Part shown: positions 1-64,000 of the stretch, in pieces
How positions within the stretch are numbered: position 1 is the stretch's first letter
Layout of the letters: each line of letters begins with the position of its first letter
Source: Methyloversatilis discipulorum
GTDB taxonomy: Bacteria > Pseudomonadota > Gammaproteobacteria > Burkholderiales > Rhodocyclaceae
Length of the DNA: 64,000 nucleotides
NCBI RefSeq assembly: GCF_018780585.1
Contig: NZ_JADMJL010000050.1
Span: 1-64,000, forward strand
Direction: 5' to 3'
Made by a program: the position numbers and the translations under genes
Notes under the pieces: generated by a model
Told to the model about the DNA's origin: nothing
Databases searched by the model: none
The model's input: only the letters and a program-made list of their open reading frames with translations

Positions 1-47
1 ACAACGGCATGTGAACGGGCGAGGGTGGGAAGGGGGTTTTTCTACAG

Positions 48-125
48 CCTCAACGTAGAGCTAACCGGCCGCCGCTTGCGGCAGTCCAGCGACCGAAGGG
101 AGCGAGGTTGATCGCCATGTTAGAT
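48..125 (-). other. attC site of cassette 1
   Basis: Integron recombination site of 78 bases. Read on the minus strand it begins with ATCTAAC (125-119), complementary in type to the GTTRRRY core, and ends with GTTGAGG (54-48), the core of the next cassette to the left. Internal L-type boxes GGTTGATCGCC and GAGCTAACC bracket an imperfect palindrome. The stop codon of the cassette gene lies inside it. Sequence left of 48 should be an older cassette or the array end; only 47 bases are visible and nothing can be assigned there. Confidence 0.85.
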
Positions 126-425
126 GCTATACCACTCGTTGGTTTTGTATTTCATCGGAATGTCCTGCTCGAACGGGTTGTCGAAGCCGAGTGATTCAAG
201 CTCATCAAACCAACGGTCGCGGAGCGATTCGGGTAGCCGCGCCCCACACCAGGGACACCATTCTATGGAGATGGAACTTGAGCCCCCATCATGAATGATC
301 AATCCGTATTCATTAAACACGGGGGAGTAATCGACCAGACAATCAGCGCATTCATAGGGCGATGAGTGCTCACTGCATTTGTTGTCAATTTGCTTTCGCA
401 TTTGGTCGCAGCAGTGGTTTGGCAT
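120..425 (-). CDS. DUF6980-like small cysteine-rich protein (cassette 1)
   Basis: A 101-residue protein carried by the outermost complete cassette. It has cysteines at 5, 6, 17, 26, 29 and a CPWCG pair at 57-60, so a small metal-binding fold is likely. The segments YGLIIHDGGSSS and LPESLRDRWFDELE match what I recall of the DUF6980 family, whose function is unknown. The start at 425 lies four bases inside the cassette core GTTAGAT (435-429), so the ribosome-binding signal must come from the neighbouring cassette. The TAA stop falls inside the attC, as is usual for cassettes. Base composition looks less GC-rich than the chromosomal genes to the right. Family assignment is from memory; the cassette status is clear. 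Confidence 0.75.
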   Translation of the reverse strand: MPNHCCDQMRKQIDNKCSEHSSPYECADCLVDYSPVFNEYGLIIHDGGSSSISIEWCPWCGARLPESLRDRWFDELESLGFDNPFEQDIPMKYKTNEWYSI

Positions 426-428
426 GAC

Positions 429-486
429 ATCTAACGTAAAGGTCAGCGGCCGCCGCAGGCGGTCCGATGGAACGACAAGTTAAAGC
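429..486 (-). other. attC site of cassette 2
   Basis: A short attC of 58 bases. On the minus strand it starts near CTTTAAC (485-479) and ends with GTTAGAT (435-429). The centre holds a GC-rich palindrome, GGCCGCCGCAGGCGGTCC. It is the shortest site in the array. Confidence 0.8.
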
Positions 487-863
487 GCATTGGCCGTCTC
501 CTGCTCTAAACCTACGGTTCCTTGCTGTGAACACGCGTACCACCGCGAACCGCTGAACGAGCAGCCCTTGCCAAAGCTGTCGACCGCGAACTCGCAGTTC
601 TCAAACTCACATTCGACAAAACGACAGTCGGCGAATGTGCAGCCCCGGAACTTCGTGTTCCTGAACTTGACACTGATAAAGACAGCCAAGTTGAACAAGC
701 CCCAGTAGAAGTCGCAGTCAACGAAGCTGCAATCAAGGAACATGGAATCTACATGGGGGCCGTCGTCTTCGATTTGGACGAACTCGCAGTAGCGAAAGGC
801 GTTTTCCGACCATCCAGGGCTACTAGGAATTCTGCCTCGGAAAGTCTCGGAGTCGACTTGCAT
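480..863 (-). CDS. Pentapeptide-repeat protein (cassette 2)
   Basis: A 127-residue protein. From about residue 24 to 108 it shows a run of five-residue steps with F or L at the centre and C or S nearby, for example FLDCSFVDCDF, FRGCTFADCRF and VECEFENCEF. This is the signature of the right-handed beta-helix pentapeptide-repeat fold. Members of the fold include the gyrase-protecting Qnr and MfpA proteins, but most have no known role and this one is too short to call Qnr. The start at 863 is four bases inside the cassette core GTTAAAG (873-867). The TAA stop lies in the attC. A second pentapeptide cassette of different sequence lies at 2370-2978. Confidence 0.85.
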   Translation of the reverse strand: MQVDSETFRGRIPSSPGWSENAFRYCEFVQIEDDGPHVDSMFLDCSFVDCDFYWGLFNLAVFISVKFRNTKFRGCTFADCRFVECEFENCEFAVDSFGKGCSFSGSRWYACSQQGTVGLEQETANAL

Positions 864-866
864 GCG

Positions 867-962
867 CTTTAACGTGGAGCTAACCGGCCGCCGGAGCGCG
901 CAGCGCGAAGGGAACCCAAAAGCGCAGCTTTTGGGCGGTCCGTGTTGAGCGCCAGGTTATGC
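867..962 (-). other. attC site of cassette 3
   Basis: A 96-base attC. On the minus strand it runs from GCATAAC (962-956) to GTTAAAG (873-867). Internal boxes GGCGCTCAACAC and GTTAGCTCCAC flank a long hairpin with CAAAAGCTGCGCTTTTG at its tip. Confidence 0.85.
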
Positions 963-1262
963 AGCAAGTGCAAAACCCAATGCAAAAGAGCCGCTGACCA
1001 AGAGAAGAAGAAAGATTTCAAACTTCAAGAACCTCGATTCACGAAAAAAGCGTCGTGCGCCGACGCGCGGCCATTGATTGAACACGAGAACCCACTGCAT
1101 CAGTAGGCAAGTTGCACCAAGCGTCCAAGGGATGGGCTTCGGTTGAGCAAGGAGAGCGGGCACCCACCACAATGCCGCGATACCACCGACAACAAGCCAA
1201 ATGAGAACCAAAAAGACATAGCCGGCACGGGCGTAAGCAGTCCAGAGTGCGTCCATATTCAT
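957..1262 (-). CDS. Small membrane protein of unknown function (cassette 3)
   Basis: A 101-residue, strongly hydrophobic protein with about three membrane segments (near residues 14-36, 43-62 and 82-100) separated by a basic stretch, RVGARRFFRESRFLK. I do not recognise a family. The start was set at 1262 (MNMDALW), with 1256 as an alternative; upstream sequence in the same frame is attC and the ORF-less cassette, so a longer protein is not believable. The TAA stop sits inside the attC. Integron cassettes often carry short membrane proteins; here only the topology can be claimed. Confidence 0.65.
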   Translation of the reverse strand: MNMDALWTAYARAGYVFLVLIWLVVGGIAALWWVPALLAQPKPIPWTLGATCLLMQWVLVFNQWPRVGARRFFRESRFLKFEIFLLLLVSGSFALGFALAA

Positions 1263-1304
1263 GAATTCGGCATCCCTCTCTCGTTCAGCGCGTCGGGGTT
1301 TGCG

Positions 1305-1400
1305 GCATAACGTCGTAGTTGTGCGGACGCCGGAGCGGCGCAGCCGCGCAGGGAACCCAAAGCGCAGCTTTGGGCGGTCCGCTCGAACGCAGTGTTGGAC
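1305..1400 (-). other. attC site of cassette 4 (ORF-less copy A)
   Basis: A 96-base attC from GTCCAAC (1400-1394) to GTTATGC (1311-1305) on the minus strand. It is the attC of the repeated ORF-less cassette. The same sequence occurs at 4886-4981 without internal differences, and with one internal change at 4104-4199 and 5251-5346 (GGGCACCC for GGGAACCC). The right-hand box is different only where it joins the neighbouring cassette. Confidence 0.9.
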
Positions 1401-1669
1401 GGCACCGAGACCGTCAGCGAAGGCACGTTGCGCATGACGAAGCCCTTGCCCCTCACAATTGATTTGAACTGAACCAGGCAAGCGGCGCCCGCTACGGCCT
1501 GCTACCCTCAATGCCCCGAAACACTAGCACAAGGGCATGGCGCAACAAGGGGCGAGCTCACTCAAGCTCGGAGTGCCGCGCCGGCACTTTGCAACGATCG
1601 TGGCAGGTGCCTGCTCGGGCGCGGAACGTCGACTTGGACCGCCCGCCTGAAACCTAAAGAACCGGTGAC
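1401..1669 (-). repeat. ORF-less integron cassette, copy A
   Basis: The 269-base body of a cassette with no convincing gene. Together with its attC it is identical by eye to copy C (1309-1676 against 4890-5257) and diverged from copies B and D. The part next to the attC is conserved in all four copies. The part at the upstream end falls into two types, A/C and B/D. On the minus strand there is a sigma70-like element, TTGTTG (1548-1543), 16 bases, TAGTGT (1526-1521), directed toward cassettes 3, 2 and 1. Reading frames cross it but copies differ mostly by amino-acid changes, which argues against coding. A promoter-carrying or RNA-producing cassette is an inference. Confidence 0.75.
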
Positions 1670-1738
1670 GTTCAACGTTTGACATGAGAGGCCAGGCCCG
1701 GCTTGCCGGGACTGGTCCTCTCGATGGAAGGGTTGGGC
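1670..1738 (-). other. attC site of cassette 5
   Basis: A 69-base attC from GCCCAAC (1738-1732) to GTTGAAC (1676-1670) on the minus strand, with a central CCCGGCAAGCCGGG palindrome. It is nearly the same as the attC of cassette 7 (2989-3057), although the two cassettes carry unrelated genes. Confidence 0.88.
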
Positions 1739-1739
1739 G

Positions 1740-2282
1740 TCATTGCAGAAGCGCCACAGACTCGTTCTTGATCTTGAACCAGTTTGCAAAGCCTCCGATG
1801 TGCTCGTAGTCGAAGGGCTGACCGTGCAAGGAACTCAGATCGATTGAAAACTGTGAGCCCTGCAGCGCGAGCGAGACGATGCGCGCGTACTCTGGCCCTC
1901 TTGCCTCCCAGAGAGGTAGCGCCGGATTGTGAGCAAACGCGCAGCGGACCATATAGACCAACGTACGCAGCTCATCGGCAGGTAGCCTCGACTTTGGTTT
2001 GCGTGACAGGCCAGCTACCGCGAACGCAGCTTCGAGCACCATTGCCGATGTTCCGAAGGCCATGCCGATAAGTGCCTGGCTGGCGGGAATGACAGCCTCG
2101 TTCGAGCTGAAATGTTTCGTAGGGAAGCCCACGTTCTCTGTCTTCAGAAGGATCGTGGTATCTGCGTCAAAGGTCTCGAGATCGAGGTGGCCACCTTCGC
2201 AGTAGCACATCAACTTGATGGCGAATTCAAGGTGGCGAAAAGCGTGTTCGACGTCGGCAAGTGCTTCAGCGATCGTGTTCAT
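1740..2282 (-). CDS. HEPN-like protein (cassette 5)
   Basis: A 180-residue soluble, helix-rich protein. Residues 113-118 read RCAFAH, an R-X4-H motif as in HEPN-domain ribonucleases, inside the context VYMVRCAFAHNPALPLWEARG. The whole resembles my memory of the plasmid pEK499 p136-type HEPN family. HEPN proteins commonly act as RNA-cutting toxins in toxin-antitoxin, abortive-infection and other defence systems; whether this one cuts RNA is unproven and no antitoxin gene shares the cassette. The start was set at 2282 (MNTIAEA), four bases inside the core GTTGAGC; an ATG further upstream would lie in attC. The TGA stop is two bases from the attC. Confidence 0.65.
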   Translation of the reverse strand: MNTIAEALADVEHAFRHLEFAIKLMCYCEGGHLDLETFDADTTILLKTENVGFPTKHFSSNEAVIPASQALIGMAFGTSAMVLEAAFAVAGLSRKPKSRLPADELRTLVYMVRCAFAHNPALPLWEARGPEYARIVSLALQGSQFSIDLSSLHGQPFDYEHIGGFANWFKIKNESVALLQ

Positions 2283-2285
2283 GAC

Positions 2286-2375
2286 GCTCAACGTGGAAGT
2301 GAGGGGCAGCCGGAGCGAAGCGGAGGGAACCACAAGCGCAGCTTGTGGCTGTCCCGCTCGACTGCAGGGTTAGAC
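2286..2375 (-). other. attC site of cassette 6
   Basis: A 90-base attC from GTCTAAC (2375-2369) to GTTGAGC (2292-2286) on the minus strand, with a hairpin containing CCACAAGCTGCGCTTGTGG. The architecture resembles that of cassettes 3 and 4. Confidence 0.88.
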
Positions 2376-2978
2376 AATGGATGGCTCATTGTGGAACTTG
2401 GTGTATTCGTTGAAGTAAACCTTGCCGGACTTCACCGAAAAGGTGGTTTTCCTCTGGGCCGGAAGAGTCGATGCATCTTCGCCAAGCCATGAAGGAAGAG
2501 TGCAATCAACAAAAGTGCAGTCTTTGAAACCGGCCGTGAATGCGTCGACGTTCAAACTGCAGTTGCTAAAAGTGCAGTCTTCGAAGTTACCAACAAACAT
2601 AGCGCCAGAGAAGTCAGTACTCTCGAACGTGCAAGAGACAAACAGACCTGTGACGTGGCTTTTCTTGGCGCGAATCTTGATGAAATTGCAGTTCTCGAAC
2701 GAACCTCCCAGCCGCGAGAATGGCCCTGACGAATCAAACAGAGAGCGCCGAATAACGCTGCTGGAGATAGTGATGCCCGTGCCTCTCTCCATGCTTGAAG
2801 AATTGGAAAAGTCGGCATCTTCAATCAGAACTCGGGTGAGCGCACTAAACCTGCAGTTTCTGAAGTCAAGCCTGTTGCTTGACGTCTTGGCCAAACTCTC
2901 TGTGGGGAGCGTGCGAACCCGGTAGTCCCCTTTTGGAGGAGGATACAGAGCCCGTAGAAGTTCGGCGTTTGTGCCCAT
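2370..2978 (-). CDS. Pentapeptide-repeat protein (cassette 6)
   Basis: A 202-residue protein with a pentapeptide-repeat core from about residue 35 to 165, with steps such as LDFRNCRFSALTR, FENCNFIKI, FVSCTFESTDF and FEDCTFSNCSL. It has a non-repeat N-terminal segment and a C-terminal tail. Residues on the solenoid faces are mainly polar, with F, C and L in the core. This is the second, longer pentapeptide cassette in the array, and its sequence is not a simple copy of the one at 480-863. Function is unknown; binding to a protein target or DNA mimicry is possible for the fold. The start at 2978 is the first ATG after the core GTTAGAC. The TAA stop is inside the attC. Confidence 0.8.
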   Translation of the reverse strand: MGTNAELLRALYPPPKGDYRVRTLPTESLAKTSSNRLDFRNCRFSALTRVLIEDADFSNSSSMERGTGITISSSVIRRSLFDSSGPFSRLGGSFENCNFIKIRAKKSHVTGLFVSCTFESTDFSGAMFVGNFEDCTFSNCSLNVDAFTAGFKDCTFVDCTLPSWLGEDASTLPAQRKTTFSVKSGKVYFNEYTKFHNEPSIV

Positions 2979-2988
2979 TCGCGATGCT

Positions 2989-3057
2989 GTCTAACGTTTG
3001 ACATGAGAGGCCCGACCCGGCTTGCCGGGGCGGGTCCTCTCAATGGAAGGGTTAGGC
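2989..3057 (-). other. attC site of cassette 7
   Basis: A 69-base attC from GCCTAAC (3057-3051, complement of the canonical GTTAGGC) to GTTAGAC (2995-2989) on the minus strand. The central palindrome is CCCGGCAAGCCGGG, as in the attC of cassette 5. Confidence 0.9.
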
Positions 3058-3615
3058 GCCGCTCTTCGCATGATTTGCTTTGAGCATGTTGCAGAACAAT
3101 GCTCCTTGTTCAATCGCATCATCAAGCGCAACGTGCGTGTGAGGAAACTTGTCGAACCACTGTTTTGGCATGTTGCGCTTGGTACTTTCTCGATACTCAG
3201 TCTTCAGCACTGCCATTGCATAGGACTTCATATCTAGCGCTGAGTGGCTGAACGGGCTCTCCCCGACAAAGCGAATGAGATACCAGTAGACGAATAGGAA
3301 GTCGAAGCCCGCCGGATAGGCGACAAATACAGGCTTTCCTTTAAGCGACTTGATCCAGTCGACGTAGGCGCGCATTGCACTTTCTGGTTTCTGCAAGTCC
3401 TTTCTGCATGCTGCCCATGCCTCTGGTTGCGTGGCCCACCATTCGGCTGTCTTTGGATGAGGCGTTGCTCCATCCAGTGTTTCGAGGTTCGCGGAGAACG
3501 TTGAGACGAGCTTCTTGTCTGCCGTATACGCAGCAGAGCCGAAGCTCAACATGGAATGAGGACCTGGGATTGGCCCGTCAGTCTCAACGTCGGTACTTAT
3601 GTAGATCTCACTCAT
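3052..3615 (-). CDS. DEDDh-family 3'-5' exonuclease (cassette 7)
   Basis: A 187-residue protein with the complete DEDDh exonuclease motif set: D9 and E11 in STDVETDG (Exo I), D105 in VAYPAGFDF (Exo II), and H161 to D166 in HVALDDA (Exo III). D128 in ALDMKSYA is also typical of this group. The family trims DNA or RNA from the 3' end using two metal ions. The protein is compact, without polymerase or helicase parts, as in RNase T-like or oligoribonuclease-like enzymes. Substrate is unknown. Similar lone exonucleases are often cassette-borne, and a role in nucleic-acid defence is possible but not shown. The stop lies in the attC. Confidence 0.85.
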
Positions 3616-3645
3616 GTAGATGTAGTTGTTGTTGTGATTGGCGGC

Positions 3646-3711
3646 GCCTAACGTGGAAATAACCGGACTGCGCGGCTTTTCGCGCAGGTCCGGTTGATTG
3701 CAGGGTTATGC
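3646..3711 (-). other. attC site of cassette 8
   Basis: A 66-base attC from GCATAAC (3711-3705) to GTTAGGC (3652-3646) on the minus strand. The inner hairpin is ACCTGCGCGAAAAGCCGCGC. Confidence 0.88.
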
Positions 3712-4107
3712 GTCTTCGCTGCCATGGCGCATGATTATTTCATGGGCATGAATATTCAACTCTTCTTCACGTTCGCCTGCAGTTGGAAACGACACAAGTC
3801 TCTGGAGTTCTGAACTAAGCTCGTCGGCAAGAGGGGCAGACTCGGCCACTATGCCGGCAAGAAGCGAATATTTCCAGGTGTCATCGTTTGTTTGAAGGAT
3901 GCGGCGGATATGTGGTGCAAGCGGAGTGCCGATAGATGCCAAAAACGGACATAGCACGCTTGCCACAGGCCAATTGAGATCTTGGACCCACTCAAGAAGC
4001 GACGGAAGGATTGGCTCGACTTCCGGGTAACCCAAAGTGACAATGGCTTCGGCTTTCGCAGTGTCGTGCTTGCCAGCCGGCAGAAGGGAGCTGAGGTCAA
4101 GACGCAT
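3706..4107 (-). CDS. DUF5071-like protein (cassette 8)
   Basis: A 133-residue helical protein. The pattern LLPAGKHDT near the N-terminus, then LGYPEVEPILPSLLEWVQD, NWPVASVL and TNDDTWKYSLL, matches the DUF5071 family as I recall it, an uncharacterised HEAT-like group seen near polymorphic-toxin and immunity genes. The start at 4107 is notable: its ATG is part of the recombination core itself (GTTATGC, 4110-4104), so the cassette has no untranslated leader and must borrow its ribosome-binding site from whichever cassette is upstream, here ORF-less copy B. The TAA stop is inside the attC. Function is unknown. Confidence 0.75.
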   Translation of the reverse strand: MRLDLSSLLPAGKHDTAKAEAIVTLGYPEVEPILPSLLEWVQDLNWPVASVLCPFLASIGTPLAPHIRRILQTNDDTWKYSLLAGIVAESAPLADELSSELQRLVSFPTAGEREEELNIHAHEIIMRHGSEDA

Positions 4108-4199
4108 AACGTCGTAGTTGTGCGGACGCCGGAGCGGCGCAGCCGCGCAGGGCACCCAAAGCGCAGCTTTGGGCGGTCCGCTCGAACGCAGTGTTGGAC
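4104..4199 (-). other. attC site of cassette 9 (ORF-less copy B)
   Basis: A 96-base attC from GTCCAAC (4199-4193) to GTTATGC (4110-4104) on the minus strand. It belongs to the repeated ORF-less cassette and overlaps the start codon of the DUF5071-like gene. Confidence 0.9.
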
Positions 4200-4467
4200 G
4201 ACACCGAGACCGTCAGCGAAGGCACGTTGCGCATGACAAAGCCCTTGCCCCTCACAATTGATTTGAACTGAACCAGGCCAGCGGCGCCCGCTAGGGCCTG
4301 CTGCCCTCAATGCCCCGAAACACTAGCACAAGGGCATGGCGCGACAAGGGGCGACCTCACGCGTGAGCGGAGTGCGCAGCGACCACTCTCGCTGACCGCT
4401 GCAGACGCTGGCTCGGGCGCTGGACGCCGACTTGGACCGCCCGCCAGGAACACGAAGAACCGGTGAC
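4200..4467 (-). repeat. ORF-less integron cassette, copy B
   Basis: A 268-base cassette body, the B/D type of the repeated ORF-less cassette. The half near the attC closely follows copies A and C, while the upstream half is largely different from A/C and similar to copy D. The minus-strand promoter-like element is kept: TTGTCG (4347-4342), 16 bases, TAGTGT (4325-4320). It sits about 210 bases upstream of the leaderless DUF5071-like gene. No open frame shows signs of purifying selection. Confidence 0.72.
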
Positions 4468-4554
4468 GTTCAACGTAGAGCTAACCGGCGCTGCGCGGCT
4501 TTATCGCGCAGCGTCCAGCGACCGAAGGGAGCGAGGTTGAGCGCCGGGTTGGGC
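4468..4554 (-). other. attC site of cassette 10
   Basis: An 87-base attC from GCCCAAC (4554-4548) to GTTGAAC (4474-4468) on the minus strand. The flanks (GGCGCTCAACCTCGC and GGTTAGCTCTACG) closely match the attC of cassette 1. Confidence 0.88.
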
Positions 4555-4555
4555 G

Positions 4556-4882
4556 TCACCTTGCGACTCCATATTTTTCGCCTAGGTCGAGCATATGATG
4601 TCCGAGAACCTGCCGGAGCAACTTGTCGATGACAACGACGAGATATAGGTTGCTTTTGTGCGTTGGAATCAGTACGTGCTGGAACGCGCCGTTGCTCGAC
4701 TCGTAGATGTGCTTGACGTTCCAGTCGCAGGAACATACCTCTGGGAATTCCTGACGTAGCGCGGGTTCAGCGTAGCCCCACAAATCTATGACTTCTTCAG
4801 CGTTGTTAGTTACGTCATTCATGGGCGGAATAAAGGTCGCCCCGAATTCAGACTCACTGAGTGTGCGCGGAGAAGTTGTCAT
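4556..4882 (-). CDS. Unknown protein, integron-cassette type (cassette 10)
   Basis: A 108-residue soluble protein. The C-terminal pattern YLVVVIDKLLRQVLGHHMLDLGEKYG resembles a group of uncharacterised proteins that I remember from other integron cassettes, but I cannot name a family. The start was set at 4882 (MTTSPRT), four bases inside the core GTTGAGC (4892-4886). The same frame is open upstream through the whole ORF-less copy C, which would give an N-terminally extended product; I regard that as incidental. The TGA stop is two bases from the attC. No signal peptide or membrane segment. Confidence 0.65.
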   Translation of the reverse strand: MTTSPRTLSESEFGATFIPPMNDVTNNAEEVIDLWGYAEPALRQEFPEVCSCDWNVKHIYESSNGAFQHVLIPTHKSNLYLVVVIDKLLRQVLGHHMLDLGEKYGVAR

Positions 4883-4885
4883 GAT

Positions 4886-4981
4886 GCTCAACGTCGTAGT
4901 TGTGCGGACGCCGGAGCGGCGCAGCCGCGCAGGGAACCCAAAGCGCAGCTTTGGGCGGTCCGCTCGAACGCAGTGTTGGAC
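4886..4981 (-). other. attC site of cassette 11 (ORF-less copy C)
   Basis: A 96-base attC from GTCCAAC (4981-4975) to GTTGAGC (4892-4886) on the minus strand. From 4890 it is identical to copy A's attC. Confidence 0.9.
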
Positions 4982-5250
4982 GGCACCGAGACCGTCAGCG
5001 AAGGCACGTTGCGCATGACGAAGCCCTTGCCCCTCACAATTGATTTGAACTGAACCAGGCAAGCGGCGCCCGCTACGGCCTGCTACCCTCAATGCCCCGA
5101 AACACTAGCACAAGGGCATGGCGCAACAAGGGGCGAGCTCACTCAAGCTCGGAGTGCCGCGCCGGCACTTTGCAACGATCGTGGCAGGTGCCTGCTCGGG
5201 CGCGGAACGTCGACTTGGACCGCCCGCCTGAAACCTAAAGAACCGGTGAC
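4982..5250 (-). repeat. ORF-less integron cassette, copy C
   Basis: A 269-base body identical by eye to copy A. The promoter-like element is TTGTTG (5129-5124), 16 bases, TAGTGT (5107-5102) on the minus strand, directed to cassette 10. It lies in tandem with copy D, so the two cassettes nearest attI are both ORF-less. Confidence 0.75.
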
Positions 5251-5346
5251 GTTCAACGTCGTAGTTGTGCGGACGCCGGAGCGGCGCAGCCGCGCAGGGC
5301 ACCCAAAGCGCAGCTTTGGGCGGTCCGCTCGAACGCAGTGTTGGAC
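5251..5346 (-). other. attC site of cassette 12 (ORF-less copy D)
   Basis: A 96-base attC from GTCCAAC (5346-5340) to GTTGAAC (5257-5251) on the minus strand. It is the attC of the cassette adjoining attI. Confidence 0.9.
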
Positions 5347-5614
5347 GACACCGAGACCGTCAGCGAAGACTCGTTGTGCATGACGAAGCCCTTGCCCCTC
5401 ATAGTTGATCTGAACTGATCCAGGCCAGCGGCGCTCGCTACGGCCTGCCGCCCTCAATGCCCCGAAACACTAGCACACGGGCATGGCGCGACAAGGGGCG
5501 ACCTCACGCGTGCTCGGAGTGCGCGGCGACCGCTTTCGCTGACCGCTGCAGTCGCTGGCTCGGGTGACGGACGCCGACTCGGACCGCCCGCCAGAAACAC
5601 GAAGAACCGGTGAC
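5347..5614 (-). repeat. ORF-less integron cassette, copy D (first position)
   Basis: A 268-base body, B/D type, in the first array position. The promoter-like element is TTGTCG (5494-5489), 16 bases, TAGTGT (5472-5467) on the minus strand. Relative to copy B it carries scattered single changes. Being next to attI it is probably the most recently inserted or re-inserted cassette. Confidence 0.75.
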
Positions 5615-5680
5615 GTTCAACTTTGTTTTCTGGCGCAGTTTTGCGCCATAACTACGGAGGCTGCCGGATAAACAGGCCAG
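5615..5680 (-). other. attI: attI site
   Basis: Primary recombination site between integrase gene and array. Read on the minus strand, 5632-5615 is GAAAACAAAGTTGAAC-like: the AAAACAAAGTT run before the crossover triplet equals the 3' end of class 1 attI as I know it. The crossover core is GTTGAAC (5621-5615), joined to ORF-less copy D. The outer limit (about 5680) is set by the usual 65-base length, since direct-repeat accessory sites were not resolved. Confidence 0.8.
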
Positions 5681-5701
5681 GGTGATGGCAGGGAAACGGC
5701 C

Positions 5702-5730
5702 TTGCCATAACGGTTTCAGCTGCCTATGCT
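5702..5730 (+). promoter_or_regulatory. Promoter of the integrase gene (PintI)
   Basis: A sigma70 promoter with -35 TTGCCA (5702-5707), a 17-base spacer and -10 TATGCT (5725-5730). Transcription should start near 5737, about 20 bases before the intI ATG. The -10 box overlaps the LexA site. Confidence 0.7.
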
Positions 5731-5744
5731 GTATATTCATACAG
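5729..5744 (+). promoter_or_regulatory. LexA (SOS) box
   Basis: CTGTATATTCATACAG fits the CTG-N10-CAG LexA consensus exactly and is almost palindromic. It covers the end of the -10 element and the expected start point of intI transcription, the position where LexA would block the polymerase. SOS control of integron integrases is established for class 1 and Vibrio integrons; here it is predicted from the site. Confidence 0.85.
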
Positions 5745-5756
5745 CATTAAACGGCG

Positions 5757-6764
5757 ATGAAAAACCTCACCCCTTCACTTCCGCCCCTGAAATCGGTTCG
5801 CTTGCTCGATCAACTGCGCGAGCGGGTTCGCTATCTTCATTACACCATAAGCACCGAAAAGACATATGTGTATTGGGTGAGGGCCTTCATCAGGTTTCAC
5901 CGGCTGCGTCACCCGGCCACGATGGGGCGGGTCGAGATCGAGGCTTTTCTGTCCTGGCTGGCCAATGAGCGCAGTGTCGCGGTGTCGACGCACAAGCAGG
6001 CGCTGTCGGCGCTGCTCTTTCTTTACAGGCATGTACTCGGCATCGACCTGCCGTGGATGAGCGAGATCGGTCGGCCGCGTACGACGCGCCGTTTACCTGT
6101 TGTGCTGTCGCCCGAAGAGGTGAAACGCGTCTTCGAGCGGCTGGACGGCGAGCACCGCCTGTTTGCGCAGTTGCTCTATGGGACCGGCATGCGGCTGACG
6201 GAGGGCCTGTGCCTGCGGGTGAAGGATGTCGATTTCGAACGCCTCACGCTCATCGTGCGTGAGGGCAAGGGGCGGAAGGACCGCGCACTGATGCTGCCGC
6301 AGTCGCTGGTGCAGCCCCTGCGTGACCAGATGGCGCGTGCCCGGTTGCTGTGGGACGACGACAGACGCGCTGGGCGCGCCGGCGTCGATATGCCGGACGC
6401 GATTGCCCGCAAGTATCCGCGTGCAGATGCGTCCTGGGCCTGGTTCTGGGTGTTTCCTCAGGCGGACCATGCGGTGGATCCGCGCAGTGGCGTGGTCCGC
6501 CGTCACCACATGTACGACCAGACCTTCCAGCGGGCCTTTCAGCGCGCGGCGCAAAGGTCAGGGCTGCACAAGCCGGCGACGCCGCACACTTTGCGGCACT
6601 CCTTCGCCACTGCCCTGCTGCAGTCCGGCTACGACATCCGCACGGTTCAGGATCTGCTCGGCCATGCGGACGTGTCGACCACCATGATCTACACGCATGT
6701 GCTCAAGGTCGGGGGCGGCGGCGTGCGCAGCCCTCTGGACGCGCTGCTGGCACCGTCCGCCTGA
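5757..6764 (+). CDS. intI: Integron integrase, IntI1-like tyrosine recombinase
   Basis: A 335-residue site-specific tyrosine recombinase that inserts and excises cassettes at attI and attC. All catalytic residues are present at the numbering known for IntI1: R146, K171, H277, R280, H303 and nucleophile Y312. The integron-specific insertion is intact around residues 214-233 ([17 protein letters not shown]). N-terminal text [17 protein letters not shown] and the region [19 protein letters not shown] are very close to IntI1, so the enzyme belongs to the IntI1-like soil/freshwater clade rather than the Vibrio type. The start at 5757 matches the IntI1 start and follows the LexA box by 12 bases. 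The gene is intact, so the array is probably still active. It converges with gatB. Confidence 0.95.
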
Positions 6765-6811
6765 CCGGGCAGGCAGCGGGGCGCGGCTTGCGCGCCCTGG
6801 TGTACCCGATG

Positions 6812-8281
6812 TCAGCCGCCCAGCTTCTTCTTCAGCAGCTCGTTCACCTGCGCCGGGCTGGCCTTGCCTCGGCTGGCTTTCATCACCTGGCCGACTAGGG
6901 CGTTGAAGGCCTTTTCCTTGCCGGCGCGGTATTCCTCGACCGACTTCGGGTTGGCGGCCAGCACTTCGTCGATGATGGGTTCGATGGCCGAGGCGTCGGT
7001 CACCTGCTTCAGGCCCTGCGCGTCGATGATGGCGTCGGCATCCGGGCCTTCGCCGTTCCACAGCGCGTCGAACACCTTCTTGCCGATGCTGTTCGAGATC
7101 GTGTTGTCGGCGATGCGGGCGACCAGGCCGGCGAGCTGGGCCGGGCTGACCGGGCTTTGCGCGATGTCGCGCTCTTCGCGGTTCAGGCGTGCGGCCAGTT
7201 CGCCCATGACCCAGTTGGCGAGCGGTTTAGCCAACTGAGTGGCCTGCGCAGCGCCGGCGATGGCGAGCGCGTCGGTGAAGTACTGGGCGGTTTCGCGGCT
7301 GGCGGTGATGCCGGCGGCGTCGTAGGCGGACAGGCCGTAGTCCGATTGCAGGCGCGCGGCCAGCGCGGCCGGCAGTTCCGGCATGGCGCGGCGCACTTCG
7401 TCCACCCATTCGGCGGCGATCACCAGCGGCGGCAGGTCGGGGTCGGGGAAGTAGCGGTAGTCGTGCGCGTCTTCCTTGCTGCGCATCATGCGGGTTTCAC
7501 CGCTGTCCGGGTCGAACAGCACGGTGGCTTGCTGGATCTTGTGGCCGTCCTCGATCTGTTCGATCTGCCACTGGATTTCGTAGTCGATCGCCTGCTGCAG
7601 GAAGCGGAAGCTGTTCAGGTTCTTGATTTCACGGCGGGTGCCCAGCGGCTCGCCCGGGCGACGTACGCTCACGTTGGCGTCGCAGCGGAAGCTGCCTTCC
7701 TGCATGTTGCCGTCACAGATGTCGACCCAGCGCACCAGCGCATGCAGCGCGCGCGCATAGGCCACCGCCTCGGCGCTGGACGACATGTCGGGCTCGCTGA
7801 CGATTTCCAGCAGCGGCGTGCCGGCGCGGTTCAGGTCTATGCCCGACATGCCATGGAAATCTTCGTGCAGGCTCTTGCCGGCGTCTTCTTCGAGATGGGC
7901 ACGGGTGAGCCGTACCACTTTCTCGTAAGCCTTGTCACCCTCGCCGACTCGTATCGTCAGCGTGCCGCCCTGCACCACCGGCAGTTCGTATTGGCTGATC
8001 TGATAGCCCTTCGGCAGGTCGGGGTAGAAGTAATTCTTGCGCGCGAACACCGAGCGCGGTGCGACGGTGGCGCCGATGGCGAGGCCGAAGCGGATGGCGC
8101 GCTCGACGGCGGCGCGATTCATCACCGGCAGCACGCCGGGCAGCGCCAGGTCGACCGGGCTGGCCTGCGCGTTGGGCGCGGCGCCGAAGGCGGTCGAGCT
8201 GCCGGAGAAGATTTTCGAGGCCGTGTTCAGCTGGGTATGTGTTTCCAGACCGATCACGACTTCCCAGTTCGCTCTGCTCAT
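6812..8281 (-). CDS. gatB: Asp-tRNA(Asn)/Glu-tRNA(Gln) amidotransferase subunit B
   Basis: A 489-residue GatB, full length for the family. It provides the tRNA-binding and kinase part of GatCAB, which converts Glu-tRNA(Gln) and Asp-tRNA(Asn) to the amidated forms using ammonia channelled from GatA. The N-terminus reads [15 protein letters not shown], followed by [15 protein letters not shown] and the [15 protein letters not shown] block, all typical. The C-terminal YqeY-like domain ends in KKKLGG. It lies downstream of gatC and gatA, separated from gatA by two small genes, all on one strand. Its end faces the integrase gene; 47 bases between them contain a short GGGCGCG...GCGCGCCC hairpin that could end both transcripts. 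Confidence 0.96.
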
Positions 8282-8300
8282 GGTGCTTTCTCTCTGTGCT

Positions 8301-8807
8301 TTACCGGCAGTTGCCGGTCCTGCGGCTCACCAGCGTGGGCCACAGGTAATCGTGTGCGCCGGGCGTGCAGTACGCGGCGCAGTTGCGGTAGGACACGGTC
8401 ACTTCGTCCTTCTGTTCCCACATGCTGATGGTGCAGGCACCGGCGACCAGCGTGGGCGTGTGATCGAAACTCGTCTGCCGGAAAGCCGACAGATCGAAGC
8501 TGCAGCGACCCTTGCTGCCCATGTTCACGTCGGAGGCGAAACGTTCGACCTTCGAATTCTTCACTTCCAGCTGCAGCCGGCCCTCGGTGCCGATGTCGTC
8601 GCGGTAGCTGCAGTCGGCCTTCGCCTGCAGCGGCCGCGCGGGAATCGGCAGCGGCTTGGTGCTCTTGATCGGCGGCTTCGGACGCCCCGCTTCCGGCGTC
8701 TGTGCCGGCGGCAGCGGTCGCTGTTGCGCCGGCGGCTGTTGCAGGGGGGCGCAAGCGGCAAGCAGCGCCAGCGCCGCGATCAGCGGCAGCGCGAAACGAA
8801 GGGTCAA
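8301..8807 (-). CDS. Predicted lipoprotein of unknown function
   Basis: A 168-residue protein with a lipoprotein signal: a hydrophobic N-terminus ending in LALLAAC (Cys19), then a long proline-rich linker (about 20-58). The C-terminal domain has six cysteines (CSYRDD, GRCSFD, GACTIS, NCAAYC, GNC), suggesting disulphides in the periplasm. I do not recognise the domain. The gene overlaps the preceding 103-residue gene by four bases (ATGA), so the two are probably co-translated within the gat cluster. Confidence 0.75.
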
Positions 8808-9115
8808 AGCAGTTCGTCCCGCTTCTTGCGCAGACCGTCCGGCATCTTCAGCGAGGTCTTGTCCCAGCCCTCGATGTCGAGCACGCGGTCGAGCGCCTCT
8901 TCGAGCAGCGCGTGTGCGCGGAAAACGGCGTCGGCGATGGTGCGATGGCTGTCGGCCATGTCAGGCATTTCGCTCATGCAGTTCATCTGGTACTGGTGCA
9001 GGGTGCGCAGCTCCATCATCTGCGCGGCCAGCTGGGCCGGGCAGGCGCACATGTAGATGCCGGCCTGGTCCAATATCAGTTGCAGCTGCGTGCTGCTGTA
9101 GCGAAATGTCTGCAT
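8804..9115 (-). CDS. Conserved hypothetical protein
   Basis: A 103-residue soluble protein, probably all helical, with MCACPAQLAAQMM near residue 22 and a charged end, [13 protein letters not shown]. No known domain was recognised. It sits between gatA (stop 9120, four bases away) and the lipoprotein gene it overlaps. Its place inside the gat operon means co-transcription is likely, but nothing ties it to amidotransferase function. Confidence 0.65.
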   Translation of the reverse strand: MQTFRYSSTQLQLILDQAGIYMCACPAQLAAQMMELRTLHQYQMNCMSEMPDMADSHRTIADAVFRAHALLEEALDRVLDIEGWDKTSLKMPDGLRKKRDELL

Positions 9116-9119
9116 CGTG

Positions 9120-10586
9120 TCAGTTCTCCGGTGTGCGCAGGTGCCAGTCGGTCGCCTGCTGGAACTGGTGGGCGGCGCCCAGCATGCGCGCCTCGTCGAA
9201 CCAGCGGCCGACGATCTGCAAGCCGACCGGCAGGCCGTCGGCGCCGAAGCCGGCGGGAATGCTCATGCCCGGCAGGCCGGCCAGATTGATCGACGTCGTG
9301 TAGATGTCGCCCAGGTACATGGCCAGCGGGTCTTCGTCGTTCTGGCCGATGCGGTACGCGGTGTTCGGCGTCGTCGGCCCCATGATGAGGTCGCACTGCG
9401 CAAAGGCCGCTTCGTAATCTTCGGCGATCAGCCGGCGCACCTTCTGCGCCTGCAGGTAGTAGGCGTCGTAGTAGCCGTGCGACAGCACGTAGGTGCCGAT
9501 TAGGATGCGCCGCTTCACCTCGGCGCCGAAACCCTGGGCGCGCGTCTTTGCGTACATGTCGTCGAGGTTGCCGTACTCGGGGGCGCGGTAGCCGTAGCGC
9601 ACGCCGTCGAAGCGGCTGAGGTTGGAGCTGGCTTCCGCCGGCGCGATGACGTAGTAGGCCGGCACCGCCATGCCCGAGCGCGGCAGGCTCACCTCGACGG
9701 TGACCGCGCCCAGCGTGCGGAAGGTGGCGAGCGCGGCCTCGACCGCAGCGCGCACGTCGGCCGACATGCCGTCGCCGAAGAATTCCTTCGGCACGCCGAT
9801 GCGCAGGCCTGCCAGCGGCTGCGCCAGCGCGCGGGTGTAGTCCTCGGCCGGGCGCTGCAGGCTGGTCGAGTCTCGTTCGTCGAAACCGGCGAAGGCGTTC
9901 AGCAGCAGCGCGCAGTCTTCGGCGGTGCGCGCCATCGGACCGCCCTGGTCGAGGCTGGAGGCGTAGGCGATCATGCCCCAGCGCGACACGACGCCGTAGG
10001 TCGGCTTGATGCCGCTGATGCCGCAGAAGGCAGCCGGCTGGCGGATCGAACCGCCGGTGTCGGTGCCGCTGGCGGCCGGCGCCAGGCCGGCGGCGATGGC
10101 CGCGGCCGAACCGCCGCTCGATCCGCCCGGCACGTGATCCGTGTTCCACGGGTTGCGCACTGCGCCGTAGTAGCTCGATTCGTTGGTCGAGCCCATCGCG
10201 AACTCGTCCATATTCGTGCGGCCCAGCGTGACCAGGCCGGCGGCGCGCGAGCGCTCGATCAGGCCAGCGTCGTAGGGCGCGGCGAAGCTTTCCAGCATCT
10301 TCGAGCCGCAGCGGGCGTGCCAGCCGGTCTGGCAGAAGATGTCCTTGTGCGCGATCGGCACCCCGGTCAGCAGGCCGGCCCGACCTTCGGCGCGCAGCGC
10401 GTCGGCGGCGCGGGCTTCGGTCAGCGTCTGTTCGTCGTTCAGTTCGACATAGGCGTTCAGCGCGGCGTTGGCGGCGCGGATGCGCGCCAGGTAGTCCTGC
10501 GCCAGCTCGACGGCCGACGCTTCGCCTGCCGCCAGCTTCGCGGCCAGCGACTTCACGGTTTCGGGGCTGCTCATACGATCGCTCAT
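9120..10586 (-). CDS. gatA: Asp-tRNA(Asn)/Glu-tRNA(Gln) amidotransferase subunit A
   Basis: A 488-residue glutaminase subunit of GatCAB and member of the amidase-signature family. The Ser-cisSer-Lys triad is visible: Lys in VPIAHKDIF near residue 83, and the serines in [15 protein letters not shown] and [14 protein letters not shown]. It releases ammonia from glutamine and passes it to GatB. The start at 10586 overlaps the gatC stop by four bases (ATGA). A second Met (MSSPETV) four codons in is an alternative start. Confidence 0.97.
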
Positions 10587-10870
10587 TCGATGACTTTGGG
10601 CACGAGATACAGGCCGTCCTCGACCGCCGGGGCCACCGCCTGGTAGGCGGCACGGCGGTCGCTTTCGGTCACGCGGTCCTCGCGCAGGCGCAGCACCAGT
10701 TCGGTGGCGTGCGCCATCGGCTCGACGCCGGTGGTGTCGATGGCCTGCAGCTGCTCGATCAGGCCAAGCATGGAATTGAGGTGGCTGCGCGTGCGTTCGA
10801 GTTCTGCGTCGGGCAGTTCGATGCGCGCCAGCTTCGCAATGTGGCGGACTTCTTGGTCGGTCAGGGACAT
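10583..10870 (-). CDS. gatC: Asp-tRNA(Asn)/Glu-tRNA(Gln) amidotransferase subunit C
   Basis: A 95-residue GatC that wraps around GatA and stabilises its contact with GatB. The sequence [19 protein letters not shown] and the C-terminal LREDRVTES are characteristic. The frame is open further upstream, but the start at 10870 gives the family length and N-terminus. It is the first gene of the gat operon, divergent from mreB over 261 bases in which no clear promoter pair could be assigned. Confidence 0.94.
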
Positions 10871-11071
10871 GGAATGCAGATCCGGGGTGTCAGGTGCCGG
10901 GGCACCCGCAGGCAAAGATGTTTCGGTTCAAGGAGCTTATGCACTGTTGGGTTATCATTATGAACCATTCAGGCTGCCCGCCCGGCAGCTGGCCCGAACG
11001 TCCGGCCGCCACTCGCGGCCCGGGTCCGACGAAAGCTGCCGCCGGGTCGCCCGCCGCAACACCGCTGCTGA

Positions 11072-12175
<1,104 letters not shown>

Positions 12176-12278
12176 TCCAGCCCGTGACGTCCCGCCTGCT
12201 CACGCCCGCCTCGCCGCTGGCGCGGCGGGACGCCCGCCGCGCGGTGTGCGCGGCACCTTCGTGACGGTTTCCTGATTC

Positions 12279-13181
12279 ATGGCTTCACCGGTCGCCGGAC
12301 ATTCCCCACCGCCGTTCTTCCGGCGCGGCCCGGCGCCGCTCGTGCGCCTCGTGCTGCTGGCCAGCGCTTCGCTCACGCTTATCGTGGTCGACTACCGGCT
12401 GCATTACCTCGAACTGGTGCGCCAGGCGCTGTCGGTGGTGACCACGCCGCTGCAGGTCGCCGCCGGCATGCCGGTGGCCGGCGTCCGTTCGGCCGGTGAG
12501 TACTTCGCCGACCTCGCCCGGCTGCAGGCGGAAAACGCGCAGCTCAGGCGCGAACACACCGAACTGGCGACGATACGGCTGCGCCAGGAACAGCTGGACC
12601 AGGAGAACACCCGGCTGCGCGCGCTGCTCGACATGCGCGAGCGGGTGAAGGTCGATGCGCGCGTCGCCGAGGTGATCTACGCGGTGCGCGACCCGTTCTC
12701 GCGTCGCGTCGTCGTAGACAAGGGCCTCACCCACGGCATCGAGCCGGGCAGTCCGGTGGTGGACGACGTCGGCGTGATCGGCCAGGTCACCCGCGTCTAT
12801 CCGCTCAACGCCGAGGTCACCCTCATTTCCGACAAGGACCAGGCGCTGCCGGTGCAGGTCGCCCGCACCGGCGTGCGCGCGGTCATGTTCGGCGCCGGCA
12901 GCGGCACGCTGGAACTGCGCTACCTGGCGGCCGACGTCGATCTGCGCGAGGGCGACCGCATCGTCACCTCCGGCCTCGACGGGGTGTTCGTGCCCGGTCT
13001 GCCGGTGGCGCGCGTGAAGTCGGTCGACCGCGACGGCGAAGGCGGCTTCGTGCGCATCCTCTGCGTGCCGATCGCTGGCGTCGAGGCGCATTCGGCCGTG
13101 CTCATCATGGCGCCCGGCAAGCCGGTGCAGCCCGACAGCGTGCTGCCGGCCGCCGCCGCGCCGCAGGAGGCGAAGAAATGA
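12279..13181 (+). CDS. mreC: Rod-shape-determining protein MreC
   Basis: A 300-residue bitopic inner-membrane protein of the elongasome. One membrane segment lies near residues 24-45 (RLVLLASASLTLIVV). A coiled coil follows at about 75-115 (RLQAENAQLRREHTELATI), then the periplasmic beta domains with VVDDVGVIGQVTRVYPLNAEVTLISD, the classic MreC signature. It activates PBP2/RodA by direct contact. The end overlaps mreD by four bases. Confidence 0.96.
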   Translation: MASPVAGHSPPPFFRRGPAPLVRLVLLASASLTLIVVDYRLHYLELVRQALSVVTTPLQVAAGMPVAGVRSAGEYFADLARLQAENAQLRREHTELATIRLRQEQLDQENTRLRALLDMRERVKVDARVAEVIYAVRDPFSRRVVVDKGLTHGIEPGSPVVDDVGVIGQVTRVYPLNAEVTLISDKDQALPVQVARTGVRAVMFGAGSGTLELRYLAADVDLREGDRIVTSGLDGVFVPGLPVARVKSVDRDGEGGFVRILCVPIAGVEAHSAVLIMAPGKPVQPDSVLPAAAAPQEAKK

Positions 13182-13702
13182 ACCAGCCCTCCTTCAGTTC
13201 GCGCCGCATCCTGCGCCCAGTCCGTCCGTGGTTCGTCTGGCTGTCGTTGCTGGTCGCCCTGCTGCTGAACCTGATGCCGCTCGGCCGCGCCTTCTGGCTG
13301 CCCGACTGGGTGGCGCTGGTGCTGTGCTTCTGGTGCGTGCGCGAGCCGCTGCGCGTAGGCATGGGCAGCGCCTTCGTGATGGGTGTCGTGATGGACGTCG
13401 GCTACGGCAGCCTGATGGGTCAGCACGCGCTCGCCTACGTGCTGCTCGCCTACGCGGCGACCACCTTCTCCCGCCGCATCCTGTGGTTCGGCCCGCTGCG
13501 CCAGTCGCTGCACGTGCTGCCTATGCTGGTCGGCGCGCAGTGCGTGATGCTGCTGGTGCGGCTGGCCGGCGACGCCGAGTTTCCCGGCCTCGAATACTTC
13601 GCCGGCGCGCTGATCGCGACGCTGCTGTGGCATCCGATCAGCTTCGTGCTGCTGCTGCCGCAGTACCGGCCGGAGAACAAGGACGAGAACCGGCCGATAT
13701 GA
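13178..13702 (+). CDS. mreD: Rod-shape-determining protein MreD
   Basis: A 174-residue integral membrane protein with five or six helices and a hydrophilic N-terminus (SSRRILRPVRPWFVW). The MreD block LPDWVALVLCFWCVREP followed by GVVMDVGYGSLMGQHALAY is clear. It partners MreC. The start overlaps mreC (ATGA). Its stop is followed directly by a repeat-rich spacer before mrdA. Confidence 0.95.
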   Translation: MNQPSFSSRRILRPVRPWFVWLSLLVALLLNLMPLGRAFWLPDWVALVLCFWCVREPLRVGMGSAFVMGVVMDVGYGSLMGQHALAYVLLAYAATTFSRRILWFGPLRQSLHVLPMLVGAQCVMLLVRLAGDAEFPGLEYFAGALIATLLWHPISFVLLLPQYRPENKDENRPI

Positions 13703-14028
13703 GTGCCCCCACGCTCACTTCGTTCGCTCGGGAGGGCCGGCTTTGCACAGCCGACCCGTTCAGCAGGCGCAGCGCATGCGCTGCGAAACCCCTGCTTCAC
13801 CCCCGCCATGGGGGCTGCGCTCGTTCCACGGTCGGCTTTGCACAGCCGACCGGTTGCGCGGGCGGCGAGCAGTGCTCGCCGAAACCCCCGCTACACCCTT
13901 GGGGCGGCCCTGCGCGCGGCGCCTCGGCCTCTACGCTCACGTCGTTTCGTTCGCTCCGGAGTGCCGGCTTTGCACAGCCGGTCCGTTCGCCCGGCACGAC
14001 GCGTGACTGACAAGGGTCCCTCCTGCGC
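13703..14028 (+). repeat. Repeat-rich spacer between mreD and mrdA
   Basis: A 326-base stretch without a believable gene. A near-palindrome containing GGCTTTGCACAGCC occurs three times, around 13737-13754, 13831-13850 and 13964-13981. Two copies of CTCAC-TCGTT(T)CGTTCGCTC flank the block (13713-13731 and 13935-13958). A third motif, GCGAAACCCC-GCT-CACCC, occurs near 13787 and 13879. Short frames cross it in all directions, as expected for a GC-rich repeat. It is probably a dispersed intergenic repeat of this lineage. Confidence 0.65.
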
Positions 14029-15918
14029 ATGACCGACCTGAACAGCCCGGAACTGCAGCTCGTCCGCTTTCGCCGCCGCGTGTACTTCGCCGGTGCGCTG
14101 GTGCTGGTGTGCTTCGCGCTGCTGTTCTCGCGCTTCTTCTGGCTGCAGGTGGTCCGGCACGACTACTACGCCACCCGCGCCGAGGACAACCGCATCGCGC
14201 TGTTGCCGGTCACGCCGAATCGCGGCCTCATCATCGACCGCAAGGGCGAGGTGCTGGCGCGCAACTACTCGGCCTACACGCTGGAAATACAGCCCTCGCG
14301 CGTGGCCGATCTCGAAACGACGATAGACGAGCTGGCGCAGCTGGTGAATATCGAGGCGCGCGACCGCAAGCGTTTCCGCAAGCTGATGGACGAGTCGCGC
14401 AACTTCGATTCGCTGCCGATACGCACCCGGCTGACCGACGAGGAAGTGGCGCGCTTCATCGCCCAGCGCTATCGCTTCCCCGGCGTCGAGGTGAGGGCGC
14501 GGCTGTTCCGCCAGTACCCGAACACCGAACTGGCCTCGCACGTGCTCGGCTACATGGGCCGCATCAACCGGCGCGACGCCGAGCGCATAGAAGAGGCGGG
14601 CGTGGCCGACAACTACCGCGGCACCGACCACATCGGCAAGAGCGGGTTGGAGCTGTCGTACGAGAGTGATCTGCACGGCGTCACCGGCTTCGAACAGGTC
14701 GAGGTGACCGCCGCCGGTCGCGCGGTACGCGTGCTGTCGCGCACGCCGCCGCAGAACGGCAACAACTTGCGGCTGACGCTGGACGCCGGCCTGCAGCGCG
14801 TGGTCGAACAGGCCTTCGGCGAGCGGCGCGGTGCGCTGGTGGCGATCGAACCGTCGTCCGGCGGCGTGCTGGCGCTGGTGAGCAAGCCCACCTTCGATCC
14901 CAATCTGTTCGTCGATGGCATCGACAGCGCCAATTGGGAGGCGCTGAACACCTCGGCCGACCACCCGCTGCTGAACCGCGCCATCTATTCGGCCTACCCG
15001 CCCGGCTCGACCTTCAAGCCCTTCATGGCGCTCGGCGCGCTGACCGCCGGCAAGCGCACGCCGCAGTTCGCCATCGCCGACCCCGGCCACTTCGACTTCG
15101 GTGGCCACCGCTTCCGCGACGACAAGGTGGGCGGTCACGGCTCGGTGGACATGCACAAGTCCATCGTCGTGTCGTGCAACACCTATTACTACCGTCTGGC
15201 CGCCGACTGGGGCATAGACGGCATCGCCGGCTTCATGGCGCAGATGGGCCTGGGCAGCCGCACCGGCATCGACATCGAGGGCGAGGCGACCGGCGTGCTG
15301 CCGTCGCCGGAATGGAAGAAGAAGCGCTTCAAGAAGCCGGAACAGCAGAAGTGGTACGCCGGCGAAACGATTTCGGTCGGCATCGGTCAGGGCTACAACG
15401 CCTATACGATGCTGCAGCTGGCGCACGCGGTGTCGATACTGGCGGCCGACGGCGTCGTCTACAAGCCGCATCTGGTGAAGCAGGTCGAGAACGTGCGCAC
15501 CGGCGCAGTACGCGAGATCGAGCCGCAGCCGACGCGGCGGGTGAACCTGAAGCCGGAGCACATCGCGGTGATCAAGCAGGCGATGGAAGACGTGAACAAG
15601 GCCGGCACCGGTGCCCGTGCCTTCGCCGGCGCGCCCTATGTTGCCGCCGGCAAGACCGGCACCGCGCAGGCCTTCTCGCTGCGGGGTGCGCAGTATCGCG
15701 GCGGCAAGCTGGCGGAAAAGCTGCGCGACCACGCGCTGTTCATCGCCTATGCGCCGGCCGACGACCCGAAGATCGCGCTCGCGGTCATCGTCGAGAACGC
15801 CGGCTTCGGCGCTCAGTCGGCGGCGCCGATCGCGCGCCAGGTGTTCGATTACTACCTGCTGGGCAATACGCCGGCAGGCCCTGCACCGGAGGATGCCGAT
15901 GCAACTGACAGCGAGTAG
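14029..15918 (+). CDS. mrdA: Penicillin-binding protein 2 (elongasome transpeptidase)
   Basis: A 629-residue class B PBP that cross-links peptidoglycan during cell elongation with RodA. It has one N-terminal membrane anchor (about residues 20-42), a pedestal domain with NRGLIIDRKGEVLARNYSAY, and a transpeptidase domain. Catalytic motifs are STFK with Ser327, SCN in VVSCNTYYY, and KTGT in AAGKTGTAQAF. Beta-lactams such as mecillinam target this class. The start at 14029 follows a weak purine-rich stretch after the repeat spacer. The end overlaps the rodA start. Confidence 0.97.
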   Translation: MTDLNSPELQLVRFRRRVYFAGALVLVCFALLFSRFFWLQVVRHDYYATRAEDNRIALLPVTPNRGLIIDRKGEVLARNYSAYTLEIQPSRVADLETTIDELAQLVNIEARDRKRFRKLMDESRNFDSLPIRTRLTDEEVARFIAQRYRFPGVEVRARLFRQYPNTELASHVLGYMGRINRRDAERIEEAGVADNYRGTDHIGKSGLELSYESDLHGVTGFEQVEVTAAGRAVRVLSRTPPQNGNNLRLTLDAGLQRVVEQAFGERRGALVAIEPSSGGVLALVSKPTFDPNLFVDGIDSANWEALNTSADHPLLNRAIYSAYPPGSTFKPFMALGALTAGKRTPQFAIADPGHFDFGGHRFRDDKVGGHGSVDMHKSIVVSCNTYYYRLAADWGIDGIAGFMAQMGLGSRTGIDIEGEATGVLPSPEWKKKRFKKPEQQKWYAGETISVGIGQGYNAYTMLQLAHAVSILAADGVVYKPHLVKQVENVRTGAVREIEPQPTRRVNLKPEHIAVIKQAMEDVNKAGTGARAFAGAPYVAAGKTGTAQAFSLRGAQYRGGKLAEKLRDHALFIAYAPADDPKIALAVIVENAGFGAQSAAPIARQVFDYYLLGNTPAGPAPEDADATDSE

Positions 15919-17062
15919 ATGGTCGGCGCTGCGCGAGCGCATCTTCGGCCTGCTGTCGGCGCTCGATCCGCCGCTGCTGGCGATCACCTTCGTGCTGCTG
16001 TCGCTGGCGACGCTGGTGATGGCCAGCGCCACCGCCGACTTCTCCTTCCGCTTCGACGCCCATCTGGTCAATCTCGCGGTCGCCCTCGGCGTCATGCTGG
16101 TGGTGGCGCAGATTCCGCCGCTGCGCCTGATGCAGCTGGCGCTGCCCTTCTACGTCGTCGGCGTCGTGCTGCTGATCGGTGTCGAACTGTTCGGCGAAAC
16201 GTCGAAGGGCGCGCAACGCTGGCTCAACATCGGCTTCACCCGGATACAGCCGTCGGAAATGCTGAAGATTTCGGTGCCGCTGATGCTGGCCTGGTACTTC
16301 CACCGGCACGAGGCGCAGTTGCGGCTGCGCGACTTCCTGGTGGCGCTGGTCATCCTGCTGATACCGGTCGGCCTCATCTTCCACCAGCCGGATCTGGGCA
16401 CTGCCATCCTGGTGCTGGCGGCCGGCGTATTCGTCATCTTCTTCGCCGGCCTGTCGTGGAAGCTCATCATCCCGGTGCTCGCGATCGGCGTGGTCGGCAT
16501 CGCGACGCTGGCGGTCGAGGGCGACGCGATGTGCGCCGAAGGCGTCGAGTGGCCGGGCTTCAAGGCCTACCAGCGGCAGCGCGTGTGCACGCTGCTCGAT
16601 CCGACCTCCGACCCGCGCGGCAGCGGCTTCCACATCATCCAGTCCAGCATCGCCATCGGTTCCGGCGGCGTGTTCGGCAAGGGCTGGAAGGAAGGCACGC
16701 AGACCCATCTCGAATTCGTGCCCGAGCGCCACACCGACTTCATCTTCGCCGTGATGGCCGAGGAGTTCGGCCTGCTGGGTGCGGTGGTGCTGCTGCTTAT
16801 CTATATGGCGATGATAGGGCGCGGCCTGATGATCGCCGCCCGCTCGCCACTGCTGTTCGGTCGCCTGCTGGCCGGCGCGATTTCGCTGTCCTGCTTCACC
16901 TATGCCTTCGTGAACATGGGCATGGTGACCGGCGTGCTGCCGGTGGTCGGCGTGCCCTTGCCCTTCGTGAGTTACGGCGGCACCGCACTGGTGACGCTGT
17001 GCATCGGCCTCGGGCTGCTGATGTCGATCGAGGCGCACCGGCGCCGGCGGCGGGAGCGTTGA
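15899..17062 (+). CDS. rodA: Peptidoglycan glycosyltransferase RodA (SEDS family)
   Basis: A 387-residue, ten-helix SEDS protein that polymerises lipid II in the elongasome together with PBP2. Signature regions: KGAQRWLNIGFTRIQPSEMLKI, QPDLGTAILV with the catalytic Asp, and the C-terminal NMGMVTGVLPVVGVPLPFVSYGG. The start at 15899 (MQLTASRW), 20 bases inside mrdA, was chosen; 15893 (MPMQLT) is an alternative. An insertion with two cysteines (DAMCAEGVEW, QRQRVCTLLDP) lies between the two main motif blocks, as in other betaproteobacteria. Confidence 0.96.
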   Translation: MQLTASRWSALRERIFGLLSALDPPLLAITFVLLSLATLVMASATADFSFRFDAHLVNLAVALGVMLVVAQIPPLRLMQLALPFYVVGVVLLIGVELFGETSKGAQRWLNIGFTRIQPSEMLKISVPLMLAWYFHRHEAQLRLRDFLVALVILLIPVGLIFHQPDLGTAILVLAAGVFVIFFAGLSWKLIIPVLAIGVVGIATLAVEGDAMCAEGVEWPGFKAYQRQRVCTLLDPTSDPRGSGFHIIQSSIAIGSGGVFGKGWKEGTQTHLEFVPERHTDFIFAVMAEEFGLLGAVVLLLIYMAMIGRGLMIAARSPLLFGRLLAGAISLSCFTYAFVNMGMVTGVLPVVGVPLPFVSYGGTALVTLCIGLGLLMSIEAHRRRRRER

Positions 17063-17064
17063 TC

Positions 17065-18057
17065 GTGCACATCCGTGGCCTGCTCGCGCTGCTGTCGGCC
17101 GCCGCCGTGCTCGCCGGCTGTGCCGGTGCGCCGCCGGTGACCGAGGTCGAGCCGGACCCGGCGCCGGTCGTGCGTACACCGCCGGGCGAGGCGGCGAAGC
17201 CGGCGCCACCGCCGGCCGCCCGGCGCGGCGGCGGCTACTATCTGGACGACGGCCCGGGCGACAACGCGCCGGACGCCGCCACGCTGGCCGCCATCCCCGA
17301 CGCCGTGCCGCGCGACGAACCCTTGCACCGCTTTGCCAACCGGCCATACAGCGCACTTGGCATGCGCTTCGTGCCGATGACCGAAGCGAAGCCTTTCCGT
17401 CAGCGGGGCCGGGCGTCCTGGTACGGCCGCAAGTTCCACGGCCAGAAGACCTCCATCGGCGAGGTGTACGACATGTACGCGATGACCGCCGCGCACGCGA
17501 CACTGCCGATTCCGAGCTACGCCCGCGTCACCCATCTGGCCAGTGGCCGCTCGGTCGTCGTGCGGGTGAATGACCGCGGCCCGTTCAAGCCGGGCCGGGT
17601 GATCGACCTGTCGTGGACCGCCGCCGCCAAGCTTGGCTACGTGAACGACGGCAGTGCCGAAGTCGAGGTCGAGGCGGTGTTCGCCGAAGGCAGCCCGGGC
17701 GACCTGCTGGCGCGTCGCGCCGCCGGACGGCCGGAAGTGCAGCGCACGCCGCCGGTCGAGCGTGCCGCCGCCGATGCGGACGTGATTGCCGCACTGTCGG
17801 CCGAAGCCGCGCCAGCGGCGGCCGACACCGGTCACTGGCTGCAGCTGGGCGCCTTTGCCGGCCTCGACAACGCGCAGGCGCTGAGCCGGCGTGTCGTCGA
17901 CGGGCTGGCCGAACTGGCCGACCGGGTGCGGGTGAACAGTGACGGCAGCCGCCACCGCGTGCAGGCCGGTCCCTTCGCCAGCCGCGAAGCGGCCGAATCG
18001 GCCGCCCGCCTGCTGCGCGACCGGCTGGGTCTGGACGCGCTGCTCATCGCGCGCTGA
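17065..18057 (+). CDS. rlpA: RlpA-like septal-ring lipoprotein with DPBB and SPOR domains
   Basis: A 330-residue outer-membrane lipoprotein. A GTG start at 17065, two bases after the rodA stop, gives a clean signal with lipobox LAGC (about residue 18). A proline-rich linker follows. The double-psi beta-barrel spans about 112-205 (GRASWYGRKFHGQKTSIGE, then VVRVNDRGPFKPGRVIDLS), and a C-terminal SPOR domain (GHWLQLGAFAGLDNAQAL) binds denuded glycan strands. In Pseudomonas RlpA is a lytic transglycosylase; the conserved barrel residues suggest the same. Its end overlaps the end of the convergent peptidase by 14 bases. Confidence 0.93.
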   Translation: MHIRGLLALLSAAAVLAGCAGAPPVTEVEPDPAPVVRTPPGEAAKPAPPPAARRGGGYYLDDGPGDNAPDAATLAAIPDAVPRDEPLHRFANRPYSALGMRFVPMTEAKPFRQRGRASWYGRKFHGQKTSIGEVYDMYAMTAAHATLPIPSYARVTHLASGRSVVVRVNDRGPFKPGRVIDLSWTAAAKLGYVNDGSAEVEVEAVFAEGSPGDLLARRAAGRPEVQRTPPVERAAADADVIAALSAEAAPAAADTGHWLQLGAFAGLDNAQALSRRVVDGLAELADRVRVNSDGSRHRVQAGPFASREAAESAARLLRDRLGLDALLIAR

Positions 18058-20042
18058 GCGCGCACACCCGGGTCCACTGCGTCTGCGCCGGCCACTGGCC
18101 GCGCGCACTGGCGCGTCCGTCCTTGATCACCACCCAGCCCTGCTGACCGTAGTGCGGCAACGCCCGCCGGGCCGCCGTCAGCGCGTCGGCGTCGCGCGCG
18201 GCGACCAGCGCCAGCGTGCCGCCGGCGGCGCTGCGCTGGGCCCAGGCCACCACGTCGCCGTCGCGCGGGCGGGCTGGCAAGCCGTGCTGGGCCAGCCAGC
18301 GGTCGAGGTCGGCGCTGCGGCCGATCACCATGCGGGCGCTGCGCCCGGGTGCGGCGTCTGCGCCCAGCCGCGGCGGCGGCGCGTCCAGCCAGTCGCCGAC
18401 CAGTGCGTCGGCCGCCGCGCCGAAGCGTGCGTCACCGCCGTCGAGCACGGTCAGCGCCAGCGTGCTGTCCAGCGTCGCCTCGCGCAGGATGGGCGGTGCC
18501 TCGCCCGGGCGCAGCCGGCGCGCGGTGCGGAAGTCCGGGTCGACCGCCAGCTCGGCGCAGCCCTTCAACGGCAGCGTGAAGGACTGCTGCGGCCGGTCGA
18601 CCGTCAGCGTTTCGATGCGCAGCGCGCCGCTGTCCGGGTCGCGCAGGTGCAGCGGCAGGCCGGGCGGATAGGGCGGCGCCGGCTGCGCCAGCGTCAGCGT
18701 CACGCTGTCGGTACCGGGTCTGACCCCGTCCAGTCGCGGTTCGGCCAGACCGCGGCCCTCTACCCATTCGGCGAAGAAGCGGCGCAGGTCGCGGCCGGAC
18801 GCCTGCTCGAAAGCGAGGCGCAGATCGTCCCAGCCGGCGCGGCGGTGACGATGGGTGGACCAGAAGGTGCGCAGCGCGCGGTCGAAGGATGCCGTACCCA
18901 GCGTGTCGCGCAGCATCAGGAACACCAGGGCCGCCTTGTGATAGCCGATGGCTTGCGACGCGTCGTGCGTGCGGCCGCCGAAGTCGGCCAGGCTGTCGTG
19001 CGCTGCCGGCGCCAGCGCCGACAGGCCGCGCAGCCAGTCCAGGCGCAGCGTGCGCCACGTCGTCGCCCTGTGCTTCGCGCTGCGCGTAGTCGGCGACGAA
19101 AGTGGTCAGGCCTTCCGACCAGTTGCCGCTGTCCGGCGCCAGATGCACGCCGTTGCCCCACCAGTTGTGCGCGATCTCGTGCGGCAGCGAGGTGTGGCGG
19201 ATGAAGGGCAGGCGCAGCACGTCGATGCCGAGGTAGGTGAGGCCGGCCATGCCGAAGCCGGTCGGCGTCGGCGACGAGGCGATGCTGAAGCGGCTGTACG
19301 GGTAGTCGCCGAAGCGTGCCTCGAACTGCGTCAGTGCCTGCGCCGCGGCGTCGAGATAGCCCTCGGCTTCGGCCGCCAGTTCCGGATGGAACAGCGTGAC
19401 CAGCGTCAGCGTGCGGCCGTCGCGGGCGCGCAGCGCGCGCGTCGTCTGCTGCCACGGGCCGGCCATCAGGTCGGCGCCCTCGCCGTCCTGGCGCGCGTCG
19501 AAGCGCTGACTGCGGCGGCTGTCGCGCACCGTGTCCTGCGTCAGGTCGCCCGGCGCCAGCGCGCGTTGTGTGGCGGGCAGGTCGACGGTGAGCGCGTAGC
19601 GGTGCAGCAGCGGGCCAGCGCTGTCATAGGGCAGCGGATACCAGGCGCCGCCGGCCGGCAGGAAGCTGCCTGCTTCGCCGATCTGTGGCGCGAAGGCGGT
19701 CAGCGTGTCGCGATGGCGGGCGGCGCTGTCCGGCGCCTGTGCGCGGATCTGCCAGCGCAGTTCGAGCTGGCGTTCGCGCGGGGCAGCGGCGAGGTCGATG
19801 CGCCACTGCCCGCCGTCGCGCGCCGCGCTCAGCGGGCGGCCGTCGAGCTGCATCAACTCGATGCGGTGGGCGCCGTCCATGCGCAGCGCCACTGCTTCGC
19901 CGGCCGGCAGCACGATGCGGGCGGCGGCGTCCAGCGTGCCGCTGGCCGGCGCCAGCCGGGCGGTGATCGCATACTGCGGTGCGGCCAGCGCGCTGCCGCA
20001 GCACAGCGTGCAGGCGACGGCCAGCCGGTGCAGCGCGCGCAT
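18044..20042 (-). pseudogene. M1-family metallopeptidase, frameshifted
   Basis: An exported zinc aminopeptidase-like gene broken by one frameshift. The first frame starts at 20042 with a signal peptide (ACTLCCGSALA) and contains the M1 site HEIAHNWWGN followed by SGNWSEGLTTFVADYAQRE, giving the HEXXH-X18-E zinc set. Near 19058-19065, after GDDV, homology jumps to another frame that continues as WRTLRLDWLRGL... and runs to 18044. A single missing base explains it; this may be a real mutation, a programmed event or an assembly error. No chain terminates until far downstream in the wrong frame. The gene start overlaps the stop of the ChaN-like gene (ATGA), suggesting an operon. Confidence 0.8.
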
Positions 20043-20926
20043 CAGTGCCGGGTGTCCTGTACCGCCGGCACGATGCCGAACACGGCGTCGGCAACGCCGG
20101 CGACCAGATCGCCGCAGTCGGCGTCGCTGTCCCACGGCAGCAGGCTGCCGACATCGGCCACGCCGAGTGCGCGCAGCTGGTGTTCGACGCCGTGACCGTG
20201 GATGACGTGGCCGCTGCCCATCAGGCCGACCACCAGCGCCTGCGGGTGTTCGCGCGCCGCCGCCACCAGCGCCTCGGCCATCGCACGGTCCCACAGCAGC
20301 TGGCCCTGCATGAAGCGCACGAACGCCTCGTTCGACGCCGCCTGCGCCTGCGGCATGTGATCGCTCCAGATCTGCTTGAGCCAGTTGCGGTAGTTGTCCG
20401 GAGCCTCGGCCGGATCACCGACGCCTTCGCGCCGGGCGGGCGGTACGCCGGCAAGACCCCGCTTCGACACCTCGCGCACCACCTGGCGTTCGATGTTCAG
20501 CGCGCGCATCGGCAGCCGGTGCTCGCGCGCGAAGCGGAAGATGCCGGCGTACAGCGCCGGTGGCACGCCCCAGGTGCGCTTCCAGCCGGTGCGCTCGAAC
20601 AGCGCCGTCTCGTCGAGGTCGCCACGCACCCAGGCGTCGAGCACCGGCTGGGCGTTGCGCGGCAGCATTTCCAGGCCGATCACCATCTGCGGGCGCCGCG
20701 CGTGCAGCGCGCGCAGCGTGTCGAGCTGCCAGTCATGGTGAGCGGCGACGTCGTGCGTTTCGCCGAGCAGCAGCACGCTCTGTGCGCTGGCGCGGGCGAG
20801 CACGCTGCCGGCGTCGAGTTCACCCTTGCCCGGAGCGATCCAGCGGCCCGGCGGGACGCACTGGGCGGCAAGGGCGGGCTGCAGGAAGGCCACAAGAATG
20901 AGGCCGAAGCGGAGCAGGCGTGTCAT
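20042..20926 (-). CDS. ChaN-family protein
   Basis: A 294-residue exported protein with a signal peptide (about residues 1-21, ending ALAAQ). The ChaN/EreA-like fold is indicated by VLLLGETHDVAAHHDWQLDTL, VIGLEMLPRN and the C-terminal VVGLMGSGHVIHGHGVEHQL. ChaN of Campylobacter is an iron-regulated haem-binding lipoprotein; here there is no lipobox, so a soluble periplasmic protein is more likely. It is the first gene of a pair with the frameshifted peptidase. Confidence 0.8.
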   Translation of the reverse strand: MTRLLRFGLILVAFLQPALAAQCVPPGRWIAPGKGELDAGSVLARASAQSVLLLGETHDVAAHHDWQLDTLRALHARRPQMVIGLEMLPRNAQPVLDAWVRGDLDETALFERTGWKRTWGVPPALYAGIFRFAREHRLPMRALNIERQVVREVSKRGLAGVPPARREGVGDPAEAPDNYRNWLKQIWSDHMPQAQAASNEAFVRFMQGQLLWDRAMAEALVAAAREHPQALVVGLMGSGHVIHGHGVEHQLRALGVADVGSLLPWDSDADCGDLVAGVADAVFGIVPAVQDTRH

Positions 20927-21051
20927 CGTGGTCGACGAGGGTTAAGGGCTGGGCGGTGGACGTCGCGCCGCGTCCATCGTTCCTTGTGCCGATAGGTCGC
21001 GGTGCCGGAAGGACGCTAAGATGCGCCGACCATTCACTGCCGCAGCATATC

Positions 21052-24021
21052 GTGTCTGCATCTCCGCGCGCCTCGTTGCACCCGCTCCGCTACGTCGCCA
21101 GCGCGGCCGCCTGTGCACTGGCGACCCAGGTCGATCCGCTGCTCGGCCTGTCCGACGGCCAGCCGCCGGTTCTGCAGATCGGCCTCGGCGTTGCCTTCGC
21201 CGTGGTACTGCTGTTCGGCCTCGCCCACGCGCTGCCGGTCATGCTGGTGACGCTGGTGCAGGGCGTGCTGGCCGGGCAGACGCCGCTGGCAGCGACGCTG
21301 AATGCGGCACTGATCGGCGTCCTGGTCTGCGTCGGCACGCAGGTGCTGCGCACCTTCCCGCTGCAGCCCTACCCGCGCATGCGCGCCGACCACTACGCCT
21401 GGTTCATCGGCGTTGCGCTGCTGCTGGCCATCGCCCGCGGCGCCAGCGACGCCTGGACGTCGGGCGCCCCCTTCTATCTGTCGGACTGGACGCTGCACGC
21501 GGCCGCCCACTTCGCCGGCACGCTGCTGGTGGTGCAGCTGGTCGCCGGCTGGATCGGCCGCCTGCAGCTGCAGCGGCTGATCGCCGACCTGCTGACCGTG
21601 CTGCCCTGGCTGCTGCTGACGCTGGGCGTGACGGCCGCCCTCTTCCTGCGCGTGCTCGATGGTCCCGAGCCCTACATGCTCGTGCTGCCGGCGGTTTTGG
21701 TGTGGTCGGCGATCCGCCTCAAGGTGCGCTGGATGAGCCTGTTGCTGGTGCTGATGAACGCGGTCGCGCTGTACGGCACGCAGACCGGACTCGGCCCCTT
21801 CGGCAGCGAGACGCCGCTGCGCGCGCTTCTGCTGCTGCAGGCCTTCGTCATCACGATGTCGATCGCGCCCTATTCGCTGTCGATCACGCTGAACGAGCGC
21901 GCCGCCGCGTCGCGTCGCGCGCGTACCCGTGAGGCGCAGCTGCTCGACCTGTTCGACGGCTCGATCCAGGGCATCCTGATCCATCGCCAGTTCCAGCCGC
22001 TGTACGCCAACCGGCGCGCGGCTGAACTGCTCGGCTTCCAGTCGGTAGCCGACCTGATGGGGCAGCACTCGCTGGCCGACATGGTGGTGGCCGACGACCT
22101 GCCGGTCATTTCCAGCGACAGCAACCGCCGCCTGCTCGCCTCCGGCCGTGTGCTGCCGATGCAGCTCGACGTCGTGCGCATCGACGGCCAGCGGCGCACG
22201 CTGGATTCGGTCATCCGCCAGGTCAGCTGGGACGGCGCCCAGGCCATCCAGGCCACCTTCATCGACGTGACCGACGACCTGCGTGCGCGGCGCGAACAGC
22301 GCGCACGGCTCGAACGGCAGGACGGCCAGCTCGCGGCCATCATGCGCCTCAGCGTCGATCATGCACTGTCGGCCGGTGACGACGCTGCGCTCGCGACGCT
22401 GACCGAGGTGGTTGCCGACGCGCTGTCGGTGAGCCGCGCCGGCGTGTGGCGGCTGGACGTCGACACCGGCCGGCTGCGCTGCATGGACCTGTACGACCGC
22501 CGCCGGATCGACGTTGATCGCGGCCATGTCTCCGGCGCCGTGCTGGCGGCGTCCGCCTTCCCCGACTATTTCGCCGCGTTGCGCAGCGGCCGCACCATCG
22601 CTGCCGCCGATGCGCGCCGCGATCCGCAGGTGCACGAATTCACCGGCGGTTACCTCGACGCCGAGGGCGTCAGCGCCATGCTCGACGCGCCGGTCTTTCT
22701 CGACGGCCGGTTGGCTGGCGTCGTCTGTCTCGAACATACCGGCGACGTGCGCGAGTGGGCGCACGACGAACAGCGCTTCGCCGGCGAGGTGGCGACCTTG
22801 CTCGGCCGCTTCCTGGTCGCGCGCGAGCGGCACCGGGCGCAGGCGGAGCAGGTCAGGCTGTCGGCCATCCTCGACGCGACGCCGGACTACGTGTCCACGG
22901 TGGACACCGATCTGCGCATCACCTACCTGAATCTGTCCGCGCGGCGCACGGTCGGCCTGACCGGCTCTGGCCTGCCCGACAAACTGCTGGTGGGCGATCT
23001 CTACCCGCCGGATGCCTACCGTCACTACCTCAAGATCGAGCTGCCGGCGGTCATGAAGGACGGCATCTGGGTCGGCGAGACACGGCTGCGAAAGCACGGT
23101 GGCGGCAGCGTGCCGATGTCGGCGGTACGCGTCGCCCACCGCGACGCCGATGGCCGGGTGCAGTTCATTTCCAGCGTGCTGCGCGACATCAGCGACATCA
23201 AGCGCAACGAACAGGCACTGCGTGTGGCCAACGAAACGCTGGAACAGCGGGTGAGCGAACGCACCGCGGAACTTGCGCAGGCCAACGAGCGACTGAAGGA
23301 TCTCGACCGGCTGAAATCGATGTTCATTGCTTCGATGTCGCACGAACTGCGCACCCCGCTCAATTCCATCATCGGCTTCACCGGTGTGGTGCTGGCCGGC
23401 ATGGCGGGCGAGCTGAACACGCGCCAGCACGACCAGCTCACCCGGGTCTATGGCTCGGCCAGGCACCTGCTGGCGCTGATCACCGACGTGATCGACATAT
23501 CGAAGATCGAAGCCGGCTTCATCGACGTGTTCGAGGAGCGCTTCGAGGTCGAGGCGGTGATCGACGAGGCGGTGCAGTCGGTGACGCCGGCCGCGCGCGA
23601 GAAGAAGCTGGACATCGAGGTGCGCGTGCCACCGGGCATCCTGGTCCAGGCGGACCGCCGCCGGCTGCTCCAATGCATACTGAATTTCGTGAGCAACGCG
23701 GTAAAGTACACCGTCGAAGGAACCATCACTGTGGAGGCGAGCGTGCGTGGCAGCTGGCTCGACATCAGCGTCGAGGATACGGGCATCGGCATGGACGATA
23801 CCGGGCTGGCCCGTCTTTTCCAGCCCTTCGAACGCATCGATTCCCACCTGCGCGTGAAGACGCCCGGTACCGGGCTCGGTCTCTACCTGACGCGCAAGAT
23901 CGCCACCGAACTGCTGTCCGGCAGCGTCGACGTGCAGAGCACGCCGGGCGTGGGCAGCCGCTTCACGCTGCACCTGCCGCGCGAGGGCTCGGGCCGTGCG
24001 ACGGAGGGCAGCCGTCCGTGA
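21052..24021 (+). CDS. Membrane-bound sensor histidine kinase with PAS and GAF domains
   Basis: A kinase of 989 residues if the GTG at 21052 is used. The frame is open to 20920, but that would overlap the divergent ChaN start, so the shorter form is preferred. Order: N-terminal multi-helix membrane sensor of MASE1-like character (to about 280), PAS (about 300-400), GAF (about 425-590), second PAS (about 605-725), coiled coil, HisKA with MSHELRTPLNS, and HATPase_c with NFVSNAVKY, DTGIGM and GTGLGLYLTRK. It should autophosphorylate on the HisKA histidine. The GTGA overlap with the next gene makes that single REC protein its likely partner. The stimulus is unknown. Confidence 0.85.
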   Translation: MSASPRASLHPLRYVASAAACALATQVDPLLGLSDGQPPVLQIGLGVAFAVVLLFGLAHALPVMLVTLVQGVLAGQTPLAATLNAALIGVLVCVGTQVLRTFPLQPYPRMRADHYAWFIGVALLLAIARGASDAWTSGAPFYLSDWTLHAAAHFAGTLLVVQLVAGWIGRLQLQRLIADLLTVLPWLLLTLGVTAALFLRVLDGPEPYMLVLPAVLVWSAIRLKVRWMSLLLVLMNAVALYGTQTGLGPFGSETPLRALLLLQAFVITMSIAPYSLSITLNERAAASRRARTREAQLLDLFDGSIQGILIHRQFQPLYANRRAAELLGFQSVADLMGQHSLADMVVADDLPVISSDSNRRLLASGRVLPMQLDVVRIDGQRRTLDSVIRQVSWDGAQAIQATFIDVTDDLRARREQRARLERQDGQLAAIMRLSVDHALSAGDDAALATLTEVVADALSVSRAGVWRLDVDTGRLRCMDLYDRRRIDVDRGHVSGAVLAASAFPDYFAALRSGRTIAAADARRDPQVHEFTGGYLDAEGVSAMLDAPVFLDGRLAGVVCLEHTGDVREWAHDEQRFAGEVATLLGRFLVARERHRAQAEQVRLSAILDATPDYVSTVDTDLRITYLNLSARRTVGLTGSGLPDKLLVGDLYPPDAYRHYLKIELPAVMKDGIWVGETRLRKHGGGSVPMSAVRVAHRDADGRVQFISSVLRDISDIKRNEQALRVANETLEQRVSERTAELAQANERLKDLDRLKSMFIASMSHELRTPLNSIIGFTGVVLAGMAGELNTRQHDQLTRVYGSARHLLALITDVIDISKIEAGFIDVFEERFEVEAVIDEAVQSVTPAAREKKLDIEVRVPPGILVQADRRRLLQCILNFVSNAVKYTVEGTITVEASVRGSWLDISVEDTGIGMDDTGLARLFQPFERIDSHLRVKTPGTGLGLYLTRKIATELLSGSVDVQSTPGVGSRFTLHLPREGSGRATEGSRP

Positions 24022-24386
24022 AGACCGCGCTGGTGATCGAGGACAACGAGAACAACCTCGAACTGATCACATTCATCCTGCACGCCGGAGGGTACGGTAC
24101 GCGCTGCGCGATGACCGGGCTGGAGGGGGTTGCCGAGGCGCTGCGCGAGCGCCCGGATTTCATCCTGCTCGACATCCAGCTGCCGGACATCGACGGTATC
24201 GAGGTCGCCCGCCGCATCCGCGCGGCCGAGGGCTGGCCGCCGATTCCGATGATCGCCATCACCTCGTTCGCGATGGCCGGTGACCGCGAGCGCGTGCTGG
24301 CCGCCGGCTGCAACGGCTACATCGAAAAACCCATCGACCCGCTGCGGGTGATGAAACAGATCGAAGACGTACTGGCCCGAGCCTGA
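24018..24386 (+). CDS. Single-domain response regulator (CheY-like)
   Basis: A 122-residue receiver domain with no output domain. The acidic pair is in VIEDNENN, the phosphoacceptor is Asp52 in FILLDIQLPDIDG, the switch residues lie in IAITSFAMAGD and Lys in YIEKPID. It starts with GTG overlapping the kinase stop and ends on the ATG of the next kinase (TGATG), so all three are translationally coupled. Such stand-alone receivers often relay phosphate between kinases. Confidence 0.9.
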   Translation: MKTALVIEDNENNLELITFILHAGGYGTRCAMTGLEGVAEALRERPDFILLDIQLPDIDGIEVARRIRAAEGWPPIPMIAITSFAMAGDRERVLAAGCNGYIEKPIDPLRVMKQIEDVLARA

Positions 24387-25969
24387 TGGACATCCTGATC
24401 GCCGAAGACGACGAGAACTCTCGCCTGATGCTCAGCGCCGCGCTGGAATCGCGCGGCCACGCCGTGCGCACCGCGGCCGACGGGCGCGCCGCGCTCGAAC
24501 TGGCCAAGGCGCAGCCGCCCGACCTCATCGTGTCCGACATCCTGATGCCGGAACTCGACGGCTACGGCCTGTGCCGCGCGGTGCGTGCTCACCCGCAGCT
24601 GGCCGCCATCCCGTTCGCCTTCTACACCGCCACCTTCACCGACCGCCGCGACGAGGAACTGGCCTACCGGCTGGGCGCCGACCGCTTCCTGGTCAAGCCC
24701 TGCGAGATCGGCGCCCTGATCGCCGAGCTGGAGGCGCTGGGCAGCCGTGGCCCGCAGCGACCGGTGGTCGGCGATGCCGACGCGCTGTACGCCGAGCGAC
24801 TGCGCGACAAGCTGGACAAGAAGATCAACGAGCTCGAAGCCGAACGCACGCGGCTGCGCGATTTCGCCGAGGCGGCGGCCGACTGGTTCTGGGAAACCGA
24901 CGCCGAGCGCACCATTGTGTACACGTCGGACGGCGCCTGGCCGCTGCGCGGCCTGTCGCTGAACGCGTTGTTCGCGATGCGCCGGCCCGGCCCGCAGCGG
25001 CACGACGACATCGCGCTGCTGACGCAGGAATTCCGTCCCTTCCGCGACATCGTGATCGACTGGCGACAGCAGGACGGCGGCGTGCGCATCATGGCGCTGT
25101 CCGGCCGTCCGTGGCGCGATGCGGCGGGCCAGATCGGCGGCTACCGCGGCAGCGCCCGCGACGTCAGCCGCCAGGTCAAGGCGGAAGAGGATCTGCGCGC
25201 GCTCAATCACGAGCTGGACGAGCGCGTGCGCAGCCGCACCTCCAGCCTGAAGGCCGCGTTCGAGGAACTGGAAAGCTTCAGCTACTCGGTGTCGCACGAT
25301 CTGCGCGGCCCGCTGCGCGCCATTCACGGCTTCGCCAGCGTGCTGGAGTCGGAAATGACACGGCCAGACGTGAGCGGCCTGGGCAAGGCGAGTTTCGACG
25401 CGCTGTCGCGCATCCTGCGCGCCGCGTTGCGCATGGAGCATCTGGTCGACGACCTGCTCGAACTGTCGCGCGTGACGCGGATGCCGCTGCAGCGCCAGCC
25501 GGTCGACCTCAGCGCGCTGGCGCAGGAGATCGCCGACACGCTGCACGCCAGCGACCCGCGGCGCGACTGCGCCATCGTCATCCAGCCCGGCATGCTGGTG
25601 GCTGGCGACGTCGGCCTGCTGCGGATCGCACTCGACAACCTGCTGCGCAACGCGTGGAAGTTCTCGTCGCCGGTGCCGCACGGGAGCATCGAGGTCGGCG
25701 CCGAAGGCCGCGGTCAGCAGGCGGTGATCTACATACGCGACAACGGCGTCGGCTTCGACATGGCGCACGCCGACAAGCTGTTCAATCCCTTCATCCGGCT
25801 GCATCGCGAGGGTGAGTTCGAAGGCACCGGCATCGGCCTGGCGCTGGTCCAGCGCATCATCCGCCGCCACAACGGCCGCGTCTGGGCGCGGGCCGAGCCC
25901 GGCAAGGGCGCCACCTTCTGTTTCACGCTGGGCGAGAGCGACGCCGAACTGCCACCGATCGCCGCCTGA
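24386..25969 (+). CDS. REC-PAS histidine kinase
   Basis: A 527-residue cytoplasmic protein. An N-terminal receiver domain (residues 1-120) has Asp51 in IVSDILMPELDG. A coiled coil and PAS domain (about 150-265) follow, then a HisKA domain with SYSVSHDLRGPLRAIHGF and an HATPase_c domain with DNLLRNAWKFSS, DNGVGFD and GTGIGLALVQRI. The kinase part is of the phytochrome-type HWE-unlike class. It may receive phosphate on its receiver from the upstream kinase. No DNA-binding or cyclase output is encoded in this three-gene cluster. Its stop is three bases from the end of the convergent protease gene. Confidence 0.88.
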   Translation: MDILIAEDDENSRLMLSAALESRGHAVRTAADGRAALELAKAQPPDLIVSDILMPELDGYGLCRAVRAHPQLAAIPFAFYTATFTDRRDEELAYRLGADRFLVKPCEIGALIAELEALGSRGPQRPVVGDADALYAERLRDKLDKKINELEAERTRLRDFAEAAADWFWETDAERTIVYTSDGAWPLRGLSLNALFAMRRPGPQRHDDIALLTQEFRPFRDIVIDWRQQDGGVRIMALSGRPWRDAAGQIGGYRGSARDVSRQVKAEEDLRALNHELDERVRSRTSSLKAAFEELESFSYSVSHDLRGPLRAIHGFASVLESEMTRPDVSGLGKASFDALSRILRAALRMEHLVDDLLELSRVTRMPLQRQPVDLSALAQEIADTLHASDPRRDCAIVIQPGMLVAGDVGLLRIALDNLLRNAWKFSSPVPHGSIEVGAEGRGQQAVIYIRDNGVGFDMAHADKLFNPFIRLHREGEFEGTGIGLALVQRIIRRHNGRVWARAEPGKGATFCFTLGESDAELPPIAA

Positions 25970-25972
25970 GGT

Positions 25973-27874
25973 TCAGTTTCCGCTGTCGAGCGGCAGCGCG
26001 TCGACGCCCAGCGCGCGGATGCGCTTGCGCCAGCCGCGGAAGGCCTTCGCGCCGAGCGGCACCACGTGCAGCGACACCGGATAGTCCGCCGCCGCCAGCG
26101 TCCGCGCCAGCTTGCCGAGCGCTTCTTCGCTGCGCAGCCAGCGCCGTGTCATGTCGAAAGCCAGCACGTAGGCACGCGCCCGCGGGTCGGCGGCGATCGG
26201 TCGGCGCAGCAGGAAGACGCGGGCGAGGCGATCGACGTGCGGCAGCACGGCGCGCACGATGTCCGCTTCGGTCTCCGGCGACAGGTCGTGCCGACCGAGT
26301 TCGCACTTCGGGTCCAGCGTGTCCATTTCGTGCTGCACGCCGGCGAGATGTGCCTGCAGTCTTTCCCAGCGTTCGCGGTACAGGTCGGCGCGCACCGGGT
26401 CGCGCGTGCGCAGCCAGCGCCAGATCGTTTCGCAGCCGGCGAGTATCGCGTCGGCGTGGGCCTGCATCACCGCCTCGATGTCGTCGATGCCGCCGGCGTC
26501 ATCGGCGTCCAGTTTCAGATCGCCGAGCGCGAAGCGGGCCGCAAGGTGGTCCGGCGCCCGCGCCAGCAGCGCCTCGATGGCCGGCCGCCGGTCGGCATCC
26601 GGTTCCAGTTCTGCAGTCAGCTGCAGCAGCGTCCATTCATCCTCGACGCTGCGTTCGCCGTTTTCACGCAGCGCCTGCAACTGCTGCAGGCGTTCGGCCA
26701 GATAGCTGTTGCGCTCCTGCCAGCGCGTGCGTACGTCGTCGCGCCAGCGGGCGTCGAGTACGCCGGCCAGCCGTGGCAGCGCGTCGCCCAGCCAGCGCTC
26801 GGCCGCGGTCGTGCCGATCGCCGGCAGGACGGGTGACGGCGCTTCGCCCAATGCGCGCAGGCGGTCGTTCAGGCAGGGGTGGGTGTCGCCGTAGCCGGTG
26901 CTTTCCTGCAGTACCTCGTCGCGGTAGCGGCAGGCGCGCGCTTCGTCGAGCGACGACAGCGCGCGTCGCCATTCGCCGCTCAGTGCGGAAGGCGGCTCCG
27001 CCTGCAGGCGGGCCAGACGGTCTATGCCGGGCCAGAAATCCTGCGCCTCGAAGCGCGCGGCGACGCCCACCCGCTGCAGCGCACGGGCGGCTGCGGCGGC
27101 ACCGACCAGTTCGGCCGACGAGCGGTCGGCCTGGTATTCGTTGGCGCGCGCCATCACGAACGAGTAGGCGTTGAACCACGGTGCGTACCAGTCGAACAGC
27201 CGGGCGACGAGGCGGCTGCCCCAGTCGTCCCATGTCTGCGCCATCGACTGCATCTGTCCCCAGGCGCCACGCAGGCGGTAGATGAAGGCGCCGAAGCGGC
27301 CGTGGTCGCCAGCCAGATGACCGTATTCGTGGGCGACCACCGCCAGCGCCTCGTCCTCGTCCAGCGTCTGCAGCAGCGGCAGGCCCAGTATCAGGTAGTG
27401 CCGGTTCCAGCCGAACAGGCCGAGCCGCGGATGCTGCACGACGGCCGCGTTGAGCTGATCGACCAGCAGCACGTGATGGAAGACGGGCCCGTTCATCCGT
27501 CGCTGCATGTCGTCGAGGCGCTCGAACAGACGGGGCGCATCCTCGCGCTTGATCTCCAGGCCCTCCGGTGCCGGGAAGCGCGCCAGCAGCATGCGGAAGG
27601 ACGTCTTCAGCAGCAGCCACAGCGGCAGCGCGAGCAGGATGAGGGCCTTGCCCAGCTTCAGCGCGATCAGCGCCACCGCGCCACCGCCCTTGAACAGCAT
27701 CAGTACGACGCCGGCCAGCGCACCGACCATCAGCAGGGCCATGCCGAGCACGACGGCCAGGATGACGAAGCCGAGCAGCGCCACCGCCGCCACGCGCGCG
27801 CGATAGCCCGACGGGTTGCGCGCGGCCACCGCTTCGAGGCGGTGGATCAGCTGTTCGAAACGCGATACGTCCAT
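25973..27874 (-). CDS. M48-family membrane metallopeptidase
   Basis: A 633-residue protein with two N-terminal membrane helices (about 25-60 and 72-92) and a zinc peptidase domain. The catalytic HEXXH is in VVAHEYGHLAGDHG near residue 182, and the third ligand region is ARANEYQADRSS. The C-terminal half contains helical, tetratricopeptide-like sequence (ALLARAPDHLAARFALGDLKLD). It resembles Ste24/YfgC-like peptidases in general plan, but the substrate is unknown. It stands alone on the minus strand. Confidence 0.85.
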   Translation of the reverse strand: MDVSRFEQLIHRLEAVAARNPSGYRARVAAVALLGFVILAVVLGMALLMVGALAGVVLMLFKGGGAVALIALKLGKALILLALPLWLLLKTSFRMLLARFPAPEGLEIKREDAPRLFERLDDMQRRMNGPVFHHVLLVDQLNAAVVQHPRLGLFGWNRHYLILGLPLLQTLDEDEALAVVAHEYGHLAGDHGRFGAFIYRLRGAWGQMQSMAQTWDDWGSRLVARLFDWYAPWFNAYSFVMARANEYQADRSSAELVGAAAAARALQRVGVAARFEAQDFWPGIDRLARLQAEPPSALSGEWRRALSSLDEARACRYRDEVLQESTGYGDTHPCLNDRLRALGEAPSPVLPAIGTTAAERWLGDALPRLAGVLDARWRDDVRTRWQERNSYLAERLQQLQALRENGERSVEDEWTLLQLTAELEPDADRRPAIEALLARAPDHLAARFALGDLKLDADDAGGIDDIEAVMQAHADAILAGCETIWRWLRTRDPVRADLYRERWERLQAHLAGVQHEMDTLDPKCELGRHDLSPETEADIVRAVLPHVDRLARVFLLRRPIAADPRARAYVLAFDMTRRWLRSEEALGKLARTLAAADYPVSLHVVPLGAKAFRGWRKRIRALGVDALPLDSGN

Positions 27875-27944
27875 GCATCCATCCCTGTCCCCGGAAAGGA
27901 CGATGAAAATAGCATGGCCGTATTCCGCTGCCGTGACGCTTTGC

Positions 27945-28838
27945 TCAGCGCCGGCCCACCCACAGCACGCCGGCGATCACCAGCACGGTGCCGGCGATCT
28001 GCAGCGCCGACACCGGTTCGGCCAGCATCCACCAGGCGAGGAAGACGGTGATGACCGGACCGGTGCTGCCGACCAGCGCGGCGGTCTGCGCGCCCATGCG
28101 GCGGATCGCCGCCGACTGCAGGAACACCGGCAGCACGGTCGAGAACAGCGCCATCGCCACCGCCAGCCACAGCACCGGTGCAGGCTGCGCCAGCGCGTCG
28201 AGCGGGCGCAGCGCGACGAAGTGCAGGCTGACCGCCACCGTCGACACCAGTGTGGCGAGCGCCGAAAAGCGCGTCGCGCCGAGCTTGCGTATCGGCGCCG
28301 CGGCACCGGTCAGGTAGATGGCGAAGCTGAGCGAGGAGCCGAACACCAGCGCGCAGCCCAGTGCAATGACGGCCGCTTCGCCGCTCACTTCGATGTCGTG
28401 TACCACGGCCAGCGCGATGCCGGCGTAGCAGAGCAGGCTGGCGACGACTTCGCGCCGCGTGATGCGGCGGCCGTGTGCCATCCAGCCGATCAGCAGCGTC
28501 AGCGTCGGGTAGGTGAACAGCACCAGCCGTTCGAGGCCGGCCGATATGTAGAGCAGGCCGTAGAAGTCCAGCATGCTGGCGCCGTAGTAGCCGAACAGGC
28601 CGAGCACGGTGACGGTCACCCAGTCGCGTGCGCTGAGCGGCGCGCCGCGCCGGGCTTCGCGCCAGGCGACGACGACGAATACCGGTGCGGCCAGCAGCAT
28701 GCGCAGCGCCACCAGCGTGACCGGATCGACGCCGTGCGGATAGGCGAGCTTGGCCAGGATGGCCTTCAGCGAAAAGCCGGCCGAAGCGATGACCGCGAGC
28801 CAGATGCCGAGGCGCGCGTCGGTGGCCGGTGTCGACAT
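27945..28838 (-). CDS. EamA-family (DMT) transporter
   Basis: A 297-residue inner-membrane protein of ten predicted helices made of two EamA repeats, one beginning IWLAVIASAGFSLKAILAKLAYPHG, written here in parts, and one beginning ALGCALVFGSSLSFAIYL. DMT transporters export metabolites or drugs; the substrate cannot be told. The start at 28838 is two bases from the stop of the HerA-like gene, so the two form an operon, though no functional link is evident. Confidence 0.85.
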   Translation of the reverse strand: MSTPATDARLGIWLAVIASAGFSLKAILAKLAYPHGVDPVTLVALRMLLAAPVFVVVAWREARRGAPLSARDWVTVTVLGLFGYYGASMLDFYGLLYISAGLERLVLFTYPTLTLLIGWMAHGRRITRREVVASLLCYAGIALAVVHDIEVSGEAAVIALGCALVFGSSLSFAIYLTGAAAPIRKLGATRFSALATLVSTVAVSLHFVALRPLDALAQPAPVLWLAVAMALFSTVLPVFLQSAAIRRMGAQTAALVGSTGPVITVFLAWWMLAEPVSALQIAGTVLVIAGVLWVGRR

Positions 28839-28840
28839 CG

Positions 28841-30352
28841 CTACTTCCGTCGTCCGCCGAGGATGGAACCGAGCACGCCGCGCACGATTTCGCGCCCGAC
28901 CGAACTGGCGATGGTGCGCGCCACCGTCTTGGCGGCCATCTGCGCGATGCCGTCGCGCTGACCGCCGCGCGGGCCGGTGGATCCGAACACGATGTCGCCC
29001 AGACCGCCGAGCAGGCCGCCGCCCGAGCCGGCCGGCGCTTCGGGCACCGGCTTGCCGGTGGCGGCCGGGTTGGCGTTTACGGCGGCTGCCAGCATTTCGT
29101 AGGCGGATTCGCGGTCCAGCGTCTGTTCGTAGCGGCCGCGCATCGGCGAGTGCTGGATCATCGCGCTGCGCTCGTCGGCGGTCAGCGGGCCGAGGCGGGA
29201 CGCCGGCGGCAGCACGAAGGCGCGCTCGACCATCGACGGCCGGCCCTTCTCGTCGAGGAAGGAAATGAGCGCTTCGCCGGTGCCCAGCTCCATGATGGCC
29301 TGTTCGGCGTCGAACTTCGGGTTCTGCCGCATGGTCTGGGCGGCGGTCTTGACCGCCTTCTGGTCGCGCGGCGTGAACGCGCGCAGCGCGTGCTGCACCC
29401 GGTTGCCGAGCTGGGCCAGCACGGAATCCGGCACGTCCAGCGGGTTCTGCGTCACGAAATAGACGCCGACGCCCTTGGAGCGGATCAGTCGCACGACCTG
29501 TTCGATCTTTTCCAGCAGCGCCGGCGGCGCCTCGTTGAACAGCAGGTGGGCTTCGTCGAAGAAGAACACCAGCTTGGGCTTGTCCATGTCGCCCACTTCC
29601 GGCAGCTGTTCGAACAGTTCGGCCAGCAGCCACAGCAGGAAGGTCGAGTAGAGCTTGGGCGAGTTGTACAGGCGGTCGGCGGCCAGGATGTTGATGGTGC
29701 CGCGGCCGTGCTCGTCGAAGGTCATCAGGTCGGCGATGTCCAGCATCGGTTCGCCGAAGAAGCGGTCGGCGCCCTGTTCCTCCAGCTGCAGCAGGCCGCG
29801 CTGGATGGCGCCGATCGACGCGGTGGAAATGTTGCCGTACTGGGTCTTGAACTGCGCCGCGTTGTCGCCGACATGCTGTACCAGCGCGCGCAGGTCCTTC
29901 ATGTCGAGCAGCAGCAGGCCGTGGTCGTCGGCCACCTTGAACACGATGGTGAGCACGCCGGCCTGCGTTTCGTTCAGGCCGAGCAGGCGGGCGAGCAGCA
30001 GCGGACCCATGTCGCTGACGGTGGCGCGTATCGGGTGACCGGATTCGCCGAACACGTCCCAGAAGCAGACCGGGCTCGGGTAGGGCACGAAATCGCTGAT
30101 GCCCAGCATGTCGAGGCGCTGCTGCAGCTTCGGGCTGACCGTACCGGCCGCAGCCATGCCCGACAGGTCGCCCTTCACGTCGGCCATGAACACCGGTGTG
30201 CCGATGTAGGAGAAGCGTTCGGCCAGCGACTGCAGCGTGACGGTTTTGCCGGTGCCGGTGGCGCCGGTGATGAGCCCGTGGCGGTTGGCCATATTGGGCA
30301 GCAGGGCGAGCGAGAGGTCGCCGGCGCGGGCGATGTGGAGCGGTTCGGCCAT
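28841..30352 (-). CDS. HerA-like ATPase (DUF853 family)
   Basis: A 503-residue cytoplasmic ATPase. Walker A is [12 protein letters not shown] near residue 35, followed by [13 protein letters not shown]; Walker B is [12 protein letters not shown]. The sequence [22 protein letters not shown] and [26 protein letters not shown] is characteristic of the DUF853 (YjgR-type) group of HerA/FtsK-like pumps. A glycine-rich C-terminus ([13 protein letters not shown]) ends in basic residues. The start at 30352 (MAEPLHI) was chosen over an upstream open frame. The role is unknown; it is not next to NurA, so not a standard HerA-NurA repair pair. Confidence 0.88.
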
Positions 30353-30420
30353 GGCTTCTGTCCTCGGAGGGGATGGCGCGATGCTACCAGCGCGGCGCCC
30401 AAACCGAGCGTGAGCGCGCC

Positions 30421-32040
30421 CTATGACGCGAAGCGGTACTGCGACTTGCCGGCGCGCTTGGCTTCGTACATTGCGTCGTCGGCACGGCGCATCAATGCGT
30501 CCGGTGCGTCTGTCCGGGAGTCGGTGTAGGCGATGCCGACACTGGCGCCGATCTGCACCAGCTGGTTGCCGCCGGCGTCTATCGGCCGCGCCAGTGCGCT
30601 GACGATCTTGGCAGCGATGAAGCGCGCGGTGTCCGGGCTTTCCAGCGCGCACAGCACGACGACGAATTCGTCGCCGCCCAGCCGCGCGACCAGATCGGTG
30701 CGCCGTACGACCGCTTCCAGCTGTCGCGCGACCCAGCTGAGCACGCGGTCGCCGGCTTCGTGGCCCTGCGTGTCATTCACCTGCTTGAAGCCGTCGAGAT
30801 CGACCAGCATCAGCGCCAGACCGCTGCCGTGCAGGTTTTCCAGCGCGCTGCTGAGGCGGTGCTCGATGCCGCGCCGGTTCAGCAGACCGGTCAGCGGGTC
30901 GCGCTCGGCCATCGCCAGCGCGCTCGCCTCGGCGCGCTTGCGTTCGGTCACGTCGTTGGCGATGCCCTGCAGCAGGCCGTCGGGCAGCGGGTTGAGCACG
31001 ACGTGCAGCCAGAGCACGCCGGACTCGCCGTACTGCACGCCGAAATCGGCTGAGGTCGGCCGCTGGTCGCTCAGGGCGCGCACCATCAGCGTATCGAGCC
31101 GCGATGAGGCGTCGCCGAGCAGGGCGCCCAGCGCGTAGCTGCGATCGCTGCCCTCGCGCGCCGGCAGCCGCAGCTTGGCCGCCAGCCAGGGGTTCCAGTC
31201 GTGCAGGCGACCGGCGTTGTCGACGGTGAAGATGCCTGTTTCCGCGCTTTCGAAGATGAGCCTGAACTTGCGCTCGGACGCCTCCAGCTGTGCCCGCGTA
31301 TCGCGCTCGGTGGCGAGCAGGTCGTCCATCCGCGTGATCAGCGTATTGATGTCGCCGGCCAGCCGGCCGATCTCGTCGCCGGCGTGGCCGGCCGGTACCG
31401 AAACGTGCTTGCCAACGCCGATTTCGAGGTGGTGCAGGTCATCCGACAGCTTCTTCACCGGGCGCGTGAATACGTTCAGCACCACCCAGGCCACCGACAG
31501 CACGACGAACACCAGTTCGATCAGCAGGATGATGGCGATGAAGCTCGAGTAAGCGCCGGCGTCGTGCGCGATCTTCGAACTGGCCGGCCATACCTTGAGC
31601 TCGCCCACCTGCTGGTCGGATGCGAACGGCGAGGTCAGGGGCCGGGCGAGCACCGGCAGCCGCAGTACGCCGGTGTCGTTGTCGGCCTCGCCCACCGACG
31701 CCAGCACGTGGTCGCCCTCGGTGATGACGACGCGGGCGACGGCATCGTTGAGCAGCAGGCCGCGGGCCACCTCGTTCGCCAGTTGTTCGTCGCGCGCGAA
31801 GGCGGCGACGCTGGCGGTGCGCTCGACGGTGGCCATCAGTTCCGCCAGATGCCGCTGCATCCGTTCGCGCTCTTCACGCCCGACCATGACGGTGCTGGCC
31901 AGCGCGACCAGAACGCCGACCAGCCCGCCGAAGAACAGCATCAGCAAAGTGGTCCGCCAGACCACGCTGGTCTGCAGCCGACGCGGCGAGTGCGCGGCGT
32001 CGGGCGTGCCGGGCGGGCGGGAAGCCGGTTCAGTACTCAA
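30421..32040 (-). CDS. Membrane diguanylate cyclase with HAMP and PAS domains
   Basis: About 539 residues from a TTG at 32040; the frame is open to 32088, and the start is uncertain because it overlaps the upstream gene. Two membrane helices ([20 protein letters not shown] and [20 protein letters not shown]) bracket a periplasmic domain of CHASE8-like character. Then come HAMP, PAS (about 270-390) and a GGDEF domain with the active [11 protein letters not shown] motif and [11 protein letters not shown]. It should make cyclic di-GMP. A classical RxxD inhibitory site is not obvious before GGDEF. It is third in an operon behind an outer-membrane protein and a phosphate-binding-like protein, which suggests ligand-dependent cyclase control. 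Confidence 0.87.
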
Positions 32041-32464
32041 GGAGCAGCACCACCCGGACGCGCTTGTCCACCCGCGCGGCGTCGACATAGCCGATCGTGC
32101 CGCGCTCGGCCGCGACGCGTCGCAGCACCGACTCGGCGTCGTCGATCTGCTCCGGCGGCTGGGTCCGTCCGGAGAATTTCAGGCGCGCCCAGTAGGCGCT
32201 GATCTCGTTCATTTCGCGATTGACCAGTGCGCGGTAGAAGTCCGCGCGCAACGATTTCGTATCCAGCACGACGGCGGGCGTGCCGGACGGCAGGTGCTTG
32301 ATGCGACCGAGGAACAGATGGCTTGCTTCCTCCCTGCTCAGGCTGTCCACCCCGCTCGATGGGTGAACGATGACCGCCAGCGTTTCCGCACGCGCCCATC
32401 CGCTCACGAACGCAAGAACGAGCGTGAGCAGGGTTCGTCGGGTGAACAAGTGCATCAGCGGCAT
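32030..32464 (-). CDS. Short PstS-like periplasmic substrate-binding protein
   Basis: A 144-residue exported protein (signal peptide to about residue 26, WARAETL). LAVIVHPSSGVDSLSREEASHLFLGRI and GTIGYVDAARVDKRVRVVL follow the pattern of phosphate-ABC-transporter-type binding domains, but only about half a normal PstS is present. Such short forms are often next to cyclases and porins. The start overlaps the stop of the outer-membrane gene, and the end overlaps the cyclase gene. A sensory rather than transport role is inferred since no permease is nearby. Confidence 0.75.
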   Translation of the reverse strand: MPLMHLFTRRTLLTLVLAFVSGWARAETLAVIVHPSSGVDSLSREEASHLFLGRIKHLPSGTPAVVLDTKSLRADFYRALVNREMNEISAYWARLKFSGRTQPPEQIDDAESVLRRVAAERGTIGYVDAARVDKRVRVVLLLEY

Positions 32465-33693
32465 CAGAAAACGAAATCCAGCACGACGGTGAACAGCGTC
32501 AGACTGGCATCGCGGACCGGCAGGCCGCTGGGGGTGATCAGTATCGACGACGATGAGGCATTGATCTTTTCGATTTGTACCTTCAAGGCGTAATCGGTGG
32601 CGAAGTCATAACGCACACCGGCGCCAAAAGTGCGCTGATTCATCGTCAGCCGGTCCACGACGCGGTCATAGACGACCTGCAGCGCAGCCGCCGGCGCCGG
32701 CAGCGTCAGCGCACTGTCGTCCGGCTCGAAGGAGATGCGTCCCCAGGTCAGATAGGGCTTCCATGCGCCGATGCGGTAGCCGGCGACCACGCTCGAACCC
32801 CAGCCGGAATAGCGCGGAAACTGAGAGAAGGTTTCCCGCGCAAGAATGCCCTGCAGCGACCACGGGCCGTTTTCGTAGCGCGCGCTGAGACCGGCGAAGG
32901 TGATGTGGTGCGAAGTCTGGATCTGCGATGCCCGCAACTGTGCCTGCGCCAGCGGTACCGATGCCAGCGCGTCGCGCAGTTCGACCAGCGAACGGTCGCC
33001 GCGCGCGTGGATGTCGGCCCAGGCCGCCTTCAGCGTCAGCGTGTCGTTCGCCCATTCGATCGTCGCGCCCACGGTGGTCGCATCGTCCTGCGTCACCCGC
33101 TGGCCGTACAGGTAGAAGTCGCCCCGCGATTGACCGCCATACACCTTGACGCTGCCCAGTCCGTCGCCGATCGGCGTGCGCAGCGTGAGGTCGGCGCCAT
33201 CGAAGCGGTCCTGCGTCACCACGCCGTACACCTCGGTCGGCGGTCGCGCCGCGGTGTAGGCATAGCCGACGTGGCGTGAGTCGCCTTCGAGGTAGATGTC
33301 GGCGCCGAGCCGGCCGGCGCGCAGTTCCAGCCAGTCGGTCGGGGCGTAGCGCACGAAGCCCCAGCTCAGGATGGGCGCCCAGTTGCCTTCGCTGTTCAGG
33401 CGACTGACCGCCTGTATCGTCGTCGACCAGCGCGGATTGAAGCTGGCGTTCGCCTGCAGGCCGATGCGGGTGTCCAGACGGAAGCCCAGCTTGTCGCCCT
33501 CGATGCCGCCAGCCTGCTCCAGGTCACGCCGATAGACGACGTCCTCCTGGCTGTGATAACCGGCGCCCAGCGTTCCGAAGCCGCCGAAGTGCCACAACGG
33601 CTCGGTAGCCGGGTCGTCCGCCAGGGCGCCGCTGCTGGCGCTGATGGCCAGCAGAGCGATCAGAAGTCTTGTACTTGTCACGATTGCATTCAC
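32464..33693 (-). CDS. Outer-membrane porin-like protein
   Basis: A 409-residue protein from a GTG at 33693, which gives a proper signal peptide (LLIALLAISASSGALA); the longer frame lacks one at its N-terminus. The mature part alternates short polar turns with amphipathic strands (for example VKVYGGQSRGDFYLYGQ and WSLQGILARETFSQF) and ends in VVLDFVF, a C-terminal aromatic beta-signal for BAM insertion. It is probably a 16-strand-class barrel. The ligand is unknown. It leads an operon with the PstS-like and cyclase genes and is divergent from yebC. Confidence 0.75.
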   Translation of the reverse strand: MNAIVTSTRLLIALLAISASSGALADDPATEPLWHFGGFGTLGAGYHSQEDVVYRRDLEQAGGIEGDKLGFRLDTRIGLQANASFNPRWSTTIQAVSRLNSEGNWAPILSWGFVRYAPTDWLELRAGRLGADIYLEGDSRHVGYAYTAARPPTEVYGVVTQDRFDGADLTLRTPIGDGLGSVKVYGGQSRGDFYLYGQRVTQDDATTVGATIEWANDTLTLKAAWADIHARGDRSLVELRDALASVPLAQAQLRASQIQTSHHITFAGLSARYENGPWSLQGILARETFSQFPRYSGWGSSVVAGYRIGAWKPYLTWGRISFEPDDSALTLPAPAAALQVVYDRVVDRLTMNQRTFGAGVRYDFATDYALKVQIEKINASSSSILITPSGLPVRDASLTLFTVVLDFVF

Positions 33694-33821
33694 CCGCCGG
33701 CCACGGGGGTCGGAAAATTCCCATTCGGAATTAACGGAGTCCGGCGCAACGCTCTTGAGCCCGTCATCGGCGCTCTCGATTAAAATCGCGGCTTGCACAT
33801 TTCCAACGGACGTCTTCTTTC

Positions 33822-34550
33822 ATGGCCGGTCATTCCAAGTGGGCCAACATCCAGCATCGCAAGGGTCGTCAGGACGCCAAGCGGGGCAAGGTGTTCACCA
33901 AGCTGATCAAGGAAATCACCGTGGCAGCCCGGATGGGCGGCGGCGACCCCAACTTCAATCCGCGCCTGCGCATGGCGGTTGATAAGGCGAAGGGCGAAAA
34001 CATGCCCGGCGACAACATCGATCGCGCGGTCAAGCGCGGGACCGGTGAGCTCGACGGCGCAAGCTACGAGGAAATCCGCTACGAAGGGTACGGCATCGGC
34101 GGTGCTGCTGTCATGGTCGACTGCCTGACCGACAACCGTACCCGCACCGTGGCCGACGTGCGCCACGCCTTTTCCAAGTATGGCGGCAACCTCGGCACCG
34201 ACGGCTCGGTGGCTTTCATGTTCAAGCACTGCGGCCAGTTCATCTTCGCGCCCGGCACCTCCGAAGACGCGCTGATGGAAGCGGCGCTGGAAGCCGGCGC
34301 CGAGGACGTGCTGACCAACGACGACGGCTCGATCGAAGTGCTGAGCCCGCCAGCCGACTTCGTTGCGGTCAAGGACGCGCTGGAAAAGGCCGGCTTCAAG
34401 GCCGAATTCGCCGAAGTGACGATGAAGCCGCTGAACGAAAGCCCGCTGGCCGGCGACGACGCAGTGAAGATGCAGAAACTGCTGGACGTGCTGGACAGTC
34501 TGGACGACGTGCAGGAGGTCTACACCACCGCGGTGATGGACGAAGAGTAA
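33822..34550 (+). CDS. yebC: YebC/PmpR-family protein
   Basis: A 242-residue protein of the YebC/TACO1 family with the invariant start [23 protein letters not shown]. Family members were first called transcription regulators and are now known to help ribosomes pass proline-rich stretches; which role applies here is not decided by sequence. The three-domain length is normal. Upstream, TAAAAT at 33781-33786 is a likely -10 element, but the best -35 (TTGAGC, 33755-33760) is 20 bases away, so the promoter is only tentative. Confidence 0.95.
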
Positions 34551-34617
34551 AGTCGCCGGGGTAAGGTCGCCAGGGTCTTTCGCCCAGGATGTTTCGCATA
34601 GTCACCGGAGAACGCCA

Positions 34618-34935
34618 ATGCTGCTCACCACCACGCCCACGCTCGAAGGCCGGCCCATCCGCCAGTACCACGGCGTGGTGACCGGCGAAGCCATCATCGG
34701 CGCCAACATCTTCAAGGACCTGTTCGCCAGCGTCCGCAATGTGGTCGGCGGTCGCGCCGGCGCCTACGAAAGCACACTGGCCGACGCGCGCGAGGCGGCG
34801 ATGCAGGAAATGAGCGAGGCGGCGGCGAAGCTGGGCGCCAACGCGGTGGTCGGCATCGACATCGACTACGAAGTGCTGGGCGCCGACAACGGCATGCTGA
34901 TGGTGTGCGTGAGCGGTACCGCGGTCAGCGTGTGA
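34618..34935 (+). CDS. YbjQ-family (UPF0145) protein
   Basis: A 105-residue protein matching the YbjQ/UPF0145 group: [23 protein letters not shown] at the N-terminus, then a helix with [27 protein letters not shown] and the final VCVSGTAV. These proteins form pentameric rings and are often annotated as heavy-metal-binding without strong proof. It is a single gene between yebC and the metX leader. Length is normal. Confidence 0.88.
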
Positions 34936-34998
34936 CGCGCCGCACGATTGACAAACCCGCCTGATTCGCCAGAATGCAGGCAGTTTCCCCTGTTTCAT

Positions 34999-35088
34999 GG
35001 CGCCGATTTGTCTCAGCTTGCGGGCGCCCGGGTTCCTCCGGCGGTGTGCTGCCGGATCTCCCTTACAAATTCGGCTAAAGCGAGGGCG
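34999..35088 (+). ncRNA. Candidate SAM-II (SAM-alpha) riboswitch
   Basis: The metX leader contains the elements I expect of SAM-II: stem P1 GGCGCC (34999-35004) with GGCGCC (35023-35028), loop sequence GATTTG-TC (35005-35012) and CTTGC (35017-35021), and a 3' part ACAAATTCGGCTAAAGCGAG (35065-35084). The loop GATTTGT can pair with ACAAATT (35065-35071), the expected pseudoknot or triplex region. An extra hairpin TCCGGC...GCCGGA (35037-35056) lies in the variable insert. SAM binding would lower metX expression. Recognition is from memory of the family, without a covariance-model search. Confidence 0.6.
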
Positions 35089-35122
35089 AACCCGGTCCTG
35101 GCTTTGGTCAACCGGGTTTTTT
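35089..35122 (+). terminator. Intrinsic terminator directly before metX
   Basis: AACCCGG (35089-35095) pairs with CCGGGTT (35112-35118), followed by a run of T to 35122. The metX ATG is at 35124, so the hairpin takes the place where a ribosome-binding site would lie. It is the natural expression platform for the upstream riboswitch candidate, acting on termination, initiation or both. Confidence 0.75.
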
Positions 35123-35123
35123 C

Positions 35124-36266
35124 ATGGCCAACGAACTATCCATCCCTGAAGACAGCGTCGGCATCGTCAGCCCGCTGTGCGCGCGTTTCGACACGCCGCT
35201 GACGCTGAAGAGCGGCGCCGTGCTGCCGGGTTTCGAGCTGATGTACGAAACCTATGGCGAACTGAACGCCGCCCGCTCGAACGCGGTGCTGGTCTGCCCG
35301 GCGCTGTCCGGTCACCACCACGCAGCCGGCATCCATGCCGACGCGCCGAAGAACACCGGCTGGTGGGACAACCTGATCGGCCCGGGCAAGCCGCTCGACA
35401 CGCGCAAGTTCTTCGTCATCAGCGTGAACAATCTTGGCGGCTGTCACGGCTCGACCGGCCCGATGAGCACCAATCCGGAAACCGGCAAGCCCTGGGGGGC
35501 GGATTTCCCGGTGGTGACGGTCGAGGACTGGGTGGCGGCGCAGTCCTTGCTGGCCGACAGGTTGGGCATCGACTGCTGGGCGGCCATCATCGGCGGCAGC
35601 CTGGGTGGCATGCAGGCGATGGCGTGGTCGATTCACCTGCCGGCGCGCGTGCGCCACGCGCTGGTGATCGCATCGGCACCCAAGCTGACGGCGCAGAACA
35701 TCGCCTTCAACGAAGTGGCGCGCCAGGCCATCATCACCGACCCGGATTTCCACGGCGGCCACTTCTACGAACACAACACGCTGCCGCGTCGCGGTCTGCG
35801 GCTGGCGCGCATGCTGGGCCACATCACCTACCAGTCGGACGACCTGATGGCCGAGAAATTCGGCCGCCGGCTGCGCGAGGGCGGACGCAAGTTCAGTTTC
35901 GAGGTCGAGTTCGAGGTCGAGTCCTATCTGCGCTACCAGGGCGACAAGTTCGCCGGCAGCTTCGACGCCAACACCTATCTGCTGGCCACCCGCGCGCTCG
36001 ACTACTTCGACCCGGCGCACGACGCCGGCGGCGATCTGGCGGCCGCCTTCGCGCCGGCCACTGCCGACTACCTGCTGGTGTCCTTCTCGACCGACTGGCG
36101 CTTTGCGCCGTCGCGCTCGCGCGAAATCGTCGATGCGCTGATGCGCAAGGGTCGCAACGTGAGCTACGCCGAAATCGAATCGTCGGCCGGCCACGATTCC
36201 TTCCTGCTCGACGACCCGCACTACCATGCAGTGCTGCGTGCGTATTTCGACAACATTACGGTGTGA
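35124..36266 (+). CDS. metX: Homoserine O-acyltransferase
   Basis: A 380-residue alpha/beta-hydrolase that acylates homoserine in methionine synthesis. The nucleophile elbow is [19 protein letters not shown] (Ser near 147-155); the acid and histidine lie in [16 protein letters not shown] and [10 protein letters not shown]. Substrate could be acetyl- or succinyl-CoA; in betaproteobacteria with a metX-metW pair succinyl-CoA (MetXS) is common, and the text [21 protein letters not shown] fits that group. No Shine-Dalgarno sequence is visible because the terminator hairpin ends just before the ATG. metW follows 13 bases downstream. Confidence 0.94.
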
Positions 36267-36279
36267 GGCGGGTACTGAC

Positions 36280-36882
36280 ATGACTGCACTGGACGGACGC
36301 ATAGACTACGACGTGATCGCCGACTGGGTGAGCCCGGGCGCGCGCGTGCTCGACCTCGGCTGCGGCGACGGCGCCTTGCTGCGCCACCTGAAGGACAGCC
36401 GCGGCGCCAGCGGCTACGGCGTCGAGATCGATATCGAGCGCGTGATCAGCTGCATGCGCAACGGCATCAACGTGCTGCAGATCGACCTGGAAAAGGGGCT
36501 GTACGACTTCGTCGACCAGAGCTTCGATCTGGTCATCATTTCGAACGCGCTGCAGACCCTGCACCGCACCGAAAAGCTGCTGACCGAAATGCTGCGGGTG
36601 GGCCGCGAGGCGGTCGTGAGCTTCCCGAATTTCGCGTTCTGGAAGCACCGCATGGCCATCATGGACGGCCACATGCCGGTGTCCGACCGCCTGCCCTACC
36701 AGTGGTACGACACGCCCAACGTCCGCTTCTTCACCATCGCCGACTTCGAAGCGCTGTGCGAAAAGCTGGGCATCGAAATCCGCGAGCGCCTGGTGCTCGA
36801 CGATGCCGGCCAGCCGGTGCAGGAAGAGCCGAACTTTCTTGGCAGTTTTGCGCTGTACAGATTGGGAGGGGCTAGAGGCTAG
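36280..36882 (+). CDS. metW: Methionine biosynthesis protein MetW
   Basis: A 200-residue protein with a SAM-methyltransferase-like fold: VLDLGCGDGALLRHL (motif I), GYGVEIDIERV and FDLVIISNALQTLHRTEKLL. MetW occurs with MetX in many proteobacteria and is thought to assist or regulate homoserine acylation; a methyl-transfer reaction has not been established. The start at 36280 follows metX by 13 bases in the same transcript. Confidence 0.94.
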   Translation: MTALDGRIDYDVIADWVSPGARVLDLGCGDGALLRHLKDSRGASGYGVEIDIERVISCMRNGINVLQIDLEKGLYDFVDQSFDLVIISNALQTLHRTEKLLTEMLRVGREAVVSFPNFAFWKHRMAIMDGHMPVSDRLPYQWYDTPNVRFFTIADFEALCEKLGIEIRERLVLDDAGQPVQEEPNFLGSFALYRLGGARG

Positions 36883-36947
36883 GGGTCAGGGGCTAGAGGA
36901 AGCATGCGGGCGGCTTCTCCGCCCGGAATTCGCTAGCCCCTAGCCTC
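36875..36947. terminator. Nested inverted repeat between metW and the AmpG-like gene
   Basis: GAGGCTAGGGG (36875-36885) and CCCCTAGCCTC (36937-36947) are perfect inverted copies enclosing a second hairpin GGGCGG...CCGCCC (36908-36924). The left arm is within the end of metW and the right arm within the end of the convergent transporter. It may end transcription from both sides; no T-run follows, so it could also be a dispersed palindromic repeat (GGGGCTAG units recur). Confidence 0.5.
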
Positions 36948-38324
36948 TCCTCCCGAGTCCCTGCCCCGCGCCCTCCCCGCAAGCACCACCAGTCCCAGCA
37001 CCGGCACGCCCAGCAGCGCGGTGGCGGTGAAGAAGGCTTCGTAGCCGTGGGCGTCGACATAGACGCCGGAAAAGCCGGCGATGAACTTCGGCAGCAGCAG
37101 CATCAGCGAACTGAACAGCGCGTACTGGGTGGCCGAGTAGGCCACGTTCGTCAGCCCCGACAGATAGGCGACAAAGGCCGAAGAGGCGATGCCGGCCGAC
37201 AGGTTGTCGGCGGAGATCGCGAAGATGAGCCCGTTCACGTCGTGGCCGCGGCCGGCCAGCCAGACGAACAGCAGATTGGTTGCCGACGACAGCGCGGCGC
37301 CGAGGAACAGCGTCTTCATGACGCCAATGCGCGCCGTCAGCACGCCGCCGATCACCGCGCCGACGATGGTCATGCCGACGCCGTACACCTTGGCCACGTT
37401 GGCCACTTCGTCCTTGGTATAGCCCATGTCCACGTAGAAGGCGTTGGCCATGATGCCCATCACCACGTCGGAAATGCGGTAGGTGCCGATCAGTGCCAGC
37501 AGCAGCACCGCGTGCCAGCGATAGCGGCGGATGAAATCGACGAAGGGCGACACCACGGCGCCGTGCACCCAGGCGGCGGTGGCCAGCAGCGGGCCGTGCA
37601 GTCCTTCATGCGCCAGCCACTCGCGGGTGCGCGCCTCGCGCTGCACGGTGTCCGCCGACACCGGCGCGTCCGGCTCGCGGATCAGCAAGGTCGTCAGGAT
37701 GCCGACGCCCATGCTGGCCGCCATGATCAGATAGGCGAAGCGCCAGGGTGCGTGTTCGTAGGCGGTATCGGTCGCATCGACCGAGGCGGCCAGCCACAGC
37801 ACGCCGGCCGAGGCGGCAATCATCGCGATGCGGTAGCCGCCCTGGTAGGTGGCCGCCATCGCGCCCTGCAGCCGTTGCTCGACCGCCTCGATGCGGTAGG
37901 CGTCCAGCGCGATGTCCTGCGTGGCGGAGGCGAAGGCCACCGCCAGCGCGCACCACACCATGCGTTCCAGCGCCTGCGCCGGATCGGTGTTGGCCATGCC
38001 GAACAGCGCGCCAGCGATGGCCAGCTGCGACAGCAGCAGCCAGCTGCGCCGCCGCCCGAGCAGCCGGGTCAGGCCGGGCAGCGGCAGGCGGTCTACCAGC
38101 GGCGACCATACCCATTTGAAGCCGTAGGCCAGACCTATCCAGCTGAAATAGCCGATGGTCGAGCGGTCGATGCCCGCTTCACGCAGCCAGTAGGACAGCG
38201 TGCCGAGCACCAGGATGAGCGGCAGTCCGGCGGAAAAGCCGAGGAAAAGCATGCCGATGACGCGCGGGTGCGCATACACCTTGAGGCTGTCGAGCCAGCC
38301 GGCGGCAGGGGAAGTGGGGATCAA
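36933..38324 (-). CDS. AmpG-like MFS transporter
   Basis: A 463-residue, about 12- to 14-helix major-facilitator permease. The N-terminal MLFLGFSAGLPLILVLGTLSYWLREAGI and VWSPLVDRLPLPGLTRLLGRRRSW are typical of AmpG, which imports anhydro-muropeptides for cell-wall recycling and ampC induction. Length is slightly below E. coli AmpG. The start was placed at 38324 (MIPTSPAAGW). It converges on metW. Function in muropeptide recycling is family-based. Confidence 0.85.
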   Translation of the reverse strand: MIPTSPAAGWLDSLKVYAHPRVIGMLFLGFSAGLPLILVLGTLSYWLREAGIDRSTIGYFSWIGLAYGFKWVWSPLVDRLPLPGLTRLLGRRRSWLLLSQLAIAGALFGMANTDPAQALERMVWCALAVAFASATQDIALDAYRIEAVEQRLQGAMAATYQGGYRIAMIAASAGVLWLAASVDATDTAYEHAPWRFAYLIMAASMGVGILTTLLIREPDAPVSADTVQREARTREWLAHEGLHGPLLATAAWVHGAVVSPFVDFIRRYRWHAVLLLALIGTYRISDVVMGIMANAFYVDMGYTKDEVANVAKVYGVGMTIVGAVIGGVLTARIGVMKTLFLGAALSSATNLLFVWLAGRGHDVNGLIFAISADNLSAGIASSAFVAYLSGLTNVAYSATQYALFSSLMLLLPKFIAGFSGVYVDAHGYEAFFTATALLGVPVLGLVVLAGRARGRDSGGEARG

Positions 38325-38419
38325 GGGCGGACGGAGTGAGACGGCAGGTAAGCGGGAAGATACCAGTGCCCGCGCCTTCCGTCCGGTCTGCGGCGGGTCG
38401 TGATGCGCCGATCAGGCGA

Positions 38420-39277
38420 CTACGCGTATTCGGAGAAGAACAGTCCCATCACCGCGGCCAGCGAGCTGCCCGCCTCCGCGCAGGCGCCTTCGAAGGCCTG
38501 CGGCTCCAGCCGGGTGATCTGCCAGGCGGCCGGCGAGGCCGAGGCAACGATGCGGGCCGAATCAATCAGCTCCGCGTCGTAGCCGACCGCGTGCCGCGCA
38601 AGATGCAGCAGCGACGCTTCGAATTCGTGCGGCGCGCCGTGCGCCGGATCGATCTGGGCGCCAATGGCGACGGCAAAGCTGCGTGGCAGCCGCCATTCGG
38701 TCAGCAGCGCTTCGCCCACCGCGGCGTAGTCGCAGCCGACGATCTCGCGTTCCAGATGCTCGATTGGCGCGCCCGATGCACGGCTGTCGACCAGCGCCTG
38801 TTCCGACTCCTGCGGCACGTGCATGTACATGACCATGTGGCCGATGTCGGCCAGCATGCCGCCGACGAACAGCCGCTCGGCGTCGAGCAGGCCGCAACTC
38901 TTGGCGGCCGCGCGCGACAGCAGGCCGCGCATCGCCGAGGCCCGCCAGAAGCGGGCGACATCCATGCGCTCCGGGCGCATGCCGGCGAATACGGCGGTCA
39001 CCGTCGTCGCCAGCACGATGTCGTGCACCTGCTGCATGCCGAGCACGCTCACCGCGCGCTGCATCGTTTCGATCTTGCCGGGGAAGCCATAGAACACGCT
39101 GTTGACGACGCGCAGCACACGCATCGTGATGCCAGGGTCGGCCGCCACCACCTTGGCCAGTTCGATCACCGAGCCATCCGGGTCGTCGATGACCTGCTTC
39201 ACCCGATGGTAGATGGCAGGCAGCGTGACCAGTTCGGTCGTTCTGCGCGCCAGTTCCTGTGCGGAGTGTGTGGTCAT
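38420..39277 (-). CDS. HDOD-domain signalling protein
   Basis: A 285-residue protein made mostly of an HDOD domain (about 15-215): LVTLPAIYHRVKQVIDDPDGSV, ADPGITMRVLRVVNSVFYGFPGKIET and a degenerate HD site. HDOD proteins act in chemotaxis, biofilm or regulatory scaffolds, usually without phosphodiesterase activity. The start at 39277 (MTTHSAQE) was preferred to a longer open frame. No EAL or GGDEF is attached. Confidence 0.85.
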   Translation of the reverse strand: MTTHSAQELARRTTELVTLPAIYHRVKQVIDDPDGSVIELAKVVAADPGITMRVLRVVNSVFYGFPGKIETMQRAVSVLGMQQVHDIVLATTVTAVFAGMRPERMDVARFWRASAMRGLLSRAAAKSCGLLDAERLFVGGMLADIGHMVMYMHVPQESEQALVDSRASGAPIEHLEREIVGCDYAAVGEALLTEWRLPRSFAVAIGAQIDPAHGAPHEFEASLLHLARHAVGYDAELIDSARIVASASPAAWQITRLEPQAFEGACAEAGSSLAAVMGLFFSEYA

Positions 39278-39348
39278 CGGGGGAGCGGGGATGCGGTGGC
39301 AATGAGCTGAATTCGGCGTCCTGCCGGAAAACTTGAGCGTCTGTCCGC

Positions 39349-39639
39349 TCAGCGGGACGTCAACCGGTGCTGTAGCGTGCCGAGCAGGCGCCAGGCGCCC
39401 CACAGCCGCAGGCCCCAGCGCCAGACGCGCCGCGGGCGCACGAGCGCGAAGCCGACCAGCGCAGCCGCCAGCGCCTCCGGGTGACTGCGCACCCAGGCGG
39501 CACCGGCGCGGATCTGGTCGCCGACGTTCAGTACCGGGTCGAGCACCGCCGACTGTGCCGCCGCTTCGACGCGCAGCCGACGTGATCGTTCGACCAGCCG
39601 CTCGCGCGCAAGGGCCAGACGCAGGCGCCGTTCGTTCAT
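39349..39639 (-). CDS. YqjK-like protein
   Basis: A 96-residue basic protein with an N-terminal arginine-rich helix (MNERRLRLALARERLVERSRRL) and a hydrophobic stretch near 58-70. Its size and place after the YqjE-like gene point to the YqjK family. It overlaps that gene by four bases. Function is unknown; the trio is linked to membrane stress in enterobacteria. Confidence 0.7.
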   Translation of the reverse strand: MNERRLRLALARERLVERSRRLRVEAAAQSAVLDPVLNVGDQIRAGAAWVRSHPEALAAALVGFALVRPRRVWRWGLRLWGAWRLLGTLQHRLTSR

Positions 39640-40016
39640 CGGTCCAGCGCGTCGCGGTCGCGCTTCAGTTCGTCCAGCGTGGATGCGAACAGCCGCGTGC
39701 CTTCAGCCATGCGCGCGCGGGCGATGACCGCGGCGACCACGCCCAGCGTGATGAACAGCGTCGAAAACAGCGTCAGCACCAGCAGACGGTGGCTGTCCCA
39801 CAGCAGCACCGTCAGCAGCACCGCCAGGAAGGCGATGCCGAAGGTGAGGAAGGCGATGGCCAGCGCGCCATAGACCAGCAGCTCGGTCAGGCGCAGCGCT
39901 TCGTCGCGCGCTTCGACGGTAATCAGTTCCAGCCTGACGTGAACGATCTCGATCAGGCTGGAAACGAATCCCTTCAGCGATACGGCGAGGCGCTCAGGCC
40001 GGGGCGATGCGGCCAT
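39636..40016 (-). CDS. YqjE-like phage-holin-family membrane protein
   Basis: A 126-residue protein with two membrane helices (about 48-72 and 80-103) after an amphipathic segment (VKGFVSSLIEIVHVRLELITVE style). It matches the YqjE/holin-superfamily-III group found beside DUF883 proteins. It is not itself evidence of a phage. The second gene in the DUF883-YqjE-YqjK operon. Confidence 0.8.
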   Translation of the reverse strand: MAASPRPERLAVSLKGFVSSLIEIVHVRLELITVEARDEALRLTELLVYGALAIAFLTFGIAFLAVLLTVLLWDSHRLLVLTLFSTLFITLGVVAAVIARARMAEGTRLFASTLDELKRDRDALDR

Positions 40017-40023
40017 CGCGAAC

Positions 40024-40344
40024 TCAGCGGCGGCCGATCAGCAGACCGACCAGCAGACCTACGCCAGCGGCGACGCCAATCGACTTCCACGGGTGTTCAT
40101 GCACGTAGTCGTCGGTGGCGCGGGCCACTTCGCGCGACTTTTCCTTCAGCGCGGCTTCCGCATCGGCCAGCTTGTGACGGGCGGAGGTGAGATTCTCCTG
40201 CATGCGCACGCGCAGCTCGCCCACCTTCTCGCCGGCCTGGTTGGCCGTCACACGCAGCAGTTCCTCGGCGTCGGAGATGACCACCTTCAGGTCTGCAACC
40301 AGCTTTTCCTTGGTGACGGTGTTCGGATCGATCAGTTCGGACAT
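40024..40344 (-). CDS. DUF883 (ElaB/YqjD-like) ribosome- or membrane-associated protein
   Basis: A 106-residue protein with a long amphipathic helix (KLVADLKVVISDAEELLRVTA) and a C-terminal glycine-rich membrane anchor (IGVAAGVGLLVGLLIGRR). ElaB and YqjD of E. coli attach stationary-phase ribosomes to the membrane; the same could hold here. First gene of the three-gene operon. Confidence 0.88.
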   Translation of the reverse strand: MSELIDPNTVTKEKLVADLKVVISDAEELLRVTANQAGEKVGELRVRMQENLTSARHKLADAEAALKEKSREVARATDDYVHEHPWKSIGVAAGVGLLVGLLIGRR

Positions 40345-40400
40345 TGCTCTTCTCCTTTGCGAGTGAAGTCATTTCGGGGCAGACCCCCGAAGTTAGCCGT

Positions 40401-41432
40401 TCAGGTTGCAGGCCGCAACGCGACGGTGTCGTCGGCCGGGCGCTTCCGCTGTAGGCGGCCGGCTACACCGAGCAGGCTCAGGCCGGCCAGCAGCATGGCC
40501 CAGCGCTCTGCCTCCGGAACCAGGGCCGCGGCAAGAAACGCGGTCGCCACGGCCTGATGACCGGCCGTCGTGATGTGGACATCGTCCCAGAACAGATAGC
40601 CCGCCGGATTGGCCGGGCAGCCGGCCTGTGTCTGGCAGGGTGTATCTATATTGGTGAAGCCGTACTGACCGGGATCAAGTGCCACTGCATTGAGCAGGCC
40701 CGATACGTCGACCGTGCGGAACCGCGCGTCCGCCAGATTCAGGTCCAGCTGGTCGAGCATCAGCGCGAGCGCGGCGTTGTGGGCGGCCGACACCGAACTG
40801 GCCAGACCGGCCGCCAGCGGACCTTCCTCGACGAAGGAGGGCGTCAGGCCGAGATCGGGCATGTTGGGAATCAGGAAATCGCGGGCGCCCGCTTCGTACA
40901 GCGAGGTGATCGCCGTCTGCAGATTGCTGACCGCATTGCCCACGGTGGCGGGCGTGGTCAGCGAAGCGGGCAGGAAATAGTCGTTCGGGCCGCCCCAGAT
41001 GAAATAGAGCTTGTCGGCGCCACCGCCGCCTCCGGCCACGTAGTCACCCACCTGCGCGCTGATGCCGGTGCCGTTCAGCCAGCCCGGAGACTTCTGCAAG
41101 AGGCCCGCAAGCAGCGTGCCCTGGCTGGTGTCCTCGACGTAGTTGTCGGAGCCGCCGCCGACCGGCGTGCCGGTGCGCGCGCCGCCCACCGCGTGGTTGT
41201 CCAGCGGCAGGTTCAGCCAGGCGGCCAGATACTCGACCGCCACCGGGCCGTTGGAAAAACGCCCTGGCGCGTAACCGAAAGCTGCGGACGGGAACAGACC
41301 CGATGTCAGCGTCTGGAAGTTGCCGGTGTCCGACAGGCTGTCGCCGAACACGACCAGTTCCTTCCAGTCAGCCGCGGCCGGCAGCGAAAGACTCAGAGCG
41401 GCGGCGAGAGCGAGACTGCGCAGAGCTTTCAT
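40401..41432 (-). CDS. SGNH/GDSL hydrolase with PEP-CTERM sorting signal
   Basis: A 343-residue secreted esterase-type protein. The signal peptide is cleaved near residue 21 (LPAAADW). Catalytic blocks are VVFGDSLSDTGN (Ser), an oxyanion glycine in NHAVGGARTG, WGGPNDYF (Asn) and WDDVHITTAGH (Asp-His). The C-terminus VPEAERWAMLLAGLSLLGVAG followed by RLQRKR is a PEP-CTERM signal with A for P in the third place; such proteins are processed by an exosortase, which must lie elsewhere in the genome. Substrate is unknown. It stands alone, with its start at 41432. Confidence 0.88.
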   Translation of the reverse strand: MKALRSLALAAALSLSLPAAADWKELVVFGDSLSDTGNFQTLTSGLFPSAAFGYAPGRFSNGPVAVEYLAAWLNLPLDNHAVGGARTGTPVGGGSDNYVEDTSQGTLLAGLLQKSPGWLNGTGISAQVGDYVAGGGGGADKLYFIWGGPNDYFLPASLTTPATVGNAVSNLQTAITSLYEAGARDFLIPNMPDLGLTPSFVEEGPLAAGLASSVSAAHNAALALMLDQLDLNLADARFRTVDVSGLLNAVALDPGQYGFTNIDTPCQTQAGCPANPAGYLFWDDVHITTAGHQAVATAFLAAALVPEAERWAMLLAGLSLLGVAGRLQRKRPADDTVALRPAT

Positions 41433-41470
41433 GACGGTCCTTTCGGCGGTCGGGACGATGACTTCGGAAT

Positions 41471-42265
41471 TCACGCGATATCGACATCGTAGTCGACAAT
41501 GAGCGGAGCATGATCGCTGAAGCGTACGTCCTTGTAGACACTTGCCGCGCGGGCCTTCGCCGCGATTCCCGGCGTGGCGATCTGGTAGTCGATGCGCCAG
41601 CCCACGTTCTTTGCGCGGGCCTGGCCGCGATTGCTCCACCAGGTGTAGCAGTCGTCGGTGGCGTCCGGGTGCAGCGTGCGATAGACGTCGACCCAGCCGC
41701 CCGCGCCCAGCAGTGTGGTCATCCACGCGCGCTCCTCGGGCAGGAAGCCGGAGTTCTTCAGATTGCCCTTCCAGTTCTTCAGGTCGATCTCCTGGTGCGC
41801 GATGTTCCAGTCGCCGCACACCACGATCTCGCGCCCGCTTGACCGAAGCGCGGCCAGGTGCGGCTGGAAGCGGTCGAGGAAGCGGAATTTGGCCTCCTGC
41901 CGCTCGGGCGCGCTGGAGCCGGACGGCAGGTAGAGCGAAATCACCGTCACATCGCCGAAGTCGGCCTCGACGTAGCGGCCCTCGTTGTCGAACTCCTCGA
42001 CACCGAAACCGGTGATCACCCGCGACGGCTGTCGCCGCGCGTACAGGCCGACGCCGCTGTAGCCCTTCTTCGTGGCGTAATGGAAGTGGCCGTCGCTGCC
42101 GCCCATCGCCACCGGTGCGCGCATCGACGCATCGAGGTCGGCTTCCTGCGCCTTCAGTTCCTGCACGCACAGCACGTCCGGCGCCGTGCCGGCGACCCAG
42201 TCCCACACCCCCTTGGTGGTGGCCGAGCGGATACCGTTGAGGTTGAGCGACACGATACGTAACAT
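41471..42265 (-). CDS. xthA: Exodeoxyribonuclease III
   Basis: A 264-residue endonuclease/exonuclease/phosphatase-fold enzyme for base-excision repair: it nicks DNA at abasic sites and trims 3' blocks. Motifs: LNLNGIRSA, CVQELKAQEADL (metal-binding Glu), GDWNIAHQEIDLKNW and the final FSDHAPLIVDYDVDI (catalytic His). Length is normal. It is divergent from pyrE, only 32 bases apart, so the two promoters must overlap. Confidence 0.94.
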   Translation of the reverse strand: MLRIVSLNLNGIRSATTKGVWDWVAGTAPDVLCVQELKAQEADLDASMRAPVAMGGSDGHFHYATKKGYSGVGLYARRQPSRVITGFGVEEFDNEGRYVEADFGDVTVISLYLPSGSSAPERQEAKFRFLDRFQPHLAALRSSGREIVVCGDWNIAHQEIDLKNWKGNLKNSGFLPEERAWMTTLLGAGGWVDVYRTLHPDATDDCYTWWSNRGQARAKNVGWRIDYQIATPGIAAKARAASVYKDVRFSDHAPLIVDYDVDIA

Positions 42266-42297
42266 GGCCGGTTTGTCCGTTCTGATTGGAAAAGCCC

Positions 42298-42939
42298 GTG
42301 GATTCTAGACGTGAATTCGTGAAGTTCGCCGTCGATACCGGCGTGCTGCGCTTCGGCAGCTTCACCACCAAGGCGGGGCGCGAATCCCCCTACTTCTTCA
42401 ACGCCGGGCTGTTCAACAGCGGTGCTTCGGTGCTCAAGCTTTGCAGCTTCTATGCCGATACGATCATGAGTCGTGCGCCGCAGTTCGACATGCTGTTCGG
42501 ACCGGCCTACAAGGGCATCGTTCTGGCCGCCGGTACCGCGATGCAGATCGCGCAGCGCGGCCGCGACCTGCCCTTTGCGTTCAACCGCAAGGAAGCGAAG
42601 GACCACGGCGAGGGCGGCACGCTGATTGGCGCGCCGCTGAAGGGCCGGGTGCTCATCATCGACGACGTGATCAGCGCCGGCACCTCGGTGCGCGAGTCGG
42701 TCGAGCTGATCCGCGCGGCCGGCGCCGAACCGGCAGGTGTGGCGATTGCCCTCGACCGCATGGAGCGGGGCACCGGACAATTGTCAGCAGTTCAGGAAGT
42801 GGAACGTTCATACGGCATGCCCGTAGTTGCCTGCGCCACGCTCGACGATCTGGTCGGCTATCTGCAGGAAAGTCCGGGCATGCAGGGCAATCTCGACGCG
42901 GTGCGTGCCTACCGCGCGAAATACGGAGTAAATGGCTGA
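42298..42939 (+). CDS. pyrE: Orotate phosphoribosyltransferase
   Basis: A 213-residue enzyme joining orotate and PRPP to give OMP in pyrimidine synthesis. The PRPP-binding loop is [35 protein letters not shown] and [14 protein letters not shown] are typical. The GTG at 42298 gives the family length; a TTG at 42286 in frame is a poorer choice. The next gene begins two bases after its stop. Confidence 0.96.
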
Positions 42940-42941
42940 AG

Positions 42942-43568
42942 ATGAAATCCGGGAAACTGCGTCACCTCGCGCCGGGCCTGCTTGCGCTGGCCCTGCTGCA
43001 CGTGCCGGCGAGCGAGGCGCGCGTCTACTGCTGCAAGGACGCGCGCGGCCAGCAGGTGTGCGGTGACGTACTCCCGGCCGCCTGTGCCGACCGTGGCTAC
43101 CGCGAGCTGAACAGCCAGGGCGCGACGGTCAAGCAGGTCGAGGCGCCGATGACCGACGCCCAGCGCGCCAAGCGCGATGCCGATGCGAAGAAGGCGCGTG
43201 AAGAGGAGATGGTGCGCCAGGAGCAGCGACGTCGCGACACCACGCTGCTCAACACCTACACCAGCGAACGCGAGATCGACGTTGCGCGCGACCGGCGCAT
43301 CGCCGACATCGAAGAACTGCTTTCCCGTCTGCGCGAGCAGCAGCAGACGCTGAGCGAGCGCCAGAAGAAGCTGGAGAAGGACGCCGCCGCATTCACCACC
43401 AAGGGCAAGCGCGTGCCGTCCGGAATCAAGGACAGGCTGGACACCAATGGCGAGGATCTGCGGCAGATCGGCGAGAACATCGCACAGAAGGAGCGCGATC
43501 TGGTCGATACCCGCAAGCGCTTCGAAGAGGACCGCGCGCGCTTCCGCGAGATCGCCGGCAACCGCTGA
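42942..43568 (+). CDS. Exported coiled-coil protein with DUF4124-like start
   Basis: A 208-residue protein with a signal peptide (ALLHVPASEA) and then a short cysteine-containing block, RVYCCKDARGQQVCGD, of the DUF4124 type. The rest is a long charged coiled coil (about 75-205, KRDADAKKAREEEMVRQEQRR). It follows pyrE by two bases. Periplasmic location is likely; function is unknown. Confidence 0.8.
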   Translation: MKSGKLRHLAPGLLALALLHVPASEARVYCCKDARGQQVCGDVLPAACADRGYRELNSQGATVKQVEAPMTDAQRAKRDADAKKAREEEMVRQEQRRRDTTLLNTYTSEREIDVARDRRIADIEELLSRLREQQQTLSERQKKLEKDAAAFTTKGKRVPSGIKDRLDTNGEDLRQIGENIAQKERDLVDTRKRFEEDRARFREIAGNR

Positions 43569-43578
43569 GCGTCCGGCC

Positions 43579-45078
43579 TCAGTTGGCCGGCGCGTCGAGG
43601 GCGCGCCGGAACTGCACCGCCTCGGCGACTTCGTTCGCCGCAATCACTTCCCGTCCGTTCAGATCGGCAATCGTCCGCGCCACCTTCAGGCAGCGGTGAT
43701 AGGCGCGCGCCGACAGCCTGAGCCGATTCATCGCCTGCGCCAGCAAGGCGTGCGCTGCGTCGTCCAGCGGGCAATGGCGGTCGATGTCCGCTGCCTCCAG
43801 CCGCTGGTTCGGTTTGCCCTGACGTCGCTGCTGCAGCGCCCGCGCCGCACACACCCGCTGCCTCACTTCGGCGCTGGCCTCACCCGGCCCGGCGCGCAGT
43901 TCGTGTTCGGTCAGCGGCGGTACGACGACCGTCAGATCGATGCGGTCGAGCAGCGGCCCGGACAGGCGGCCGCGATAGCGTGCGATCTGGTCCGGCGTGC
44001 AGCGACAGCGCGCTGACGGGTGACCGAGATAGCCGCAGGGGCATGGATTCATCGCCGCGATCAGCTGGAAGCGGGCCGGAAACTCGGCCCGGTGGGCGGC
44101 GCGGGAAATGGTCACGTGGCCTGTTTCCAGCGGCTCGCGCAGCGCCTCCAGCACGCGGCGGTCGAATTCGGGCAGTTCGTCGAGGAACAGCACGCCGTTG
44201 TGCGCCAGCGATATTTCACCCGGCCGCGGGATGGCGCCGCCACCGACCAGTGCCGCCGCACTGGCCGAGTGATGGGGCGCACGGAAGGGGCGGCGGCCGA
44301 GCGCAGCCGGGTCGAACAGACCTGCGCCGGACAGCACGGCCGCGGTTTCGAGCGCCTCGGCTTCGTCCATGTCCGGCAGCAGGCCGGTGAAGCGAGCGGC
44401 CAGCATCGACTTGCCGGTGCCCGGCGGCCCCGACATCAGCAGCGAATGATTGCCGGCGGCTGCGATCTCCAGTGCGCGGCGGGGGCCGAGTTGCCCGCGC
44501 ACGTCGGCCAGATCCGCGCAGGCCATCCGATCCGGCACGCTGGCCGGCATCGCGCGCGGCAGCGCCGACTGCCCGCACAGATGCGCACACACGTCGAGCA
44601 GCGAGGTCGCGGCGCGCACGTCGATGCCGCCGGCGATCACCGCCTCCGGCGCCGACGAGGCGGGCAGCACGAAGGTGCGGCCGGCGGCGCGGGCGCCGAG
44701 CGCCATCGGCAGTGCGCCGCGCACCGGGCGCAGCGCGCCGGTCAGCGACAGTTCGCCGGCGAACTCAATGCCGTCGATGTCGTGCGCGTCGAGCGCGCCC
44801 GCGGCGATCAGGATGCCCAGCGCGATCGGCAGATCGAAGCGGCCCGATTCCTTCGGCAGGTCGGCTGGCGCCAGATTGACGGTGATGCGCCGGGTCGGAA
44901 AGTCGAAGCCGGAACTGAGGATGGCCGCCCGCACCCGGTCGCGTGCCTCGCGCACTTCGACGTCCGGCAGACCGACCAGCGAGAAGGCGGGCAGGCCGTT
45001 CGACACGTGTACTTCGACCGCAACCTCCGGCGCCTGCATGCCGGCAAGCGCACGGCTGCGCAGGATGGCGAGTGACAT
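43579..45078 (-). CDS. comM: ComM/YifB-like Mg-chelatase-type AAA+ ATPase
   Basis: A 499-residue hexameric helicase-like ATPase that promotes branch migration in natural transformation. The N-terminal lon-like domain (SNGLPAFSLVGLPDVEVREARDR) is followed by the AAA+ module: Walker A MSGPPGTGKSMLAAR, Walker B GVLFLDELPEF, and the cysteine-containing MNPCPCGYLGHPSARCRC. The start at 45078 (MSLAILRS) matches the family; the open frame to the right runs into the repeat array and is spurious. Together with dprA in this window it suggests competence capacity. Confidence 0.94.
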   Translation of the reverse strand: MSLAILRSRALAGMQAPEVAVEVHVSNGLPAFSLVGLPDVEVREARDRVRAAILSSGFDFPTRRITVNLAPADLPKESGRFDLPIALGILIAAGALDAHDIDGIEFAGELSLTGALRPVRGALPMALGARAAGRTFVLPASSAPEAVIAGGIDVRAATSLLDVCAHLCGQSALPRAMPASVPDRMACADLADVRGQLGPRRALEIAAAGNHSLLMSGPPGTGKSMLAARFTGLLPDMDEAEALETAAVLSGAGLFDPAALGRRPFRAPHHSASAAALVGGGAIPRPGEISLAHNGVLFLDELPEFDRRVLEALREPLETGHVTISRAAHRAEFPARFQLIAAMNPCPCGYLGHPSARCRCTPDQIARYRGRLSGPLLDRIDLTVVVPPLTEHELRAGPGEASAEVRQRVCAARALQQRRQGKPNQRLEAADIDRHCPLDDAAHALLAQAMNRLRLSARAYHRCLKVARTIADLNGREVIAANEVAEAVQFRRALDAPAN

Positions 45079-45189
45079 CTGTATGTCATGGAATGAGACG
45101 CCGCGAAGTCTAACTGCAAATCCGCATGGCATGGGGTGTGTGCTGCGAGGGCGGCTGCGGCGGCCAACCGTGATACAGGATCGGGCGCA

Positions 45190-45870
45190 ACTTCTGTACA
45201 AGCGGCCTTGGCCGCGACGCGGCCGCTGCGGTCCGCGGGCTTGGGCACAGGCAGTTGTCGGGGTCAGAAGACCCCTCCCACAGAACTCCGCCTCCGGCTC
45301 GGGCCGCCGGTGAGGCGCAACCCCTGTGGGAGCGGCCTTGGCCGCGACGCGGCCGCTGCGGTCCGCAGGCTTCGGCACAGACAGCTGTCGGGGTCAGAAG
45401 ACCCCTCCCACAGAAATCCGCCTCCGGCTCGGGCCGCAGGCCGGGGGCAACCCTTGTGGGAGCGGCCTTGGCCGCGACGGGGCTCTTGCGGTCCGCAGGC
45501 TTGGGCACAAGCTGCTGTCGGGGTCAGAAGACCTCTCCCGCAGAACCCTGCCTACGGCTCGGGCCGCCGGTCAGGCGCAACCCCTGTGGGAGCGGCCTTG
45601 GCCGCGACGCGGCCGCTGCGGTCCGCGGGCTTCGATACAGGCTGTTGTCGGGGTCAGAAGACCCCTCCCACAGAGCCCGCCCCCCGGCTCCGGTCGCAGG
45701 CCGGGCGCAACCCTTGTGGGAGCGGCCTTGGCCGCGACGCGGCCGCTGCAGTCCTCAGGCTTGGGCACAGGCAGCTGTCGGGTCGGAAGACCCCTCCCAC
45801 AGAAATCCGCCTCCGGCTCCGGTCGCAGCTCAGGCGCAACTATTGTGGGAGCGGCCTTGGCCGCGACGCG
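45190..45870. repeat. Tandem array of six 130-base REP-like units
   Basis: A unit beginning TGTGGGAGCGGCCTTGGCCG starts at 45195 (degenerate), 45325, 45455, 45585, 45715 and 45844, a spacing of 130, 130, 130, 130 and 129 bases. Each full unit holds the palindrome GCGGCCTTGGCCGC, a second palindrome GGGGTCAGAAGACCCC about 55 bases on, and ends with CTCCCACAG, the inverse of the starting CTGTGGGAG. The copies are nearly identical. This matches the make-up of REP doublets (BIME/REPIN) seen in Pseudomonas and related high-GC bacteria. It fills the gap between comM and ntrX, whose stop it almost touches. Frames through it are not genes. Confidence 0.85.
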
Positions 45871-45874
45871 CGCC

Positions 45875-47122
45875 TTACTCGTGGTGTTCGCCGCGCCGTC
45901 CGATCGGCAGTCCGAGCTGCTTGAGCTTGCGGTACAGATGGGTGCGCTCCAGTCCGGAGCGTTCCGCCAGGCGGGTCATGTTGCCACCCTCGCGTTCCAT
46001 GTGGTGCTCGAAGTACATGCGCTCGAAGGCTTCGCGCGCTTCGCGCAGCGGCTGGTCGAGGCCGGGCAGCACCGGTGTGCCGGCCGGCCGCAGCAGCGCG
46101 CGCAGCGCGCTCGCGTCCACCTCGTCGTCGAGCGCGGCCAGCGCGGCGGAGCGCAGCACCGACACCAGTTCGCCGTAGCCGCCGGGCCAGCCGTGCTGGC
46201 GCAGCAGCGGACGCGCCGACTCGGCCAGTCGACGCGTCGGCACCTCGCCTGCCTCGACCAGGTGTTTCAGCACGTCCTCGGCCAGATCGGCGACTTCGTC
46301 GCGCAGCTCGGCCAGCGCCGGCAGCGGCAGCACGATCTCGAACAGCCGCGCCAGCACGGCTTCTTCCCAGCCTGCCGCCTGCAGTTCCGGCGCACCCTGC
46401 GCACAGCAGGCGATCAGCCGGGCGTCCAGGCGGTCGAGCCGCTCCAGCGCGAAAGCGAGGTTCTTCTGCTGCATGCGCGACAGGTGAGCGATGTCGCCGG
46501 TGTGGATGACGCCGCCGCGCGCGGCATCGAGCTGTTCCTGCGTGATCGGTCCACTGATGGTCGCCAGTTCCAGCCAGCGCCGGCCGGGCGCGGCCAGCGT
46601 CCGCGCCGCCAGTTCGCCGAAGCTGGACGGACCGCAGCGCAGCAGGACGACGCGCGAGCGGGCGGCCATCTGCTCAATCTTGCGCCGCAGGTCGCGCAGC
46701 ACGCCACTGCGTCCGACGGCGCTCAGCGACGGTGCGCTCGGCCGCTGCTCCGGCGAGGCGCCGCGCGCCAGCGCGCGCTTGACCGCGCTCAGCAGCTTGG
46801 CCAGCGCGATCGGCTTCTCGAGGAAGTCCATCGCGCCGATGCGCGTCGCCTCGACTGCCGAATCGATGGTGCCGTGGCCGGACATCATGATGACTGGCAT
46901 CGTCAGCTGTCCGCCCGAAGCCCATTCCTTCAGCAGTGAAATGCCGTCGGTGTCGGGCATCCAGATATCGAGCAGCACCAGATCGGGCCGTTGCGCCGTG
47001 CGCGCCGCGCGCGCCGCCGCCGCGTTCTCGGCGAGCGTCACGTCGTGCCCTTCGTCTCTGAGGATTTCCGACAGCAGTTCGCGGATCCCCATTTCGTCAT
47101 CTACGACCAGTATGCGAGCCAT
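45875..47122 (-). CDS. ntrX: NtrX-like response regulator with degenerate AAA+ domain
   Basis: A 415-residue regulator paired with NtrY. The receiver domain (1-120) is intact, with Asp52 in LVLLDIWMPDTDG and Lys in LEKPIA. The central domain aligns in outline with sigma54 activators but has lost key parts: the Walker A position reads CGPSSFGE instead of GESGTGKE, the GAFTGA loop segment is missing, and Walker B reads GGVIHTGDI instead of GGTLFLDEI. The C-terminal Fis-type helix-turn-helix (GGNMTRLAERSGLERTHLYRKLKQLG) is intact. It should bind DNA under NtrY control but is unlikely to hydrolyse ATP or open sigma54 promoters. Confidence 0.88.
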   Translation of the reverse strand: MARILVVDDEMGIRELLSEILRDEGHDVTLAENAAAARAARTAQRPDLVLLDIWMPDTDGISLLKEWASGGQLTMPVIMMSGHGTIDSAVEATRIGAMDFLEKPIALAKLLSAVKRALARGASPEQRPSAPSLSAVGRSGVLRDLRRKIEQMAARSRVVLLRCGPSSFGELAARTLAAPGRRWLELATISGPITQEQLDAARGGVIHTGDIAHLSRMQQKNLAFALERLDRLDARLIACCAQGAPELQAAGWEEAVLARLFEIVLPLPALAELRDEVADLAEDVLKHLVEAGEVPTRRLAESARPLLRQHGWPGGYGELVSVLRSAALAALDDEVDASALRALLRPAGTPVLPGLDQPLREAREAFERMYFEHHMEREGGNMTRLAERSGLERTHLYRKLKQLGLPIGRRGEHHE

Positions 47123-47137
47123 TCTTCCCTGATTCCT

Positions 47138-49240
47138 TCATGCCGCCAGTGGCAGCGAGATGCGGATTTCCGCGCCATGCGGCGCGACGTTCTCTATTTC
47201 TATGCGTCCTTCGTGCTCATCGACGATCTTCTTGACGATGGCCAGTCCGAGTCCGGTGCCACGCGCCTTGGACGTGACATAGGGCTCGAAGGCGCGCGCC
47301 AGCACCTGCGGCGGAAAGCCGCTGCCGTTGTCGCGCACCGCCAGTTCCGCTCGCCCCCCACGGCGCCGCGTCTGGATCTGTATGCAGGGTGCGTCGGCCT
47401 CGGCCAGCGCGTCCTGCGCGTTCTGCAGCAGATTGTGGATCACTTGCCGCAGCTGTCCGACATCGCCGGCCACGTCGGGCAGGTCCGGCGACAACTGGCG
47501 CTCGATGCGGGCGGCCGACGTTTCGTACAGGCCGAGCACTTCGTCGACCAGCCGGTTCAGGTCGAGCGGCGCCAGCGCCGGCGCGGGCAGCCGCGCGTAG
47601 TCGCGGAAGGCGTTCACCATGTTCTTCATCGCCTCGACCTGGTCGACGATGGTCGAGGTGGCGCGCGCCAGCATCTTCTGGCCCTCCGCGTCGAGCTTGT
47701 CCGACAGCTTGAACTGCAGCCGCTCGGCTGACAGCTGTATCGGCGTCAGCGGGTTCTTGATCTCGTGCGCCAGCCGCCGCGCGACCTCGCCCCAGGCGGC
47801 GCTGCGCTGCGCCGAAATGAGCTGCGTGATGTCGTCGAACACGACGACGAAGCCGCCGCCGCCGGCCGCCGGCAGCTGCGAGCCGCGGATCAGCAGCGTC
47901 TTGCCCGGACCGAAGGGGTCGGGGATGTCGATCTGCCGGCTCCACGATTCCTGCGCCTCGTCGATCGCGGCGACGATGGTGTCACGCAGTTCGGCGTGCC
48001 GCGGCCACTGCGCCAGCGTCAGCGTTTCCCACCCCTCCAGCGTGTCACCGAGGATGGCCATCGCGCCCTGGTTGGCGGCGCGCAGCTTGGTCGACGGGCT
48101 GAAGGCCAGCACGCCGGTCGACAGGTTGCCGAGCACGCCTTCGAGATAGGTGCGCGCCGCTTCGGTTTCGGCGCGGCTGCGCTCGGCCTGGGCGCGCGCC
48201 TCGTTCAGCTGTTCCGTCATGCGGCGGAAGGACTGGGTCAGCGTGCCCAGTTCGTCGCGCGAGGCGACCGCCGGGATAGGGCTGAAGTCGCCCTGCATCA
48301 CCGCGTCGGTGCCGCGCGCCAGGATGGACAGCGGCGCCGACATGCGACGGCTGATGACGAAGGCCACCGCCAGCGCCGACAGCAGCGCGAGCAGCAGCGC
48401 CAGCGTCAGCGTCAGCGCGAAGATGCGTTTCAGCCCGGCGCGCGCCAGCGACAGCTCTTCGTAGTCGCGGTAGGCGCTCTGCACCGCTTCGGCGTTCTGC
48501 GCCAGCGAAGCCGGCAGCGGTTGCGTCAGTTGCAGCACCGGGGCGTCGGAGGCCAGCGCGCCGCTGCCGACGAACACCAGCGCGCGCACCGTCAGTCCGG
48601 CGTCGACGTCGCTCTCGACCGCGGCGAAACCGGCGCCCTGTCGCGCCTGCCGCAGTTGCGACGGCGACGGCAGCGGCGGCACCAGCCGGGTGGCCGCCGA
48701 GCTGGTCGACAGCACGCGGCCGGCGGACGAGAACAGCGTCGCGCTGGCGGCGCCCGACTGTTCGCGCAGCTCGTCCAGCCGCGCGCTGCGCCGGATCAGC
48801 GGCGTGTCGCCCAGTTCGCGCGCCATCGCGCGGGCCTTTTCCAGCAGGTCGGCGGAGACGTAGTCCAGCGTGTTGCGGCCGAGGTTGAGGCCGCCCTCGA
48901 GCGCCTGTTCGATGCGCACGTTGAACCAGGAATCGACCGAGCGCGACACGAAGTTCACCGACAGCACGTAGATCAGTGCGCCCGGTGCCACGGCGAGCGC
49001 GGCGAAGGCGGCGAACAGCCGCAGCTTCAGACGGGAGCCGAACACTGCGGCGCGGTGCTCGCGCAGCAGCTGCGTCACCAGCCAGGCGACCAATGCCAGC
49101 AGGCCGACCGCGACCGTGATGTTCATGCCGAGCAGCAGCGGGTAATTGCGCGCGAACAGCTCGGTGTTCTCGCTGGCCAGCGACAGCAGCAGCAGCAGCA
49201 CGCCGCTGATCGCCGTGGTGGCGACGATGAAGGCCCTCAT
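47138..49240 (-). CDS. ntrY: Sensor histidine kinase NtrY
   Basis: A 700-residue inner-membrane kinase. Helices lie near residues 5-27, 38-60 and 80-100, then a periplasmic part, another helix (FALTLTLALLLALLSALAVAF), HAMP, PAS (about 395-500), HisKA with RRLAHEIKNPLTPIQLSAERL and HATPase_c with NLLQNAQDAL and GTGLGLAIVKKIV. It controls NtrX; the pair regulates nitrogen or redox responses in relatives. The start at 49240 overlaps the DUF4390 gene by four bases. ntrX follows 15 bases on. Confidence 0.93.
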   Translation of the reverse strand: MRAFIVATTAISGVLLLLLSLASENTELFARNYPLLLGMNITVAVGLLALVAWLVTQLLREHRAAVFGSRLKLRLFAAFAALAVAPGALIYVLSVNFVSRSVDSWFNVRIEQALEGGLNLGRNTLDYVSADLLEKARAMARELGDTPLIRRSARLDELREQSGAASATLFSSAGRVLSTSSAATRLVPPLPSPSQLRQARQGAGFAAVESDVDAGLTVRALVFVGSGALASDAPVLQLTQPLPASLAQNAEAVQSAYRDYEELSLARAGLKRIFALTLTLALLLALLSALAVAFVISRRMSAPLSILARGTDAVMQGDFSPIPAVASRDELGTLTQSFRRMTEQLNEARAQAERSRAETEAARTYLEGVLGNLSTGVLAFSPSTKLRAANQGAMAILGDTLEGWETLTLAQWPRHAELRDTIVAAIDEAQESWSRQIDIPDPFGPGKTLLIRGSQLPAAGGGGFVVVFDDITQLISAQRSAAWGEVARRLAHEIKNPLTPIQLSAERLQFKLSDKLDAEGQKMLARATSTIVDQVEAMKNMVNAFRDYARLPAPALAPLDLNRLVDEVLGLYETSAARIERQLSPDLPDVAGDVGQLRQVIHNLLQNAQDALAEADAPCIQIQTRRRGGRAELAVRDNGSGFPPQVLARAFEPYVTSKARGTGLGLAIVKKIVDEHEGRIEIENVAPHGAEIRISLPLAA

Positions 49241-49848
49241 CGCGCCTCCCGCGGCTGTGCGGTGAAGCCCCAGCGCTGCCATTCCGATTCCAGCGTCCAG
49301 TCGCGGTTGCTCATTGCGCTGAGCTGGAAAGGTTTGGGCAGCTGCGTCACGTCCAGGCGCAGGCGCAGCGAGGCGACATAGCTCTCGCCGGCCTTCAGGC
49401 GGTCGTAGTCGACCACGTGCCAGCTGCGCAGGCGGCCGATCAGCTTCAGTGCCTCGTCCAGCGTGTCGAAGCTCTGATGCAGCGCGCCAGTGGACACGCG
49501 GTACTGCCGGGTCAGCGCGTGATAGCTGAGACGGTAGGTCTGGCTGCGCTCGACCACGTCCTCGTCCAGCCAGTACCAGCGCGGTCGGCTGATTTCGAAC
49601 TCGAGCACGAAGTACAGCGCGACGCCGCGCGTGACCGCTTCGGCCAGCCGCGGCGACAGCGCGATCGAAACATCGGTCGACAACTGGTAGCCGTCGTCGC
49701 CGTGGTCAAGGCGCACGTCGCGCATCGTGACGCCTGCGGCCGACGCGTGGCCGGCCAGCGTCGCGATCAGCAACGCCAGCAGCAGCGCGCGCGCGCGCTC
49801 AGCCAGCGTGCGGAGACTTCTGCAGCAGTGCGTAGTAGAAGCCGTCAT
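49237..49848 (-). CDS. DUF4390-domain exported protein
   Basis: A 203-residue protein with a signal sequence (LLLALLIATLAGHASA) and a DUF4390 domain: LDHGDDGYQLSTDVSIAL, VALYFVLEFEISRPRWYWLDEDV and YRLSYHALTRQYRVSTGALHQSF. The domain always seems to sit between rsmB and ntrY in betaproteobacteria; its role is unknown. The chosen start at 49848 lies 50 bases inside rsmB; there is no later ATG before the signal peptide, so the overlap appears real. Confidence 0.88.
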   Translation of the reverse strand: MTASTTHCCRSLRTLAERARALLLALLIATLAGHASAAGVTMRDVRLDHGDDGYQLSTDVSIALSPRLAEAVTRGVALYFVLEFEISRPRWYWLDEDVVERSQTYRLSYHALTRQYRVSTGALHQSFDTLDEALKLIGRLRSWHVVDYDRLKAGESYVASLRLRLDVTQLPKPFQLSAMSNRDWTLESEWQRWGFTAQPREAR

Positions 49849-51106
49849 GCTCGGCGGTCGGCAGCAGTTGCAGATCGGGCGCACCACATGGGCTCAGACG
49901 TAGGCAGTCGGGATGGCGGGCGGTGAAGGCGGTCACCTGATCCTGATTTTCGGCGCGGAACACCGAACAGGTGGCATAGAGCAATTTACCACCCGGAGCG
50001 AGCACGCGCCAAAGCGCATCCAGTATTGCGCGCTGCTGGGCGGCGAAGCCGGCGATGTCCTGCGGACGGCGCAGCCATTTGGCGTCCGGGTGGCGACGCA
50101 CGACGCCGGAGGCGCTGCACGGTACGTCGGCCAGGATGCGGTCGAACGGCGTGCCGTCCCACCAGTCGTCCGGCCGGGCGGCGTCGCCGACCGCGATGCG
50201 GCCGCGCAGACCCAGCCGCTCGAAGTTTTCGGCGATGCGTCGGGTACGCGGTTCGCTGTGGTCCAGGGCCAGCAGGTCGAGCTCGGCCCGTTCGAGCAGA
50301 TGCGACGCCTTGCCGCCCGGTGCGGCGCAGGCGTCGAGCACGCGCTGGCCGGGGGCGACATCGAGCAAGGCAGCCGCGCGCTGGGCGCCGAGGTCCTGTA
50401 CCGACAGCTCGCCGTCGGCGAAGCCGGGCAGGCGCGACACCGGGCTGGGCTTGTCGAGCAGCAGGCCGTCGTCGCCGCGGATCTGCGCCACGATGCCGGC
50501 CGCCTGCAACTGCGCCAGCGCCTGCTGTGGCGTCGTGCGGCGGCGGTTCGCGCGCAGCGCCATCGGCGGGTGGACATTGCCCTGCGCGGCGATGTCCTGC
50601 CAGTGATCGGGATGGTCGTGACGCAGCATATCCAGCCACCACTGCGGGTGCTGCAGCCGGGCGGCCGGGTCGGCGGCAACCGCCGCGTCGAGTTCGGCGT
50701 GACGGCGCTGCGCGTTGCGCAGCACCGCATTCATCAGCCCGCCGAAGCGATCACCACCAAGTACGCGCGCGGCCTCGACCGCCTGGTTCACCGTGGTGTG
50801 CGCCGTGTCGGGTCGCGCTTCGAGCCGGCACAGCGCGACCAGCAGCAATGCGCGGCGGTCGGTTTCGCGCAGCGGCTTGGGTACCAGCACGGCCAGCCGG
50901 CGTTCGATGCCGGCGTGAGCGCGCAGGCACTGGTACGCCAGGTCGCGCACGGCGGCACCGTTGGTCGACTGCGCAGCGACGTGGCCGAAGGCGTCGTCGA
51001 GCGCCTCACCCTGCAGCACGCCGGCAACGGCGTGTGCGGCGTCGAGCAGCGATGCGGCGAGCGAATCAGCAGGAAGCGTCCTGGGGGGGCGGGAAGTGGA
51101 ATTCAA
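49799..51106 (-). CDS. rsmB: 16S rRNA m5C967 methyltransferase
   Basis: A 435-residue enzyme. The N-terminal NusB-like RNA-binding domain (about 1-140) is followed by the SAM-dependent domain with VLDACAAPGGKASHLLE (motif I), DVPCSASGVVRRHPD (Cys, motif IV) and LLYATCSVFRAENQDQV (catalytic Cys, motif VI). It methylates C967 of 16S rRNA. It belongs to the def-fmt-htpX-rsmB run but is separated by DUF2237. Confidence 0.96.
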   Translation of the reverse strand: MNSTSRPPRTLPADSLAASLLDAAHAVAGVLQGEALDDAFGHVAAQSTNGAAVRDLAYQCLRAHAGIERRLAVLVPKPLRETDRRALLLVALCRLEARPDTAHTTVNQAVEAARVLGGDRFGGLMNAVLRNAQRRHAELDAAVAADPAARLQHPQWWLDMLRHDHPDHWQDIAAQGNVHPPMALRANRRRTTPQQALAQLQAAGIVAQIRGDDGLLLDKPSPVSRLPGFADGELSVQDLGAQRAAALLDVAPGQRVLDACAAPGGKASHLLERAELDLLALDHSEPRTRRIAENFERLGLRGRIAVGDAARPDDWWDGTPFDRILADVPCSASGVVRRHPDAKWLRRPQDIAGFAAQQRAILDALWRVLAPGGKLLYATCSVFRAENQDQVTAFTARHPDCLRLSPCGAPDLQLLPTAEHDGFYYALLQKSPHAG

Positions 51107-51158
51107 TCTTGGATGCGGGTGATGGCCGGGCGCGGGAGCGCGATTGTAAGCGCTGCGC

Positions 51159-51548
51159 TCAGCCGGCCCACGCGTGCGCCTTCAATGCGTCGAGCGGCGC
51201 ATGCCGCAGGGCCGACTCGTGCGTCGCGACCAGCACCACCTGCGGTGCCTGGCCCGCCTCGTAGGCCTCGCGCCAGCGCATGGCGCACAGGCACCAGCGG
51301 TCGCCGGCGCGCAGGCCGGGGAAGTCGTACTCGGGGCGCGGCGTCGACAGGTCGTTGCCGCGCGAGCGGGAAAAGTCGAGAAAGGCGTCGGTCATGACGG
51401 CACATACCGTGTGCGAGCCGAAGTCGTTCTCGTCCGTGTTGCAGCAGCCGTCGCGGAAGAAACCGGTGATCGGCTTGAACGAACACGGCTCCAGCGGTCC
51501 GCCGAGTACGTTGCGCGCGCCGCCGCCGCCGTTCCAGCCTCGATCCAT
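51159..51548 (-). CDS. DUF2237-family protein
   Basis: A 129-residue protein. ARNVLGGPLEPCSFKPITGFFRDGCCNT is the hallmark of DUF2237, and VCAVMTDAFLDFSRSRGNDLSTP, DRWCLCAMRWREAYEAGQAP and ATHESAL complete it. Several conserved cysteines suggest metal binding or redox sensing, but no function is known. The start at 51548 is the ATG before the conserved region; the frame is open upstream without a better start. Confidence 0.88.
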   Translation of the reverse strand: MDRGWNGGGGARNVLGGPLEPCSFKPITGFFRDGCCNTDENDFGSHTVCAVMTDAFLDFSRSRGNDLSTPRPEYDFPGLRAGDRWCLCAMRWREAYEAGQAPQVVLVATHESALRHAPLDALKAHAWAG

Positions 51549-51650
51549 GTCGGCATCTCCACGTTGTACAGATGAAAGACGAAACCCGCAGCGCGCGCCG
51601 CGAAAGCTGCGCACGCTGCGGGCATGATGCCGCAATGGCGGGGGTGTGTG

Positions 51651-52505
51651 TCAGCGACCGGTGGCGAGTGCGCGCAGCCGCTCGATGCGTTCCTCGGTCG
51701 CCGGGTGGGTGCTGAACAGGCCACGCAGGCCGCCGCCGGACAGCGGGTTCATGATCATCATCTGGCCGGTTTCCGGATGCGCTTCGGCAGTCGGCATCGG
51801 AATGCCGCGGGCGTAGGCGTCGATCTTGGCCAGCGCGCTGGCCAGTGCCTCCGGGTCGCCCGAGATCGCCGCGCCCTCGCGGTCGGCACCGAACTCGCGG
51901 GTGCGCGAGATCGCCATCTGGATCAGCATGGCGGCGATCGGCGCCAGGATGGCGACGGCGATGCTGAGCACCGGATTGGCCGGGCGGCCTTCCGAATCGC
52001 GGCCACCGCCGAAGAACATGCCGAACTGCGCCAGCGCCGAAATCGCACCGGACACCGTGGCCGAAATGGTCGAGATCAGGATGTCGCGGTTCTTCACGTG
52101 CGCCAGTTCGTGCGCCATCACGCCGCGCAGTTCGCGCGCCGACAGCATCTGGATGATGCCGGTGGTCGCGGCAACCGCGGCGTTTTCCGGATTGCGGCCG
52201 GTGGCGAAGGCGTTGGGCTGCGCTTCGTCGATGATGTAGACGCGGGGCATCGGCAGCTGCGCGCGCTGCGCCAGCTCGGCCACCATGTTGTACAGGTAGG
52301 GCGAGGAGGCGGCGTCGACTTCGCGCGCGTTGTACATGCGCAGCACCATCTTGTCGGAGAACCAGTAGGCCCACAGATTGGTGGCGCCGCCGAACAGCAG
52401 TGCGATCAGCATGCCCTGCTGACCGCCGATGGCTGCACCGACCACGCCGAACAGCGCGACGATGCCCGCCATCAGTATCGAGGTCTTGAGCCAGTTGCCG
52501 AACAT
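51651..52505 (-). CDS. htpX: Membrane protease HtpX
   Basis: A 284-residue M48 zinc protease of the inner membrane with its active site in the cytoplasm: helices near 8-28 and 33-52, catalytic HEXXH in [14 protein letters not shown] (about 129-142), two further helices, and the third ligand in [11 protein letters not shown]. It helps FtsH to degrade misfolded membrane proteins. Length is normal. Confidence 0.96.
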
Positions 52506-52629
52506 TCGAATACCTTTCAGTAAGAGAGGAAGCGCACTATAGATCGTGCGCGAAGCAAGAAATTCAAGCGGCGGCGCTGGTGAAAACTGCGCTTACAAGG
52601 AAACCCCGGGGCGTCGCGGCGGCGGCGGA

Positions 52630-53577
52630 TCACACCTCGGCCTGCTGGCCGACCGCCAGCGGATGACCGTGCAGGAAGTCGGCGGCCGGCAGCCGCTTGC
52701 CGCCTGGTTTCTGCAGCTCGGTCACGCGCAGCGCGCCTTCTCCGCAGGCGATCACGACGCCGTCGTCGCCGACCGCGAGGATGCGCCCGGGCTCGCCGCT
52801 CGCCGACTCGACGCGAGCCCGCCACAGCTTGATCGGCGTGCCGTCCACAGTCATCAGCCCGCCGGGGAAGGGGTTGAAGGCGCGGATCGCGCGGTCCAGG
52901 TCGACCGCCGGACGGCGGAAGTCCAGCGCCGCCTCTGCCTTGCCGATCTTCGCCGCATAGCAGGCGCCGTCGGCCGGCTGCGGCACCGGTCTGATGCGTC
53001 CGGCCAGCAGCGCGGGCAGCGTGTCGATCAGCAGTTGCGCGCCGGTGGCGGCCAGCCGGTCGTGCAGCGTTGCGGTGGTGTCGTCGGCGGCGATGTCGAC
53101 GGTGCGCTCGGCCAGCATCGGGCCGGTATCCAGTCCCTCGTCCATCTGCATCAGCGTGATGCCGCTGCGGGCGTCGCCCGCCTCGATCGCGCGATGGATG
53201 GGCGCGGCGCCGCGCCAGCGTGGCAGCAGCGAGGCGTGGATGTTGATGCAGCCGAGGCGCGGAATGTCGAGCACGGCGCGCGGCAGCAGCAGGCCGTAGG
53301 CGACCACGACCAGCAGGTCCGGCGCGGCCTCGACCAGCGGTGCGCGCAGTTCCAGCGTTTTCAAAGTTTCGGGCTGGGCCACGTTCAGGCCGTGCGCCAG
53401 TGCGCGCTGCTTGACCGGGCTGGGCATCAGTTTCATGCCGCGCCCGGCCGGACGGTCGGGCTGGGTCAACACCAGCGGGATGTCGCAGTCGAAGCCGGCC
53501 AGCGCGTCGAGCGCGCGGGCGGCGAATTCGGGCGTGCCAGCGAAGGCGATGCGTGGGCGGGCGATGCGCGACTGCAT
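52630..53577 (-). CDS. fmt: Methionyl-tRNA formyltransferase
   Basis: A 315-residue enzyme formylating initiator Met-tRNA with 10-formyl-THF. The catalytic core includes [14 protein letters not shown], the loop [37 protein letters not shown] (Asn-His) and [11 protein letters not shown]. The C-terminal tRNA-binding domain is present. The start overlaps the def stop by one base. Confidence 0.97.
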
Positions 53578-54080
53578 CAGGCGGTTTCGCGCGCCTGCTT
53601 CGCGAGCTTGGTCTTGATCCGTGTCTGCTTCAGCTGCGACAGGTGGTCGACGAACACCTTGCCCTGCAGGTGATCCATCTCATGCTGGATGCAGACGGCC
53701 AGCAGGCCGTGCGCGTCGATGTCCTGCTCGGCGCCGTCCAGGGTCAGCGTGCGCACCTTCACGTGTTCGGCGCGGGTCACCTTGTCGTAGATGCCGGGCA
53801 CCGACAGGCAGCCTTCTTCATAGACCTGTTCGCCGTCGCGCTCGACGATGCGCGGGTTGATCAGCGTGATCAGGCCGGACTTGTCCTCGCTGATGTCGAT
53901 CACGATCACCTGCTTGTGCACGTCAACCTGTGTTGCGGCCAGCCCGATGCCCGGCGCGGCGTACATGGTTTCGGCCATGTCGGCGGCGAGCTTGCGGATG
54001 GAATCGTCCACCGCGATGACCGGCGCCGCCTTCTTGCGCAGGCGGGGGTCGGGGAATTTCAGAATCGGGAGCAGGGCCAT
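53577..54080 (-). CDS. def: Peptide deformylase
   Basis: A 167-residue metalloenzyme removing the formyl group of nascent proteins. The three motifs are intact: [21 protein letters not shown] (Cys ligand) and [11 protein letters not shown] (HEXXH). It leads the def-fmt-htpX run and is divergent from the LysM gene. Confidence 0.97.
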
Positions 54081-54126
54081 AAAAGTCGTGCTGATTTAAT
54101 GGATTAGCGGTGAATTTTCATGCAGA

Positions 54127-54156
54127 CTGTCATTACATGACGCCGCTTGCTACACT
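54127..54156 (+). promoter_or_regulatory. Candidate promoter of the LysM-dprA operon
   Basis: -35 CTGTCA (54127-54132), an 18-base spacer and -10 TACACT (54151-54156) with an extended TGC just before it. Transcription would start near 54163, giving a leader of about 140 bases that contains an 8-pair hairpin CGGCATGC...GCGTGCCG (54159-54179). Confidence 0.45.
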
Positions 54157-54302
54157 TCGGCATGCAGTTGGCGTGCCGCCTTGCCAAGTCACCGTTTCGA
54201 CGGTGCAGGGCATTCAAGGTGGAGCCGGTTCGTAACGATATTGAAAGGCAAACCCCCGGCAGGTTCCTGCATGCGCAGGCGCTGCCCGTGCGAGGCCACA
54301 CC

Positions 54303-55319
54303 ATGCGCAAGATTATATGCTCCCTGCTGGTCGCCCTTTCAAGCGCGACCGCCTTCGCCCAGTCAGCGCCGCCGGCCCTCGCCGGCAACGCGCCGGACCG
54401 GCACGTCGTCAAGCCGGGCGACACGCTGTGGGGCATCGCCGGCCTCTTCCTGAAGGAGCCGTGGCGCTGGCCTGAAGTGTGGCGGCTCAATCGCGAGCAG
54501 ATCCGCAATCCGCACCTGATCTATCCCGGCCAGATCGTCTATCTCGATGATTTCGGCGGTTCGCCGCGGCTGCGCGTCGGTCAGCCGGTCAAGCTGAGCC
54601 CGCGGACCTACGAGGAAGCGGTCAAGGAACCGATCGCGTCGATTCCGCACAAGGCGATCGAGCCCTTCCTGACCCGGCCGATCGCGGTCGAAGCCGGCTT
54701 CAACGAAACGGCGCCGCGCGTCGTCGGCACCGAAGAGGGGCGCGTCTATCTGAGTGCCGGCGATACTGCATACGTGAGCGGCGTTACCGAAAACAAGCCG
54801 CTGTGGCATGTCTATCGCCCGGCAGCGCCTATCCGCGATCCGGAAACGAAGCAGGTGATCGGCTACGAAGCCGAATACCTCGGCGACGTGAAACTGATGC
54901 GCGAAGGCGAACCGGCCACCTTCCAGGTCGTGTCGGCGCAGTTCGAGATCGGTAAGGGCGACCGTCTGGTGCCGGCCCGTCTGCCCGAGGTCGTCGCCTA
55001 TGCGCCGCGTGCGCCGGAGCAGGACATCCAGGGCAGCGTTGCGCGCATCGTCGGCGGCGTGGCGTCGTCCGGCCGTCACAACGTCGTGCTGCTGAACCGC
55101 GGCTCCAACGACGGCGTCGAGATCGGCCATGTCTTTGCCGCCTATCTGGCCGGGACCAAGGTCGACATCCGCCAGGATCAGAAGATCGACACCTACCAGT
55201 TGCCGGACGAACGCTCCGGTCTGGTGTTCGTGTTCCGCGTCTACGACAACATTTCCTACGCGCTGGTGATGGACGCCAAGCGTCCGATCACCGTCGGCGA
55301 CCGCTTCCGCAAGCCGTAA
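54303..55319 (+). CDS. LysM peptidoglycan-binding exported protein
   Basis: A 338-residue protein. Signal peptide MRKIICSLLVALSSATAFA, then a LysM module at about 32-80 (HVVKPGDTLWGIAGLFLKEPW, NPHLIYPGQIVYL). The remaining 250 residues lack a named domain but contain FQVVSAQFEIGKGDRLVPARL and RIVGGVASSGRHNVVLLNRG, usual for the protein found before dprA in betaproteobacteria. It is likely a periplasmic wall-binding protein. dprA follows after three bases. Confidence 0.88.
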   Translation: MRKIICSLLVALSSATAFAQSAPPALAGNAPDRHVVKPGDTLWGIAGLFLKEPWRWPEVWRLNREQIRNPHLIYPGQIVYLDDFGGSPRLRVGQPVKLSPRTYEEAVKEPIASIPHKAIEPFLTRPIAVEAGFNETAPRVVGTEEGRVYLSAGDTAYVSGVTENKPLWHVYRPAAPIRDPETKQVIGYEAEYLGDVKLMREGEPATFQVVSAQFEIGKGDRLVPARLPEVVAYAPRAPEQDIQGSVARIVGGVASSGRHNVVLLNRGSNDGVEIGHVFAAYLAGTKVDIRQDQKIDTYQLPDERSGLVFVFRVYDNISYALVMDAKRPITVGDRFRKP

Positions 55320-55322
55320 GGC

Positions 55323-56405
55323 GTGCCGATCGCCAGCGACGCTTCGACCGCAGCCTGGCTGCGGCTGACGCTGACCCGCGGCGTCGGGCTGGAGACGCAG
55401 CGCCGTCTGCTGTCGGTGTTCGGCCTGCCCGAACACATCTTCGCGGCGGCCGGCACGGCGGTGCGGGCGGCGGTCGGTGAGCGCGCGGCGCGTGCCCTCG
55501 CTGCCTTCGACGGCGACGAACAGGTCGCGCGCACGCTGGCCTGGGCGTCACAGCCGGGCAACCACCTGATCACGCTGGCCGACGCCGCCTACCCGCAAGC
55601 CCTGCTCGAAATCGCCGATCCGCCGACGCTGCTCTACGTGAAGGGCCGGCCGGAACTGCTGAACAGCCGCGCGCTGGCCATCGTTGGCGCCCGCAATGCG
55701 ACCGCGCAGGGCGCGTCCAATGCCGAGCAGTTCGCGCGTGAGCTGTCGCGCGGCGGGCTCACCATCGTCAGCGGACTGGCGCTCGGTTGCGATGCGGCCG
55801 CCCACACCGGCGCGCTCGACGGTGTCGGCAGCACGGTGGCCGTGGTCGGCACCGGCGCCGACCGCATCTATCCGCCGCGCAACCAGGAACTGGCGCGGCG
55901 CATCGCCGAGCATGGCGCCATCGTCAGCGAGTTCCCGCTCGGCACGCCGGCGCTGCGCGACAACTTCCCGCGCCGCAACCGCATCATTTCCGGCCTTGCG
56001 CGCGGCGTGCTGGTGGTCGAGGCGGCGGCGCGCAGCGGCACGCTGATCACTGCGCGGCTGGCCGGCGAACAGGGGCGCGAGGTGTTCGCGATTCCGGGCT
56101 CCATCCATTCGCCGCTGTCCAAGGGCTGCCACCAGCTCATCCGCCAGGGCGCCAAGCTGGTCGACGATGCGCGCGACATCCTGTCCGAGCTGCAGCCGGC
56201 GCCGCCGCCCGAAGCCGCCGTGGAAGCGCCCTCCGGCGACGGCGACCCGCTGCTCGACGCGATGGGTTTCGACCCGGTCGGAATCGATGTGCTGTCGCAA
56301 CGTACCGGCTTGACGGCGGACACCCTCTCCGCCATGCTGCTCTCGCTGGAACTCGAAAACCGGGTGGCGCTGCTGCCCGACGGACGCTACCAGCGCATCA
56401 GGTAG
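55323..56405 (+). CDS. dprA: DNA-processing protein DprA
   Basis: A 360-residue protein that loads RecA onto incoming single-stranded DNA in transformation. It has a Rossmann fold with ALAIVGARNATAQG, VSGLALGCDAAAHTGAL, VVGTGADRIYPPRN and PLGTPALRDNFPRRNRIISGL, and a C-terminal winged-helix-like domain (GFDPVGIDVLSQRTGL). A GTG start at 55323 follows the LysM stop by three bases. With comM in the same window this supports competence. Confidence 0.95.
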   Translation: MPIASDASTAAWLRLTLTRGVGLETQRRLLSVFGLPEHIFAAAGTAVRAAVGERAARALAAFDGDEQVARTLAWASQPGNHLITLADAAYPQALLEIADPPTLLYVKGRPELLNSRALAIVGARNATAQGASNAEQFARELSRGGLTIVSGLALGCDAAAHTGALDGVGSTVAVVGTGADRIYPPRNQELARRIAEHGAIVSEFPLGTPALRDNFPRRNRIISGLARGVLVVEAAARSGTLITARLAGEQGREVFAIPGSIHSPLSKGCHQLIRQGAKLVDDARDILSELQPAPPPEAAVEAPSGDGDPLLDAMGFDPVGIDVLSQRTGLTADTLSAMLLSLELENRVALLPDGRYQRIR

Positions 56406-56487
56406 TACGGCAGTGCGCGTCGCGCGCTGCCGGGTTACAAACCCGCCGGTGGGCACGCCTGCCGACCGGCTCGCGCGGAGCCGAATC

Positions 56488-56949
56488 ATGATCGACGTTC
56501 TGGTCTATCTTTTCGAAACTTACGCGCACCTGGACAGTTATCCCGAGCCCAACCAGCTCGCACGCAAGCTCTCGGCCGCCGGTTTCGAGCAGGATGAAAT
56601 CGAGGAAGCCATGGGCTGGCTGTCCGGTCTCGAAAGCGCCGGTGGCGCCGAGAAGCCGCTGATCGCGGCTGAAAGCCGTTCCATCCGTCTGTACTCGGCC
56701 GCCGAACAGTCGCGCCTCGATACCGAGTGTCGCGGCTTTCTCGCCTTCCTCGAAGAGGCCGGCGCGATCAATGCGCTGACCCGCGAAATCGTCGTCGAGC
56801 GCGCGCTGGCGCTGGAAGACGAGGAAGTGTCGCTGGCCCAGCTCAAGGTGATCGTGCTGATGGTGCTGTGGAACCAGCAGGTCACGACGGACACGCTGGT
56901 GCTCGAGGAACTGCTGTCGGACGACGACGAGCCGCGCGCGCCGCACTGA
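56488..56949 (+). CDS. smg: Smg/DUF494 protein
   Basis: A 153-residue helical, acidic protein beginning MIDVLVYLFETYAHLDSYPE, the Smg family signature. It always lies near dprA and a topoisomerase gene; its function is not known. The C-terminus is acidic, LLSDDDEPRAPH. The start at 56488 is 82 bases after dprA, so it probably shares its transcript. Confidence 0.93.
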   Translation: MIDVLVYLFETYAHLDSYPEPNQLARKLSAAGFEQDEIEEAMGWLSGLESAGGAEKPLIAAESRSIRLYSAAEQSRLDTECRGFLAFLEEAGAINALTREIVVERALALEDEEVSLAQLKVIVLMVLWNQQVTTDTLVLEELLSDDDEPRAPH

Positions 56950-57033
56950 AAAGTGCGGGACCGCTGCCGCGGCGCAGGGCCTGCCCGGCCGGATGAATCG
57001 CAGCCCGCGTTTCGTCCGCCGGGTCAACTTGTC

Positions 57034-57063
57034 TTGCCTGTTCGGATTTTTTGTCCCTATCAT
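57034..57063 (+). promoter_or_regulatory. Candidate promoter of topB
   Basis: -35 TTGCCT (57034-57039), 18-base spacer and -10 TATCAT (57058-57063), in a locally T-rich stretch. Transcription would start near 57070, about 65 bases before the topB ATG. Confidence 0.55.
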
Positions 57064-57134
57064 GCGCCGCTTTCACGCCGCTTGAACCGGCGCGCATCCT
57101 GCGCGCGCAAGCCGGCGGCAGGTATCGGGCGGGC

Positions 57135-59768
57135 ATGGGCAAGAAACTGATCATCGCGGAAAAGCCGTCGGTCGCGCAGGACATTGCGCGCGCCGTGGGC
57201 GGTTTCACGCGCGAAGGCGATTACTTCGAGAGCGAGGACTACGTGCTGTCCTCGGCGGTCGGCCACCTGCTCGAACTGGCGGTGCCGGAGGAATACGAGG
57301 TCAAGCGCGGCAAATGGTCGTTCGCGCACCTGCCGGTCATTCCGCCTCGCTTCACGCTGAACCCGATCGACAAGACCGCCGAGCGGCTGCGCCTGCTCAC
57401 CCGGCTGATCAAGCGCAAGGACGTCGACGGCCTGGTGAACGCCTGTGACGCGGGGCGCGAGGGCGAGCTCATCTTCAATTACATCGTCGAGCACAGCAAG
57501 ACGAACAAGCCGATCGAACGGCTGTGGCTGCAGTCGATGACGGCGACCGCGATCCGCGACGGCTTCGCCGGCCTGCGTTCGGCGCAGGAAGTCGAAGGCC
57601 TGCGCCAGGCGGCGATGTCGCGCGCTGAGAGCGACTGGCTGATCGGCATCAACGGCACGCGGGCGATGACCGCGTTCAACTCCAAGACCGGCGGCTTCCA
57701 CCTGACTACGGTCGGTCGCGTGCAGACGCCGACGCTGGCCATCGTGGTGCGCCGCGAAGAGGAAATCCGCCGCTTCAAGTCGCGCGATTACTGGGAAATC
57801 GAAGGCCGCTTCGGCGTCGCCGCTGGCGAGTATCCCGGCCGCTGGTTCGACGAGAAGTTCAAGAAACCGGAAGGCGACGAACACGCCCGCGCCGAACGGC
57901 TGTGGGACGAGGCGAGAGCGAAGGCCATCCAGGCCAAGTGCGCCGGCAAGACTGGCACGGTGGAGGAAGAGGCCAAGCCCTCGACCCAGCTGTCGCCGCT
58001 GCTGTATGACCTTACGTCGCTGCAGCGCGAAGCCAACGGCCGCTTCGGCTTTTCCGCCCGCGTGACGTTGCAGATCGCGCAGGCGCTGTACGAGAAGCAC
58101 AAGGTGTTGACCTACCCGCGTACCGACGCGCGTGCGCTGCCCGAGGACTACCTGCCGACCGTGAACGACGTGCTGGCCCGCCTGCCGCAGACCTACGCGC
58201 CGCACGCCAACGAAATCGTCAAGCAGGGCTGGGTGCGCCCGAACAAGCGCATCTTCAACAACGCCAAGATTTCCGACCACTTCGCCATCATCCCGACCGG
58301 CACCGAACCGAAATCGCTGTCGGAGGCGGAAGCGAAGATCTACGACATGGTCACCCGCCGCTTCCTCGCGGTGTTCTTCCCGGCGGCCGAATACCGCATC
58401 ACGACGCGCATCACGCGGGTCGAGGGCGAAGCGTTCAAGACCGAAGGCAAGGTGCTGGTCAATGCCGGCTGGCTGGCCGTGTACGGCAAGGAAGCGGCGA
58501 TTGCCGACGACGAAGGCAAGGAGAAGGGCGAAACCGCGTCCGCCAGCCTGGTGCCGGTCAAGCCGGGCGAAAGTGCGCGCGTCAATGACATGATCGTCAA
58601 GGCGCTGCAGACCAAGCCGCCCGCGCGGTACTCGGAAGCGACGCTGCTGACCGCGATGGAAGGCGCCGGCAAGACCATAGACGACGAGGAATTGCGCGCC
58701 GCGATGGCCGGTCGCGGCCTCGGCACGCCGGCGACGCGTGCGCAGATCATCGAGAACTTGATACTCGAGAACTACATGCTGCGCGAGGGCCGCGAACTGA
58801 TTCCGACGGCCAAGGGCTTCCAGCTGATGATCGCGCTGCGCGGCCTGAAGATCGACGAACTGAGTTCGCCGGAACTGACCGGCGAATGGGAATACAAGCT
58901 GTCGCAGATCGAGCGCGGCGAACTGTCGCGTGACGCCTTCATGCGCGAAATCGCCGACATGACGCAGCACATCGTGCACCAGGCGAAGAGCTACGAAAGC
59001 GACACCATTCCGGGCGACTTCGCCACGCTGGACGAGAAGTGCCCGCGTTGCGGCGGCGTCGTGAAGGAGAACTACAAGAAATTCCAGTGCCAGAGCTGCG
59101 ACTTCTCGCTGTGGAAGATCGTTGCCGGCCGCCAGTTCGAGACGCACGAGATCGACACGCTGCTGCGCGAGCGCCAGGTCGGTCCGCTGACCGGCTTCCG
59201 CAACAAGATGGGCCGGCCGTTCAACGCGGTGATCAAGCTGAACGACAAGCTGGAACCGGAATTCGATTTCGGCCAGCCGCGCGAGGACGAGAACGCCGAG
59301 CCGGTCGATTTCTCGCAGCAGACACCGCTTGGTCCCTGCCCGAAGTGTTCGGCGCGGGTGTTCGAACAGCCGATGTCCTACATCTGCGAAAAATCCGTCG
59401 GTCCGGAAAAGAGCTGCGACTTCCGCTCCGGCAAGATCATCCTGCAGCAGCCGATCGAACCGGAGCAGATGCAGAAGCTGCTCGAAGCGGGGCGTACCGA
59501 CCTGCTGAAGGGCTTCGTGTCGTCGCGCACCAAGCGCAAGTTCTCGGCTTTCCTGGTGCGCCAGCCGGATGGCAAGGTCGGCTTCGAGTTCGAGCCGCGC
59601 GCAGTCAAGCCGAAGGCGGGTGCGAAGACGGCCAAGGCCGCGGCGGCCGATGCGGCGCCGGAGGCCGAAGCCGAGGCGCCGGTGAAGAAGACCGCGGCGA
59701 AGAAGACGACGGCCGCGGCAAAGAAGCCGGCCACCAAGGCGACGTCGACGCGCAAGAAGTCGGCCTGA
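57135..59768 (+). CDS. topB: DNA topoisomerase III with zinc-ribbon and basic tail
   Basis: An 877-residue type IA topoisomerase that relaxes or decatenates DNA by passing single strands. The Toprim domain has LIIAEKPSVAQDIARAVGG and NACDAGREGELIF; the active-site Tyr327 is in LTYPRTDARALP. After the core are zinc ribbons (CPRCGGVV...CQSCDF; CPKCSARV...CEKS) and two further modules. The last ~50 residues are almost only Lys and Ala (KKTAAKKTTAAAKKPATKA), a histone H1-like DNA-binding tail. The start at 57135 (MGKKLIIAEK) was chosen over a longer open frame. It is the topoisomerase found behind smg in betaproteobacteria. Confidence 0.94.
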   Translation: MGKKLIIAEKPSVAQDIARAVGGFTREGDYFESEDYVLSSAVGHLLELAVPEEYEVKRGKWSFAHLPVIPPRFTLNPIDKTAERLRLLTRLIKRKDVDGLVNACDAGREGELIFNYIVEHSKTNKPIERLWLQSMTATAIRDGFAGLRSAQEVEGLRQAAMSRAESDWLIGINGTRAMTAFNSKTGGFHLTTVGRVQTPTLAIVVRREEEIRRFKSRDYWEIEGRFGVAAGEYPGRWFDEKFKKPEGDEHARAERLWDEARAKAIQAKCAGKTGTVEEEAKPSTQLSPLLYDLTSLQREANGRFGFSARVTLQIAQALYEKHKVLTYPRTDARALPEDYLPTVNDVLARLPQTYAPHANEIVKQGWVRPNKRIFNNAKISDHFAIIPTGTEPKSLSEAEAKIYDMVTRRFLAVFFPAAEYRITTRITRVEGEAFKTEGKVLVNAGWLAVYGKEAAIADDEGKEKGETASASLVPVKPGESARVNDMIVKALQTKPPARYSEATLLTAMEGAGKTIDDEELRAAMAGRGLGTPATRAQIIENLILENYMLREGRELIPTAKGFQLMIALRGLKIDELSSPELTGEWEYKLSQIERGELSRDAFMREIADMTQHIVHQAKSYESDTIPGDFATLDEKCPRCGGVVKENYKKFQCQSCDFSLWKIVAGRQFETHEIDTLLRERQVGPLTGFRNKMGRPFNAVIKLNDKLEPEFDFGQPREDENAEPVDFSQQTPLGPCPKCSARVFEQPMSYICEKSVGPEKSCDFRSGKIILQQPIEPEQMQKLLEAGRTDLLKGFVSSRTKRKFSAFLVRQPDGKVGFEFEPRAVKPKAGAKTAKAAAADAAPEAEAEAPVKKTAAKKTTAAAKKPATKATSTRKKSA

Positions 59769-59777
59769 TCAGGTCCG

Positions 59778-59819
59778 GTCGGCGGCCACCCGGGCTTCAT
59801 CGCCCGTGTGGCCGCCGAC
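59778..59819. terminator. Hairpin between convergent topB and the metallo-hydrolase gene
   Basis: GTCGGCGGCCAC (59778-59789) pairs perfectly with GTGGCCGCCGAC (59808-59819), and the loop holds a small GGGC/GCCC hairpin. It could stop transcription from both sides. No T-run follows, so factor-independent action is not certain. Confidence 0.6.
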
Positions 59820-59829
59820 GAAGCCTGTC

Positions 59830-60768
59830 CTAGGCCGCTGCGCCGTCCAGCCACACCTCCAGCCCCTGCGCATTCAGTTCGATGTCCAGCCCCCACACGT
59901 CGACCGCCTGCTCGTGCGTGAGCCGGCTGCCGTGCGCGCGCAGTTCGTCCATCAGATAGGCGGTCAGCGCCGCCAGCAGGGCCTGCTTGCGGCCGTCGCC
60001 GGCACTGGCCGCGGCCTTTGCGATCGCCACGTGCGCGTCGATGCGCGACAGCAGCGCGCGGCCCAGCACCGGCACGCCGGTCACCTTGCCGTAGTGGGTC
60101 AGGAACATCGCCTCCGGCTGGCGTGACAGCAGGTGTTCGACCGATGCGCGCATCGCGACCGGGTCGAACTGCACCGGCGAGGTGGTCGGAAACATGAAGG
60201 CGCGGCCATCGACCGTGCATTCCGGATAGGCCAGACCGAAGGTGTCGCCGGTGAACCAGCTTTTCGACTGCGCGTCCCAGATGCAGTGGTGGTGCTTCGC
60301 GTGCCCCGGCGTGTCGACGAACTCGAGCCGGCGGCCGTTGAAGTCGAGCACGAAACCATCGTGCGTTTCGATCACGCGCGCGGCGTCGACCGGCAGGATG
60401 TCGCCGTACATTTCCGCCATCGCCTGTTCGCCATAGACCGCGGTGGCGCCGGCGATCAGCTTCGACGGGTCGATCATGTGGCGCGCGCCGCGCGGGTGCA
60501 CCACCAGCTGCGCATTCGGGAAGGCGCGCATCGCCGCGCCGGCGCCGCTGGCGTGATCCAGGTGCACATGGGTCAGGATGATGTAGCGCAGCGCCTCCGG
60601 CGCGATGCCCTTCTGCGCGAGTGCGGCCTGCACATTGCGCAGCGAGTGGCCGGTGCCGCAATCGACCAGCGCCGCCTGGTCGCCGGCGCGGACGAGGTGG
60701 ATGGCCGCCATGCCGTGGCGGATCAGGTCGGCGTCGATGGCCGAAATGTCGTGGTCGTAGTCGATCAT
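59830..60768 (-). CDS. MBL-fold metallo-hydrolase
   Basis: A 312-residue protein with the metallo-beta-lactamase fold: ILTHVHLDHASGAG (HXHXDH), DTPGHAKHHHCIWD and FTGDTFGL, with the last His in FLTHYGKVTG. It most resembles glyoxalase-II-like or flavin-type hydrolases of uncertain substrate. The start was set at 60768 (MIDYDHDIS); the frame is open about 14 codons further. It converges with topB. Confidence 0.88.
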   Translation of the reverse strand: MIDYDHDISAIDADLIRHGMAAIHLVRAGDQAALVDCGTGHSLRNVQAALAQKGIAPEALRYIILTHVHLDHASGAGAAMRAFPNAQLVVHPRGARHMIDPSKLIAGATAVYGEQAMAEMYGDILPVDAARVIETHDGFVLDFNGRRLEFVDTPGHAKHHHCIWDAQSKSWFTGDTFGLAYPECTVDGRAFMFPTTSPVQFDPVAMRASVEHLLSRQPEAMFLTHYGKVTGVPVLGRALLSRIDAHVAIAKAAASAGDGRKQALLAALTAYLMDELRAHGSRLTHEQAVDVWGLDIELNAQGLEVWLDGAAA

Positions 60769-60839
60769 GCAGCGCGCTCCGGGTGGGACTCGGTGCACAG
60801 TATGACGCACTGCGGCAGGTGCTTCCGCCGCCGGGGTGC

Positions 60840-61349
60840 TTACGCGCCGCGGCCGGCCTTGGCCTGTTCTTCCTGCATCAACTCCTCGAAGCGGGCGTCG
60901 AATTCCCTGCGCAGCTGGCGCCGCACCTGTGCGGCGGTGTGGCGCCGCTGCTCGTCCGGCGTCGACGGCAACAGCGTCGGCACTGGGCAGGGCCGGCGGT
61001 CGGCGTCCATCGCCACCATGGTCAGGTAGCAGGTGTTGGTGTGGCGCGTCGTGTGTTCGCGGATGTTCTCGGTCACCACCTTGACGCCGACCTCCATCGA
61101 GGTGGTGCCGGTGTAATTGACCGAGGCGAAGAAGGTGACCAGCTCGCCGACGTGGATCGGGCAGCGGAAGATCACCTGATCGACCGACAGCGTCACCACA
61201 TAGGACTGCGCGTAGCGCGCCGCGCAGGCGTAGGCGACCTGGTCGAGCAGCTTGAGCAGGGCGCCACCATGCACATTGCCGGAGAAATTGGCCATGTCCG
61301 GCGTCATCAGCACCGTCATGGTGAGCTGGTGTTTGGGCAGTTCGTTCAT
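60840..61349 (-). CDS. Acyl-CoA thioesterase (hotdog fold)
   Basis: A 169-residue single hotdog-domain enzyme. NFSGNVHGGALLKLLDQVAYACAARY with the Asp near residue 36 and VIFRCPIHVGELVTFFASVNYTG are typical of the YciA/ACOT-like group that hydrolyses acyl-CoAs. The substrate range is unknown. C-terminal residues are charged (ARFEELMQEEQAK). Confidence 0.9.
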   Translation of the reverse strand: MNELPKHQLTMTVLMTPDMANFSGNVHGGALLKLLDQVAYACAARYAQSYVVTLSVDQVIFRCPIHVGELVTFFASVNYTGTTSMEVGVKVVTENIREHTTRHTNTCYLTMVAMDADRRPCPVPTLLPSTPDEQRRHTAAQVRRQLRREFDARFEELMQEEQAKAGRGA

Positions 61350-61420
61350 CGTTGTCTACCGTGCGCCGGCGATGCCGGCGCGGGGGATGTCCGTCGGTGC
61401 CCGCGACCCTTCAGTGACGG

Positions 61421-61780
61421 TTACTCGCGCCGTTCGATGCGCCAGCCCGGTTTGTTGTAGTCGCGGACGTTGCTGTAGGGCGCGGTCGGATAGACGCTGG
61501 TGCCGTACGCATCGTCCTCGATGCGTACGCCCGGTTTGGAGTAATCCCGGATCTGGGTGCCGCGCAAGGTCGGGTAGACGTCCGTGGTGCGGCTGCGCGC
61601 GTTGGGCCGGATCAGCTCGCGCGGATGCTGTCCTATCATGCCGCCCGGGCTGGCGCCCGCCATGCCCTGTCCGTAGCCCTCGGGACCGAGCGGCGTGACC
61701 GGCACATGGCCGCTGCCACCGGCGAGAACGAAGGGCGATGCAATCAGCGTGCAGGCGGTGAGCAGAGTGCGGATATTCAT
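61421..61780 (-). CDS. Small exported protein with a duplicated RDY-KPG-RIE motif
   Basis: A 119-residue protein with a signal peptide (LLTACTLIASPFVLAGG). The mature part has two imperfect copies of a 22-residue unit, one with VYPTLRGTQIRDYSKPGVRIE split here as VYPT, RDYSKPG and RIE (residues about 67-88), the other with VYPT, RDYNKPG and RIE (about 95-116). No known family. The start at 61780 gives the signal sequence; upstream frame is not coding. Confidence 0.7.
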   Translation of the reverse strand: MNIRTLLTACTLIASPFVLAGGSGHVPVTPLGPEGYGQGMAGASPGGMIGQHPRELIRPNARSRTTDVYPTLRGTQIRDYSKPGVRIEDDAYGTSVYPTAPYSNVRDYNKPGWRIERRE

Positions 61781-61951
61781 GGCGACCTCCCGGTCGTGCA
61801 ACATGACTGGACACTTTGAGTGTAGTGCGAAAGCGCCGCGGCGCAGCGCGCAGCCCGACACGGCCGGGCGCATCGTGACGGAGTGTGGATTGGACGCCAC
61901 AGCCTGCGACGCGGCCGTGAACACCGTGCCGGCTTGTGGAATGATGCAGCC

Positions 61952-62731
61952 ATGACGACCGACGACCGCAATCCCTTCGAAGCCGCCCCGCCGCCGGGCG
62001 ACGATACGACCGCTCCCCTTGATGGCGGGGAGCCCGATTCGCGCAGCGTGGCGGCCGGCCAGGGGGTCGAGTGGCTGCGCCAGGGCTGGCAGGCCTTCAT
62101 GGCGGCGCCCGGCGTCTGGGTGGTGATCACGCTGCTGTGGGTGATCGCCGTCGTGGTGCTGAATCTGGTGCCGCTGTTCGGCATGATTGCCGCCACGCTG
62201 CTGGCAATGGTGACGGTGGGTGGGCTGATGACGGGCTGCCGTGCGCTGTCGCGCGGCGAGCCCTTCGGCGTGGCTCACCTGTGGGCCGGTTTCGGCGAGC
62301 GCATCAATCCGCTGCTGGCGCTGGGCGGCTGGTATCTGCTGGCCTCGCTGGCCATCGGCATGCTGGTCGTGCTGCTGTCGGCGATCAGTGCCGGTCTGGC
62401 CGGCGTTGCCGCGGTGGCGGGTCTGGCGGTGCTGATGGCGGCCATTCCGGCCATGCTCATCATCGCCGTCATGCTGATGGCGCCGGTGCTGATGGCGGTC
62501 TGGTTCGCGCCTGCCCTGGTCGTGTTCCACGACATGAAGGCGCTGGATGCGATGCGCACCAGCTTCTTCGCCAGCCTGCGCAATGCGCCGGCCTTCGTCG
62601 TGTTCGCGCTGCTCTACGTCGTGCTGGCGGTGCTGGCCTCGATCCCCGCCATGCTGGGCTGGCTGCTGCTGCTGCCGGTCACTTTCGGCGCGATGTACGC
62701 GAGCTACCGCGACGTGTTCGACCAGCGCTGA
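61952..62731 (+). CDS. BPSS1780-family membrane protein
   Basis: A 259-residue protein with an acidic, proline-rich cytoplasmic N-terminus (to about 40) and five or six membrane helices. GVEWLRQGWQAFMAAPGVWVVITL, GGLMTGCRALSRGEPFGVAHLWAGF and WFAPALVVFHDMKALDAMRTSF are the signature of the BPSS1780 family. Function is unknown. Its stop abuts that of the convergent photolyase gene. Confidence 0.88.
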   Translation: MTTDDRNPFEAAPPPGDDTTAPLDGGEPDSRSVAAGQGVEWLRQGWQAFMAAPGVWVVITLLWVIAVVVLNLVPLFGMIAATLLAMVTVGGLMTGCRALSRGEPFGVAHLWAGFGERINPLLALGGWYLLASLAIGMLVVLLSAISAGLAGVAAVAGLAVLMAAIPAMLIIAVMLMAPVLMAVWFAPALVVFHDMKALDAMRTSFFASLRNAPAFVVFALLYVVLAVLASIPAMLGWLLLLPVTFGAMYASYRDVFDQR

Positions 62732-64000
62732 TCAACCCTCCGCCGCCTCGCCGGCCCCCTTCACCACCTTGAAGCGAGCCAGCGTCGCCTCGCGCGCCGC
62801 GGCGTGGTCGACGATGGGGGCCGGGTAGTCGCTGCCGATCACGCAGCCGGCCATCTTCTGTTCCAGCGGCGTCGCCAGCCAGGGCGCGTGGATGCGCTTC
62901 CGGTCGAATTTCGCCAGTTCCGGGCAGTAGCGGCGGATGAACTGGCCGTCGGCGTCGAACTTTTCCGACTGCGTGACCGGATTGAAGATGCGGAACCAGG
63001 GCTGGGCGTCGCAGCCGGTCGAGGCGGCCCACTGCCAGCCGCCGTTGTTGGCCGCCAGGTCGAAATCGTTGAGCTGGCGGGCGAACCAGTGTTCGCCGCG
63101 GCGCCAGTCAATGCCCAGGTCCTTGGTCAGGAAGGAGGCGCTCACCATCCGCAGCCGGTTGTGCATGTAGCCGGTCTGCGCCAGCTGGCGCTGCGCCGCG
63201 TCCACCAGCGGATAGCCGGTGCGGCCTTCGCACCAGGCACGGAATTTCTCCTCGTCGTCCACCCAGCGCACCGCGTCGTACTCGGGCCGGAAGCTGCCGC
63301 CCTGCACATGCGGGTTGTGCCACAGGATCTGGAAGTAGAAATCGCGCCAGATCAGTTCCGACAGCCAGGTTTCGGCGCCTGCGCCACCGCGCGCATGCGC
63401 TTCGCGCGCCAGTCGGCGGATCGATATCGTGCCGAAGCGCAGATGCACCGACAGATAGCTCGGGCCCTTGGCCGCCGGAAAGTCGCGCAGCACCTTGTAA
63501 CGGTCGATGCGGTCGAGGAAGGCGTCGAACAGCGTGTCGGCGCCGCTCATGCCCGCGGGAAGTTTCAGCGTTGCGAGATTGGTCGACCGGAAACCCATGT
63601 CGGCCAGCGACGGAATGTCGCCTGCCGGCACCGCCGCCAGCGCGCCCGCGTAGGTGCGCACCGGATAGGCCTTCAGGTGGAAGGGTGTGAGCTTCTTCAG
63701 CCAGGCGTTCTTGTACGGCGTGAACACCGAGAAGGGCTTGCCGCCCTGGGTCAGCACCTCGTCGCACTCGAAGATGACCTGGTCCTTGTACGTGTCGAAG
63801 GCGATGCCGTCCTTTGCCAGCGCGTCGTGCACCGCGCGGTCGCGCGCAAATGCGGCGGGCTCGTAGTCGCGATTGGCGACCACGCCGCCCGCACCCAGTT
63901 CGCGCGCCAGTTGCGGAACGACGTCGCGGGCGCGGCCGTGGCGCACGATGAGCCCGCCTCCGAGCGCACGCAGCGCAGCGTCCAGCTCGGTGACCGAGGC
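62732..64000 (-). CDS. phrB: Deoxyribodipyrimidine photolyase, 5' end outside the window
   Basis: The last 422 residues of a class I CPD photolyase that repairs pyrimidine dimers with light, using FAD and an antenna cofactor. The alpha/beta antenna part begins before the edge (AALRALGGGLIVRHG is visible). FAD- and DNA-binding blocks are intact: LRFGTISIRRLAREA, ELIWRDFYFQILW, TGYMHNRLRMVSASFLTKDLGIDWRRGE written in parts, and NNGGWQWAASTGCDAQPWFRIFNP. The tail ends YPAPIVDHAAAREATLARFK. The start lies beyond base 64000. Confidence 0.93.
   Translation of the reverse strand, partial: ASVTELDAALRALGGGLIVRHGRARDVVPQLARELGAGGVVANRDYEPAAFARDRAVHDALAKDGIAFDTYKDQVIFECDEVLTQGGKPFSVFTPYKNAWLKKLTPFHLKAYPVRTYAGALAAVPAGDIPSLADMGFRSTNLATLKLPAGMSGADTLFDAFLDRIDRYKVLRDFPAAKGPSYLSVHLRFGTISIRRLAREAHARGGAGAETWLSELIWRDFYFQILWHNPHVQGGSFRPEYDAVRWVDDEEKFRAWCEGRTGYPLVDAAQRQLAQTGYMHNRLRMVSASFLTKDLGIDWRRGEHWFARQLNDFDLAANNGGWQWAASTGCDAQPWFRIFNPVTQSEKFDADGQFIRRYCPELAKFDRKRIHAPWLATPLEQKMAGCVIGSDYPAPIVDHAAAREATLARFKVVKGAGEAAEG

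Follow-up and report, generated by a model that had tools for sequence, protein, structure and literature searches.

Gene-free cassettes of a Methyloversatilis chromosomal integron share a conserved promoter-like core

Introduction

How cassettes far from Pc are expressed in long integron arrays is an open question. Promoter cassettes are already known from Vibrio and Treponema. In a report on Vibrio superintegrons (Blanco et al. 2024, PMC11014356), a gene-less cassette was defined as one that lacks both an annotated gene and any ORF longer than 210 bp. In silico promoter prediction failed for active gene-less cassettes in that work, and spurious transcription was considered for some of them.

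The window (the whole stretch of 64,000 nucleotides of Methyloversatilis discipulorum DNA analysed here) holds, at positions 1-5621, the array of cassettes belonging to a chromosomal integron. By our own reading of the boundaries, four of its 12 cassettes (copies A to D, Table 1) belong to one ORF-less family. What does a cassette without a gene do in such an array? New in this family are a core that is conserved and, around the -10, a dyad that partly covaries.

Results

Four copies of one cassette family

The first cassette (copy D, by the boundary reading) adjoins the attI/intI region. This region contains a Pint-like site (TTGCCA-17-TATGCT) and a LexA-like box (CTGTATATTCATACAG, 5729-5744). 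The numbers 4, 9, 11 and 12 that an earlier note had given to the repeated cassettes match our independent boundary reading. As the note also claimed, A and C are the same at every letter over 368 bp, and B and D stand apart from them. B and D form a second subtype; over positions 25-277 their mutual identity is 91%, and their identity to A/C is 82-85%.

Table 1. Positions of the integron features and of the cassette family in the window
Feature	Position	Strand	Remarks
intI, integron integrase	5757..6764	+	335 aa; Pfam Phage_integrase and Phage_int_SAM_4; direction opposite to cassettes
attI / intI promoter region	5622..5756	no strand	limits inferred
Copy D, ORF-less cassette, subtype Ia	5255..5621 (to 5624 at widest)	-	first cassette, adjoins attI
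Copy C, ORF-less cassette, subtype Ib	4890..5257	-	second cassette from attI; tandem with D
Copy B, ORF-less cassette, subtype Ia	4108..4474	-	91% identical to D over positions 25-277
Copy A, ORF-less cassette, subtype Ib	1309..1676 (to 1679 at widest)	-	letter-identical to C
attC sites	D 5255-5347; C 4890-4982; B 4108-4200; A 1309-1401	-	limits from alignment
Conserved core	D 5457..5498; C 5092-5133; B 4310-4351; A 1511-1552	-	42 bp
-35-like hexamer	D 5489..5494 TTGTCG; C 5124-5129 TTGTTG; B 4342-4347 TTGTCG; A 1543-1548 TTGTTG	-	
-10-like TAGTGT	D 5467..5472; C 5102-5107; B 4320-4325; A 1521-1526	-	TGC before it (extended -10)
Dyad around -10 of D	5457..5484	-	ATGCCC (5479-5484) / GGGCAT (5457-5462); half-sites 22 bp centre to centre
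ORF downstream of C	4556..4882	-	108 aa; no Pfam match; starts 8 bp after C
ORF downstream of B	3706..4107	-	133 aa; DUF5071; starts 1 bp after B
ORF downstream of A	957..1262	-	101 aa; no Pfam match; starts 47 bp after A

The 3' end of the cassettes is attC-like, with core sites in the alignment. A strict attC pattern recognised only three attC sites in the window. It found the 96-bp attC of D and those of relatives in L074, L076, L077, L079 and L080, and missed those of A, B and C. Two array pieces of this genome (window 1-5640 and L082 12100-19944) were compared with themselves and with each other; with the family masked, BLAST at E up to 1e-10 gave no further repeat of at least 120 bp. Another genome (G010) also has the two subtypes, arranged in tandem in this order.

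Six of 13 Methyloversatilis genomes contain the core motif, 20 times in total, and it was not found in the other seven. Thus, it is dispensable. When up to three mismatches were allowed, all hits of the 32-letter motif in the 13 genus genomes were family copies, and there was none outside the genus among about 398-399 genomes sampled across the order. Copy D gave no blastn match to plasmids and phages, and the exact 32-letter pattern was not found in viral contigs. In a genome contig collection, this pattern occurred in only two stretches, both of Methyloversatilis sp. XJ19-49, and a 46-letter core pattern was not found. Close relatives of the source genome may be missing from these collections. 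Since the family search scored two candidates per genome (another search up to 11), weak relatives may be missed.

A 42-bp core is conserved between cassette types

The earlier note held that the half next to the attC is conserved between types and the upstream half is not. Between types this holds, but it overlooked that most of the conservation falls in the attC and a single mid-cassette core of 42 bp, which is nearly invariant between the two cassette types, whereas the flanks differ at 40-62% of sites. In at most 84 pairs of type I and type II copies, the differences per site were 0.096 in the core and 0.107 in the attC, against 0.615 (positions 25-124), 0.402 (176-235) and 0.438 (257-277) in the flanks. 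None of 5000 site shuffles of both types was as conserved over a 51-bp stretch, in a test that takes sites to be independent and counts each related copy as a row of its own. With type I copies alone the signal was modest (111 of 5000 shuffles equally low), and within this type the core (0.080) is less conserved than the 5' end (0.058) and the attC (0.044). The rows for conservation, coding and core alignment exclude copy C, which is identical to A, and two copies at array ends were handled apart in the conservation and core-alignment analyses.

CCCCTTGT, CCATG and GTGCTAGTGTTTC do not vary among 19 distinct copies except for one G-to-A change, which brings the -10 nearer to consensus. The non-consensus letters G155 and T156 and letters outside the hexamers are equally invariant. 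Thus, something besides promoter strength constrains the core.

The core resembles a sigma-70 promoter

When sense-strand sites were scored for likeness to sigma-70 promoters, the core came first in 20 of 22 rows (19 of 21 distinct), with TTGTNG, a spacer of 16 bp, TAGTGT and an extended -10 TG. The scoring matrix was built on base frequencies from the literature. For 61-bp core segments of A/C, B and D, an equal score was reached in 0.15-2.9% of letter shuffles and in 0.55-3.3% of array Markov sequences, and the antisense scores of these segments were 0.05-1.1. The score of A and C (6.9) lies in the top 0.1% of positions, so that one such site per cassette is not rare by itself. In row L074_7574, the antisense site exceeds the sense site (8.3 against 6.9, in a segment that includes flanks).

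Measured against the consensus, TAGTGT matches the -10 at three of six places, and the -35 matches at three to four of six. A strict consensus scan (at least 9 of 12 hexamer matches, spacer 16-18) gave no site in the copies; over 1-6800 it gave one site against a shuffled mean of 1.7, i.e. fewer than expected. Sigma-32, sigma-54 and sigma-E were checked by eye against consensus sequences, and the sole resemblance was that of the -35 to sigma-32.

Dyad and RNA signals

The centre of the dyad falls in the -10. Its six pairs are kept in 11-12 of 12 type I copies and in 6-7 of seven type II copies. At pair 146:163, T:A replaces C:G in six type II copies and, separately, in one type I copy. An arm of 6 bp was present in 15% of shuffles; its length alone is not beyond chance.

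Sense-strand cores folded better than shuffles in two of five cases (z -2.2 and -2.1), and the other three gave z of -0.1 to -1.2. For the whole cassette on the sense strand, z was +0.34. Rfam gave no match in window 1-7000 at E up to 1. A terminator scan of 1-6800 predicted nine terminators against 7.4 expected. The sole prediction within any copy was weak and lay in the core of D (5490-5474), and none was found between core and attC.

Open frames

That amino acids change freely in frames crossing the copies, giving them a non-coding look, was upheld when dN/dS was examined over more copies: no frame combined openness in every row with convincing purifying selection. In the type II 5' half, an antisense frame (omega 0.65) and a sense frame (omega 0.78) are open in 7/7 rows. 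In type I, sense frames are open in the 3' half (9/9, omega 0.88) and in one length group of the 5' half (5/5, omega 0.95).

Several frames and segments were tried. Column shuffles used six of seven type II rows and, of 12 type I rows, those of the same length (seven for the 5' half, nine for the 3' half). For the type II 5' antisense, type II 5' sense and type I 3' sense frames, an open frame with an equally low omega appeared in 9, 2 and 14 of 500 shuffles, respectively, a stop-free frame alone in 53, 21 and 47, and an omega as low or lower in 65, 124 and 198. The joint counts are small mainly because stop-free frames are rare. Omega was lowest (0.10 and 0.16) in frames of the type II 3' half, four rows, which carry stops in 1/4 and 4/4 rows, and type I copies of differing length shift the frame. 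Longer mechanical frames that overlap the copies extend beyond the cassette limits.

Downstream genes and array-end copies

The downstream survey covered 20 of 22 copies (18 with an intact core and the two end copies), two at contig ends being left out. The core site lies on the cassette strand, and in 13 of the 18 copies an ORF on that strand begins 1-47 bp downstream, each time with a different N-terminus. Four of the others are followed by another copy, and for one no downstream ORF of 60 aa was found.

The two rows whose best site is not at the core are array-end copies without attC. Both are altered at core positions 139 and 157; in addition, one has G133C and the other A154G, all at sites that do not vary in the remaining copies. 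Their core divergence is 0.189, about equal to that of 176-235 (0.191) and below that of 25-124 (0.316). These copies have the look of old cassettes from which the attC has been lost. The stretch past both partly resembles an insertion sequence end (77-79% over 53-61 nt).

Derivation of the cassette body from the promoter of a chromosomal methyltransferase, which adjoins the array end in G001 and G010, was considered and dropped. In G000 the methyltransferase (C66:37612-38307) and the nearest body match (C66:39885-40131) are more than 1.5 kb apart. Homologues of 52% and 49% exist in G002 and G004, but these genomes show no body match beyond one of 27 nt in G002. The insertion-sequence-like stretch also weakens this origin.

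Discussion

Of the two roles offered by the earlier note, promoter cassette or RNA gene, the former is the better supported, by the sigma-70-like site, the lack of a convincing coding signal, the downstream ORFs and the altered cores of the end copies. We consider the family to be a dedicated promoter cassette under purifying selection, with a probability of about 0.62. The gene-free copies are probably mobile elements that switch on the genes next to them, the core being a presumed working promoter that would be read by sigma-70 and selected through downstream genes. A core conserved between species and altered in two attC-less copies is comparative evidence of retention for a cis function.

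IntI would move this cassette via its conserved attC, in the same way as gene cassettes. The payload would be a mid-cassette sigma-70-type promoter (TTGTNG, 16 bp, TGCTAGTGT) with an expected start about 7 bp past the -10, near cassette position 165. Since the predicted promoter points along the array, RNA polymerase would traverse the attC, over about 200 nt, into the next cassette. A long array could thereby have local transcription irrespective of the distance from Pc, and copies could multiply or stand in tandem. The conserved core names an exact site for testing.

Tentatively, the promoter may also be regulated. The dyad would then be the operator of one regulator, and scattered and tandem copies would put separate cassette blocks under a shared signal, a proposal with rather low odds. 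If it were true, integrons could rearrange regulation along with genes, and a regulon would be assembled by site-specific recombination. That the core is mainly a regulator binding site, in a silencer or in a promoter subject to repression or activation, is decidedly unlikely. The invariant letters beyond the promoter consensus and the partly covarying dyad centred in the -10 favour it; against it, the 32-letter motif was seen solely in family copies in the 13 genus genomes and in none of the other genomes sampled across the order, although a shorter operator would escape this pattern. An RNA element (a leader hairpin or small RNA made from Pc or an upstream promoter, with an ATGCCC/GGGCAT stem and GTGCTAGTGTTTCG as conserved loop) seems unlikely. 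The six pairs kept in nearly all copies, the covariation at 146:163 and the two well-folding cores are as such an element would predict. However, the folding is inconsistent among cores and no better than in shuffles over the whole cassette, an arm of this length is common in shuffles, and neither an Rfam match (E up to 1) nor a terminator-like call from core to attC was obtained.

The core could instead serve recombination, as an accessory cis element (a protein site or single-strand hairpin) of a gene-less selfish cassette with a very good attC. The nearly equal conservation of attC and core between types, the tandem and identical copies, and the core alterations in both copies without attC fit this explanation. 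Nevertheless, a promoter-like site would uncommonly fall there by accident, G010 retains copies, and a search of that genome at E up to 1e-60 gave no intI, and we know of no second cis element required for cassette recombination; we regard it as quite unlikely. A small protein, encoded for example by the antisense type II 5' frame or the sense type I frame that crosses the attC, is very improbable. Several frames are open in all rows, and openness with low omega is rare in shuffles, but this rarity comes mostly from the stop-free frames, omega alone being commonly matched; moreover, the lowest-omega frames carry stops and length variants shift the frame. Neutral leftovers, in the sense of a decayed gene cassette, recently duplicated and functionless, are hardly credible. 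The identity of A and C would suit them, and some Vibrio gene-less cassettes are described as resembling decayed gene cassettes in PMC11014356, but a core at 0.096 between flanks of 0.40-0.62 is not expected under neutrality.

The promoter cassette proposed here resembles those of Vibrio (PMC11014356) in being apparently gene-free, carrying an attC, lying in a chromosomal array, having a sense-strand promoter signal and being transcribed into downstream cassettes, which is a prediction in our case. Activity in Vibrio was established by reporters, RT-qPCR and 5' RACE, whereas here it is predicted from sequence. Start sites there were focused in some cassettes and scattered in others. One core is conserved between species in our family, whereas the part of that report considered here describes no conserved promoter core. 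ORF-less cassettes of other organisms were promoter-active in a reporter assay (PMC6557892, 2019); the likeness is one of description. Likewise, the recurrent 'empty' cassette of Xanthomonas integrons is gene-free, can occur several times per array and has a suggested promoter role; this likeness too is one of description, and the portion of PMC12444791 considered gives no sequence analysis or conserved core. The sRNA-Xcc1 cassette of Xanthomonas also places a non-coding function on an integron cassette; according to PMC12444791, it carries symE as well, both opposite to Pc.

Cassette Array and Copies of the Gene-Free Cassette

A chromosomal integron cassette array fills positions 1-5621 of the window, and its cassettes lie on the minus strand and run leftwards. 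The earlier note had reported an ORF-less cassette repeated four times, with two identical copies. This was confirmed: cassettes A and C are identical over the full 368 bp. The family makes up 4 of the 12 cassettes in the window, the boundaries being read from the sequence. When the family was masked, no repeat of at least 120 bp involving positions 1-5640 was detected. In the same family-masked comparison, arrays of other genomes did share or repeat further cassettes, as well as a 1.8-kb insertion sequence.

Features of the integron in the window
Feature	Position	Strand	Remark
Integrase gene	5757-6764	+	Pfam Phage_integrase, E 3.8e-42
Cassette A	1309-1676	-	Same family as B, C and D
Cassette B	4108-4474	-	Same family as A, C and D
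Cassette C	4890-5257	-	Same family; in tandem with D
Cassette D	5255-5621	-	Same family; adjoins attI as first cassette

Positions 1-56 are the end of an insertion sequence, with 90% identity over 58 nt to a copy on C66, another contig of the same genome (L082 16660-18470). The transposase of the C66 copy has DDE_Tnp_1_6 and DUF772 domains, and C66 terminates in the opposite end of a related copy (L082 19885-19944). Since the two contigs end in opposite insertion sequence ends, the array probably runs on into C66 across an insertion sequence inserted in an attC. Upstream of the integrase gene, at 5725-5744, the -10 of an intI promoter-like site overlaps a LexA-like box, CTGTATATTCATACAG. This overlap suggests that the integrase may be under SOS control.

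Two sequence types of the family were distinguished, and type I comprises subtypes Ia (B, D) and Ib (A, C). B and D are mutually closest (91%) and share 87-89% with one copy from the genus genome G010 and with the G001 copies, a grouping not settled by the tree. A and C cluster with two G010 copies (support 97/94). The tandem order Ia then Ib was found both in the genome of the window (D, C) and in G010 (L074 9558, 9194). Thus, both subtypes either are older than these two genomes or were moved jointly.

Distribution of the Cassette Family

A fifth copy, with its attC partly missing, is located on C66. Allowing up to 3 mismatches, a 32-letter pattern of the core was matched 20 times in 6 of the 13 genus genomes, and control matches were 0. 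Methyloversatilis sp. XJ19-49 bears the motif on NZ_JANINI010000002.1. Among 399 sampled genomes of the order, the window's own genome alone was positive. In 395 genomes of the taxonomic family, with 2 candidates scored for each, no match outside the genus spanned the core; the extra-genus matches were at most 63 letters long and mostly within attC. No match to the cassette or core was detected in the plasmids, phages and viral contigs searched.

Of the 13 genomes, 10 contain an IntI homologue (E up to 1e-60). Five of these (G002-G005 and G008) lack the core motif, and in G001 the homologue consists of two overlapping pieces in different frames. G010 possesses the cassettes without an IntI homologue at this threshold; an attI-like stretch with cassettes is retained there (L076 7268-8687), and one adjoining cassette is 99.8% identical to a cassette from a different G010 cluster.

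Conservation of the Core

Type I cassettes from the window's genome, G001 and G010 were compared with type II cassettes from G006, G011 and G012. Per site, the types differed by 0.096 over the core (125-175) and by 0.107 over attC, versus 0.615 (25-124), 0.402 (176-235) and 0.438 (257-277) in the flanks; positions 236-256 and the 5' end (4-24) gave 0.214 and 0.238. With both types, a 51-bp stretch as conserved as the core appeared in none of 5000 site shuffles. With type I alone, 111 of 5000 shuffles were equally conserved, and the lowest window begins at 118, not 125. CCCCTTGT, CCATG and GTGCTAGTGTTTC are constant over 19 distinct copies save one change. The stretch of about 20 bp that directly follows the recombination point (TTGAACGTCACCGGTTCTT; positions 4-24; in D, 5601-5621, minus strand) could also be aligned between the types, with 0.24 differences per site versus 0.62 over the following 100 bp.

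Predicted Promoter and Coding Test

Of 22 rows, each a segment with 60-bp flanks, 20 have their best sense-strand sigma-70-like site within the core; the exceptions are the two attC-less array-end copies of G010 and G001. The site consists of TTGTNG (TTGTTA in one row), a 16-bp spacer and TAGTGT or TAGTAT, with TG upstream. Over the whole segment, the reverse strand holds a better site in 1 of those 20 rows. When the A/C, B and D cores were compared with composition controls, 0.15-2.9% of shuffles and 0.55-3.3% of the Markov sequences contained an equally good site; in the antisense direction the three cores scored 0.05-1.1. A strict consensus promoter scan did not report the core site. In 13 of 18 copies examined, the first downstream ORF begins 1-47 bp past the cassette, with a different N-terminus each time; four others precede another family copy, and for one no downstream ORF of 60 aa was found. 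Comparative evidence supports one of the ideas in the earlier note, that these are promoter cassettes, as the probable interpretation.

The frames of the cassettes were tested for coding. Translations of 22 copies contain stops, a 1-bp length difference shifts the type I frame, and no common peptide was visible by eye. Frames open throughout a group gave omega 0.65-0.95, except one at 5.2 (four rows). In the type II 3' half, two frames gave omega 0.10 and 0.16 (four rows), but stops interrupt the first in one row and the second in all four. For the retested open frames, omega was as low in 65, 124 and 198 of 500 column shuffles, and low omega jointly with an open frame occurred in 9, 2 and 14 of 500 (raw counts, uncorrected for the number of frames tried). 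Antisense to the 5' half of the type II cassettes (L079 13133-16652), all 7 copies have an open frame that starts with ATG in most (MRF/MHF) and exits the 5' edge of the cassette; its omega of 0.65 is not convincing. None of the frames is regarded as coding, but type II cassettes may conceivably encode a small peptide.

Promoter activity of gene-less cassettes was demonstrated in Treponema (PMC6557892) and in Vibrio (PMC11014356). For the Vibrio cassettes in silico prediction failed, and the study leaves undecided whether part of the transcription is spurious. A recurrent 'empty' cassette is mentioned for Xanthomonas integrons (PMC12444791). Judged by titles and abstract openings, none of the papers listed describes a gene-less cassette whose core is conserved, and none of those listed on Methyloversatilis and integrons concerns this subject.

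Dyad around the Predicted -10

The -10 is flanked by ATGCC[CT] and [GA]GGCAT, 22 bp centre to centre. At pair 146:163, 11 type I copies have C:G. T:A is found there in six type II copies and in one of type I, and a further type II copy has C:A. Pairs 144:165 and 145:164 are broken in single copies, and one copy has a gap at 168. Since a 6-long arm arises in 15% of shuffles, support for the dyad is limited to covariation and conservation. RNA folding of the sense cores was inconsistent (z -2.2 to -0.1).

Array-End Copies

The two attC-less end copies (L077 14796-15225 and L075 7366-7807) are altered at core positions invariant in the remaining copies. Their core differs from type I by 0.189, similar to positions 176-235 (0.191) and below 25-124 (0.316). 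This pattern fits a relaxation of selection after a copy has become immobile. Downstream of both lie an insertion-sequence-like remnant and a methyltransferase gene, a homologue of which also adjoins the array remnant on C66.
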